A program made the translations under genes and the position numbers. A DNA stretch of 36,458 bases. Origin: an uncultured Opitutia bacterium (GTDB lineage: Bacteria > Verrucomicrobiota > Verrucomicrobiia > Opitutales > Opitutaceae). Where the stretch lies: positions 1 to 36,458 of the forward strand of contig CAINHV010000346.1 in the NCBI GenBank assembly GCA_903848965.1. The letters run 5' to 3'. A model generated the notes under the pieces. It had not been told where the DNA came from. It made no database searches and saw nothing but the letters and a program-made list of their open reading frames with translations. The first letter of the stretch is position 1; every line of letters starts with the position of its first letter. Below, piece by piece: positions 1-36,458 of this stretch.

Positions 1-46
1 GGAATTTCGTCGCGCGCCCCGATTTGGTCGTCGCGCGCCCCATCTT

Positions 47-72
47 GTAGGGGCGTGCCTCGTGCACGCCCG
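47..72. repeat. REP-like palindrome, family B
   Basis: The stretch can fold on GGGCGTGC / GCACGCCC. The same 26-bp unit, with two differences, is found at 30831-30856, and a diverged inverted copy at 30797-30822, so this is a dispersed intergenic repeat. A 14-bp direct repeat (TCGTCGCGCGCCCC) sits just before it at 7-20 and 28-41. Confidence 0.6.
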
Positions 73-96
73 GCATTCCGCGCCGCGCGGAATGCC
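72..96 (-). terminator. Palindrome at the 3' end of dnaJ, possible terminator
   Basis: Perfect 11-bp arms (GGCATTCCGCG at 72-82, CGCGGAATGCC at 86-96) with a 3-nt loop touch the last base of the dnaJ stop codon. There is no U-tract on the dnaJ strand, so intrinsic termination is uncertain. It may equally be a REP element or an RNA-stabilising hairpin. Confidence 0.35.
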
Positions 97-1241
97 TAGA
101 AGAACTTCTTCGCTTTTTCGAAGAAGCTCTTGGAGGTCGGTTCGGCGGCGTCACCGCTGACGCGCGCGAATTCCTCGAGAATCTTGCGCTGCTCGCTGGT
201 AAGGGACTGGGGGACCTCAACCTGCACCCGCAGGAGTTGATCGCCCTGATTCCCACCGCGGAGGCTCGGCATGCCCTTATGGCGGAGGCGAAACGTGGTG
301 CCGCTTGGGGTGGCGGTCGGGATCTTGAGCGACGCCTTCCCGAACAAGGTCGGCACCTCGATCGTCCCGCCGAGGGTCGCGAGGGTGAACTTGATCGGGA
401 TCTCGCAGAAGAGATCCTCGCCCTGGCGCTCGAACAGCTCGTGCTCCTTGACCGAAAGCACGATGTAGAGATCTCCGGCGGTGCCGCCCGCCATCCCGGC
501 CTCGCCATTGCCGGAGGAACGCAACCGTGAGCCCGTGTCGACGCCCGGAGGAATCCGGACCGTGAGCTTGGTGTTCTTGGCCAGCCGGCCTTCGCCGCGG
601 CATTCCGTGCAAACCTTCTCGACCTTGGTGCCGGCGCCGGCGCACGTCGGACAGGTTTGCGTGAAAGTGATGATTCCGCCGGAACGACGGATCTGCCGGG
701 CGCCGCGACAGGTCGGGCAGGTGATCCGTTTTGATCCCGGTTCCGCGCCGCTGCCGTCGCAGCGCTCGCAGGTCATGGCTTTGCGGAAAGAGATCTCCTT
801 CTCGAAGCCGCTGGCGGCCTCCTCGAGGGTGATCTCGAGATCGTAGCGCAGATCGGCTCCGTCCCGGCCGCCATCGCGACTCCCGCCGAACATTTCCTCA
901 AAAACTCCGCCGCCGCCGCCACCACCACCCTGCTGGCCGAAGACCTCGCGAAAAATGTCGAAGGGATCGTGGAAGCCGCCGCCGCCCCCCGCCCCGCGCC
1001 GGCCGGCGCCGCCACCTTCGAACGCCGCCGCGCCGTAGCGATCGTAGGCCGCCCGCTTTTCCGGATCACTCAGGATCTCGTACACGTGGGAGACCTTCTT
1101 GAACATCTCCTCCGCCTCCTTGTTGCCCGGGTTTTTGTCCGGATGGAACTGCACGGCCTTCTTGCGATAGGCCTTCTTCATTTCCTCGGGGGTCACGGTC
1201 TTCGCGACGCCGAGCAGTTCGTAGTAGTCTTCCTTAACCAT
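96..1241 (-). CDS. dnaJ: Chaperone protein DnaJ (Hsp40)
   Basis: Cytoplasmic co-chaperone that delivers unfolded substrates to DnaK and stimulates its ATPase. All class I DnaJ parts are visible in 381 aa, the normal length. There is an N-terminal J domain (about 4-67) with the HPD motif at 33-35. A very Gly-rich G/F linker covers about 72-130. Four CxxCxGxG-type zinc-binding repeats begin at Cys158 ([32 protein letters not shown]); the second has lost the final Gly. The substrate-binding beta-domains follow. The ATG at 1239-1241 is the natural start because the J domain begins at once after it; the Shine-Dalgarno sequence is weak. The gene lies 110 bp downstream of grpE on the same strand, the usual stress-chaperone pairing, but dnaK is not in the window. 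Confidence 0.97.
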
Positions 1242-1351
1242 GAGCTAAGATGTGATTGTGAGAAGCTTCGCGCCGAAGCAACCCCGGTGGGGCCAGGGCC
1301 CCGTCGAAAACCGTTCGAGCACCGAGGGTAAGACGCAGGCGAACGCCGGAT

Positions 1352-1915
1352 TCAGGCCTTGCCCTCCAGCGGACGGCCGCTGGACACCACCACCGAGGCC
1401 GGCCGCAGCAGGCGGCCATTCAACGAATAGCCCGTGCGCACCACGGAATGGACATGTTCCTCGGGGACATCGGTGCTCGGCAGATGCGAGATCGCCTCGT
1501 GCTGGTGGGGATCGAAGGGCTGGCCGGCGGGATTGATCTCCTTGAGACCGTGCCCTGAGAGCGCGGTCTTCAACTGGGTGAGGACCATCTCGATGCCGCC
1601 CACGAGCGACTTCAAATCGGCCTTCGGCTGCTTCGCCGCGGTCAACGCCAGCGCCAGGTTGTCCACGACGGGAAAGATATCCTCCAGCACCCGGCCGGTG
1701 GCCACGGTGCGCAACTCGTCCTTCTCGCGCACGGTGCGACGACGGAAATTCTCCAAATCGGCCGCCACGCGCATGTAGCGATCGTGGTTGGCGGCGGCCT
1801 CGGCCTTCGCCTCCGCGAGGCCGGGTTCCGCGGCGCCGGCAGCAGGCGCGGGATTCCCCGCGTCCGCATGGGCAGGCGTTGGGGGCAGGGACTCGTCGGT
1901 ATCGGGCTCGGTCAT
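1352..1915 (-). CDS. grpE: Nucleotide exchange factor GrpE
   Basis: GrpE dimers release ADP from DnaK and so complete the Hsp70 cycle. The 187-aa protein has an acidic, Ala/Pro-rich disordered N-terminus (about 1-35), a long helical segment containing DLENFRRRT (dimer coiled coil), and the C-terminal beta-domain with FDPHQHEAI and the late VVRTGY segment typical of the family. The ATG at 1913-1915 gives a standard N-terminus. It is followed by dnaJ. No CIRCE operator (TTAGCACTC-N9-GAGTGCTAA) is visible upstream, so HrcA control is not supported. A weak sigma70-like pair (TTGAAG at 1956-1961, TTAGTT at 1933-1938, 17-nt spacing, read on the minus strand) lies just upstream. Confidence 0.95.
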   Translation of the reverse strand: MTEPDTDESLPPTPAHADAGNPAPAAGAAEPGLAEAKAEAAANHDRYMRVAADLENFRRRTVREKDELRTVATGRVLEDIFPVVDNLALALTAAKQPKADLKSLVGGIEMVLTQLKTALSGHGLKEINPAGQPFDPHQHEAISHLPSTDVPEEHVHSVVRTGYSLNGRLLRPASVVVSSGRPLEGKA

Positions 1916-2024
1916 AATGAAAAAGGGCGCTGAACTAACTACGACTTTGAGGTTTCTTCAAGTCTGCCGGTCAGCAGATGAACGCGGAGCCTGCCCGAGG
2001 AGAGCGGAATCGGACCCAAACGGA

Positions 2025-2099
2025 TTAACCACGAAGGCACGAAGACACAGAGAAAGCCGGGGCGGGTTCCGCTTCGTGCCTTCGTGTCTTCGTGGTTAA
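2025..2099. repeat. CACGAAGGCACGAAGACAC-type inverted repeat
   Basis: The left arm (2025-2050) starts TTAACCACGAAG and the right arm (2072-2099) ends CTTCGTGGTTAA. Both arms are built from CGAAG units. The 26-bp left arm is repeated identically at 13920-13945. It fills the space between manA and grpE. Confidence 0.75.
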
Positions 2100-2115
2100 A
2101 CCTCTGGAGAACCAG

Positions 2116-3093
2116 TCAACCCGCGAAATTCTCCGTCACGAGCAGGATCGTCGTGCCCTCGGCCGTGAAGGTGAAGGCGCCGGCATAGGGCACCAGGACG
2201 TTGTCACCGCGTGCCAGCGTCTGGCCAAAGGGCGACCGCGTTCCGGTCCCTTCCGGCGTCACCCGCAACGATCCCGTCGGCACGCTAAGGATCCGCGGCT
2301 GCTCGCCGGCCCGGAGGTGGACGCGTTCGCCCGCGCCGAGCACGACGCGGCGAATACGGAACTCCGCACACTCCGCAATCACGCCCGAGGTCGGCGCGGC
2401 GCGCAGCGGGGCCGGTTCGAAGTCGGTCCAATCGATCGACCGCAGGGACTGCGCGAGATGGAGCGGCCGCGGCAGCCCGTCGAGCCCGACACGTCCCCAA
2501 TCGTACACCCGATATGTCGTGTCCGAGTTCTGCTGGATCTCGAGGATGAGGTTGCCGGCGTCGATCGCATGCACCTGGCCACTATGCACGAGGAGGGAAT
2601 CGCCCGCGGCGACCGGAAACCGATGGACGCATTGCTCCACGGCGTTGGCCGCCACCGCGGCTTCGAACTGCGCCCGGGTGACGCCACGTCGGAGGCCCAC
2701 GATCAACGCCGCGCCGGGCGCAGTCTGCGCGATGTACCAATTCTCAGTCTTCGGCTCGCCGCGCAAATCGCCGGCGACGGCCGACGGCGGGTGCACCTGC
2801 AGGCTGAGCCGCTCGCGACAATCGAGCCATTTCACCAGGATGGGGAAAGGCGCACCTAACCGCCAGGCCGGGCCCATGACATCGGCGCCATACCGCGCCA
2901 GAATCGCGCGCAAGGACTGGCCGTTAAGCAACCCGCCCTCAGCGATCGACTGGGCCTCGGAGCGATCCACGATCTCCCAGCTCTCGCCGATCGGATCGTT
3001 GGCGGGCAGCCGGCGGCCGAGAGCCGTTTCGAACGCGCGTCCACCCCACACCCGTTCCTGGTAGAGAGGCTGAAAACGAAGGAGTTCGCGCAT
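2116..3093 (-). CDS. manA: Mannose-6-phosphate isomerase, class I
   Basis: Zinc-dependent cytoplasmic enzyme that interconverts mannose-6-phosphate and fructose-6-phosphate, linking glycolysis to GDP-mannose supply. Visible family motifs are VWGG near the N-terminus, GESWE, the metal-binding LSLQVHPP, KTENWY, the second metal His in HSGQVHAI, and EIQQNSDTTYRVYDW. The 325 aa match the short bacterial class I form, with a C-terminal cupin half ending TTILLVTENFAG. An in-frame TTG at 3097-3099 would add two residues; the ATG at 3091-3093 is preferred. It is divergent from ftsK across about 100 bp. The operon context (grpE and dnaJ downstream, about 200 bp away beyond a repeat) gives no functional link. 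Confidence 0.93.
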   Translation of the reverse strand: MRELLRFQPLYQERVWGGRAFETALGRRLPANDPIGESWEIVDRSEAQSIAEGGLLNGQSLRAILARYGADVMGPAWRLGAPFPILVKWLDCRERLSLQVHPPSAVAGDLRGEPKTENWYIAQTAPGAALIVGLRRGVTRAQFEAAVAANAVEQCVHRFPVAAGDSLLVHSGQVHAIDAGNLILEIQQNSDTTYRVYDWGRVGLDGLPRPLHLAQSLRSIDWTDFEPAPLRAAPTSGVIAECAEFRIRRVVLGAGERVHLRAGEQPRILSVPTGSLRVTPEGTGTRSPFGQTLARGDNVLVPYAGAFTFTAEGTTILLVTENFAG

Positions 3094-3110
3094 CTGCAAA
3101 GTGGAGTTTC

Positions 3111-3139
3111 TTGTGAAAATAAAGCTGGGGGTTTACATT
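3111..3139 (+). promoter_or_regulatory. Candidate sigma70-type promoter for ftsK
   Basis: TTGTGA (3111-3116) and TACATT (3134-3139) are separated by exactly 17 nt, each matching the consensus at four of six positions. The region is more AT-rich than its surroundings and lies about 58 nt upstream of the chosen ftsK ATG. Its position argues against the GTG at 3101 as translation start. Prediction by eye only. Confidence 0.35.
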
Positions 3140-3196
3140 TACCCACCCACCTCGTTAGCGTGGAATCTGCTCCAGTTTTGCAGCTGGCCCACACAA

Positions 3197-5683
3197 ATGC
3201 CCAAGGCAGAGACTTCAAACTCAAACGACGGCCCATCTTTTCAGGCGCCGCGTTATCGTCCAAACTGGCCGGCGGCAATCGGTTGCTTCCTCGTCGCAAC
3301 GTGGCTCACGGTCGCGTTCTTCGATTTCACACCGCAACAAAGCACGTTTCACACGACGAGCCCGGCAGCCAGCAATGTGGCGGGCGGCTGGGGCGCCAAC
3401 ATTTCCTGGATCTCGTTTTATAGTCTCGGCATCGCGACGTGGTGGTTGCCCGTCTTCCTCTTCTGGCTGGTGTATCTGGCCGTCCGCAGCTCGAAGCACC
3501 TGACCACCTCGCGGCTGATCGGCATGATGCTCAGCGTCGTGACGTTCGCCGGGCTCGCGGCGATGCTTGAGGGTTTCAAGGAGAGCGATTACTTTCCGAA
3601 GGCGCTGGGCGGCTTCGCGGGACACTTGGTTTATCAAAGCGGCCTGCAGAAGCCACTCGGCACGTTCGGCGCCGGCCTGCTGATGGGCACGCTATACCTT
3701 TCGAGCCTGCTCTTCGTTTTCACGAAGGATATCGGCACCGAGATCGAGAAGATGCTGACGAACTTCGGCCAGTGGCGCGCCGATCGCGCGAAGGCCCAGC
3801 TGGAAGCCGCGGAGCTGCGGCGCAAGGAAAAGGAGGCGATGGCGAAGCAGAAGACCGCTGCAGCCGTGATTGCCGCCGCGACTCCCGCCGCCGCTTCGCA
3901 GTCCACGCCACCGATCGGCGGCGCCATCGGCCCGTCGGGCCGCAAGACCTTCGTGCCGAAGTCGGCCGAGGATCCGCTGTCGCGTCCTGCGGCGCCGCGC
4001 TCCAATGAGCCCTCGCTGGCCGTCGCCCCGCCCCCGGTAAAACCGGAATCCAAGCCGGCCGTGAAACTCGCGACCGAGACGCGGGCGGCGGTCGAGCCCA
4101 AGGCCGCGGCTCCGGCCAAGATCGAGCTCAACATCGTCAAGCCCGAGGAAACCAAGAAAGCCAAGATCACCGCCAGCCCGAGCGACGACAAGGACTACAT
4201 CCGGTTTCCGCTGACGGAATTGAAGGAGCGCGCGCCGGTTTCGGCCGCGGACAGCGAAGAAGAGCACCGCCAGAACGCGGAGAATCTCCTGCGGATCCTG
4301 AGCGAGTTCGGCGTCGAGGTGACCCTCGGCGAAATCTACGCCGGACCGGTCATCACCCGTTATGAAGTCGTGCCGGCGGCCGGCGTGCGGGTCGAAAAAA
4401 TCTCGGGCCTCGACAAGAACATCGCCCTGGGCATGCGCGCCCAGTCGGTGCGCATCCTGGCCCCGATCCCCGGCAAGGCCGCGGTCGGCGTCGAGGTGCC
4501 GAATCGAAATCCGACCGCGGTCGGCCTGCGCGAGATTCTCGAAAGCGAGGACTGGGCCTCGAGCAAGGCCGAGTTGCCCATCGCGCTCGGCAAAGACGTG
4601 TCAGGCAAGCCGCTGGTGTCCGATCTCACCAAGATGCCCCATCTGCTGATCGCGGGTGCCACGGGCTCGGGCAAATCGGTTTGCATCAACTCGATCATCG
4701 CGTCGCTGGTCTACTCCCGCGGACCGAAGGACCTGCGGCTGATCATGGTCGATCCGAAGGTCGTCGAGCTAAAGATCTTCAATTCGCTGCCGCACATGCT
4801 GATTCCGGTCGTGACCGAACCGAAGAAGGTCCCCGGCGCGCTCAAGTGGCTGCTCGGCGAGATGGAGCAGCGCTACCAGATCTTTGCCAAGGTCAACGTC
4901 CGCAACATCGGCGGCTTCAACAACCGCAAGAAGGAAGCCCCGGATCCGCTGCCGCCCGCGCAGCCGGAACTGGCGGGCGTCGCCGTCACCGACATCGAAG
5001 TCCCCGAGCGCATGCCGTACATCGTCGCCATCATCGACGAGCTGGCCGACTTGATGATGATCGCCCCGGCAGAAATCGAAACCAGCATCGCGCGGCTGGC
5101 CCAGCTCGCGCGCGCCGCCGGCATTCATCTCATCATCGCGACGCAGCGGCCGTCGGTGAACGTCATCACCGGCGTCATCAAGGCCAACCTGCCCGCCCGC
5201 ATCGCGTTCCAAGTCGCGTCCCAGGTCGACTCCCGGACCATCCTCGATGGCAAGGGCGCGGAGACCCTCATTGGTCGCGGCGACATGCTTTTCACCCCGC
5301 CCGGCACCTCGAAGCTCGTGCGGGCACAGGGTGCGTTCGTGGCCGACGAGGAAGTGTCCGCCATCGTCGAATACCTGAAAAAGAACGGCCCGCCGCAATA
5401 CGCGCAATCCGTCCAGCAACAGATCGATCGCGCGGCTCGCGAAGCGGATGACGAGGAGGATGGCGAGGGCAGCGATCTCGGGGACGACGACGAGTTGTAT
5501 CACCAGGCGCTTGACGTCCTGAAGTCGACCAAGCGTGCCAGCACCTCGATGCTCCAGCGCCGGCTGCGGATCGGTTACAACCGCGCCGCCCGGATCATGG
5601 AGATCATGGAAGAGAAGGGCATTGTGGGGCCCGAGAACGGCTCGAGCCCGCGCGAGATTCTCCAGGATCTGGATGCGCTTTGA
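3197..5683 (+). CDS. ftsK: DNA translocase FtsK/SpoIIIE
   Basis: Septum-anchored hexameric ATPase that pumps chromosomal DNA during division and helps resolve dimers. From the ATG at 3197 the protein has 828 aa. An N-terminal membrane part carries four hydrophobic segments (AIGCFLVATWLTVAFF, the Trp-rich pair around SLGIATWWLPVFLFW, LIGMMLSVVTFAGLAAML, FGAGLLMGTLYLSSLLFVF). An Ala/Pro/Lys linker (about 190-330) follows. The motor domain has Walker A GATGSGKS near 486 and Walker B VAIIDELADLMM near 610. The C-terminal gamma winged-helix domain (about 764-828, ending SSPREILQDLDAL) normally reads KOPS-like sequences. An in-frame GTG at 3101 would add 32 residues, but these overlap the predicted promoter and look unlike FtsK N-termini. 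The RodZ-like gene follows 98 bp later. Confidence 0.95.
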   Translation: MPKAETSNSNDGPSFQAPRYRPNWPAAIGCFLVATWLTVAFFDFTPQQSTFHTTSPAASNVAGGWGANISWISFYSLGIATWWLPVFLFWLVYLAVRSSKHLTTSRLIGMMLSVVTFAGLAAMLEGFKESDYFPKALGGFAGHLVYQSGLQKPLGTFGAGLLMGTLYLSSLLFVFTKDIGTEIEKMLTNFGQWRADRAKAQLEAAELRRKEKEAMAKQKTAAAVIAAATPAAASQSTPPIGGAIGPSGRKTFVPKSAEDPLSRPAAPRSNEPSLAVAPPPVKPESKPAVKLATETRAAVEPKAAAPAKIELNIVKPEETKKAKITASPSDDKDYIRFPLTELKERAPVSAADSEEEHRQNAENLLRILSEFGVEVTLGEIYAGPVITRYEVVPAAGVRVEKISGLDKNIALGMRAQSVRILAPIPGKAAVGVEVPNRNPTAVGLREILESEDWASSKAELPIALGKDVSGKPLVSDLTKMPHLLIAGATGSGKSVCINSIIASLVYSRGPKDLRLIMVDPKVVELKIFNSLPHMLIPVVTEPKKVPGALKWLLGEMEQRYQIFAKVNVRNIGGFNNRKKEAPDPLPPAQPELAGVAVTDIEVPERMPYIVAIIDELADLMMIAPAEIETSIARLAQLARAAGIHLIIATQRPSVNVITGVIKANLPARIAFQVASQVDSRTILDGKGAETLIGRGDMLFTPPGTSKLVRAQGAFVADEEVSAIVEYLKKNGPPQYAQSVQQQIDRAAREADDEEDGEGSDLGDDDELYHQALDVLKSTKRASTSMLQRRLRIGYNRAARIMEIMEEKGIVGPENGSSPREILQDLDAL

Positions 5684-5781
5684 TTCCCAGCCGGCAAGTG
5701 CGCCGCGAAATTCGCGTTCCCAGCCCGGCGATCGCTGACTTCCTCCTTCCCACCCTCCCCTAATTACCCTAACTCACCCCT

Positions 5782-6633
5782 ATGCAGACCATCGGCGAAC
5801 GGCTTGAGGAAGCTCGCAAGAAAAAGGGCATCTCCATCCGCGAAGCGGCCGAGGCGACAAAAATCCGGGGTGACTATTTACAGAAGTTCGAGGCCAACAC
5901 CTTCGACATCGGGCTGACGGAAATCTACACGCGCGGCTTCCTGCGCAACTACTCGAACTTTCTGAAGCTGCCGGCCGATCGAATCGTCAACGACTACGCC
6001 GCACTCGGCCGCAGCGAGGTGCGGCCGCGGCAGCCCAGCCGTGAGGTTTATGGCCGGATGGACATCTCGGTGGCCAGCGCCGGCGAGGCCGAGGATCGGG
6101 CGGAGCCCCCCGCGGAGGCCGCCGTCGCCGACGGGCCCGGCCGCGCCCAGAGCGCGCCACGCGTTTCCCGGGGTGGCACGGCGCTTCCCACCGGACCCGA
6201 CCCGGCATTGGTTTTCAAATACATGAAGTGGGGTGGCATTGGCCTCGTGGCCTTGATCAGCCTCTTCATCCTCAAAGCCCTCTTCACCGGCAACAGTCCG
6301 GCGCCGGCTCCCACCCGCCCGACCGCGGCCGTGAACAGCCCCGCGCCCGCCGTAAATCAGGCGCCGAGCGGCCCGCAGACCTACTCGCTCGTCGCCCTCG
6401 ACACCGCCTTCGTCCGGGTCACGCACCGCATTGGCGCCGACACGGACGGCGAGGAAATCTTCAAGGGCACTCTGGCCAAGGGCCAGAGCCAGGTGATCCC
6501 CTGGAGCGGCCCGCAGAATGTCTGGGCCAGCGCCGGCGAGAACGTCCAATTGGAGTTCAACGGCAAGCGCTTCCCCATTGGCTTCACCGGCTACGGCCAC
6601 GGCCACATGCAGGAACCGCCGGCGCGGAAATAG
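5782..6633 (+). CDS. RodZ-like helix-turn-helix membrane protein
   Basis: The N-terminal 70 residues form a Cro/C1-type HTH_25 domain (TIGERLEEARKKKGISIREA, then YLQKFEANTF and YTRGFLRNY), the cytoplasmic part of RodZ that binds MreB in other bacteria. A linker rich in Ala, Pro and Arg follows. A single TM segment (WGGIGLVALISLFILKALF, about 149-168) comes next, then a Pro/Ala stretch and a periplasmic domain of about 90 residues resembling DUF4115 (VRVTHRI, GTLAKGQSQVIPW, ENVQLEFNGKRFP). The architecture and 283-aa length fit RodZ, a cell-shape factor, and adjacency to ftsK fits a cell-envelope role. Assignment rests on domain order; MreB interaction is inferred. Start ATG at 5782. Confidence 0.82.
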   Translation: MQTIGERLEEARKKKGISIREAAEATKIRGDYLQKFEANTFDIGLTEIYTRGFLRNYSNFLKLPADRIVNDYAALGRSEVRPRQPSREVYGRMDISVASAGEAEDRAEPPAEAAVADGPGRAQSAPRVSRGGTALPTGPDPALVFKYMKWGGIGLVALISLFILKALFTGNSPAPAPTRPTAAVNSPAPAVNQAPSGPQTYSLVALDTAFVRVTHRIGADTDGEEIFKGTLAKGQSQVIPWSGPQNVWASAGENVQLEFNGKRFPIGFTGYGHGHMQEPPARK

Positions 6634-6638
6634 CCGGG

Positions 6639-6875
6639 CTTCCGCCTAAAGGCGGAACTACGAGCGGAAGGCCCGGGGAGGGCGCAGCAAGACTGCGCCC
6701 CTACGACCGAGAATCGATAGAGGTAATCCCAGCGGAGCGTGTCCGAGTGGCACGGGTCTCCCGACCCGTGTAGTCCGTTCGGAATCCCGGTTCATGGGTG
6801 TGGAGACCCATGCCACGCCCTGACGGCACAGCCCGACTCCTCCGCCGTTCTGCAGGGGCGCAGCTTCCTGCGCCC
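6639..6875. repeat. Cluster of three REP-like palindrome families
   Basis: This gap of about 260 bp without a gene holds four hairpins. CTTCCGCCTAAAGGCGGAAC is at 6639-6658 (family C, also at the window end). GGGCGCAG/CTGCGCCC is at 6680-6700 and again at 6856-6875 (family D). A family A pair lies between: GTGGCACGGGTCTCCCGACC at 6747 onward, facing the inverted CATGGGTGTGGAGACCCATG at 6793 onward. Family A recurs at 14347-14423. The symmetric order D-A-A'-D resembles a compound BIME-like unit. Confidence 0.7.
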
Positions 6876-6892
6876 TAACGTCCGCGAACGGT

Positions 6893-7519
6893 TCAGCGCA
6901 GGCCAACCGGCGTGCCGAGCACTTCACGCAACACGATCGCGCGCCGCAGGCTTTCCGGCCGGCGCAAATCCCCGAGCAAGTTCGCCCGCGACACGATTCG
7001 TCGCGCGGTGTCGGACCGCGCGGTCGTGGCAGCGTCCGCCGCCACGTGCACCGCCCGCCGGCGCACGAGTTCGCGCGTCTCGGCCAGCTGCCGCATCTGC
7101 TCGGCCAGTTCGCTTTGCCGCTCGAGCTCGGCGTTGCGCTGCTCGATGGCGGGCCGCGCCAACGTCGGCGCGGGTACCGGCGCCACATCGCGCTCGAAGG
7201 TGGCCTGCCGGCGCTTAAACGGTCCATCCACGCTGTCGGCGGGAATGGGCATCGTCTCGGCGGCGATCACCGGCGGAAGTTCGTCCGGCTCCGTCAGCGA
7301 GCCCGGCGCGCCTTCCGTTTGCCCGCGCCGCGCGGCGATCGTGCGACGGAGGCGCTCCTGGATTTCGCGCACGCGCCGTTGTTCCGAGCTCTCGTCGAAC
7401 TCCTCCTCGTGCTCCGCTTGGGCGGTGCGTGACTTCAGCACGGCGCGCCCGATCTGGAAGATCGCCACGACGACGAACACCAGCACCGGCAGCTTTTCCA
7501 TCAACCATTCCAGCGTCAT
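6893..7519 (-). CDS. Conserved-looking membrane-anchored protein of unknown function in the floA operon
   Basis: The 208-aa product starts with one hydrophobic segment (about 9-24, LPVLVFVVVAIFQIG), which should anchor it in the membrane with a long cytoplasmic tail. The tail is charged, with Glu/Arg-rich helical stretches (EEEFDESSEQRRVREIQERL and later AIEQRNAELERQSELAEQMR, which look coiled-coil), separated by a Pro-rich linker. The C-terminus (RRPESLRRAIVLREVLGTPV) looks like a short conserved amphipathic module. No enzyme motif was recognised. It is the last gene of the nfeD-nfeD-floA transcript, 18 bp after floA, so a role at FloA membrane microdomains is plausible but inferred. Codon usage matches the neighbours, and the only ATG near the TM segment is at 7517-7519. 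Confidence 0.8.
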   Translation of the reverse strand: MTLEWLMEKLPVLVFVVVAIFQIGRAVLKSRTAQAEHEEEFDESSEQRRVREIQERLRRTIAARRGQTEGAPGSLTEPDELPPVIAAETMPIPADSVDGPFKRRQATFERDVAPVPAPTLARPAIEQRNAELERQSELAEQMRQLAETRELVRRRAVHVAADAATTARSDTARRIVSRANLLGDLRRPESLRRAIVLREVLGTPVGLR

Positions 7520-7537
7520 GGCGGGGAGGAGTCCGGC

Positions 7538-8542
7538 TTACTTTTTGTCCTCGGGATGCGCGATCGACTGGCGCATCGAGGAGTCGGCTTGGACGTTCTC
7601 CAGCTTGTAATAGTCCATCACGCCGAGCCGGCCGGAGCGAAGCGCCTCGGCCATCGCGAGCGGCACCTGCGCCTGCGCCTCGACGACCTTGGCCTGCATC
7701 TCCTGCACGCGGGCCCGCATTTCCTGCTCCACCGCCACGGCGGCGGCGCGACGAATTTCGGCCTGAGCCTGCGCCATGTTCTTGTTCGCCTCGGCCTGCG
7801 CCTCCTGGAGTTTCGCGCCGACGTTCTCGCCGACATCCACGTCGGCGATGTCGATCGAGAGAATCTCGAAGGCTGAGCCGACATCGAGGCCGCGCGCGAG
7901 CACGGTCTTGGAAATGCTGTCCGGCGACTCGAGGACCTGCTTGTAGCTCTCGGCGGAGCCAATGGTCGAAACGATGCCCTCGCCCACGCGGGCGATGATC
8001 GTATCCTCCTTGGCACCGCCGACGAAACGATCGAGGTGCGAACGCACGGTGACGCGCGCCTTCACCTTCACCTGAATGCCGTCCTTCGCGACGCCGTCGA
8101 TGGTCGTCCGGCCGCTGTCGGGATTGGGGCAGTCGATCACCTTGGGATCGACGGAGGTGCGCACGGCCTCGACGACGCTCTTGTTCGAGCCCTTGGTGGC
8201 GAGGTCGATGGCGCAGGCGCGATCCCAGTTGAGCGCGATCCCGGCCTTCTGGGCGGCGACGAGCGCCTGAACCGTAGGCACGACATTACCACCGGCGAGA
8301 TAGTGCGCGGCGACGCGGTCGGCCTCGAGCGGGATGCCGGCCTTGACGGCGGTGATGCGGGCATCGACGACGAGGTTGTAGGGCACGCCGCCGAGGCGCA
8401 TGCCGAGCAGGTTAAGCACGCTCACCGGCGCGCCGTTCAGCCGGGCCTTCAGCCACACCCCGATGAACGAGATAAAGACCGCGAAGACGACGAATGCGAC
8501 GATGGCAACGGGGACCAGGATAATCAGAGGCAGGTTGTTCAT
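7538..8542 (-). CDS. floA: Flotillin-like protein FloA
   Basis: SPFH-family scaffold (UPF0365/YqfA group) that forms membrane microdomains and affects membrane fluidity and signalling. The 334-aa protein begins with a hydrophobic hairpin (about 5-32, [20 protein letters not shown]). The hallmark FloA sequences [32 protein letters not shown] and [19 protein letters not shown] follow. The SPFH core contains [18 protein letters not shown] and is followed by the long Ala/Glu/Gln coiled coil ([20 protein letters not shown]). The C-terminus ends [20 protein letters not shown], also typical. Its ATG overlaps the TGA of the short nfeD by 4 bp, indicating translational coupling, and nfeD next to floA is the known partnership. 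Confidence 0.95.
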
Positions 8543-9015
8543 AGCTGTTTGGATTCGGAAACAATGAGACGGAAATTATCGACGCCGATGACGGTGAGGC
8601 TCGCTCCCGTCGGGGCGTGCCCCGTGCGGCTGAAAGCTTCATAACGCTTGCCGGCAACGGTCACGAAGCCCGTGGGAACCAGCGGCGTGAGCGCCACGGC
8701 GGACTGACCGACGACCTCGGCCGCGACGGCGGGCGGCGGCTGCGACTGCGAGTCGATGGTGGCCTCGATCACCATCGTCCGGCCCAGCCGGGTCCGCGGC
8801 AGCCAGACCAACTCGGCATAGAGCATCGCGCCGAGCAGCAGCATCGCCCCGATGCTCGCCAGCGAACCGCCGCCGACTCCAAATTCCGAAAACGCGAGGC
8901 CGGCGCCGCCGGCGAGCGCGAGTCCGCCCATGACGCCCGCGATTCCACCCGGGAGGAAAACCTCGGCTGCCAGCAGGACACTGCCGACAACGAACAGCAG
9001 CACGACGGCGGTCAT
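8539..9015 (-). CDS. Short NfeD-like membrane protein with OB-fold
   Basis: The 158-aa product has two or three N-terminal TM segments ([55 protein letters not shown]). A soluble beta-rich C-terminal domain of the NfeD OB-fold type follows ([48 protein letters not shown]). Such NfeD1b-type proteins work beside flotillins. The upstream reading frame is open much further, but the ATG at 9013-9015 overlaps the stop of the long nfeD by 4 bp and starts directly at the first TM segment. Its own stop overlaps floA by 4 bp, so all three genes are translationally coupled. Confidence 0.9.
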
Positions 9016-10445
9016 GGAGCGGCCTCCACGATGAGCCCGAAATCCGACTGTCCGATCACAACGATCGCCTGGCCGCGTTCCACGCCGCCGATCTCCACCC
9101 GGGCCTCGTAGTGCTGGCCGTCGATCTCGACGTGGCCGCTGGGGTGCAGGGCCGTCACGGCCACGCCGCGGCGTCCCACGAGGGAAGCGACCGCGCTCCC
9201 CATTTCCACCGCGCCGCCGGCCGCCTGCGCCGCGCCGCCCAGGGAGGTTTGAACGACCAGGCGATCCCAGATCCAGCCCCGCGGCAGATAGCGCGCCAGC
9301 GCCGCGCCGAGAACGCCCGCGATCACGAGGCCCAGCCCGAGATCCATCACCGGGCCCACGAAGGCATCGCCGTTCCACGCCACCGACAACGGCTCGTTGG
9401 GCCAGAGATCAGCCATTGACCAAACCAGCGAGCCGAGCATCAGGGCGAGTCCCGCCACCGCCAGGATCACCACGCCGGGAAGCAGGAAGATTTCGAGCGC
9501 GACCAACAGGAGCCCCAGACCGAAAACCAGGATGGGTTCCTGGCCGGAGAGACCGGCGACATAGTTGCCGAGGAAGACCATTCCCAGCAGCGCAATGCCC
9601 GCCATCCCGAACATGCCAAAGCCCGGGGTCTTGAACTCGATGAACAGGGCCAGCATGCCGAGCCCCATCAAGACCGGCGAAATTGCCGTCAGCCAGACCG
9701 CAAGTCGTTCGGACCAGGTCAACTCGAGCGTCGTAATCGTCGCGCTCGCGCCGGGAAATTTCTGCGCCACGATCTCGTTGATCGACGCCGCGATGCCCGC
9801 CCCGAGCAGGGGCTGGAGCGGGTCGCCGTATTTCTTGACCGCCTCGACGGCGGTAAGGGAGAGCAGCTCGCCCTTACCCTTGATGAGTTCATCGCCAATC
9901 TTCAATTCGGTTTCCGAATCGATCATCGCGGAGATCACCTCGCCGCGGTAGGCCTTGCCCTCGCTCATCGCCCGGACGCGGGCCTTCAGGTAGCTGACGA
10001 TCTTCAGCTTCATGGTGGCGTCGACGTCCTCGCCGGTGCCCGAGACGGGGGCCGCGGCGCCGATGATGCCGGCCGGGGCGAACCAGATCTCCTCGGTGGT
10101 GGCGGAAATGAAGGCGCCGGCGGAAATCGCCTCGGTGTTCACATAAGTGATCGTGGTGCCACTGAACTTTCCGAGGGCCTCCATAATCTCGAAGGTGGAA
10201 TCGAGAGCGCCGCCCGGAGTCTTCATGTCGAGGATCACCGCATCCGCCTTGGCCTCGATCGCTTCCTTTAGCCCCCGGCGCACCACATAGAGGACCGCGG
10301 AGCCAATTTGATCGCGGACGGGGATGACAAAGACCCGAATCTCCTTCGGATTCACCGGGACGGCCGCCGGCGCCGCGGGATCGGCGGCCCGGAGGCCGGT
10401 CGCCAACACACAAACGCCGAGAAGCTGAAGCAGCCACTTTGTCAC
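9012..10445 (-). CDS. Long NfeD-like protein with ClpP/S49-class serine protease domain
   Basis: Membrane serine protease of the NfeD1a/1510-N type, thought to act with flotillin-like proteins. The chosen GTG start (10443-10445) gives 477 aa with a clear signal peptide (MTKWLLQLLGVCVLATGLRA). The ClpP-like fold follows: VFVIPVRDQIGSAVLYVVRR, VILDMKTPGGALDST, then AISAGAFISATTEEIWFAP with the Ser expected to be the nucleophile, and GIIGAAAPV. The catalytic Lys is probably in LKIVSYLKARV, by analogy with archaeal 1510-N. Several TM segments (about 260-390) and a C-terminal OB-fold (GRRGVAVTALHPSGHVEIDG) complete it. In-frame codons continue to 10601, but the signal peptide begins only at the GTG and the region upstream is the divergent intergenic space. 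Confidence 0.88.
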   Translation of the reverse strand: MTKWLLQLLGVCVLATGLRAADPAAPAAVPVNPKEIRVFVIPVRDQIGSAVLYVVRRGLKEAIEAKADAVILDMKTPGGALDSTFEIMEALGKFSGTTITYVNTEAISAGAFISATTEEIWFAPAGIIGAAAPVSGTGEDVDATMKLKIVSYLKARVRAMSEGKAYRGEVISAMIDSETELKIGDELIKGKGELLSLTAVEAVKKYGDPLQPLLGAGIAASINEIVAQKFPGASATITTLELTWSERLAVWLTAISPVLMGLGMLALFIEFKTPGFGMFGMAGIALLGMVFLGNYVAGLSGQEPILVFGLGLLLVALEIFLLPGVVILAVAGLALMLGSLVWSMADLWPNEPLSVAWNGDAFVGPVMDLGLGLVIAGVLGAALARYLPRGWIWDRLVVQTSLGGAAQAAGGAVEMGSAVASLVGRRGVAVTALHPSGHVEIDGQHYEARVEIGGVERGQAIVVIGQSDFGLIVEAAP

Positions 10446-10599
10446 TGGAGCGGAAACCGTAGCGCTGGTTCCACGCAGAGCAAGAGCACGCCGCCGCCGC
10501 TTGAAAGGGCCGGCGGCTTTCCAGTCGTGTGGAGCGCCGGCGCGGGCGCGGACACACAATTCACTTGGCGCGTGCCGGCCGCATGGAATGCTTCGCGGC

Positions 10600-11520
10600 A
10601 TGGAAAAAGTGCCCTATCAAGGCCAGACCCTCACCCGCTGGCGCGTTGGCAATTCCACGTTCCTCGCCCTGCCGGAAAAGGGCGCACGGCTGATGAACTG
10701 GAACCTGACGCTCGGTGACGGCTCGGTGCGCGACGTGCTCTATTGGCCCGAGAACGCCGATTTCGCCGACATCGCCAAGGTGCGCGGGGGCAATCCGATT
10801 TTATTTCCCTTCAACGGTCGCTGTTTCGATCAGGGCGAAATCTTCTTCTGGCGCGCCGCCGATGGCGTCCGGCGTCCGATTCCGCTGCATGGCATCGCCC
10901 GCCAGGCGGAATTCAAGATCACCCACCTCGACGCACGGGGGTTCAGCGCCCAACTCGTGCCTGGCGCCGAGGCTCAGGCCGCCTACCCGTTCGACTACGA
11001 ATTCAGCATCACGTACCGCTTCGAACCGTTCGGACTGACGTGCGAGTTCGCGCTCACGAATCTCGGACGCGAACCGTTGCCGTGGAGCGCCGGCCATCAC
11101 TTCTACTTCACCCTGCCCTGGAGCGAGGGGCTGACGCGGTCCGATTACCTCATTCGCATTCCCGCGACGAAGCGCCTGAAACAGGATCCCACCGGCGCGC
11201 TGATCGCGGGTCCCGCGCTGCAGCCGGAGGAGAGTATGAGCAACAAGGCCCTGATCGACACTTTCCACACCGGGCTGCGGAGCAACGAAGTCATCTTCGG
11301 CGAGAAGGGTCGCCCGGGGGACATCACGGTCCGGCTCGGCGGTGAAAAGATTCCGCCCCCGGATGCCACGTTCGTGACGTGGTCGCTGGCTGACGACTCC
11401 CCGTTCTTTTGTGTCGAGCCGTGGATGGGCCCGGCCAACGCCGCGGGACACAAGGTCGGCCTGCATCTCGTTCCGCCCGGCCAGACGCAGAAGTTCAGCG
11501 TCAGCGTCGGGGTCCGCTGA
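10600..11520 (+). CDS. Aldose 1-epimerase family protein (galactose-mutarotase fold)
   Basis: Probable sugar mutarotase or related hexose-phosphate epimerase. The 306-aa protein shows a beta-sandwich pattern with GGNPILFPFNGRC, LHGIARQAEF (first conserved His), PWSAGHHFYFTLPW (second His cluster) and a late acidic CVEPWMGPANA, which fits the catalytic His/His/Glu set. No signal peptide, so cytoplasmic. The chosen ATG at 10600 precedes KVPYQGQTLTRW; an ATG at 10588 and a TTG at 10501 are alternatives. It is divergent from the nfeD-floA operon over about 150 bp. The exact substrate cannot be told from the sequence. tatA follows 33 bp later on the same strand. Confidence 0.85.
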   Translation: MEKVPYQGQTLTRWRVGNSTFLALPEKGARLMNWNLTLGDGSVRDVLYWPENADFADIAKVRGGNPILFPFNGRCFDQGEIFFWRAADGVRRPIPLHGIARQAEFKITHLDARGFSAQLVPGAEAQAAYPFDYEFSITYRFEPFGLTCEFALTNLGREPLPWSAGHHFYFTLPWSEGLTRSDYLIRIPATKRLKQDPTGALIAGPALQPEESMSNKALIDTFHTGLRSNEVIFGEKGRPGDITVRLGGEKIPPPDATFVTWSLADDSPFFCVEPWMGPANAAGHKVGLHLVPPGQTQKFSVSVGVR

Positions 11521-11553
11521 GGTCAGTCGATTTTACCTACCTTTTTCTGCGAA

Positions 11554-12105
11554 ATGGAACACATTGCGGGCATGGTAATTTTTCCCGGCCAATTGGCCTT
11601 CATGGAAGGGCTGGGTGGCCCCGAGATGATGCTGATCTTCGTGGTCATCCTCATGATGTTCGGGGGCCAGAAGCTGCCGGAGTTCGCGCGCGGACTCGGA
11701 AAATCCATCCGGGAATTCAAGAAGGCCGCCGCCGGGGTGGAGGATGAATTCAAGCGCGCCATGGACGAGGACGAGCGGAAGAAGTCGATCGCCGCCCTTC
11801 CCGCCGCTCCCGCGATCCCAGCGCCCACCATCATGCCGCCGAATCCCGACGACCTGCCGCCCGAGGCGCTGGCTCCCGTCATCGCCGGCGACACGTCCAC
11901 GGCCCCTTCGATCGATTCGATCCCACCGCCACCGTTGATTCCCCTGGATGGTACGCCCACGGAATCCCCGGCGCCGACCGCGATCGGCGAGGCGACCTTG
12001 CCGGTCGACAACGGACCATCACCCGCGACCGCGACTCCACCGGCGGCGATCCCGCCGCCGCCCGCCCCCGTGGCCGGTCAGCGCAGCCGCGACGACTATT
12101 CGTGA
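11554..12105 (+). CDS. tatA: Sec-independent translocase subunit TatA/TatB
   Basis: Pore or scaffold subunit of the twin-arginine translocase that exports folded proteins. The hallmark N-terminus is present: GPEMMLIFVVILMMFGGQKL (short TM helix and Gly hinge), then the amphipathic helix PEFARGLGKSIREFKKA. A charged helix and a long Pro/Ala-rich, low-complexity tail (about 85-183) make it longer than typical TatA (about 70-110 aa). The start could be ATG 11554, 11572 or 11602; the last begins at MEGLGGPE and gives the most usual N-terminus. The stop overlaps the smr GTG by 4 bp. TatC is not in the window. Confidence 0.9.
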   Translation: MEHIAGMVIFPGQLAFMEGLGGPEMMLIFVVILMMFGGQKLPEFARGLGKSIREFKKAAAGVEDEFKRAMDEDERKKSIAALPAAPAIPAPTIMPPNPDDLPPEALAPVIAGDTSTAPSIDSIPPPPLIPLDGTPTESPAPTAIGEATLPVDNGPSPATATPPAAIPPPPAPVAGQRSRDDYS

Positions 12106-12395
12106 ACCCGGGAGAGTCCACCGTCGACGATGCGCCGGTGGCGATCCCGATCACCGGGGAATTGGATCTGCACACCTTTCGGCCCGCGGATCTCGGTGAG
12201 CTCATCCCGGCCTATCTCGCGGAATGCGCCGCCCGGCGGATGACGTCCCTCCGGATCATCCACGGCAAAGGCACCGGCACCCTGCGAACCACCGTGCACG
12301 GACTCCTGCAACGATCCCCGCTGGTCGCCTCGTTCCGACTCGGTGATGAAACCAGCGGTTCGTGGGGCGCCACGCTGGTCACGCTGCGCCCATGA
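12102..12395 (+). CDS. Smr (small MutS-related) domain protein
   Basis: The 97-aa protein is essentially one Smr domain. It has LDLHTFRP near residue 21 (the LDLH motif), a helix (LIPAYLAECAARR), then the signature IIHGKGTGTLR, and it ends with SWGATLVTLRP. Smr domains bind or nick nucleic acids, in DNA recombination control or at stalled ribosomes; which applies here is unknown. The GTG start at 12102 overlaps the tatA stop, and the TGA at 12393-12395 overlaps the next ATG, so it is translationally coupled on both sides. Stand-alone Smr proteins of this size are common. Confidence 0.9.
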   Translation: MNPGESTVDDAPVAIPITGELDLHTFRPADLGELIPAYLAECAARRMTSLRIIHGKGTGTLRTTVHGLLQRSPLVASFRLGDETSGSWGATLVTLRP

Positions 12396-13627
12396 AACGG
12401 TTCCTGCTCGGCCTCCTCATGGCGCTGGCGGCGTTTCCGCTCGGCCGGGCCGCCGCGCCCGCGGAAACGGGACGGCCGCCGGTCGTCGTGATTTCCCTCG
12501 ATGCGTTCCGCTGGGACTACATCGCCACGCATCCGGCTGAAACGCCGCGCCTCCGGCAACTGATCAAGGAGGGCGTCACCGCACGCGGTCTGATTCCGGT
12601 GTTTCCGTCGCAAACGTTCACGAATCACTACTCGATGGTGACAGGACTTTATCCCGCGCACCACGGCATCATCGGCAACGGTTTCTTCGACGCCGCGCGC
12701 GGCGAGGTGTTCAATTACCGGCTGCCCACGGCCGTGCGCGACGGGAGCTGGTTCGGCGGCGAACCGATTTGGGTGACCGCCGGCCAGCAGGGCAAGACGA
12801 GCGGGGTCTCCTTCTGGGTCGGCTCCGAGGCGGAGATTCGCGGGCGGCGCCCCACCCACTGGCGGCCGTTCAGCACGACCGTGACCTTCGAGGAGCGGCT
12901 CGAGGAGTTGGCCGGTTGGTTGCGGCTGCCGGCGGCAGAACGACCGGCGATCATCCTCTTCTACCTGGATGACACCAACACCGCCGGACACTACTTTGGG
13001 CCCGGCTCGGCCGAGGTCGCCGCGGCCATCCAACTGCTCGATCGCCGCGTCGGCCACCTGCTCGATCGGGCCACGGCCGAGGGGGTGGCGCTGAACCTGA
13101 TCGTCGTTTCCGATCACGGCATGGCGCCGACGGACGGCCAGGCCCAGACGACGATCCTCGACGAGATCATCGATCTCCGCACGGTCCAGATCGATTTCGA
13201 CGGCCCCCTCGCCGGACTCCGTCCGCACGATGGCGACGCCGCGGCGCTGGTCCGGAAACTCGCAGTGCTACCGCCGCAGTATCATGTTTATCGTGACACC
13301 GAACTGCCGGCGCGCTGGCACGTCACCCCGGGCCCGCGCGTGCCCGCGGTCTGGATTGTGCCGGACGCCGGCTGGCGCATCCAGCAACGGAGCCGTTTCC
13401 TCTCGACCCGCGATTCGCGACTGAAGGGCGATCATGGGTACGACAGCGCCGATCCCACGATGCACGGACTCTTTATCGCCCACGGCCCCGCCTTCCGCAC
13501 GGGACTGACGATCGATGCCATCGAGAGCATCCATGTGTACAATTTACTCTGCGCCGCCGCGGGATTGACGCCGGCCCCGAACGACGGCGACGACCGGCTG
13601 GTGCGGGCGGTGCTGGCGCCGAGGTGA
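12392..13627 (+). CDS. Type I phosphodiesterase / nucleotide pyrophosphatase family protein
   Basis: Exported alkaline-phosphatase-superfamily enzyme, probably hydrolysing phosphodiester or pyrophosphate bonds outside the cytoplasm. The 411-aa product starts with a signal peptide (KRFLLGLLMALAAFPLGRAAA). The NPP motifs are all present: ISLDAFRWDYI (metal Asp), FPSQTFTNHYSMVTGLYP (nucleophile Thr in QTFTNH), LDDTNTAGHYFGP (Asp and His metal ligands), VSDHGMAP (Asp-His) and GDHGYDS (His) near the C-terminus. ATG at 12392 overlaps the smr stop by 4 bp; an in-frame ATG at 12362 would bury the signal peptide. Natural substrate unknown; eukaryotic-like ectonucleotide pyrophosphatases are the closest well-known relatives. 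Confidence 0.92.
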   Translation: MKRFLLGLLMALAAFPLGRAAAPAETGRPPVVVISLDAFRWDYIATHPAETPRLRQLIKEGVTARGLIPVFPSQTFTNHYSMVTGLYPAHHGIIGNGFFDAARGEVFNYRLPTAVRDGSWFGGEPIWVTAGQQGKTSGVSFWVGSEAEIRGRRPTHWRPFSTTVTFEERLEELAGWLRLPAAERPAIILFYLDDTNTAGHYFGPGSAEVAAAIQLLDRRVGHLLDRATAEGVALNLIVVSDHGMAPTDGQAQTTILDEIIDLRTVQIDFDGPLAGLRPHDGDAAALVRKLAVLPPQYHVYRDTELPARWHVTPGPRVPAVWIVPDAGWRIQQRSRFLSTRDSRLKGDHGYDSADPTMHGLFIAHGPAFRTGLTIDAIESIHVYNLLCAAAGLTPAPNDGDDRLVRAVLAPR

Positions 13628-13726
13628 AGTTGGACGCCGGGGAATCCAGATGGCGGCCCCGCAGGTTTGGTTGAGCATCCGCTGCATCCGTGACATCTGC
13701 GGATAATGGCCGACGGGCTCGGCTCC

Positions 13727-13863
13727 GATTCCTGGCTTCGTGGCTTCAGGCTCAAACCCAGTCTGAATCGATCCGGTGGGTCCACAGATGGACGCAGATG
13801 AGCGCAGATGGAGCGAACACCCGCGCAATCCGGATGGAGCCTGAAGCCAGAAAACCAGGAGTC
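13727..13863. repeat. Imperfect inverted-repeat element, family H
   Basis: The arm at 13727-13753 (GATTCCTGGCTTCGTGGCTT onward) is matched in inverted orientation at 13837-13863. The 20-bp core CTGAAGCCAGAAAACCAGGA (13841-13860) is repeated identically at 29081-29100. The inside holds short GCAGATG repeats. It lies in a gene-free stretch of about 470 bp (13628-14094). Confidence 0.7.
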
Positions 13864-13919
13864 AGATCAATCGCGTGGGCCGATTCCCCCCCCCGGTGCT
13901 GAGCCAATCCTCCAATCCT

Positions 13920-13945
13920 TTAACCACGAAGGCACGAAGACACAG
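13920..13945 (+). repeat. Second copy of the TTAACCACGAAGGCACGAAG repeat
   Basis: These 26 bases are identical to 2025-2050. No matching right arm follows here, so it is a half-copy of the palindrome between manA and grpE. Confidence 0.8.
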
Positions 13946-14106
13946 GGGTGCGGAAACGGTCGCTGGCTTGGCGGCCGTCATCTGAGGCCATCTGCGAGGT
14001 CAAGAACTCAGGAAGGTGTCGGCGACAGAAAGTTGATCGCCCCTGCAACTTTCCGCGGGCGGCTGTGTTCTTGGCGCAACACACCAATCAACAAATGACA
14101 TCCGCC

Positions 14107-14319
14107 ATGAAACTCATCTCCTCCCTCTCCCTCCTCGCCATGATCGCCGGCCTCGCCGCCACCGTGGCCCTGGCCGGCGGCGCCCTGGCAGCCGCGAGTC
14201 TTTCCCTCTCGCTCGGCATGCTCTTGCTGCCGGTCGCCATGGGTGACACGTCGTCACGGCGCCCGCTCTCCGTGCCCGTGGTCGCGTCCCGCGCCGAACG
14301 GATGGCCCTGGCCGCTTGA
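14107..14319 (+). CDS. Small hydrophobic protein, hypothetical
   Basis: The 70-aa product has two hydrophobic stretches (ISSLSLLAMIAGLAATVALA and ALAAASLSLSLGMLLLPVAM) followed by a short polar tail with SSRRPLSVP. It could be a two-TM inner-membrane peptide or a secreted small protein. An ATG at 14095 would add MTSA. It stands alone between repeats (family H upstream, family A downstream), with no clear Shine-Dalgarno. Support for coding is the clean two-helix hydrophobic design. No family recognised. Confidence 0.5.
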   Translation: MKLISSLSLLAMIAGLAATVALAGGALAAASLSLSLGMLLLPVAMGDTSSRRPLSVPVVASRAERMALAA

Positions 14320-14346
14320 TTGAAATTCGGTTCCCGGACACCTCCC

Positions 14347-14423
14347 GGGTGGCATGGGTCTCCCGACCCATGAATCGCAGACTGAAATCCACCCTTCCTG
14401 GATTGGGGAGACCCGTGCCACCC
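14347..14423. repeat. REP-like inverted pair, family A
   Basis: GGGTGGCATGGGTCTCCC (14347-14364) faces an inverted copy at 14405-14423 with one mismatch over 18 bp. It is the same family as 6747-6816, there also as a facing pair. Each left unit also folds on GGGTCTCCCGACCC. Confidence 0.75.
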
Positions 14424-14463
14424 GCCAATTGAGTTCTCACCTTTCGATCTCCACTTTTACTCC

Positions 14464-15291
14464 ATGACACAAATTCCTCTCTCGCCCGGCTCCGGTCAGA
14501 TGCACGCGGTCGACTACACCATCCACGGCGACGACATGCAGTTCGTCGAAGTGGAACTCGATCCGTCCGAGGCGGTGATCGCCGAGGCCGGAGGCATGAT
14601 GTACATGGACGATGGCATCGCGATGGAGACCGTCTTCGGGGACGGCGCCCCGCAAACCGGAGGCCTGATGGGCGCGCTGCTCGGCGCCGGCAAACGCCTG
14701 CTCACCGGCGAATCGCTTTTCCTCACCGTCTTCCAGAATCAGGGCGCGGTTAAACGCCGGGTCGCCTTCGGTGCACCCTATCCCGGCAAGATCCTGCCCG
14801 TGCACCTCGCCGAACTGGGCGGTGAGCTCATCGCCCAGAAGGATTCCTTCCTCTGCGCGGCCAAGGGCGTGAGCATCGGCATCGCGTTTCAACGCCGGCT
14901 CGGAGCCGGTCTCTTCGGTGGCGAAGGCTTCATCATGCAACGTCTCACCGGCGACGGCTGGGCATTCATCCACGCCGGCGGCACGCTCTACGAGCGCACG
15001 CTGGCGCCCGGGGAATTGATCCGCGTGGACACCGGTTGCATCGTGGCGCTGCAGCCCAGCGTCGAGTTCGACATCCAATATGTCGGCGGCGTTAAAACCG
15101 CGCTCTTCGGCGGGGAGGGACTCTTCTTCGCCACCCTGCGCGGCCCCGGCCGAATCTGGCTCCAATCGCTGCCGTTCTCCCGACTCGCGGGACGCATCGT
15201 CGCCGCCGCGCCGCGTCCCGGCCGCGGAGGACGCGAGGAAGGCTCTTTGCTCGGCGGGATCGGCCGGCTGGTCGACGGCGACAACTCTTGA
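14464..15291 (+). CDS. AIM24 / TIGR00266 family protein
   Basis: Cytoplasmic beta-rich protein of unknown biochemical function, related to fungal mitochondrial AIM24 and widespread in bacteria. The 275 aa contain the expected pattern: MQFVEVELDPSEAVIAEAG, GGMMYMDDGIAME, AGKRLLTGESLFLTVFQN, LPVHLAELGGELIAQKDSFL, GVSIGIAFQR, GEGFIMQRLTGDGWAFIHAG and the VDTGCIVALQPSV segment followed by GGVKTALFGGEGLFF. The C-terminus ends in a Gly/Arg-rich low-complexity stretch. ATG at 14464 is the only reasonable start. No operon partner; it is bounded by REP elements on both sides. Confidence 0.92.
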   Translation: MTQIPLSPGSGQMHAVDYTIHGDDMQFVEVELDPSEAVIAEAGGMMYMDDGIAMETVFGDGAPQTGGLMGALLGAGKRLLTGESLFLTVFQNQGAVKRRVAFGAPYPGKILPVHLAELGGELIAQKDSFLCAAKGVSIGIAFQRRLGAGLFGGEGFIMQRLTGDGWAFIHAGGTLYERTLAPGELIRVDTGCIVALQPSVEFDIQYVGGVKTALFGGEGLFFATLRGPGRIWLQSLPFSRLAGRIVAAAPRPGRGGREEGSLLGGIGRLVDGDNS

Positions 15292-15346
15292 GATTTTCGA
15301 TTTCAGGCCGGAGTTTTCACGGCCTTCACGATTCCATCCATCCGGT

Positions 15347-15397
15347 CCAGCGGGTTCCACCCGCTGGCTAGGCCGGGCGTGAAGCGCCCGGTCCGGC
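15347..15397. repeat. Two adjacent hairpins downstream of the AIM24-family gene
   Basis: CCAGCGGG / CCCGCTGG (15347-15367, loop TTCCA) is followed by CCGGGCG / CGCCCGG (15373-15391, loop TGAAG) flanked by GGCC. They look REP-like. No U-tract follows, so they are weak candidates for termination. Confidence 0.55.
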
Positions 15398-15402
15398 CAA
15401 TG

Positions 15403-15430
15403 AAAAGGGGCCCGGATTGCTCCGGGCCCC
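15403..15430 (-). terminator. Intrinsic terminator of the small membrane-protein gene
   Basis: A perfect 10-bp GC stem (GGGGCCCGGA at 15407-15416, TCCGGGCCCC at 15421-15430) with a 4-nt loop is followed on the minus strand by TTTTC. It sits 28 bp past the stop of the 15459-15641 gene. Confidence 0.75.
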
Positions 15431-15458
15431 TGTTATAAACTAACCCCTTCGCGCGGGA

Positions 15459-15641
15459 TTAACCGCGGCCGAAGAGCCGGGACCACCGAACGCGGTATTC
15501 GGAAGCGGCCACGCCCAGAAGTCCTAGGACTGAGGCGTAACCGATCACGGTCTCCACGTTGGGTTGGGCACGGTAGGAAAGCACGAGTGCGGCGGCGGCG
15601 ATCAAGCCGAGGAGTACCGCGATTATGTTCTTTGTGTTCAT
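15459..15641 (-). CDS. Small two-TM membrane protein, hypothetical
   Basis: A 60-aa protein with two hydrophobic helices (IIAVLLGLIAAAALVLSYRA and TVIGYASVLGLLGVAASEYR) and a basic C-terminal end (RVRWSRLFGRG). No known family was assigned. Coding is supported by its context: a consensus TATAAT box upstream, a clear intrinsic terminator downstream, and a divergent LysR regulator gene beginning 107 bp away. Divergent arrangement often means that the LysR protein controls the neighbour. ATG at 15639-15641. Confidence 0.72.
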   Translation of the reverse strand: MNTKNIIAVLLGLIAAAALVLSYRAQPNVETVIGYASVLGLLGVAASEYRVRWSRLFGRG

Positions 15642-15685
15642 ATGATGTCTGGATTCCGACGACCCCTAATCGAGTCGACGTCCCC

Positions 15686-15714
15686 ATTATACACCCGGAT
15701 TTCAATAGTTGAAA
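15686..15714 (-). promoter_or_regulatory. Promoter of the small membrane-protein gene
   Basis: Read on the minus strand, a perfect TATAAT (15686-15691) is preceded at 17-nt spacing by TTTCAA (15709-15714), a weak -35. The 11-bp palindrome TCAATAGTTGA (15702-15712) overlaps the -35 region, where a bound regulator could affect RNA polymerase. Confidence 0.5.
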
Positions 15715-15735
15715 TCGCTACTTCCTATTGATGAC

Positions 15736-15750
15736 ATAGGCATAGCCTAT
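15736..15750. promoter_or_regulatory. Putative LysR operator (T-N11-A palindrome)
   Basis: ATAGGC-ATA-GCCTAT is a perfect interrupted palindrome that fits the LysR-box rule T-N11-A. It overlaps the ATG of the lysR gene (15749-15751), suggesting autoregulation. A further inverted pair, CAATAG (15703-15708) and CTATTG (15725-15730), lies between it and the divergent promoter. Confidence 0.55.
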
Positions 15751-16657
15751 GGAACTAAACCAACTCCGCTACTTCGTCGCCGTCGCTGAGACCGGCAATT
15801 TCACCCGCGCTTCGGAGCGATCAAACGTAACACAACCTTCTCTTAGCCAGCAGATATTGAATCTGGAACGCGAGGTCGGTCATAAGCTGTTTCACCGCTT
15901 GGGGCGCAAGGCCGTCCTCACCGAGGCAGGGGTTGCCTTCCTCGAACGGGCGCGACGAATCCTTTTTGAGGTCGAAAACGCCACCAAGGAACTGAGCGAC
16001 CATCCCAGCCTCGGACGCAGGATCACGGTGGGTGCGGTACAAACCGTTATGCCGTATCTCATAACACCATTCCTCGCACGATGTCTGACCGAACATCCGA
16101 ATCTTAAGATCGATGCCCGGGAAGACTTTCGGGCGAAGCTCGTCAGCGCGGTGGTGGAGGGAGAACTCGATCTGGCCGTGGTCCCGATGCCGGTTAAGGA
16201 TCATCGCGTCGCGGTGGAAACCCTTCTAATAGAGCCGCTTTTGCTTGTGGTCGGAAAGGATCACCCGATCGCCAGCCGGACCGAAATCAGCATCGGGGAT
16301 CTCGCCAACGAGACGTTCGTCTCCTTGGGCGACTCAAGTGCACTGGCCGGACAGATCCGGGAATTCTTTGGCGACCAGAAGTTTCAGCCGTATATTGGCT
16401 ATCGCTGCGCCCAAGTCGCTACCCTCAAGTTGTTTGTTTCAATGGGCCTCGGTATTTCAATTCTTCCGCAACTGGCACGCCTGCCTGACGATCGAGACAC
16501 CCTCACTTATCTCCGCCTGACGGGGACGGCCCCGACCCGCGAACTCGTGATTATCCGCCATCTCCAGCGCTACCAAAGCCGCGGCGCGGAACAGTTTCTG
16601 ACCTTGTTGCGCGAGCAGGTTCGTGGGCAGGAGGAAACCGTCGCGGCGGTGGGCTGA
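15749..16657 (+). CDS. LysR-family transcriptional regulator
   Basis: The 302-aa protein has the standard winged HTH at the N-terminus (NQLRYFVAVAETGNFTRASE, VTQPSLSQQILNLEREVG, LFHRLGRKAVLTEAG) and a periplasmic-binding-like effector domain (about 90-295, LGRRITVGAVQTVMPYLI, GELDLAVVPMPV, MGLGISILP). It resembles the OxyR/CynR branch, but the region where OxyR has its redox Cys reads GDSSALAGQI, so peroxide sensing by that Cys is unlikely. The T-N11-A palindrome over the start codon and the divergent small membrane gene suggest local regulation. The MFS gene follows 41 bp downstream and could be co-transcribed. Effector unknown. Codon and base composition are slightly less GC-rich than in neighbours. 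Confidence 0.93.
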   Translation: MELNQLRYFVAVAETGNFTRASERSNVTQPSLSQQILNLEREVGHKLFHRLGRKAVLTEAGVAFLERARRILFEVENATKELSDHPSLGRRITVGAVQTVMPYLITPFLARCLTEHPNLKIDAREDFRAKLVSAVVEGELDLAVVPMPVKDHRVAVETLLIEPLLLVVGKDHPIASRTEISIGDLANETFVSLGDSSALAGQIREFFGDQKFQPYIGYRCAQVATLKLFVSMGLGISILPQLARLPDDRDTLTYLRLTGTAPTRELVIIRHLQRYQSRGAEQFLTLLREQVRGQEETVAAVG

Positions 16658-16698
16658 CCATTTGCAGTTTCCGCAAACTCCCGAACCCTCAGCGTTTC

Positions 16699-17979
16699 AT
16701 GTCGCAAACCAGCCACGGGCTAAGTCCCAGTCGCGAACGCGCTACGCTCCTGACTTTGGCGGCGGTGCAGTTCACGCACATCCTGGACTTCATGATCATG
16801 ATGCCGCTGGGGGCGCAGCTCATGCGGGCCTTCAACATCACGCCGGCGCAGTTCACGTATCTCGTGGCGTCGTATGGACTCGCGGCGGCGATCAGCGGCT
16901 TTGCGGGTGGGTTCGTCCTCGACCGCTTCGATCGGAAGCGCTCGCTGCTCTTTCTATACACGGGCTTCGCGCTCTCGACCGTCGCCTGCGGGCTGGCCCC
17001 CACCCACCACTGGCTCCTCGCCGCGCGGCTCGCCGCCGGAGCTTTCGGCGGCCTGGCCGGATCGATGGTATCCGCCATGGTTGGCGACATCATTCCGCCC
17101 GCCCGCCGCGGTCGCGCGATGAGCCTCGTCATGGCGGCCTTTCCCATCGCATCCGTGCTCGGCGTGCCGGCCGGGTTGATCCTGGCGGGAAAGTTCGGCT
17201 GGCACTCCGCCTTCTTCCTCCTCGCGGGCTTGGCGGCCCTGGTGCTGATCCTCGCCTCGCTGGCCCTGCCACCGATCCGTACCGCGGTACACGATCACCA
17301 ACCGTGGCGACAAATGAGGGAGATCATGTCGCACCGGATCCATCTTCGCGCGTTCGCCCTATCCTCCGTGCTCATCATTGGTGGCGGCATGCTCGTGCCG
17401 TTCCTCGCCCCGACTTTTATCACCAATGTCGGGCTCGACGAAAAGGTGCAGTTGCCGATCGCCTACGCCGTCGGCGGGCTGGCCACGGCGCTCAGCACAC
17501 CGCTGATCGGCTGGCTCAGCGATCACGTGGATCGCCTGAAACTGCTCGCCGTGATCTCGACCGCCGGAGTGATCGTCGTCCTGATCATCACCCGGCTCGG
17601 GCCCTCGTCTCTGACCTTCGCCGCGACCATGATGGCGCTCTTCATGGTGACGATGTCGGGCCGCTTCTCGCCCGCGATGACCATGGTGGCCAACGCGGTG
17701 GAAGCGCGGTACCGGGGCGGATTCATGAGCGTCAGCAACGCGCTGCAACAAGCCGCCAGCGGCCTCGCGAATATCGGCGCCGGCCTGCTGGTGAGCTTCG
17801 ATCCCGCGGGCCGGTTGGTCGGCTATCCGACTGCCGGCAATATCTCGATTTTCTTCTTCGTCCTCACGGTCGTGCTCGCCGCGAATCTTCGGGCCGCCGC
17901 ACCCCATGTGGCGATGCCGGCCCCCGGCAACCCATTCGGGACCCGGGAGCAACCGAGACGTCGAGGTGAGTCCTGCTGA
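16699..17979 (+). CDS. Major facilitator superfamily transporter
   Basis: A 426-aa inner-membrane protein with about 12 predicted TM helices. The MFS signature between helices 2 and 3 reads GGFVLDRFDRKRSLL (G-x3-D-R-x-x-R/K type), and the second half has the equivalent IGWLSDHVDRLKLL. The N-terminal half resembles AraJ/drug-efflux (DHA1) proteins: LDFMIMMPLGAQLM in TM1, and motif C-like ASVLGVPAGLILAGKFGW in TM5. Export of a small molecule is the likely role; substrate not predictable. It follows lysR on the same strand and may be its target. The C-terminal tail is short and basic. ATG at 16699; no strong Shine-Dalgarno. Confidence 0.92.
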   Translation: MSQTSHGLSPSRERATLLTLAAVQFTHILDFMIMMPLGAQLMRAFNITPAQFTYLVASYGLAAAISGFAGGFVLDRFDRKRSLLFLYTGFALSTVACGLAPTHHWLLAARLAAGAFGGLAGSMVSAMVGDIIPPARRGRAMSLVMAAFPIASVLGVPAGLILAGKFGWHSAFFLLAGLAALVLILASLALPPIRTAVHDHQPWRQMREIMSHRIHLRAFALSSVLIIGGGMLVPFLAPTFITNVGLDEKVQLPIAYAVGGLATALSTPLIGWLSDHVDRLKLLAVISTAGVIVVLIITRLGPSSLTFAATMMALFMVTMSGRFSPAMTMVANAVEARYRGGFMSVSNALQQAASGLANIGAGLLVSFDPAGRLVGYPTAGNISIFFFVLTVVLAANLRAAAPHVAMPAPGNPFGTREQPRRRGESC

Positions 17980-18114
17980 TCGGGCCATCTGCTCTCCGCC
18001 GTGCCCGGGCGCTCCATCATCTGGGACATCATCCGCCACGGCAGGCACAAGTGAGAATTCGTGGTCGCAGCCTTGTCCGGGACGCCGGGCCCTCGTAGTT
18101 TGGCCACTTTTCCG

Positions 18115-20766
18115 ATGTCCGCCACCGTCACCACGCCGTCCACCCTGCCTCCCCTCCGCCTCGTGCGCCGGCCGGAGCTGCTCGCGCCGGCCGGCGACTG
18201 GGAGTGCGTCCGGGCGGCTGTGGAAAATGGAGCCGACGCGATTTACTTCGGGCTCGAGCGCTTCAACGCCCGGATGCGGGCAAAGAACTTCACCCAGTCA
18301 GATCTGCCCGCCCTGATGGCATTCCTGCATCGCCGCGGGGTGCGCGGCTACGTGACCTTCAACACGCTGGTCTTCCCCAACGAGCTCGCCGAGGCCGAGG
18401 AATATCTGCGCACCATCCTGGCGGCGGGCGTCGATGCCGCGATCGTCCAGGACGTCGGCATCTGCCGGATGATCCGGGCGCTCTCGCCGGATTTCCCGAT
18501 CCACTGCTCGACCCAGATGACGATTACGAGCGTGGCCGGGGTCCGGTTTGCGCGGGAGCTCGGCGCCAATCTCGTCGTCCTCGCGCGGGAGAATTCGTTG
18601 AAGGAGATCAACGCGATCCAGGACGCAATCGCCCGCGACGCCTCCGCGCCCGGAGTCGTCGCCGAAGCGCCGGTCAAGCTCGAGGTCTTCGTGCATGGCG
18701 CCCTCTGCGTCGCGTACTCCGGCCAATGCCTGACGAGCGAGTCGCTCGGCGGCCGGTCGGCCAACCGCGGCGAATGCGCGCAGGCGTGCCGGATGCCCTA
18801 CGATCTGATCGCCGACGGCAAGCAAGTGGATCTCGGCGACCGGCGCTATCTCCTGAGCCCGCAGGATCTGGCGGGGATTGAAGTGCTGCCCGAGCTGGTC
18901 CAGAGCGGCGTCTCATCCCTGAAGATCGAGGGCCGGCTCAAGTCGCCCGAGTACGTGGCGAGCATCACGCGGGTGTATCGCCAGGCCTTGGACAAGGTCA
19001 TGGCCGCGCAGGTGGAGAACTCCGGTGCGGGGGTTGAGAGCCCATCATGGCCGGGCGGTTCCGGAGCTCTCCACCCTCAGACCTCAACTCTCAACCCGGC
19101 CCCCGCCTCCTACGAACTCCAGATGGCGTTCTCCCGCGGGCTCTACACCGGCTGGTTCCGCGGGATCAACAACCAGGAACTGGCCCATGCGCGCTTCGGC
19201 ACCAAGCGCGGGGTGTTCCTCGGCGAGGTCGCGCAGGTGGCCAACGAAAGCGTTTCGCTCGCGCTCGTGGCGCCGCTGAAGCCCGGCGACGGCATCGTGT
19301 TCGATGCCGGCAAGCCGGACGAACGCGAGCAGGGCGGCCGGGTTTACCAGGTCGAGCCGTCGCGCGATGGACGCGAAACCGTCCTGCGCTTCGGGCAGGG
19401 CGACATCGACTGGCGCCGCGTCCAGGTTGGGCAGCGGATCTGGAAGACCAACGATCCCGCCCTCGAGCGGGAACTGCGGGCGACGTTTGCCGGTGAACAG
19501 GTGCGGTACCAGCGGCCGATCTCCCTCGAGGTCCATGGCCTCGCCGGCGCGCCGCTGACGCTGATCGCCCGCGATCAGGATGGCCACGTGGCCCAGCTTC
19601 AGTCCGCGCTCCCGCTGGCGATCGCCGAACGACAACCGCTGACGACCGAACGCCTCCGCGAACAGCTTGGCCGGCTCGGCGGGACGCCCTTCACCCTTGG
19701 CGAGCTGACATCGCGGCTCGAGGGCAACGTCATCCTTCCGATCAGCGAACTGAACCGGATGCGCCGCGAGGCCGCGGCCGAACTTGAACGGCAGGCCGCG
19801 ACGCCGCGCCGGTGGACGACGCAGGCCTTCACCCGCCCGGACTTCACCGCCGCGGCGCCGGCGCCGTCCGCGCCGGAACTCATTGCCGTGATCCGCAGCC
19901 TCGATCAGCTCGATGCCGCCTGGGAGGCCGGGGTGCGGACCCTCTATTGCGAGTTCGAGAATCCGAAGCGCTACCGCGATGCGGTCGCGCGCTTCCGGGA
20001 GCGGCAGGCCGAGTTGAGTCCGGCGGACGCAGCCCGTGACGCCGGCAGCATCTGGGTCGCGCCGCCGCGGATCTTCAAGCCGGGCGAAGAGTGGATTCTC
20101 CAGCAGGTGCGTTCGTGCAACGCCGACGGCTACCTCGTCCGCAATTACGATCATCTCGCGTTCTTCGCCGCCGATCGGAAGCGCGGCGACTTCTCCCTCA
20201 ACGTCGCGAATCCCTGGGCCGCGGATTACTTTCTCCGCCACCACGGCCTCGAGCGCGTGACGGCGAGCTACGATCTCAACATCGCCCAACTCGAGGCGCT
20301 GCTGCGGACCGCACCCGGCGCGTGGTTCGACATCACGATTCACCAGCACATGCCGATGTTTCACATGGAGCACTGTGTGTTCTGCGCGTTTCTGTCCGCG
20401 GGGCGCGATTATCGGGACTGCGGCCGCCCTTGCGATACCCAGGTCGTATCGCTGAGGGATCGCGTCGGCGCCGATCTCCCGCTCAAGGCCGATGCCGGCT
20501 GCCGGAACACCGTCTTCAACAATCGGGCGCAAACCGGTGCCGAGTATGTCTCGCGGCTCCGCGATCTCGGGGCGCGGCAGTTCCGGGTCGAGTTTGTCAA
20601 CGAGAGCCCCGCGGAGGTGCAGGACACGCTCCGTCGCTACCAGCAGCTCCTGCGCAACGAGATCAGCGGGGCCGACCTGTGGCGCGAGCTGAAGTTGCTC
20701 AACCAACTCGGTGTCACCCGCGGCCAGATGGAAACCGCCGCGCCGGTTCTGGCCCGGAAAGCCTGA
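18115..20766 (+). CDS. U32-family peptidase-like protein (RlhA-related, long form with DUF3656-like region)
   Basis: An 883-aa member of the U32 group, whose studied members (RlhA, TrhP, UbiU/V) support RNA hydroxylation or ubiquinone hydroxylation rather than proteolysis. The N-terminal TIM-barrel half starts RPELLAPAGDWECVRAAVEN and holds the signature LEVFVHGALCVAYSGQC. Cys198, Cys205, Cys221 and Cys225 fit the Fe-S or metal site of the family. A middle domain resembling DUF3656 follows. A C-terminal part has further Cys pairs (754/757, 769/773) in HCVFCAF and DCGRPC, which may form a second site. RlhA-type 23S rRNA hydroxycytidine formation is a reasonable guess, not proven. Residues about 306-328 are encoded by a repeat insertion (see 19031-19097). 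Start ATG 18115 fits the homologous N-terminus; open frame extends to 18061. Confidence 0.9.
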   Translation: MSATVTTPSTLPPLRLVRRPELLAPAGDWECVRAAVENGADAIYFGLERFNARMRAKNFTQSDLPALMAFLHRRGVRGYVTFNTLVFPNELAEAEEYLRTILAAGVDAAIVQDVGICRMIRALSPDFPIHCSTQMTITSVAGVRFARELGANLVVLARENSLKEINAIQDAIARDASAPGVVAEAPVKLEVFVHGALCVAYSGQCLTSESLGGRSANRGECAQACRMPYDLIADGKQVDLGDRRYLLSPQDLAGIEVLPELVQSGVSSLKIEGRLKSPEYVASITRVYRQALDKVMAAQVENSGAGVESPSWPGGSGALHPQTSTLNPAPASYELQMAFSRGLYTGWFRGINNQELAHARFGTKRGVFLGEVAQVANESVSLALVAPLKPGDGIVFDAGKPDEREQGGRVYQVEPSRDGRETVLRFGQGDIDWRRVQVGQRIWKTNDPALERELRATFAGEQVRYQRPISLEVHGLAGAPLTLIARDQDGHVAQLQSALPLAIAERQPLTTERLREQLGRLGGTPFTLGELTSRLEGNVILPISELNRMRREAAAELERQAATPRRWTTQAFTRPDFTAAAPAPSAPELIAVIRSLDQLDAAWEAGVRTLYCEFENPKRYRDAVARFRERQAELSPADAARDAGSIWVAPPRIFKPGEEWILQQVRSCNADGYLVRNYDHLAFFAADRKRGDFSLNVANPWAADYFLRHHGLERVTASYDLNIAQLEALLRTAPGAWFDITIHQHMPMFHMEHCVFCAFLSAGRDYRDCGRPCDTQVVSLRDRVGADLPLKADAGCRNTVFNNRAQTGAEYVSRLRDLGARQFRVEFVNESPAEVQDTLRRYQQLLRNEISGADLWRELKLLNQLGVTRGQMETAAPVLARKA
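19031..19097. repeat. Inverted-repeat element inserted in frame in the U32 gene
   Basis: GGGTTGAGAG (19031-19040) and CTCTCAACCC (19088-19097) are perfect 10-bp arms around about 47 bp. The encoded segment (GVESPSWPGGSGALHPQTST) is rich in Ser, Gly and Pro and interrupts the otherwise conserved pattern between YRQALDKVMAA and YELQMAFSRGLYTGW. No stop codon or frameshift results. Confidence 0.65.
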
Positions 20767-20817
20767 GCGGCCTGGCCATCGCGCCAGGTCATTCCGCGTC
20801 CCGGCGCCGACTCCGGC

Positions 20818-21172
20818 TCAATCGTCCCGGCGGCCGAGCAAGAGCCCGACGATCACGCTCACGCCGAGCGCGCTGGCCAGCGACTGGTACGGTTTCGCGC
20901 GCACCGCGTGGTCGGCGCGCCGGGCGCCAGCGGCGAGGGCTTCGTTGGTCCCGTCGGGCGGCTTCGTCCGCCGCGACCCAGGCCGAGGCATAGACTTGGT
21001 TGAGCCGATCGGGGGTCCCGGCCAGCCGGGCCTTGATCGCGCCCAGCCGATCAAGCGCCTTGGTCCAAGGTCGCCCCCCCAGTATGTCCTCCGCCTCGGC
21101 CATGAACTGGTTGAGATGGGCGATCACTTGATCCGGGGTTTCAAAGATTGAGGCGGGGGCTGGGTTCTTCAG
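20818..21172 (-). pseudogene. DUF883 (ElaB/YqjD)-like gene broken by a frameshift
   Basis: Two overlapping minus-strand frames together spell a DUF883-type protein, a ribosome-associated inner-membrane anchor family. The first part (ETPDQVIAHLNQFMAEAEDI ... NQVYASAWVAADEAARR) is in one frame. The second part (NEALAAGARRADHAVRAKPY, then QSLASALGVSVIVGLLLGRR, a C-terminal TM segment typical of the family) is in another. The switch lies near 20950-20958, at GACGGGACC on the minus strand, where one extra base would explain it. No convincing start codon was found near the N-terminus; an ATG at 21290-21292 is in frame but adds unlike sequence. A sequencing error cannot be excluded. Confidence 0.7.
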
Positions 21173-21485
21173 GGGGACTTGGGCGTGATGGAAACAGACG
21201 ACAAGGACCGACGTAACCGCGCCTCCGAGGTGGCGCGAAACAAGGCGAAGCCGTTTGCACGACCCCGCCAGGTCCAGCTTCAACTTGCCCATCCCGAGAA
21301 CATGGCCCGCCTAAATGGTCGTCGGTTGAGACAGAAGTCGCGGTTCCCGGTTCGGCCGCGACCTTGCCCAGGCGCGATATTCGAGCCCCTCCCCGCTACG
21401 CCGCCCCGAAAATCAACGCCCCGAAATCTCTTTCTGGTGTCGAATTTGGATCGAGAACGTGTAAATTTTCCCATCCGGCTCCTGC

Positions 21486-22706
21486 ATGTCCACCATCACC
21501 AACGTCCGTCCAGTCCCTCCGTTGACGCCCCCGGCCAAGCTGACCGACCTCGAAATCAAGGATGCCCAGCTGATTTTCGGATCGGTCTGGCGTGATCTGG
21601 AAGAGGGTTTCGGCCGCGAGAACCTCCGATTTCCCAAGGAGATCATTCTTCTCGGCGGCGCGCCGGGCGCCGGCAAGGGCACGAACACGGACTTCATCAC
21701 CCAGACCCGCGGCCTCACCTGCCCGCCGATCGTGGTGAGCGCGCTGCTCGACTCCCCGGAGGCCCAGGCACTCAAGAATGCCGGCAATATGGTGGGCGAT
21801 CGGGACGTCGTCAGCCTGCTGCTGCGCGAATTGCTCAAGCTGGAGTATCGCGACGGCGCCATCCTTGACGGCTTCCCCCGGACGAAGGTGCAGGTCGAGT
21901 GTTTGAAGCTCCTCGTGGATCGGATGAACGCCCTCCGGCGCGAGTATTACGACACTCCGCTCTCGATCCATTTCCGCCAGCCCACCGTCCACATCATGGT
22001 GCTCTTCGTGGATGAGAAGGAGTCGATCGCCCGGCAACTGAAGCGCGGCCGCGAGATCCGGGAACACAATGAGGAAGTGCTCCGCAGCGGCATCGGCGTC
22101 GTGCGGGAGGAACGCCCGACGGATCATGATGAGGCCCTCGCCCGCCGTCGCTACCGGGTGTTCAAGGAGCAGACTTGGGATGCCCTCCAGTCGCTGAAGG
22201 AAATCTTCCACTACCACTTCATCAATGCGCAGGGATCGTACGAGGAGGTGGAGCGCAACATCCTCAACGAACTCGAATACCAGAGCACCCTGGAGCTCGA
22301 TCCCCGCACGGTGGACCGGCTCCGCGGGGTGCCGGTGGCGAGCGAAATTATTGTCCATGCCCGCCAGGAACTGGTGAAGCGGCTCGATTCCTACGAACTG
22401 GAACACCGCGAGCTCTTCGCCAGCGTCACCCACTTCATCGAGACCAAGATCATCCCGATCGTGCTCCGCCACGCCATTTCCGGCGTCGCGCACATCAACG
22501 CCGAGGAGCGCGTCCTCGATGATCCGCTCGCCCTGGCGATGTTGATCGATGTCTTCTCCGAGCGCGGCTACCATGCGGTCGTGGACATCCACAAGATCGA
22601 GCTGCCCGAGAAGGTCGACCTCACGACCGGCGCGATCAAGTGCCGGATGAAGAAGGTCTATCGGATCCAAATCCGCTTCCAGGGCTCGGAAATCCGCCGC
22701 GGGTAA
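21486..22706 (+). CDS. Adenylate-kinase-like nucleoside monophosphate kinase with long C-terminal extension
   Basis: P-loop kinase of the adenylate kinase family. The P-loop GAPGAGKGT is at residues 58-66, and DGFPRTKVQ (from Asp128) matches the NMP-binding signature. MVLFVDEKESIARQLKRGRE and RRRYRVFKEQT correspond to the LID-flanking part with its Arg residues. Usual adenylate kinases have about 185-220 aa, while this has 406. About 55 extra residues precede the P-loop and some 160 follow the kinase core (about 245-406). The C-terminal part (ELVKRLDSYELEHRELFASV, THFIETKIIPIVLRHAISGV, LALAMLIDVFSERGYHAVVD) looks folded and is not one I recognise. It could be a regulatory or interaction domain. 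Likely cytoplasmic; no operon partner. ATG at 21486. Confidence 0.87.
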   Translation: MSTITNVRPVPPLTPPAKLTDLEIKDAQLIFGSVWRDLEEGFGRENLRFPKEIILLGGAPGAGKGTNTDFITQTRGLTCPPIVVSALLDSPEAQALKNAGNMVGDRDVVSLLLRELLKLEYRDGAILDGFPRTKVQVECLKLLVDRMNALRREYYDTPLSIHFRQPTVHIMVLFVDEKESIARQLKRGREIREHNEEVLRSGIGVVREERPTDHDEALARRRYRVFKEQTWDALQSLKEIFHYHFINAQGSYEEVERNILNELEYQSTLELDPRTVDRLRGVPVASEIIVHARQELVKRLDSYELEHRELFASVTHFIETKIIPIVLRHAISGVAHINAEERVLDDPLALAMLIDVFSERGYHAVVDIHKIELPEKVDLTTGAIKCRMKKVYRIQIRFQGSEIRRG

Positions 22707-22802
22707 TCAGGTCGCTCCGCCGCCCAGGCTACCCGGCAGCCGGCCGCGGTTGGCTTTCATGCCTGTCAGGCCGTTCCACGCGCCGCAAAGAGGCCCCACT
22801 GC

Positions 22803-23327
22803 ATGCCTCCGCCCACCACCCGCCGTCCTTTTCTGTTCCTGGGTCTGTTCGTCAGCCTCGCCTTCGCGGCCCCGGCCTTCGCCGCGGCTTGGGATGCGCT
22901 CCATGTGTTCGGCGACAGCTACTCGGACAGCGGGGCCGGCTATGCCGACATCAACGGACCCACCGCCGTCGTCTATCTGGCGCGACGGCTGGAGATTCCC
23001 AGCTTCCAGGAAGTCGGTCTCCGGCTGAATCCCGCCCTGGCCACGCTGCCGGCGAGCATCACGCTGCCGGGTGCCGACGTCCGGCTGAGCCGCTGGGGAT
23101 AATTTTTCGGCGACGTGATGGCCAACGCCGCCCGCCACGGGATCACCAACACGACGGACACCTGCGCCGGCCGGGCGATCTTCGATGAGGACACCACCCC
23201 GCGTGGGGATCCCGAAACCTACTACTTTTACCACGCCGGCCATCCCTCGACCGCCGTGCACCGCCTCGTCGGCGAGCGACTGCTGGCTGAGGCTCTCACG
23301 GCCGCGCCAACTGTCCGGAGTCCCTAG
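22803..23327 (+). pseudogene. SGNH/GDSL hydrolase remnant (internal deletion and nonsense codon)
   Basis: The first 99 codons encode a signal peptide (PFLFLGLFVSLAFAAPAFAA) and the block I motif LHVFGDSYSDSGAGY with the nucleophile Ser. A TAA stands at 23100-23102. The same frame then continues with FFGDVMANAARHGITNTTDT, CAGRAIFDEDTTP, YYFYHAGHPSTAVHRLVGER, the C-terminal part of the same family with the catalytic His. Normal members are about 300 aa and carry blocks II and III between GPTAVVYLARRLEIP and the LNPALATLPASI region. Here those blocks are missing, so more than 100 codons seem deleted, in addition to the stop. It cannot encode an active esterase. Confidence 0.8.
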
Positions 23328-23338
23328 AGCCCCAAAAC

Positions 23339-24565
23339 CTATTCGTAACGCAGCGCCTCGATCGGGTCGAGGGACGCCGCCTTCCACGCGGGATATAGGC
23401 CGAAGATGACGCCAATCCCGCCGCAAACGGCGAGCCCGATGCCGGCCCACAGCCAGGGGAAAGTGATCGACGTGTTCATCGCCATCGCCACGGCGTTGCC
23501 TCCGCCGACGCCGATCACGACGCCCGCCACCCCTCCGATCATCGAGAGGGCGACCGCCTCGGCGAGGAACTGCAGGAGGATGCTGCGCTTCTTCGCCCCG
23601 ATGCTCTTACGAATGCCGATCTCCTTGGTGCGCTCCGTCACACTGACGAGCATGATGTTCATCACGCCGATGCCCGAGGCGAGGAGTGCAATCGCGCTGA
23701 TGATCAGCGCACCCGCCGCCACGATGTCCGCGATTTTGTTGAAGGCCTCGATCAGTGACTCGTTGGAGAAAACCTCGAAGTCATTGGGATCCTCGGGTTC
23801 GAGCCCGCGGACGAGCCGCATCGCCCCAATCGCCTGTTCCTCCGTGGCCGCAATTTCCGTCGGTCCCGGGGCCTGGACATTGATACTGATTGAGCGCCAG
23901 GCCCGCCCGTAAATCGCGAGAAACCGGCTGATTGGGGTGAGGACGAGATTGTCGGGATTGCCCCCGAACGAGGACCCCTTCGGCGCGAGGAGGCCGACCA
24001 CCGTGTAATTCTGGCCGTTCATCCGGACGAGCCTCCCCAGCGCCTCGCCATCCGGAAAGACCCGCTCGACCACCGCCGCCCCCAGCACGCACACCGCGCG
24101 ACCATAGAGAACGTCGTCGACCCCGAGGTTGCGGCCCGCACCGACATCGTAGTTGAAGGCCGTGATAAAGTTATCGTCCGTCCCAATCAACCGGACGTTC
24201 GGGTTCGTGCGCAGGTCGCGATTCACCACCGTGACGCCGTTGCGGCTGATCTGGAGATTCACGCGCGCCGCCTCGCCCATCGCTTCCTTGAACCGCTCGG
24301 CATGCGGATAACTGATGTCGCGCCGGTTGCGGAACCGCGTCCACGGATCGGAGAAGTTGATCGGTGGAAACTTCGTGACCTGAAAGCTGTTCGCCCCGAG
24401 GACATTCAGGCCGGTCTCGATCGATGAGCGCATGCCGTTGATCAACGTCATCACGCCGATGACGGAGAACACCCCCACCGCAATGCCGAGCACCGTCAGG
24501 CTCGAACGCAGCTTGTTCGAGCTCAGGGCCGTGACGGCGAGGCGGAAGGTTTCGATGCTGCGCAT
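23339..24565 (-). CDS. MacB-like ABC transporter permease (FtsX/MacB_PCD type)
   Basis: A 408-aa inner-membrane permease without its own ATPase domain. TM1 is near residues 18-42 (NKLRSSLTVLGIAVGVFSVI). A large periplasmic MacB_PCD domain follows (about 45-280), with SYPHAERFKEA and GRAVCVLGAAVVERVFPDGE. Three C-terminal TM helices form the FtsX domain (ASGIGVMNIMLVSVTERTKE, IGIRKSIGAKKRSILLQFLA). It ends in AASLDPIEALRYE, typical of the family. It is the last gene of an operon with a HlyD/MacA-like adaptor, an ATPase and a paralogous permease. The pair probably forms a heterodimer using the 26487-27233 ATPase to drive mechanotransmission-type export of a peptide, lipid or drug. Substrate unknown. 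Confidence 0.92.
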   Translation of the reverse strand: MRSIETFRLAVTALSSNKLRSSLTVLGIAVGVFSVIGVMTLINGMRSSIETGLNVLGANSFQVTKFPPINFSDPWTRFRNRRDISYPHAERFKEAMGEAARVNLQISRNGVTVVNRDLRTNPNVRLIGTDDNFITAFNYDVGAGRNLGVDDVLYGRAVCVLGAAVVERVFPDGEALGRLVRMNGQNYTVVGLLAPKGSSFGGNPDNLVLTPISRFLAIYGRAWRSISINVQAPGPTEIAATEEQAIGAMRLVRGLEPEDPNDFEVFSNESLIEAFNKIADIVAAGALIISAIALLASGIGVMNIMLVSVTERTKEIGIRKSIGAKKRSILLQFLAEAVALSMIGGVAGVVIGVGGGNAVAMAMNTSITFPWLWAGIGLAVCGGIGVIFGLYPAWKAASLDPIEALRYE

Positions 24566-24567
24566 TT

Positions 24568-25109
24568 GATCGGATTTTGGATTTTGGATTCTCGATTTTG
24601 GATTTCAGGCCCCGCTTACTAAACCAGCTTCCCCATTTTCCGCTGCAGCGTCTGGCGGGACGCGACCATGATGGCGGTCAGTTCACTCGCTTCCTGCGCC
24701 AACGGGATAACTTGCTCCGGGGGCGCCAACTCGTGGTCGGAAATCAATTCCAGCCAGTACCCGGACTCATCCGCCTGTTCCTCGACCACGGAAATCTTCG
24801 ACACCATCTCAGCGACCGAACGTGAACGACATGCCGCCCGGTAATTCGCTCCGACAGAGGTGGCACAGCGCCCCAGCTGCCCCGCTAGAATTCGCGCCGC
24901 CCGGCTATCCGGCAGCGAATCGACGAGCTGCAGCACAAGCCGGGCAAAAGACTTCGTTCGCAGCTTCAATTCTCGTTCCGTCATCCGCCCAATTTTACGC
25001 GGGCGACTAGGCGAAGAAAACCGTGGCTGACCCCAAATTGCGGGGTAGCCAGCGCGACGACGGTAGTCGGCTCGAAATCCAAAATCGAGAATCCAAAATC
25101 CGAAATCAC
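24568..25109. mobile_element. Palindrome-bounded cassette carrying the four-helix-bundle gene
   Basis: A perfect 28-bp inverted repeat (24579-24606 and 25074-25101, core GGATTCTCGATTTTGGATTT) bounds a segment with one gene. The element begins exactly at the TGA of the upstream permease (minus-strand reading TGATTTCGG) and ends 2 bp before the ATG of the downstream permease (AAAATCCGATCAAATG). No transposase is encoded and no clear target duplication was seen. Confidence 0.65.
24619..24984 (-). CDS. Four-helix-bundle protein (S23/IVS-encoded family, TIGR02436-like)
   Basis: A 121-aa all-helical protein. Family features are MTERELKLRTKSFARLVLQL at the start, SLPDSRAARILAGQLGRCAT, SVGANYRAACRSRSVAEMVS and KISVVEEQADESGYWLELIS. 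The family was first noticed in intervening sequences of 23S rRNA genes and is now known at many chromosomal sites; its function is unknown, although the pentameric bundle may bind nucleic acid. The frame stays open upstream to 25113, but that extra part merely translates the repeat (SDFGFWILDFGF), so ATG at 24982-24984 is chosen. The gene separates two permease genes of one operon and is enclosed by 28-bp inverted repeats. Confidence 0.88.
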   Translation of the reverse strand: MTERELKLRTKSFARLVLQLVDSLPDSRAARILAGQLGRCATSVGANYRAACRSRSVAEMVSKISVVEEQADESGYWLELISDHELAPPEQVIPLAQEASELTAIMVASRQTLQRKMGKLV

Positions 25110-26356
25110 TCATAGCGAAGCGCCACCACGGGGTCCAACTTGCTCGCCTGCCAGGCGGGGGCGAAGCCGCTGAACACCCCGGTCACCACGGACGCGGAGA
25201 GCCCGACCAGCACCAGGCCGGCGGAGAAAACCAGCGGGAACGAGGGCATGACGACCGCGACCACCGCGGACATTGCCCAGGCCGTCGCGAGCCCTCCCAG
25301 GCCGCCCAAGACGCAGATGCTCACTGCCTCGATCAGGAACTGCAGGAGAATCGTCCGCCGGCGGGCACCCAGCGCCTTGCGCGTGCCAATCTCCTTCGTC
25401 CGCTCCTTCACGCTGACGTAGGTGATGTTCATGATTCCGATCGCGCCGACGAAGAGCGCGAGCCCGGTCACGAAGAGTCCGCCTAGCGCGATCTTCTGTT
25501 TGATGGGATCAATTTGCTCCCGGATGATCTGCTGGCTGTTGATCTCGAAGTCGTCCTTCTTCTCCGGCCCGAGCTTGCGCACGCGCCGCATCACGCCGCG
25601 CAACTCGTCCTTCGCCTCGTCCATCCGCGCCAGATCGACCTGCACGCGGATATCGGGATTCGCTGACCGCAGCGAAAAAGATCGGCCAAATGCGCTCAGC
25701 GGCAAAATCACCTGGGAGTCCCAGCTGAACAGTCCGAGAAAACTGCCCTGCCGCGCCGCGACCCCGACGACGGTGTAGCGCTGGTTCCGAATCTGGATCG
25801 ACTGGCCCAGCGACGATTCGCCGGGAAACAGGGCGTCGGCGACATCGAAGCCAATCACCGCCACATTGCGGCCACCGCGGCCCTCGAGTTCGCTGAAGAA
25901 GCGGCCCTCCTTCATGTCGGACCGGACAATCCGGCCCAGATCCGAGCTGGTGCCCACAATTCGGATACTGGAGAGCCGATACTCGCCCCGGATCACATTC
26001 GCGTTCCACGCCGCCGACGGGACGGCCACCTTGAGCGGACCGGCTGGATTCGCCGCGATCCACTCGTTGATCGGGTCCGCGTAATCAGTGGAGATGTCGC
26101 GCCGGTTCCGGAAATTCCACCAGTCCTGCACGTCGCGCCAGGGCCACTTGGTCACATAGAGCACGTCGTCGCCGAATCCGGCCAGGCTGCGCTCCACCCC
26201 GGCATCGATCCCGAGGATAGCGGTGCCCATCAGCGTCACCGCGACGATCCCGATGATCACGCCGAGGGCCGTCAGCGACGAACGCAGCTTGTTTGCCCGA
26301 ATCTGCGCGAAGGCGATCCGGACCGACTCGGAGATCTCATAGAGGAAGCGAGACAT
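25106..26356 (-). CDS. MacB-like ABC transporter permease, second paralogue
   Basis: A 416-aa permease with the same design as the 23339-24565 gene. TM1 (NKLRSSLTALGVIIGIVAVT) is followed by the MacB_PCD periplasmic domain (RRDISTDYADPINEWIAANP, GGRNVAVIGFDVADALFPGE). Three C-terminal helices follow, around ALFVGAIGIMNITYVSVKER, GTRKALGARRRTILLQFLIE and the final TGVFSGFAPAWQASKLDPVV. The two paralogues share the RNRRDIS segment and family motifs but differ broadly, suggesting a heteromeric permease. It comes directly after the ATPase gene, separated by a repeat element without a gene. ATG at 26354-26356, immediately after the repeat. Confidence 0.92.
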   Translation of the reverse strand: MSRFLYEISESVRIAFAQIRANKLRSSLTALGVIIGIVAVTLMGTAILGIDAGVERSLAGFGDDVLYVTKWPWRDVQDWWNFRNRRDISTDYADPINEWIAANPAGPLKVAVPSAAWNANVIRGEYRLSSIRIVGTSSDLGRIVRSDMKEGRFFSELEGRGGRNVAVIGFDVADALFPGESSLGQSIQIRNQRYTVVGVAARQGSFLGLFSWDSQVILPLSAFGRSFSLRSANPDIRVQVDLARMDEAKDELRGVMRRVRKLGPEKKDDFEINSQQIIREQIDPIKQKIALGGLFVTGLALFVGAIGIMNITYVSVKERTKEIGTRKALGARRRTILLQFLIEAVSICVLGGLGGLATAWAMSAVVAVVMPSFPLVFSAGLVLVGLSASVVTGVFSGFAPAWQASKLDPVVALRYE

Positions 26357-26486
26357 GCGGATTTTCGATTTTGGATTCTCGATTTTCGATTCTCGGATGA
26401 ACGTCTTTCGCTACGGGAACCGGTGGGTAAGCGGATTTCGGCAATCGAAAATCGAGCGAAGCGACAGCGTCATCCAAAATCAAAAA

Positions 26487-26489
<3 letters not shown>
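26357..26489. repeat. Palindromic element of the same family as 24568-25109, without a gene
   Basis: The left part (ATTTTCGATTTTGGATTCTC, 26361-26380, and GATTTTCGATT at 26381-26391) is mirrored by AATCGAAAATC (26443-26453) and CATCCAAAATCAAAAATCA (26471-26489). As in the cassette at 24568-25109, it starts at the TGA of the upstream gene (TGATTTTTGATTTTGG on the minus strand) and ends at the next ATG (AAAATCCGCATG). Confidence 0.7.
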
Positions 26490-27233
<744 letters not shown>

Positions 27234-27289
27234 GGCAGGATGCACGGGAGGCGCCGGGACCGCGGGAGATGCGCGGGCGGGCGGGCGGA

Positions 27290-28705
27290 TTAGCTCTTCG
27301 CGTCCTTCTTCTTGGGCACCTCGATCTTGACCTTCGAGCCGTCCTTCAGCGTCCGGGTGATGACCCCGAAGCTGCCGCTGACGACTTCGTCGCCGGCCTT
27401 CAGGCCCGACTTGATCTCGATGTGCGAGGTATCCTGGATCCCGGTCTCGACCCGGACCATCTTCACCACGTCGCCGGATTTGACGAAGACCACGCGCTGC
27501 AAGTTTTCGCGGTCGGCCTTCTCGGCCTGGCGCTGCTGCTGGACATTCACCGCGGCGACGGCGCCCTCGCCCTTCGTTTCCTGGGACTTCTTCTCCCGGT
27601 CGGTCGACACTTCCTCCAGGGTCCGCGCCCCTTCGCGCGAGCGGACCGTGACGCTTTGAATCGGCACGGTCACGACATTCGGAACAGTCTGGGTCTCGAC
27701 GTCGGCGTTGGCACTCATGCCCGGCCGCAGCGGCACGTCCTTCTCCAGGATGCGAATCTTGACCAGGAAGTTAGTGACCTCGTCCTGCGTGTTCTGGCCG
27801 GTGATGCGCGCCGCGGATCCGATCTCCTTCACCACGCCCTCGAACTTGCGGGCGGGAAACGCGTCGATGGCGACGCGGGCCTTGTCGCCGACCTTCACGT
27901 TGACGATGTCGTTCTCGTTGATGTTCACCCGGACCTCCATGTTGTCCAGGTTCGCCACCCGCATGACCTCGGCGCCGCCGTAGGAGCCGGTGCCCGCCAC
28001 GCGTTCGCCGACTTCCGTGGAAAGCGAGCTCACCTTGCCGTCGATCGGGGCGAAGATGACGGTCTTGGCCAGTTGATCGCGGGCCTGGTTCAGCGAGCCC
28101 TCGGTCCGGCGGATCTGGGCGAGCGCGTTTTCGACGTTGGCCTGGGCCACCTCGACGGTCGTCTTCGCGGCGGCATAGTCGGCATCGGCGATCAGCTTCT
28201 TCTCGAAGAGATCCTCCGTGCGGCTGAAGTCATCCTTGGCTTTCTGCAACTGCGCCTGCGCCTGCAGGGCGGTGGCCTTGGCGGCGAGGAGGTTGGCCTC
28301 CTGCTGCTCCACCTGGGCCTGGTAATTGTCGGGCTTGATGCTCAGCAGCAGGTCGCCCTTCTTGACGGACGCGCCCTCGCGAAACCGCAGTTGGACGACT
28401 TCGCCGGAAACCTCCGGGGCAATCTTCACCTCGACCTCGGGCTGGATCTTGCCGGTCGCGGAAACGACTTGGGTGATGGTGCGGACCGCGGCCTTCTCGA
28501 TGCCCGTGATGGCGATCGTTTCGGCGGCCTTCTTCTTGTAAAAATATCCCCCGGTGCCGGCCGCCGCCAAGACCACCAAAAGGCCGAGGACGTACCAGAG
28601 GGCGCGCGACTTGCGAGGGGCGCTCTCCAGCGTGGTGTTGGCCGCCGGACGGGGCGCGGCAGCTCGGTTCATCGTCGTGTTTTCCACAGGAAGCAGGGCT
28701 GGCAT
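27290..28705 (-). CDS. MacA/HlyD-like periplasmic adaptor (membrane fusion protein)
   Basis: A 471-aa adaptor that connects the ABC permeases to an outer-membrane channel. A basic N-terminus precedes one TM anchor (about 36-54, [19 protein letters not shown]). A biotinyl-lipoyl half ([40 protein letters not shown]) follows, then a long coiled coil (about 130-225, [20 protein letters not shown]) and the second lipoyl half [19 protein letters not shown]. Beta-barrel ([19 protein letters not shown]) and membrane-proximal domains follow. A low-complexity Glu/Lys/Gln insertion lies near 375-410. ATG 28705 is used; ATG 28672 (MNRAAAPRP) is equally possible. A strong hairpin with a U-tract lies about 55 bp upstream (28758-28794), perhaps an attenuator. 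No TolC-like gene is nearby. Confidence 0.92.
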
Positions 28706-28757
28706 GGGAATTTAGGTCCGCCGCCGACGCAAGCGGCCTGTTGCTTTTGGCCGCCAG

Positions 28758-28794
28758 AAAAACAAGTGGCCGGGCCCACAACGACCCGGCCACT
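28758..28794 (-). terminator. Strong intrinsic terminator or attenuator upstream of the adaptor gene
   Basis: On the minus strand a perfect 10-bp stem (AGTGGCCGGG / CCCGGCCACT, 28785-28794 and 28765-28774) with a 10-nt loop is followed by TTGTTTTT. The next gene on that strand starts only about 55 bp later. Either it ends a transcript coming from 28800-30144 (small RNA, or the ppgK-side message), or it is a regulated attenuator of the efflux operon. Confidence 0.65.
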
Positions 28795-29418
28795 CAACAC
28801 AACTGATGACGAGGCGGACAGAAAACGGGAATCGCGCGCGGAGAGAACCCCTTTGCGACCAATGACGTAGCCTTCGCGACGAACGCGGGCGTACCGGCGA
28901 TTGGATAACGGTCTGGTCACGGGAGCAATACACCCAGGAAACACGAAAGTTACAGAATACCTGGGATGGCGCCCGTAATCAGAGCATGGCCTCTGTGTTT
29001 TCATCCGCAGATGTCGGCCTTCGCGCTCTTCGCGGCTTCGCGTGAGCTCCCTCCGAAATGGATCGAGCCGGGAGTTGAATCTGAAGCCAGAAAACCAGGA
29101 ATCTCCCGGACACGTGGACCGCAGATGACGCGGATAAAGGCCCCGGGCCGGATGATCAAAGCGATCGGCGGCACCACGCGCCTTGTCGCTTCGATCCGAT
29201 CAGCGGATCGGATCGCGAAGGGCGGCTGGTCTGCCCCGCGGATCGAAGCTGGCCCATTCATCCGCCGGCCTGGTTGATATCCGCGCCCTCTGCGTCATCC
29301 GCGGTCAAGATCGGGGGCCTTGGCCTAAGTTTCTGGGATTGCTCTTCGCGACGGCGCGTGAAGGGACCCAAAGATGACACCGGGCGCACAAGACTGCGCC
29401 CCGACGGGAAACCGATCC
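28795..29418. other. Gene-free region with repeats and hairpins
   Basis: No convincing coding sequence was found in these 624 bp. It holds CCCAGG / CCTGGG arms (28933-28965), the family H core CTGAAGCCAGAAAACCAGGA (29081-29100), a perfect 10-bp hairpin CGATCCGATC / GATCGGATCG (29192-29215, loop AGCG), GCGGAT/ATCCGC-type repeats around 29278-29305, and a family D palindrome (29382-29402). The promoter of the efflux operon must lie somewhere here; I could not place it with confidence. Confidence 0.6.
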
Positions 29419-30144
29419 CTACTCCGTCGCCAGCGCCGCACCGACGATTCCGGCCTGGTTGAGAAACCGCGCGGGCACCATCCGGGCGCGCGGTTTCACG
29501 TAGCGGAAAAACTTCGCATGCTTCGCGCTGACCCCGCCACCCACGATGATGAGCTCGGGCCAGATGATGTTCTCGAGGGTGGCGACATAGTCGCACAGGC
29601 GCCGGCCCCACTCCTCCCAGGACAAATTCTTCTCCTCGCGCACCGAGGCGGCGACGTGCTTCTCGATCGACTTTCCCTTCCACGGGAGGTGGCCGAGTTC
29701 CATCGGCATCACCGTGCCTTGATAGGCGATGGCCGACCCGACGCCGGTGCCCAGCGTGAGCAGCAACGCCTTGCCCATGAACCCGCGGCCCGCGCCGAAC
29801 TTCATCTCCGCCTGCGCGGCGGCCGCGGCGTCGTTGATCAACGCCACGCGGCAACCGGTGGCCGCGCTGAACACCTTCGTCGCATCGAGGCCGATAAACT
29901 TGGGATGAAGATTCGCGGACGTCAGGATCCGCGGACCCTGGATAACCCCCGGGAAGCCGACGCCGATGGGACCGCGCCACTTGAAATGAACCCGTAGCTC
30001 CTCAATCGCGCGCCCCATCGCCAGGGGGCTCAGCGCCTCCGGGGTGGCGATGCGCAGGCGTTCCGCCAGCAACTGGCCCGTGGCCGTGTCCACGGGTGCG
30101 CCCTTGAGCGCAGAGCCGCCAATATCGATGCCGAGTGCTTTCAT
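29419..30144 (-). CDS. ppgK: ROK-family kinase, probable polyphosphate glucokinase
   Basis: Likely phosphorylates glucose with polyphosphate (and perhaps ATP) to glucose-6-phosphate in the cytoplasm. The 241 aa follow the PpgK pattern closely. The phosphate-binding start GIDIGGSALKGAPVD is followed by RIATPEALSP, the HFKWRGPIGVGFPGV segment, ALINDAAAAAQAEM (catalytic Asp), LLLTLGTGVGSAIA and MELGHLPWKGKSIE (substrate Glu and His). The diagnostic PpgK stretches LSWEEWGRRL and ELIIVGGGVSAKHAKF, and the end LNQAGIVGAALATE, are also present. ROK zinc-site Cys residues are absent, as in PpgK. Strict ATP glucokinase is the alternative. The gene follows slyD on the same strand after 74 bp. ATG at 30142-30144. 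Confidence 0.82.
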   Translation of the reverse strand: MKALGIDIGGSALKGAPVDTATGQLLAERLRIATPEALSPLAMGRAIEELRVHFKWRGPIGVGFPGVIQGPRILTSANLHPKFIGLDATKVFSAATGCRVALINDAAAAAQAEMKFGAGRGFMGKALLLTLGTGVGSAIAYQGTVMPMELGHLPWKGKSIEKHVAASVREEKNLSWEEWGRRLCDYVATLENIIWPELIIVGGGVSAKHAKFFRYVKPRARMVPARFLNQAGIVGAALATE

Positions 30145-30218
30145 GAAGTGGTGCGCAATGAGATCTGGGGAAAGTCTGGGGCCGTCACGCTATCTGAGGT
30201 CAGTCCTCGCGACGGGAC

Positions 30219-30692
30219 TTATTCCGCGCCGCAGCCGCCGGCGCCATGGGCGTGACCGTGGCTGAGTTCCTCAGCGGAGGCGGCGCGGGCCGACACGATT
30301 TCCACGTCGAAAGTGAGGTCCACACCCGCGAGCGGATGATTGGCATCGAGGAGAACGTCGTCGCCTTCGATGGCGGCCACGGTGACGACGGGCGCGAACC
30401 GGTCGGTGTCGGTTTGGAACTGATCCCCGACACTCAGGTTGCCCTCGATCGGAAGCATCCCGCGCTTCACCCGGTGCACCTGCCCCGGATCGCGTTCGCC
30501 GTAGGCCTTGACCGCCGGCACCTGGACGCGGGCCTTCACGCCGGCCGCCACATCGCGGAGCTGCTCATCGAGCCCATCGATGATTTGGCCCGCCCCCTCG
30601 AGGTAGGTCAGCGCGTCGCCCCCGGCGGACGAGTCAAGCACGCGACCACTCGGATCGCGCAAGGTATAGTGGAAGGACACAACGCGAGGCAT
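30219..30692 (-). CDS. FKBP-type peptidyl-prolyl isomerase, SlyD-like
   Basis: A 157-aa cytoplasmic prolyl isomerase and chaperone. The start VVSFHYTLRDPSGRVLDSSA and YLEGAGQIIDGLDEQLRDVA form the FKBP half. KAYGERDPGQVHRVKRGMLP leads into the inserted IF chaperone domain (GNLSVGDQFQTDTDRFAPVV), and DANHPLAGVDLTFDVEIVSA closes the FKBP fold. All are characteristic of SlyD. The short His/Gly/Cys tail (HGHAHGAGGCGAE) suggests metal binding, as in E. coli SlyD. The frame is open to 30776, but ATG at 30690-30692 fits the family N-terminus. It precedes ppgK on the same strand, possibly as a two-gene unit. Confidence 0.92.
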   Translation of the reverse strand: MPRVVSFHYTLRDPSGRVLDSSAGGDALTYLEGAGQIIDGLDEQLRDVAAGVKARVQVPAVKAYGERDPGQVHRVKRGMLPIEGNLSVGDQFQTDTDRFAPVVTVAAIEGDDVLLDANHPLAGVDLTFDVEIVSARAASAEELSHGHAHGAGGCGAE

Positions 30693-30796
30693 GGGAGGAA
30701 ATGGGAAGTAACAAGCCGCGGGGGCACAAGGCGCAAGATCGCGGGTGGACCGACGCGCCCGGCCGCCGAGAGCCATTAAGAAATGCCGTAGCCATT

Positions 30797-30962
30797 CGGG
30801 CGTGGACGAGCCCCGCCCCTACACGCCTTCGTAGGGGCGAGCCTCGTGCGCGCCCGCGACGTCAAACCGCACCAGCCCGGAATATTTCACCGCCCACGCA
30901 CGCGATTGCCGTCCGTCGCGCCAGTCTCCGACTGGCGGGACGCCGGTCAGAGACCGGCGCCA
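30797..30962. repeat. REP-like cluster between slyD and the ABC permease
   Basis: An imperfect inverted pair of family B (30797-30822 and 30831-30856; the right copy matches 47-72 with two differences) is followed by two hairpins, CGCCAGTC / GACTGGCG (30919-30937) and GCCGGTC / GACCGGC (30942-30958), family E. These occupy most of the gene-free stretch of about 330 bp (30693-31021). Confidence 0.7.
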
Positions 30963-31021
30963 CTCCTGGCGGCTGCGACCGTGTGTTGAATCTTGCCATG
31001 GGCACCGTGAATTATCCGGGC

Positions 31022-33625
31022 TCAGGTCTCCTGCCGCAGCACCTCGAGCGGCGGGTGCGTCGCAATACCCCGGCTCGAGACCAGCCCCGTGATCAACGTC
31101 ACCGTGCAGACCGCGAGGCCGCCGACGACGAGCACGGGAATCGACGCCGAAGGTGGAATCCGGAAGACGAACTTGGCCAGCAATCCGTTGCCGACGACCG
31201 CGAGTCCGCAGCCGACCACGGAGGCCAGCACCCCGAGGATCGCGTACTCCACGAGCTGAATCTGGATGAGTTGGCGCCGGCTCGCGCCCAATGTGCGCAG
31301 GAGGACGGTTTCGCGGATGCGTTGAAACCGTCCTGTCATCACGGCACCCGCGAGGACGATGACTCCCGTCACGGCCGTGAAGAGCGCCATGAACTGAATC
31401 ACGAAGGCGATCTTCGAAAAAATCCCGTCGACCGTCTGCATCACCAGTGCGAGGTCGATGGCCGTGATACTCGGGAAGGCCTCGACCACCGCGCGCTGGA
31501 GATCCGCCGAACGCTCGCTCGTCGCCGCCCGGACCGCCGCGACGTGGAACTTCGGTGCGGCCTCGAGCACGCCCTCGGGAAACACGACGAAGAAGTTCGG
31601 CTCCAGCCGGCGCCACTCGACGGTCCGCACGCTGGTGACGCGACTCCGGATCGGCACGCCCTGCACATCCCACTCGATTTCGTCGCCGAGCTTGAGCGCC
31701 ATGTCGTTGAACAGGCCCTGCTCGATCGAGATGGGGACCACCGCCGTGCCGGGCTCCACCTTGCCGGTGAAGGTCCCCTGCACGACCTTCTCCGATCCGC
31801 CAAGCTGCGGGCGAAAGGTCGAGCGGTACTCGCGCCGCAACGTCCAGCCGGCCACCCTGCCCTCGTTGCCGCCCTCGCCGCGGTCCCGACGATCCTCGGG
31901 TTCGCCGCGCCCTGCCGCCCGCAGCAGTTCCTCCACCTTGCGCCCACGCACCGCCGCCACCCGCATGGTGACAATCGGCGCCTCAATCAGCACCGGCGAT
32001 CCCTGATCCGTGCTGATCTTTTTCAGGCCGTCGATCTGATCGTCCTGGATGTCGAAGAAGAGCAGGTTGGGTCGATCCGTGCCGCTCGTCAGGGCAATCT
32101 CCTGCAGCAGCGTCGTCCGGGTCAGAAACAGCGTCAGCATCAGGAAGGTTCCGAGACCGAGCGACACGAGCAGCAGGACCGTGCGGTTGTTCGGCCGGTA
32201 GAGGTTGCCGATGCCCTGGCGCACGACGTACGGCATCCGGCCCGGCGACCAGAGTCCGACGCGCCGCGTGCTCAGGGCGCGCGCGGTCCACGCCACGACC
32301 TTGGCCACTCCGGCGAGCAGCAGAAATCCCCCGAAGAGCATGGCGGCAAAGCCGAGGCCGTCACGGAGCCGGCTCGTTTGCCAGATGGAGAAACCGGTGA
32401 CTGCCACGACGATGAACACCCCGATCGCAATCCGCCACGGATCCGGGCCCGGCGCCGCTTCGGCAAACGCGGAGCGCAACGCCACCAGCGGCGAGACCCG
32501 GCGCACCGCGAGCAACGGCAGCACGGTGAACAGCAGGCAAATCAACAACCCCGCGCCCATGCCCCCCAGCACGGCCGGCCAGGCAATGAAGAAGTCCACG
32601 TCGATCGGCAGGACGTCGCGCAGGAGCGGCGGCAGCGCAAACTGGACGGCGAGACCCAGGGCCGCCCCAACGATCGCACCCACCACGCCGAGCGCGAAGC
32701 CCTGGACGAGGTAAACCGCGAACGCCTGGCGCGACGACGCCCCCAGGCAGCGCAGCACCGCGACCGTCGGCACCTTCTGCTGCACGTAGACGTGGATGGC
32801 GCTGGCGACCCCGATGGCACCGAGGAAGAGCGCGATGAAACCGACCAGCGAGAGAAAGCCCTCGATGTTCTCGAGCGCGCGGCCGAGTTCGCGCTTCCGT
32901 TCGGCCACCGTGTCGTAACCCAGCCGCTCCGCCCGGAAACGCTGCCGCATGTCGGTCTCCACCGCGTCCGGCGCATGCGCCGCCGGCAGTTCCAGCATCG
33001 TGCGGTAGCGAATGAGGACATTGCGATCAGTCAGACCCGCCGCAGCGAGCGTCGCCCAGGGGACGATGGCGCGCGGCGCGACCGTCGCGCTCACCGCAGA
33101 GGACTCCCCCGGGATCTTCTTCAGCGCCCCAATCACCGTGTAGGTCGTGTCGCCGAGCTTCACCGTGTCGCCGACCTTGGTCGTGTACTGCCGGAGCAAG
33201 GTTTCCTCGACGATGGTGACATCGCCGCCGGCCCGGAGGCGCGCAACGGCGTCCCGGGGCTCGGTCTCGAAGTCGCCGTAGAAAGGAAACTCGCCTTCGA
33301 AACCGCGCACATTGACGAGCCGCGTCTGGCCGCGGGCGCTCGGAAAAGCCAACATCGACGAGAAACTCACCTCGCGCGCCACCCGGCCGCCGAGTCCGTC
33401 GATATAACGCTGCGCGTCCGCGCTCGGCTGCTGCCGCCCCGTGATGATCAGATCGGCGCCGAGCAGCTCCTTGGCCTGCGAGTCGATCGCCCGCTCGAGA
33501 TTCGCCCCGAGCGAACCGATCGCGACGAGCGCGGCGATCCCGAGGACCACGGAGAGCGAGAACAACCCCAGCCGCCGCCGGGACGCCCGCGAATCCCGCC
33601 AGGCCATTTTCAGGATGAAGTTCAT
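31022..33625 (-). CDS. FtsX/YbbP-type ABC transporter permease
   Basis: An 867-aa permease with two FtsX-like core domains, matching the architecture of E. coli YbbP (about 800 aa). TM1 lies at about 18-43 (LGLFSLSVVLGIAALVAIGS). A periplasmic region follows, then a three-helix FtsX module around VGFIALFLGAIGVASAIHVY and KVPTVAVLRCLGASSRQAF. Further helices include LPPLLRDVLPIDVDFFIAWP and PYVVRQGIGNLYRPNNRTVL. A second periplasmic region precedes a last FtsX module (FMALFTAVTGVIVLAGAVMT, ETVLLRTLGASRRQLIQIQL). It probably works with the ATPase at 34059-34772; the GxxExxY cassette separates them. Role in export of lipids or hydrophobic molecules is inferred. A 1100-codon frame antisense to it is a composition artefact. 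Confidence 0.92.
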   Translation of the reverse strand: MNFILKMAWRDSRASRRRLGLFSLSVVLGIAALVAIGSLGANLERAIDSQAKELLGADLIITGRQQPSADAQRYIDGLGGRVAREVSFSSMLAFPSARGQTRLVNVRGFEGEFPFYGDFETEPRDAVARLRAGGDVTIVEETLLRQYTTKVGDTVKLGDTTYTVIGALKKIPGESSAVSATVAPRAIVPWATLAAAGLTDRNVLIRYRTMLELPAAHAPDAVETDMRQRFRAERLGYDTVAERKRELGRALENIEGFLSLVGFIALFLGAIGVASAIHVYVQQKVPTVAVLRCLGASSRQAFAVYLVQGFALGVVGAIVGAALGLAVQFALPPLLRDVLPIDVDFFIAWPAVLGGMGAGLLICLLFTVLPLLAVRRVSPLVALRSAFAEAAPGPDPWRIAIGVFIVVAVTGFSIWQTSRLRDGLGFAAMLFGGFLLLAGVAKVVAWTARALSTRRVGLWSPGRMPYVVRQGIGNLYRPNNRTVLLLVSLGLGTFLMLTLFLTRTTLLQEIALTSGTDRPNLLFFDIQDDQIDGLKKISTDQGSPVLIEAPIVTMRVAAVRGRKVEELLRAAGRGEPEDRRDRGEGGNEGRVAGWTLRREYRSTFRPQLGGSEKVVQGTFTGKVEPGTAVVPISIEQGLFNDMALKLGDEIEWDVQGVPIRSRVTSVRTVEWRRLEPNFFVVFPEGVLEAAPKFHVAAVRAATSERSADLQRAVVEAFPSITAIDLALVMQTVDGIFSKIAFVIQFMALFTAVTGVIVLAGAVMTGRFQRIRETVLLRTLGASRRQLIQIQLVEYAILGVLASVVGCGLAVVGNGLLAKFVFRIPPSASIPVLVVGGLAVCTVTLITGLVSSRGIATHPPLEVLRQET

Positions 33626-33632
33626 TTATTTT

Positions 33633-34078
33633 TGGCCCACGAAACACACGAAAGGCACGAAATCAGAGAGCGATTCTCTCCCACTCCAGTTTGGGAGCGT
33701 GTCCGAAGTTCACCAGGAGTCCCAAGCGGAACTGCGTTGCATGAAGATAGTTCAAAATCTGGGCGCGATGCTCATCCGCGAGATGGGACACTGCTTTCAA
33801 TTCGAGAATCACTTTCCCGAAACACACGAAGTCCGCGACAAAAGCCTGCTTCAAGGGCCGGCCTTTGTATTCGAGACGAAGCACCTTCTGGCTCTCGAAC
33901 GGTATGCCCTGCGCTTCAAATTCGATGGCCAGGCATTCGTGGAATACTGACTCGAGGAACCCGCAACCCTTTTCCTTATCGACCTCGAAGCACGCTCCCA
34001 TGATGCGATAGGATTCATCTCGATAGACAAGTTCGGGCATGAGCTCCCTTTCGTGTTTTTAGTGTGTTTCGTGGGCCA
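33633..34078. mobile_element. Inverted-repeat-bounded cassette carrying the GxxExxY gene
   Basis: A perfect 17-bp inverted repeat, TGGCCCACGAAACACAC (33633-33649) and its complement (34062-34078), with a further CGAAAGG / CCTTTCG match inside, encloses one gene. The right arm supplies the last codons (HETH) and lies next to the stop of the upstream ABC ATPase. The left arm ends 7 bp before the ATG of the permease gene. A related CACGAAA unit is at 34783-34813. Confidence 0.65.
33663..34040 (-). CDS. GxxExxY protein (PD-(D/E)XK nuclease-like)
   Basis: A 125-aa protein of the GxxExxY family (TIGR04256-like). The name-giving motif is GFLESVF (Phe in place of Tyr), inside YRIMGACFEVDKEKGCGFLE. 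The putative nuclease core is VADFVCFGKVILELKAVSHL, with Asp and the Glu-x-Lys pair in a PD-(D/E)XK arrangement, and AQILNYLHATQFRLGLLVNF follows as in all family members. Catalysis has not been proven for the family. It is enclosed by 17-bp inverted repeats and placed between the ATPase and permease genes of one operon, so it is probably a passenger. ATG at 34038-34040. Confidence 0.9.
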   Translation of the reverse strand: MPELVYRDESYRIMGACFEVDKEKGCGFLESVFHECLAIEFEAQGIPFESQKVLRLEYKGRPLKQAFVADFVCFGKVILELKAVSHLADEHRAQILNYLHATQFRLGLLVNFGHAPKLEWERIAL

Positions 34079-34772
34079 CACCCACCTCATCGCTGACCAC
34101 GGATCCCCCCTTGAGCCGCATGATGCGTTCGCAGCGGCGGGCGAGCTCGAGGTTGTGGGTGACCAGCACCAGGGTCGTGCGCCGCTCGCGATTGAGGCCA
34201 AAGATCAGTTCGACCATCGCGGCGGCGGTGTCGTCGTCGAGATTCCCGGTGGGCTCGTCGCAAAAGAGGATCTTCGGCCGGTTCATGAACGCGCGAGCCA
34301 GGGCCACGCGCTGCTGTTCGCCGCCGGAGAGCTGCACCGGATAGTGGTCGTAACGTTCCTTCAGCCCGACGCGTTCCAGCAGCGACTGCGCCTCGGCCTC
34401 CGCCGCCGGCCCGCCCTCGCCCCGCAACTCGACGGGCACCATGACGTTTTCCAGCGCGGTCAGCGTCGGAACGAGCTGGAAGTTCTGAAACACGAAGCCC
34501 ACGTGATCGTTTCGCACCCGGGCGCGGGCATCTTCATCCATCTCCCCGATCGATTCGCCGGCGAGCACCACCCGGCCCGAACTGGGGCGATCGAGCCCTG
34601 CGCAGAGGCCGAGGAGCGTCGTCTTGCCGCTGCCGCTGGGGCCGACGATGGCCAGCGTCGCACCCGCGCCCAGTTCGAAGCTCACTTCCCTCAGCACGGT
34701 TAGCAGCCGCCCACCCGCCGTTCCGTAACTCTTGGTCAACCGGTCGACTTTCAGCATCGTCTGCTCGCTCAT
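34059..34772 (-). CDS. ABC transporter ATP-binding protein, YbbA-like
   Basis: A 237-aa ATPase: Walker A GPSGSGKTT (about 44-52), Q-loop VFQNFQLVPTL, signature LSGGEQQRVALARAF, Walker [14 protein letters not shown], switch His in VLVTHNLEL. It belongs to the LolD/YbbA group and should energise the permease at 31022-33625. The arrangement ATPase-permease divergent from a TesA-like esterase is the same as ybbA-ybbP/tesA in E. coli. The last residues (AHETH) and the region around the stop are encoded by the cassette's right repeat arm, so the original C-terminus may have been altered. Start ATG at 34770-34772; an upstream open frame to 34925 runs into the divergent gene. Confidence 0.93.
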   Translation of the reverse strand: MSEQTMLKVDRLTKSYGTAGGRLLTVLREVSFELGAGATLAIVGPSGSGKTTLLGLCAGLDRPSSGRVVLAGESIGEMDEDARARVRNDHVGFVFQNFQLVPTLTALENVMVPVELRGEGGPAAEAEAQSLLERVGLKERYDHYPVQLSGGEQQRVALARAFMNRPKILFCDEPTGNLDDDTAAAMVELIFGLNRERRTTLVLVTHNLELARRCERIMRLKGGSVVSDEVGVAHETH

Positions 34773-34782
34773 AAAAAGATTC

Positions 34783-34813
34783 TGGCCACGAAACACCGGA
34801 AACGGCACGAAAG
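34783..34813. repeat. CACGAAA-type repeat in the divergent intergenic space
   Basis: TGGCCACGAAACACCGGAAA and the following CGGCACGAAA resemble the arms of the 33633-34078 cassette, but no second arm or gene is present. It lies between the ATPase start and the esterase start, where both promoters should be. Confidence 0.6.
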
Positions 34814-34839
34814 CTAGGTTAAGCGGTCGTTTTTCGTCC

Positions 34840-35472
34840 ATGCACGCCGGTCTCCTTCGCCTTCTCGTTTCCTTTCTGATTTCTGCCGCGACGGGCGTCC
34901 TGTGCACCGGGGCGGAGACCCGCACGATTGTCTTCTTCGGTGACAGCCTGACCGCGGGCTACGGACTCGCCGAGCCCGGCGAGGATGCCTACCCCGCCCT
35001 GGTTCAGAAAAAAATCGCGTCCGCGAACCTGCCCTGGCGGGTCATCAACGCCGGCCTGAGCGGCGAGACCACGGCCGGCGGATTGCGGCGCGTCGATTGG
35101 ATCCTGCGGCAACCGGCGGACATCTTCGTCCTCGCGCTTGGCGCGAATGACGGACTGCGCGGCATCCCACCCGGTGTTTCGCAGCAGAACCTCGAGCAGA
35201 TTCTCGAACGCGTCCGCACCCGGCATCCTGCTGCGATCCTCGTCGTCGCCGGGATGCAGATCCCGCGGGAGATGGGCTCGGATTTCTCGGCGGCGTTCGG
35301 CCGGATGTTTCCGGACGTCGCCACCAAGTTTGACGCCCCTCTGATTCCTTTCCTGCTCGAGGGCGTCGGTGGGCGGCCCGAGTTCAACAACGGCGATGGC
35401 ATTCATCCGAATCCCGCCGGCCACACGATCGTTGCGGAAAACGTCTGGAAGGTCCTCCGCCCCCTCCTGTGA
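34840..35472 (+). CDS. TesA-like SGNH/GDSL esterase (acyl-CoA thioesterase I / arylesterase family)
   Basis: Secreted or periplasmic lysophospholipase/thioesterase-type hydrolase, 210 aa. The signal peptide is about residues 1-24 (LLRLLVSFLISAATGVLCTG). Block I VFFGDSLTAGYGL carries the nucleophile Ser36. Block II is INAGLSGETTAGG, block III LALGANDGLRG, and the catalytic Asp and His are in GDGIHPNPAGH. The motif set and length match TesA. ATG at 34840 gives a proper signal peptide, while the open frame upstream to 34732 overlaps the ATPase gene. It is divergent from the ybbA-like gene, as tesA is in E. coli. Its stop overlaps the GTG of the next gene by 4 bp. Confidence 0.93.
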   Translation: MHAGLLRLLVSFLISAATGVLCTGAETRTIVFFGDSLTAGYGLAEPGEDAYPALVQKKIASANLPWRVINAGLSGETTAGGLRRVDWILRQPADIFVLALGANDGLRGIPPGVSQQNLEQILERVRTRHPAAILVVAGMQIPREMGSDFSAAFGRMFPDVATKFDAPLIPFLLEGVGGRPEFNNGDGIHPNPAGHTIVAENVWKVLRPLL

Positions 35473-36359
35473 TTCCACTCCGCTGCCTGGCTTCCGCGCT
35501 CGTTCGTCGTCTCCGCACGGTTGGCGGAGCGGGCACGCTGGCGCTGCTCGCGCTGGGCGGCCCGTCCGCCGTCCGGGCCCAGGACTGGGCGCCCAACCTG
35601 TCGGTGCTCGGAAAGTGGGATAGCAATGCGACGAATGCCAACGCGCCTTCCGATCGCATCGGGGCGCTGCTCACGTCCGCGGACCTGATCGCCAGCAAGC
35701 GTTACGGCCTGAGCCGCGACGACTCGGTTCATGTCACGCTCCATGCAGGCACGGAATGGTGGCCGCGTTTCAACTCACTGCTGCTGGCCTCCGGCGGCGC
35801 GCGCCTGGAATGGCGGCACAAGTTCGGTCTCGGCGCGCTTGCCCCGGTGCTTTCCATCGAAGGCTCCGCCGACGCGGTCGCCGCCAAGGAAGCCGGTCGC
35901 CGCGGGACAGCGTCGTCCGTGCTCGTCAGTTTGCGCAAGCGTTTCAACGACACGTGGCGGGCCACCCTGCTCCAGGAATACGCGCAGCAGGCGGCGCGGT
36001 TCGCGGTCTACGATCGCACGGGCGCCGAAACCGCGATCGAGATCGACCACGACGTCACCGCGGTGGCGCGACTGACCTTCCGCGCCAGCTACCGCGACGG
36101 GGATGTGCTCTCCTATGGCACGCCCCCGCGCCCGGATCTCGTGTCCGTCGCGCCGAATCGGCGACCGGTCACCACCTTTGGATCCCCGATGGTCGCCTAC
36201 TCGATCGACGCGCGGACGCTCGGGCTGAAGCTCGCGCTGACGCGGGCCCTCAATGAGGACTCGGCGTTCATCGCGGGCTACGAGTGGCGCGAGACGTCGC
36301 GCACCCCACTGCGCTACGTGAACCACCTCGTGACCCTCTCGCTGATCAATCAGTATTGA
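35469..36359 (+). CDS. Probable outer-membrane beta-barrel protein, hypothetical
   Basis: A 296-aa exported protein with a signal peptide (RRLRTVGGAGTLALLALGGP, cleavage near VRAQ). The mature part has alternating polar and hydrophobic beta-strands (SVLGKWDSNATNANAP, DSVHVTLHAGTEWWP, GGARLEWRHKFGLG, ATLLQEYAQQAARFA, AVARLTFRASYRDG, LGLKLALTRALNEDSAFIAG). It ends HLVTLSLINQY, with an aromatic last residue as used for barrel assembly by BAM. No specific family recognised; it looks like short surface or porin-like barrels. The GTG start overlaps the esterase stop (GTGA), so it is translationally coupled to it and may act with it at the cell surface. Confidence 0.78.
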   Translation: MIPLRCLASALVRRLRTVGGAGTLALLALGGPSAVRAQDWAPNLSVLGKWDSNATNANAPSDRIGALLTSADLIASKRYGLSRDDSVHVTLHAGTEWWPRFNSLLLASGGARLEWRHKFGLGALAPVLSIEGSADAVAAKEAGRRGTASSVLVSLRKRFNDTWRATLLQEYAQQAARFAVYDRTGAETAIEIDHDVTAVARLTFRASYRDGDVLSYGTPPRPDLVSVAPNRRPVTTFGSPMVAYSIDARTLGLKLALTRALNEDSAFIAGYEWRETSRTPLRYVNHLVTLSLINQY

Positions 36360-36391
36360 GACGAAGCCGCGGGGTGCGCCGGGGTTGGTAG

Positions 36392-36458
36392 TTCCGCCTT
36401 TAGGCGGAGGTCAGGCTCCATGAAATTCGCACGCCCATGTTCCGCCTGAAGGCGGGAC
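36392..36458. repeat. Two family C REP-like palindromes at the window end
   Basis: TTCCGCCTTTAGGCGGAG (36392-36409) and GTTCCGCCTGAAGGCGGGAC (36439-36458) are the same hairpin family as 6639-6658. The second runs to the window edge, so the cluster may continue. Confidence 0.75.

Follow-up and report, generated by a model that had tools for sequence, protein, structure and literature searches.

The window, the whole stretch of 36,458 nucleotides analyzed here, corresponds to contig C346 in the draft assembly of genome G000 (3.9 Mb, 94.7% complete). Between two of its ABC permease genes lies a small reading frame that matched TIGR02436 with 67.6 bits (cut-off 24) and PF05635 with 44.8 bits (cut-off 33.8) in a profile search, and which thus encodes S23, a protein known from intervening sequences (IVSs) within bacterial 23S rRNA. 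This "four helix bundle protein" belongs to a very common family, present in 223 of 288 sampled genomes of the Verrucomicrobiota, that has, to our knowledge, no known function. The start codon is most likely the ATG at 24984, and a longer reading frame to 25113 merely runs on through the neighboring arm. S23 is the sole gene within a cassette whose two inverted arms pair with each other in the predicted RNA (Table 1). The initial annotation had described perfect inverted arms of 28 bp around the gene; complementarity is indeed perfect over 28 nt (24579-24606/25074-25101), and it extends to 34-35 nt (24573-24607/25073-25107) with one or two mismatches, two for the full 35 nt. When the cassette region was shuffled, a perfect inverted repeat was never longer than 16 nt. 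Each arm is composed of five tandem heptads following the pattern (GATTTTS)2 GATTCTC GATTTTS GATTnnn.

Table 1. Coordinates of the S23 cassette and its neighbors in the window.
Feature	Position	Strand	Remarks
Permease B (MacB_PCD/FtsX), downstream of cassette	23339..24565	-	ATG 7 nt past the arm
3' arm (S23 sense), inverted copy of 5' arm	24573..24607	+	GATTTTG GATTTTG GATTCTC GATTTTG GATTTCA
S23/TIGR02436 gene, 121 aa, four-helix bundle	24619..24984	-	stop codon 24619-24621 included
5' arm (S23 sense)	25073..25107	-	GATTTCG GATTTTG GATTCTC GATTTTG GATTTCG
Permease A (MacB_PCD/FtsX), upstream of cassette	25106..26356	-	stop TGA overlaps the cassette edge
S23-less mini-element, same heptad family	26360..26489	.	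between ABC ATPase gene and permease A

The cassette fills the stop-to-start junction between the two permease genes. Read on the S23 strand, it begins within the TGA that ends permease A (T|GATTTCGG), the first two bases of the 5' arm supplying the end of that codon; the upstream edge, placed initially at the stop, lies inside it. The opposite edge had been put 2 bp before the ATG of permease B, which is true only with the finder's end coordinate of 24568; measured from the end of the arm, the distance is that given in Table 1. No clear target duplication could be read at this copy. The mini-element on the far side of permease A comprises a five-heptad array at 26360-26394 (+) followed by degenerate inverted heptads at 26443-26489.

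Comparison of the orthologous permease-permease junction, which the initial annotation had proposed as a search for empty sites, found that most of 25 relatives are empty there, with between a few and about 45 nt separating the two genes. The G003 junction is occupied by another S23 cassette and that of G001 by a 149-nt mini-element with the same heptads and no S23. S23 genes of the window clade also occupy other junctions of the same operon, in G015 the one between the ATPase and permease A genes and in G017 the one past permease B, and in both elements a stop codon again lies at the edge. As a separate observation, the A/B junctions of G004, G015, G016, and G018 (L044, L053, L045, and L048) contain other palindromic inserts without S23, of the CACCGAGG, GAGCGTGAGCGAGTGG, and CGCTAAT decamer types; the junction is therefore a hot spot for several repeat families.

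With the element as query, G000 yielded 109 matches that reduce to ~55 distinct places because every array matches both arms. The arm, initially treated as one 28-bp sequence, is a perfect match as described but not a unique one: it is a run of tandem heptads recurring at dozens of sites in the genome, stop/start junctions included, most of them without an S23 gene. Our census of 36 fetched stretches around element matches, together with two from the window, recognized 61 arrays (46 with five heptads, 11 with four, and 4 with three). The five-unit consensus was GATTTTS GATTTTS GATTCTC GATTTTS GATTnnn, the third heptad being near-invariant. The arrays could be matched into 22 inverted pairs (one site accounts for two of them, paired in alternative ways), whose interiors are 38-465 nt long and look unrelated to one another; S23 was present only in the window cassette, and no convincing S23 remnant was found in the S23-less mini-elements (best E 0.35). 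Of 27 reading frames of at least 100 codons that end near the outer edge of an array, 22 have a stop codon ending within -3 to +2 nt of it, and start codons near an edge were mostly 1-10 nt off. The fit into operon junctions recorded for the window thus holds genome-wide, and the "exact fit" is therefore a trait of the whole array family. Part of it will probably be the outcome of selection in tight operons, with inserts surviving only within a few free bases. The other two S23 loci of G000 are a fragment (L010) and a broken copy (L011), both with heptads of different sequence; the L010 heptads recur at about 25 sites, and those of L011 at one further weak site, so a large set of mini-elements for every S23 was rejected. 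L011, on contig C345 between a gene end and hisF, has stop codons in both matched stretches and its own heptad family (TTCTGGGTTTTGGGTT/AACTCAAAACTCAAAACCCAGA); it is a decaying cassette.

The association between S23 and inverted arms was then measured over 194 distinct S23 genes, a pooled set of the loci from related genomes and 80 wide-sample loci from many phyla that include CPR bacteria and a Methanophagales archaeon. Inverted flanking arms (score of at least 12) were present at 164 of the 194 genes, versus 5 of 194 when 5' and 3' flanks of different S23 loci were paired and none of 29 ParE toxin genes from the same relatives. A single dominant period was assigned to 168 of the 194 genes and was 7 in 131, 8 in 33, and 9 in 4. 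Among the 80 wide-sample loci, lag-7 self-similarity was high in 77 of 155 near flanks versus 20 of 297 far windows, and arms of four units were at least as common as those of five. The S23 genes of cyanobacterial plasmids are also flanked by heptads, of the Nostoc-type GGGAACA and GTAGGGA. In the 5' arm, G exceeded C in 130 of 145 cases. Stops lay within -6 to +4 nt of the edge at 62 of 175 S23 loci versus 23.8 expected if uniform, a noisy statistic because arms and antisense frames contain stops. No S23 was found in phage records.

Heptad sequence varies between S23 clades, and both period and sequence follow the protein lineage. Mapped onto a tree of 192 S23 proteins, the period switched 13 times versus at least 31 times with shuffled labels, and proteins of higher identity had more similar arms (Mantel 0.21; highest value among 999 permutations, 0.10). 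The closest relatives of the window S23 (L069, L200, L211, and L226) have GATT-type heptads too. GATTTTS arrays were detected in 7 of 27 genomes of the genus, with zero hits in all for the reversed-pattern control, and were present in four of the five genomes encoding an S23 at least 55% identical to that of the window versus 3 of the other 22 (p 0.009). Such arrays also occur without a close window-like S23 in G001 (50 pattern hits) and G018 (6). The S23 genes are under purifying selection, with a median dN/dS of 0.12 over 84 pairs. These results bear on the simplest alternative, in which the arms are ordinary simple-sequence repeats arising by slippage and S23 merely sits in repeat-rich intergenic DNA. 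Some arrays are long and near-perfect (L099 and L302), and the variable positions within heptads showed no clustering of the kind that a binding footprint might leave (3.55 vs 3.41 expected), as slippage would allow; the ParE and far-flank controls, the period that tracks the S23 tree, the arm sequences common to close S23 proteins in different genomes, the constant five-unit layout of the arrays, in which the third unit differs from the rest, and the filled and empty sites described below argue against it, and we regard this alternative as hardly credible.

Insertion could be read directly on cyanobacterial plasmids. The cassette is present in Trichormus variabilis NC_007412 and Scytonema AP018264, and the same site is empty, at about 97% identity, in Aulosira AP018310, Tolypothrix CP064880, and Nostoc linckia AP018224. 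The filled sites read GTAAT|cassette|GTAAT and the empty site GTAATTAA, with the TAA stop of the upstream gene inside the repeat. In Nostoc ATCC 53789 pNsp_a, compared with empty sites in other Nostoc plasmids, the cassette lies at a TAG stop and reads TTCTA|cassette|TTCTA, with TA|A re-creating the stop on the left. A third plasmid case suggests TAATG/TTATG at a stop-start overlap, and the remaining filled/empty pairs are too divergent for a target duplication to be read. The cassettes therefore insert precisely, with a target duplication of ~5 bp at the upstream stop codon in the two readable plasmid cases, and both neighboring genes are thereby left intact. A general search for target duplications of at least 6 nt over 141 loci showed no excess (8 vs 11.7 expected), a search in which one of 5 bp is hard to see. 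Nostoc C052 has a decayed copy at the same site (L341), and an S23-less mini-element is present in some Nostoc plasmids and absent from others. The evidence for mobility comes entirely from genome comparison. The proposal of a specialized passenger cassette without a transposase gains from the empty sites, the filled/empty plasmid pairs, and the arms at 164 of the 194 S23 genes; relatives do not always carry the gene at the window site, and the arms are linked to this gene family.

A second type of cassette lies in the window at 33636-34075 (-), again within a transporter operon, with an ABC ATPase gene on one side and a permease gene on the other. It contains a PF13366 (GxxExxY) gene (match 33672-34019) between inverted arms at 34047-34075 and 33636-33655 (CCCACGAAACACACTAAAAACACGAAAGG/CCTTTCGTGTGTTTCGTGGG). 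Inverted arms with a period of 9-10 were found at 29 of 30 PF13366 genes in relatives, and PF13366 and S23 tend to co-occur, with both in 38 genomes, neither in 13, and one in 6 (p 9e-8, uncorrected for relatedness). Given this co-occurrence and the similar cassettes, a helper acting in trans for S23 cassettes is conceivable, as a lead.

On the basis of these data, the locus is probably a selfish mobile cassette in which one S23 gene stands between two inverted, lineage-specific arrays of about five heptads. This explanation joins the observed S23-arm association, its clade specificity, the dispersed arm-only copies, and the precise insertion with a recognition by S23 of its own heptad arms, which we infer. 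Counting against it are the absence of a recognized catalytic domain from S23 and of a general excess of target duplications, the unrelated interiors of arm-only pairs, which are not expected from ordinary internal deletion of one parent, and the about 15% of S23 genes that are without scorable inverted arms. The GATTTTS arrays of G001 and G018 also count against it, and there S23 may have been lost, may fall in an assembly gap, or another S23 may be mobilizing the arrays. As to habit, the element seems to insert at gene junctions and stop codons.

The structure model of the window S23 has four helices (monomer, pLDDT 97), and its best structural matches were 2RLD (Z 18.0) and 2GSC (Z 16.3) over 111-113 residues. 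The next match was Avd of diversity-generating retroelements (DGRs; 4dwl, Z 13.5), where unrelated helical bundles reach 12-13. Most predicted S23 proteins are basic, with a median pI of 9.0, and no catalytic domain was recognized in S23. The Xanthomonas campestris relative 2GSC is reported to form a homopentameric ring (PMC4990558). Five heptads per arm may perhaps match five ring subunits, a numerical match only, as four units are equally common in the wide sample. In the mechanism that we envisage, an S23 pentamer would bind an arm, perhaps with one subunit per heptad, and would bring the two cassette ends together, either as DNA or as folded RNA. The nuclease or strand-transfer activity, which the cassette does not visibly encode, would be supplied by the host or in trans, and the same recognition would also mobilize the arm-only mini-elements. 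Target preference and selection would together produce the fit to stops and starts, and the 23S rRNA IVSs would represent the same element landed in another transcript.

Mobility could also be real with S23 as no more than a passenger or regulator. A different enzyme of the host would then move whatever DNA is enclosed by inverted heptad arrays, and S23, bound to the arms, would control the expression or stability of the element RNA. The many unrelated interiors enclosed by arm pairs fit this scenario, as do G001, with many arrays and a mini-element but no close S23, and the GxxExxY cassettes, with analogous arms around a different protein. The match of S23 to period and heptad sequence, clade by clade across many phyla, and the strong purifying selection on S23 point instead to an essential recognition role for the protein, and we consider the scenario unlikely. 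A further alternative is an RNA-level retro-element whose transcript folds via the arms, with S23 acting like Avd and a reverse transcriptase in trans copying the RNA into new sites. The structural kinship with Avd and the predicted pairing of the arms in RNA are in its favor, and the target duplications are compatible with target-primed copying too. In a search that covered the RVT_1 type, this reverse transcriptase was missing from 23 of 40 S23-bearing relatives, including G000 (no hit in the 94.7% complete draft), G001, G004 (142 array hits), G015, and G017, and is therefore not required. Retro-mobility by an RVT_1 enzyme in trans was thus largely rejected, and the retro-element as a whole is very improbable.

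The closest known counterpart of the selfish S23 cassette is the 23S rRNA IVS with an S23 ORF (Coxiella and Leptospira), which has in common with it the protein family, pairable ends, small size, a status as selfish DNA, and heptads. In the Coxiella IVS (428 nt), tandem GACAGAT heptamers precede the S23 ORF (PMC4990558), and so the link to IVSs drawn in the initial annotation is strengthened by protein family, inverted ends, and heptamers alike. The window cassette has the S23 ORF between complementary ends but is situated between two permease genes and not within 23S rRNA, the location that defines an IVS; lineage-specific heptads, dispersed arm-only copies, and the position at stop codons are not described for IVSs in the literature searched. 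A further trait of IVSs is removal from the RNA by RNase III; on this point the window cassette has arms that pair in its predicted RNA. A 23S match was not found around the nine other S23 loci checked, and short-motif hits suggesting S23 inside 23S rRNA among the fetched loci were not confirmed by Rfam. REP/BIME elements with RAYT (a Y1 transposase) and MITEs are likewise small, dispersed intergenic inverted repeats, with one gene bearing the same ends and nonautonomous copies. The window cassette, however, has no Y1 (IS200/605-like) transposase gene, and, unlike those of REP/BIME elements and MITEs, its ends are tandem heptads of which the period is conserved and the sequence is not. Of MITE-like features it has the inverted ends, and a 5-bp target duplication was seen in the two plasmid cases and was not readable at the window copy. 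Avd of DGRs has the four-helix-bundle fold in common with S23, but the cassette contains neither a reverse transcriptase nor a template/variable repeat. We place the S23 cassette with the IVS-like selfish elements, and there is a fair chance that the class merits a name of its own.

Heptanucleotides of Calothrix are one known heptamer array. Others have been reported with no stated cause, namely GGGAATC in Xanthomonas, with 70 convergent inverted pairs, and GGGGAYT in Nostoc (PMC4692102), as well as TAACTGA in Beggiatoaceae (PMC4679880). All of these published arrays are intergenic, like the S23 arms, and the reports do not mention S23; the S23 genes of cyanobacterial plasmids have Nostoc-like heptads, and a tie of the published arrays to S23 is putative. 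A full-text literature search, with subscription journals and preprints mostly outside it, returned no article in which S23 genes are connected with heptad arms. Tentatively, and as somewhat less than an even prospect, S23 with inverted heptad or octad arrays could constitute a bacteria-wide mobile class with no transposase of its own, in which a ring-forming protein would recognize the tandem units of both ends and would drive insertion at stop codons such that the stop is retained or rebuilt; this class would have given rise to the 23S IVSs and to the unexplained heptamer repeats found in cyanobacteria, Xanthomonas, and Beggiatoaceae.

For S23, the results provide a consistent genomic context and show that the gene travels, with its own arms as the candidate partner. 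The cassettes are one possible source of the heptamer repeats that have gone unexplained, and they suggest one reason for the inverted ends of 23S IVSs. Should precise insertion prove to be driven by S23 itself, with no recognized nuclease, the transposition mechanism would be new. The results also carry a warning that S23 genes in CRISPR or other operons may have been inserted there and may not be functional components.

One survey of CRISPR systems has the label "23S rRNA IVP" in a figure (PMC10910872). Within CRISPR-Cas operons of cyanobacterial plasmids, we encountered S23 cassettes at three loci (L298, L302, and L351), arranged as Cas6-S23-Cas4 in Anabaena sp. 90 and Pseudanabaena galeata and as Cas10-S23-Cmr3 in Picosynechococcus PCC 7003, a site at which PCC 7002 is without S23.
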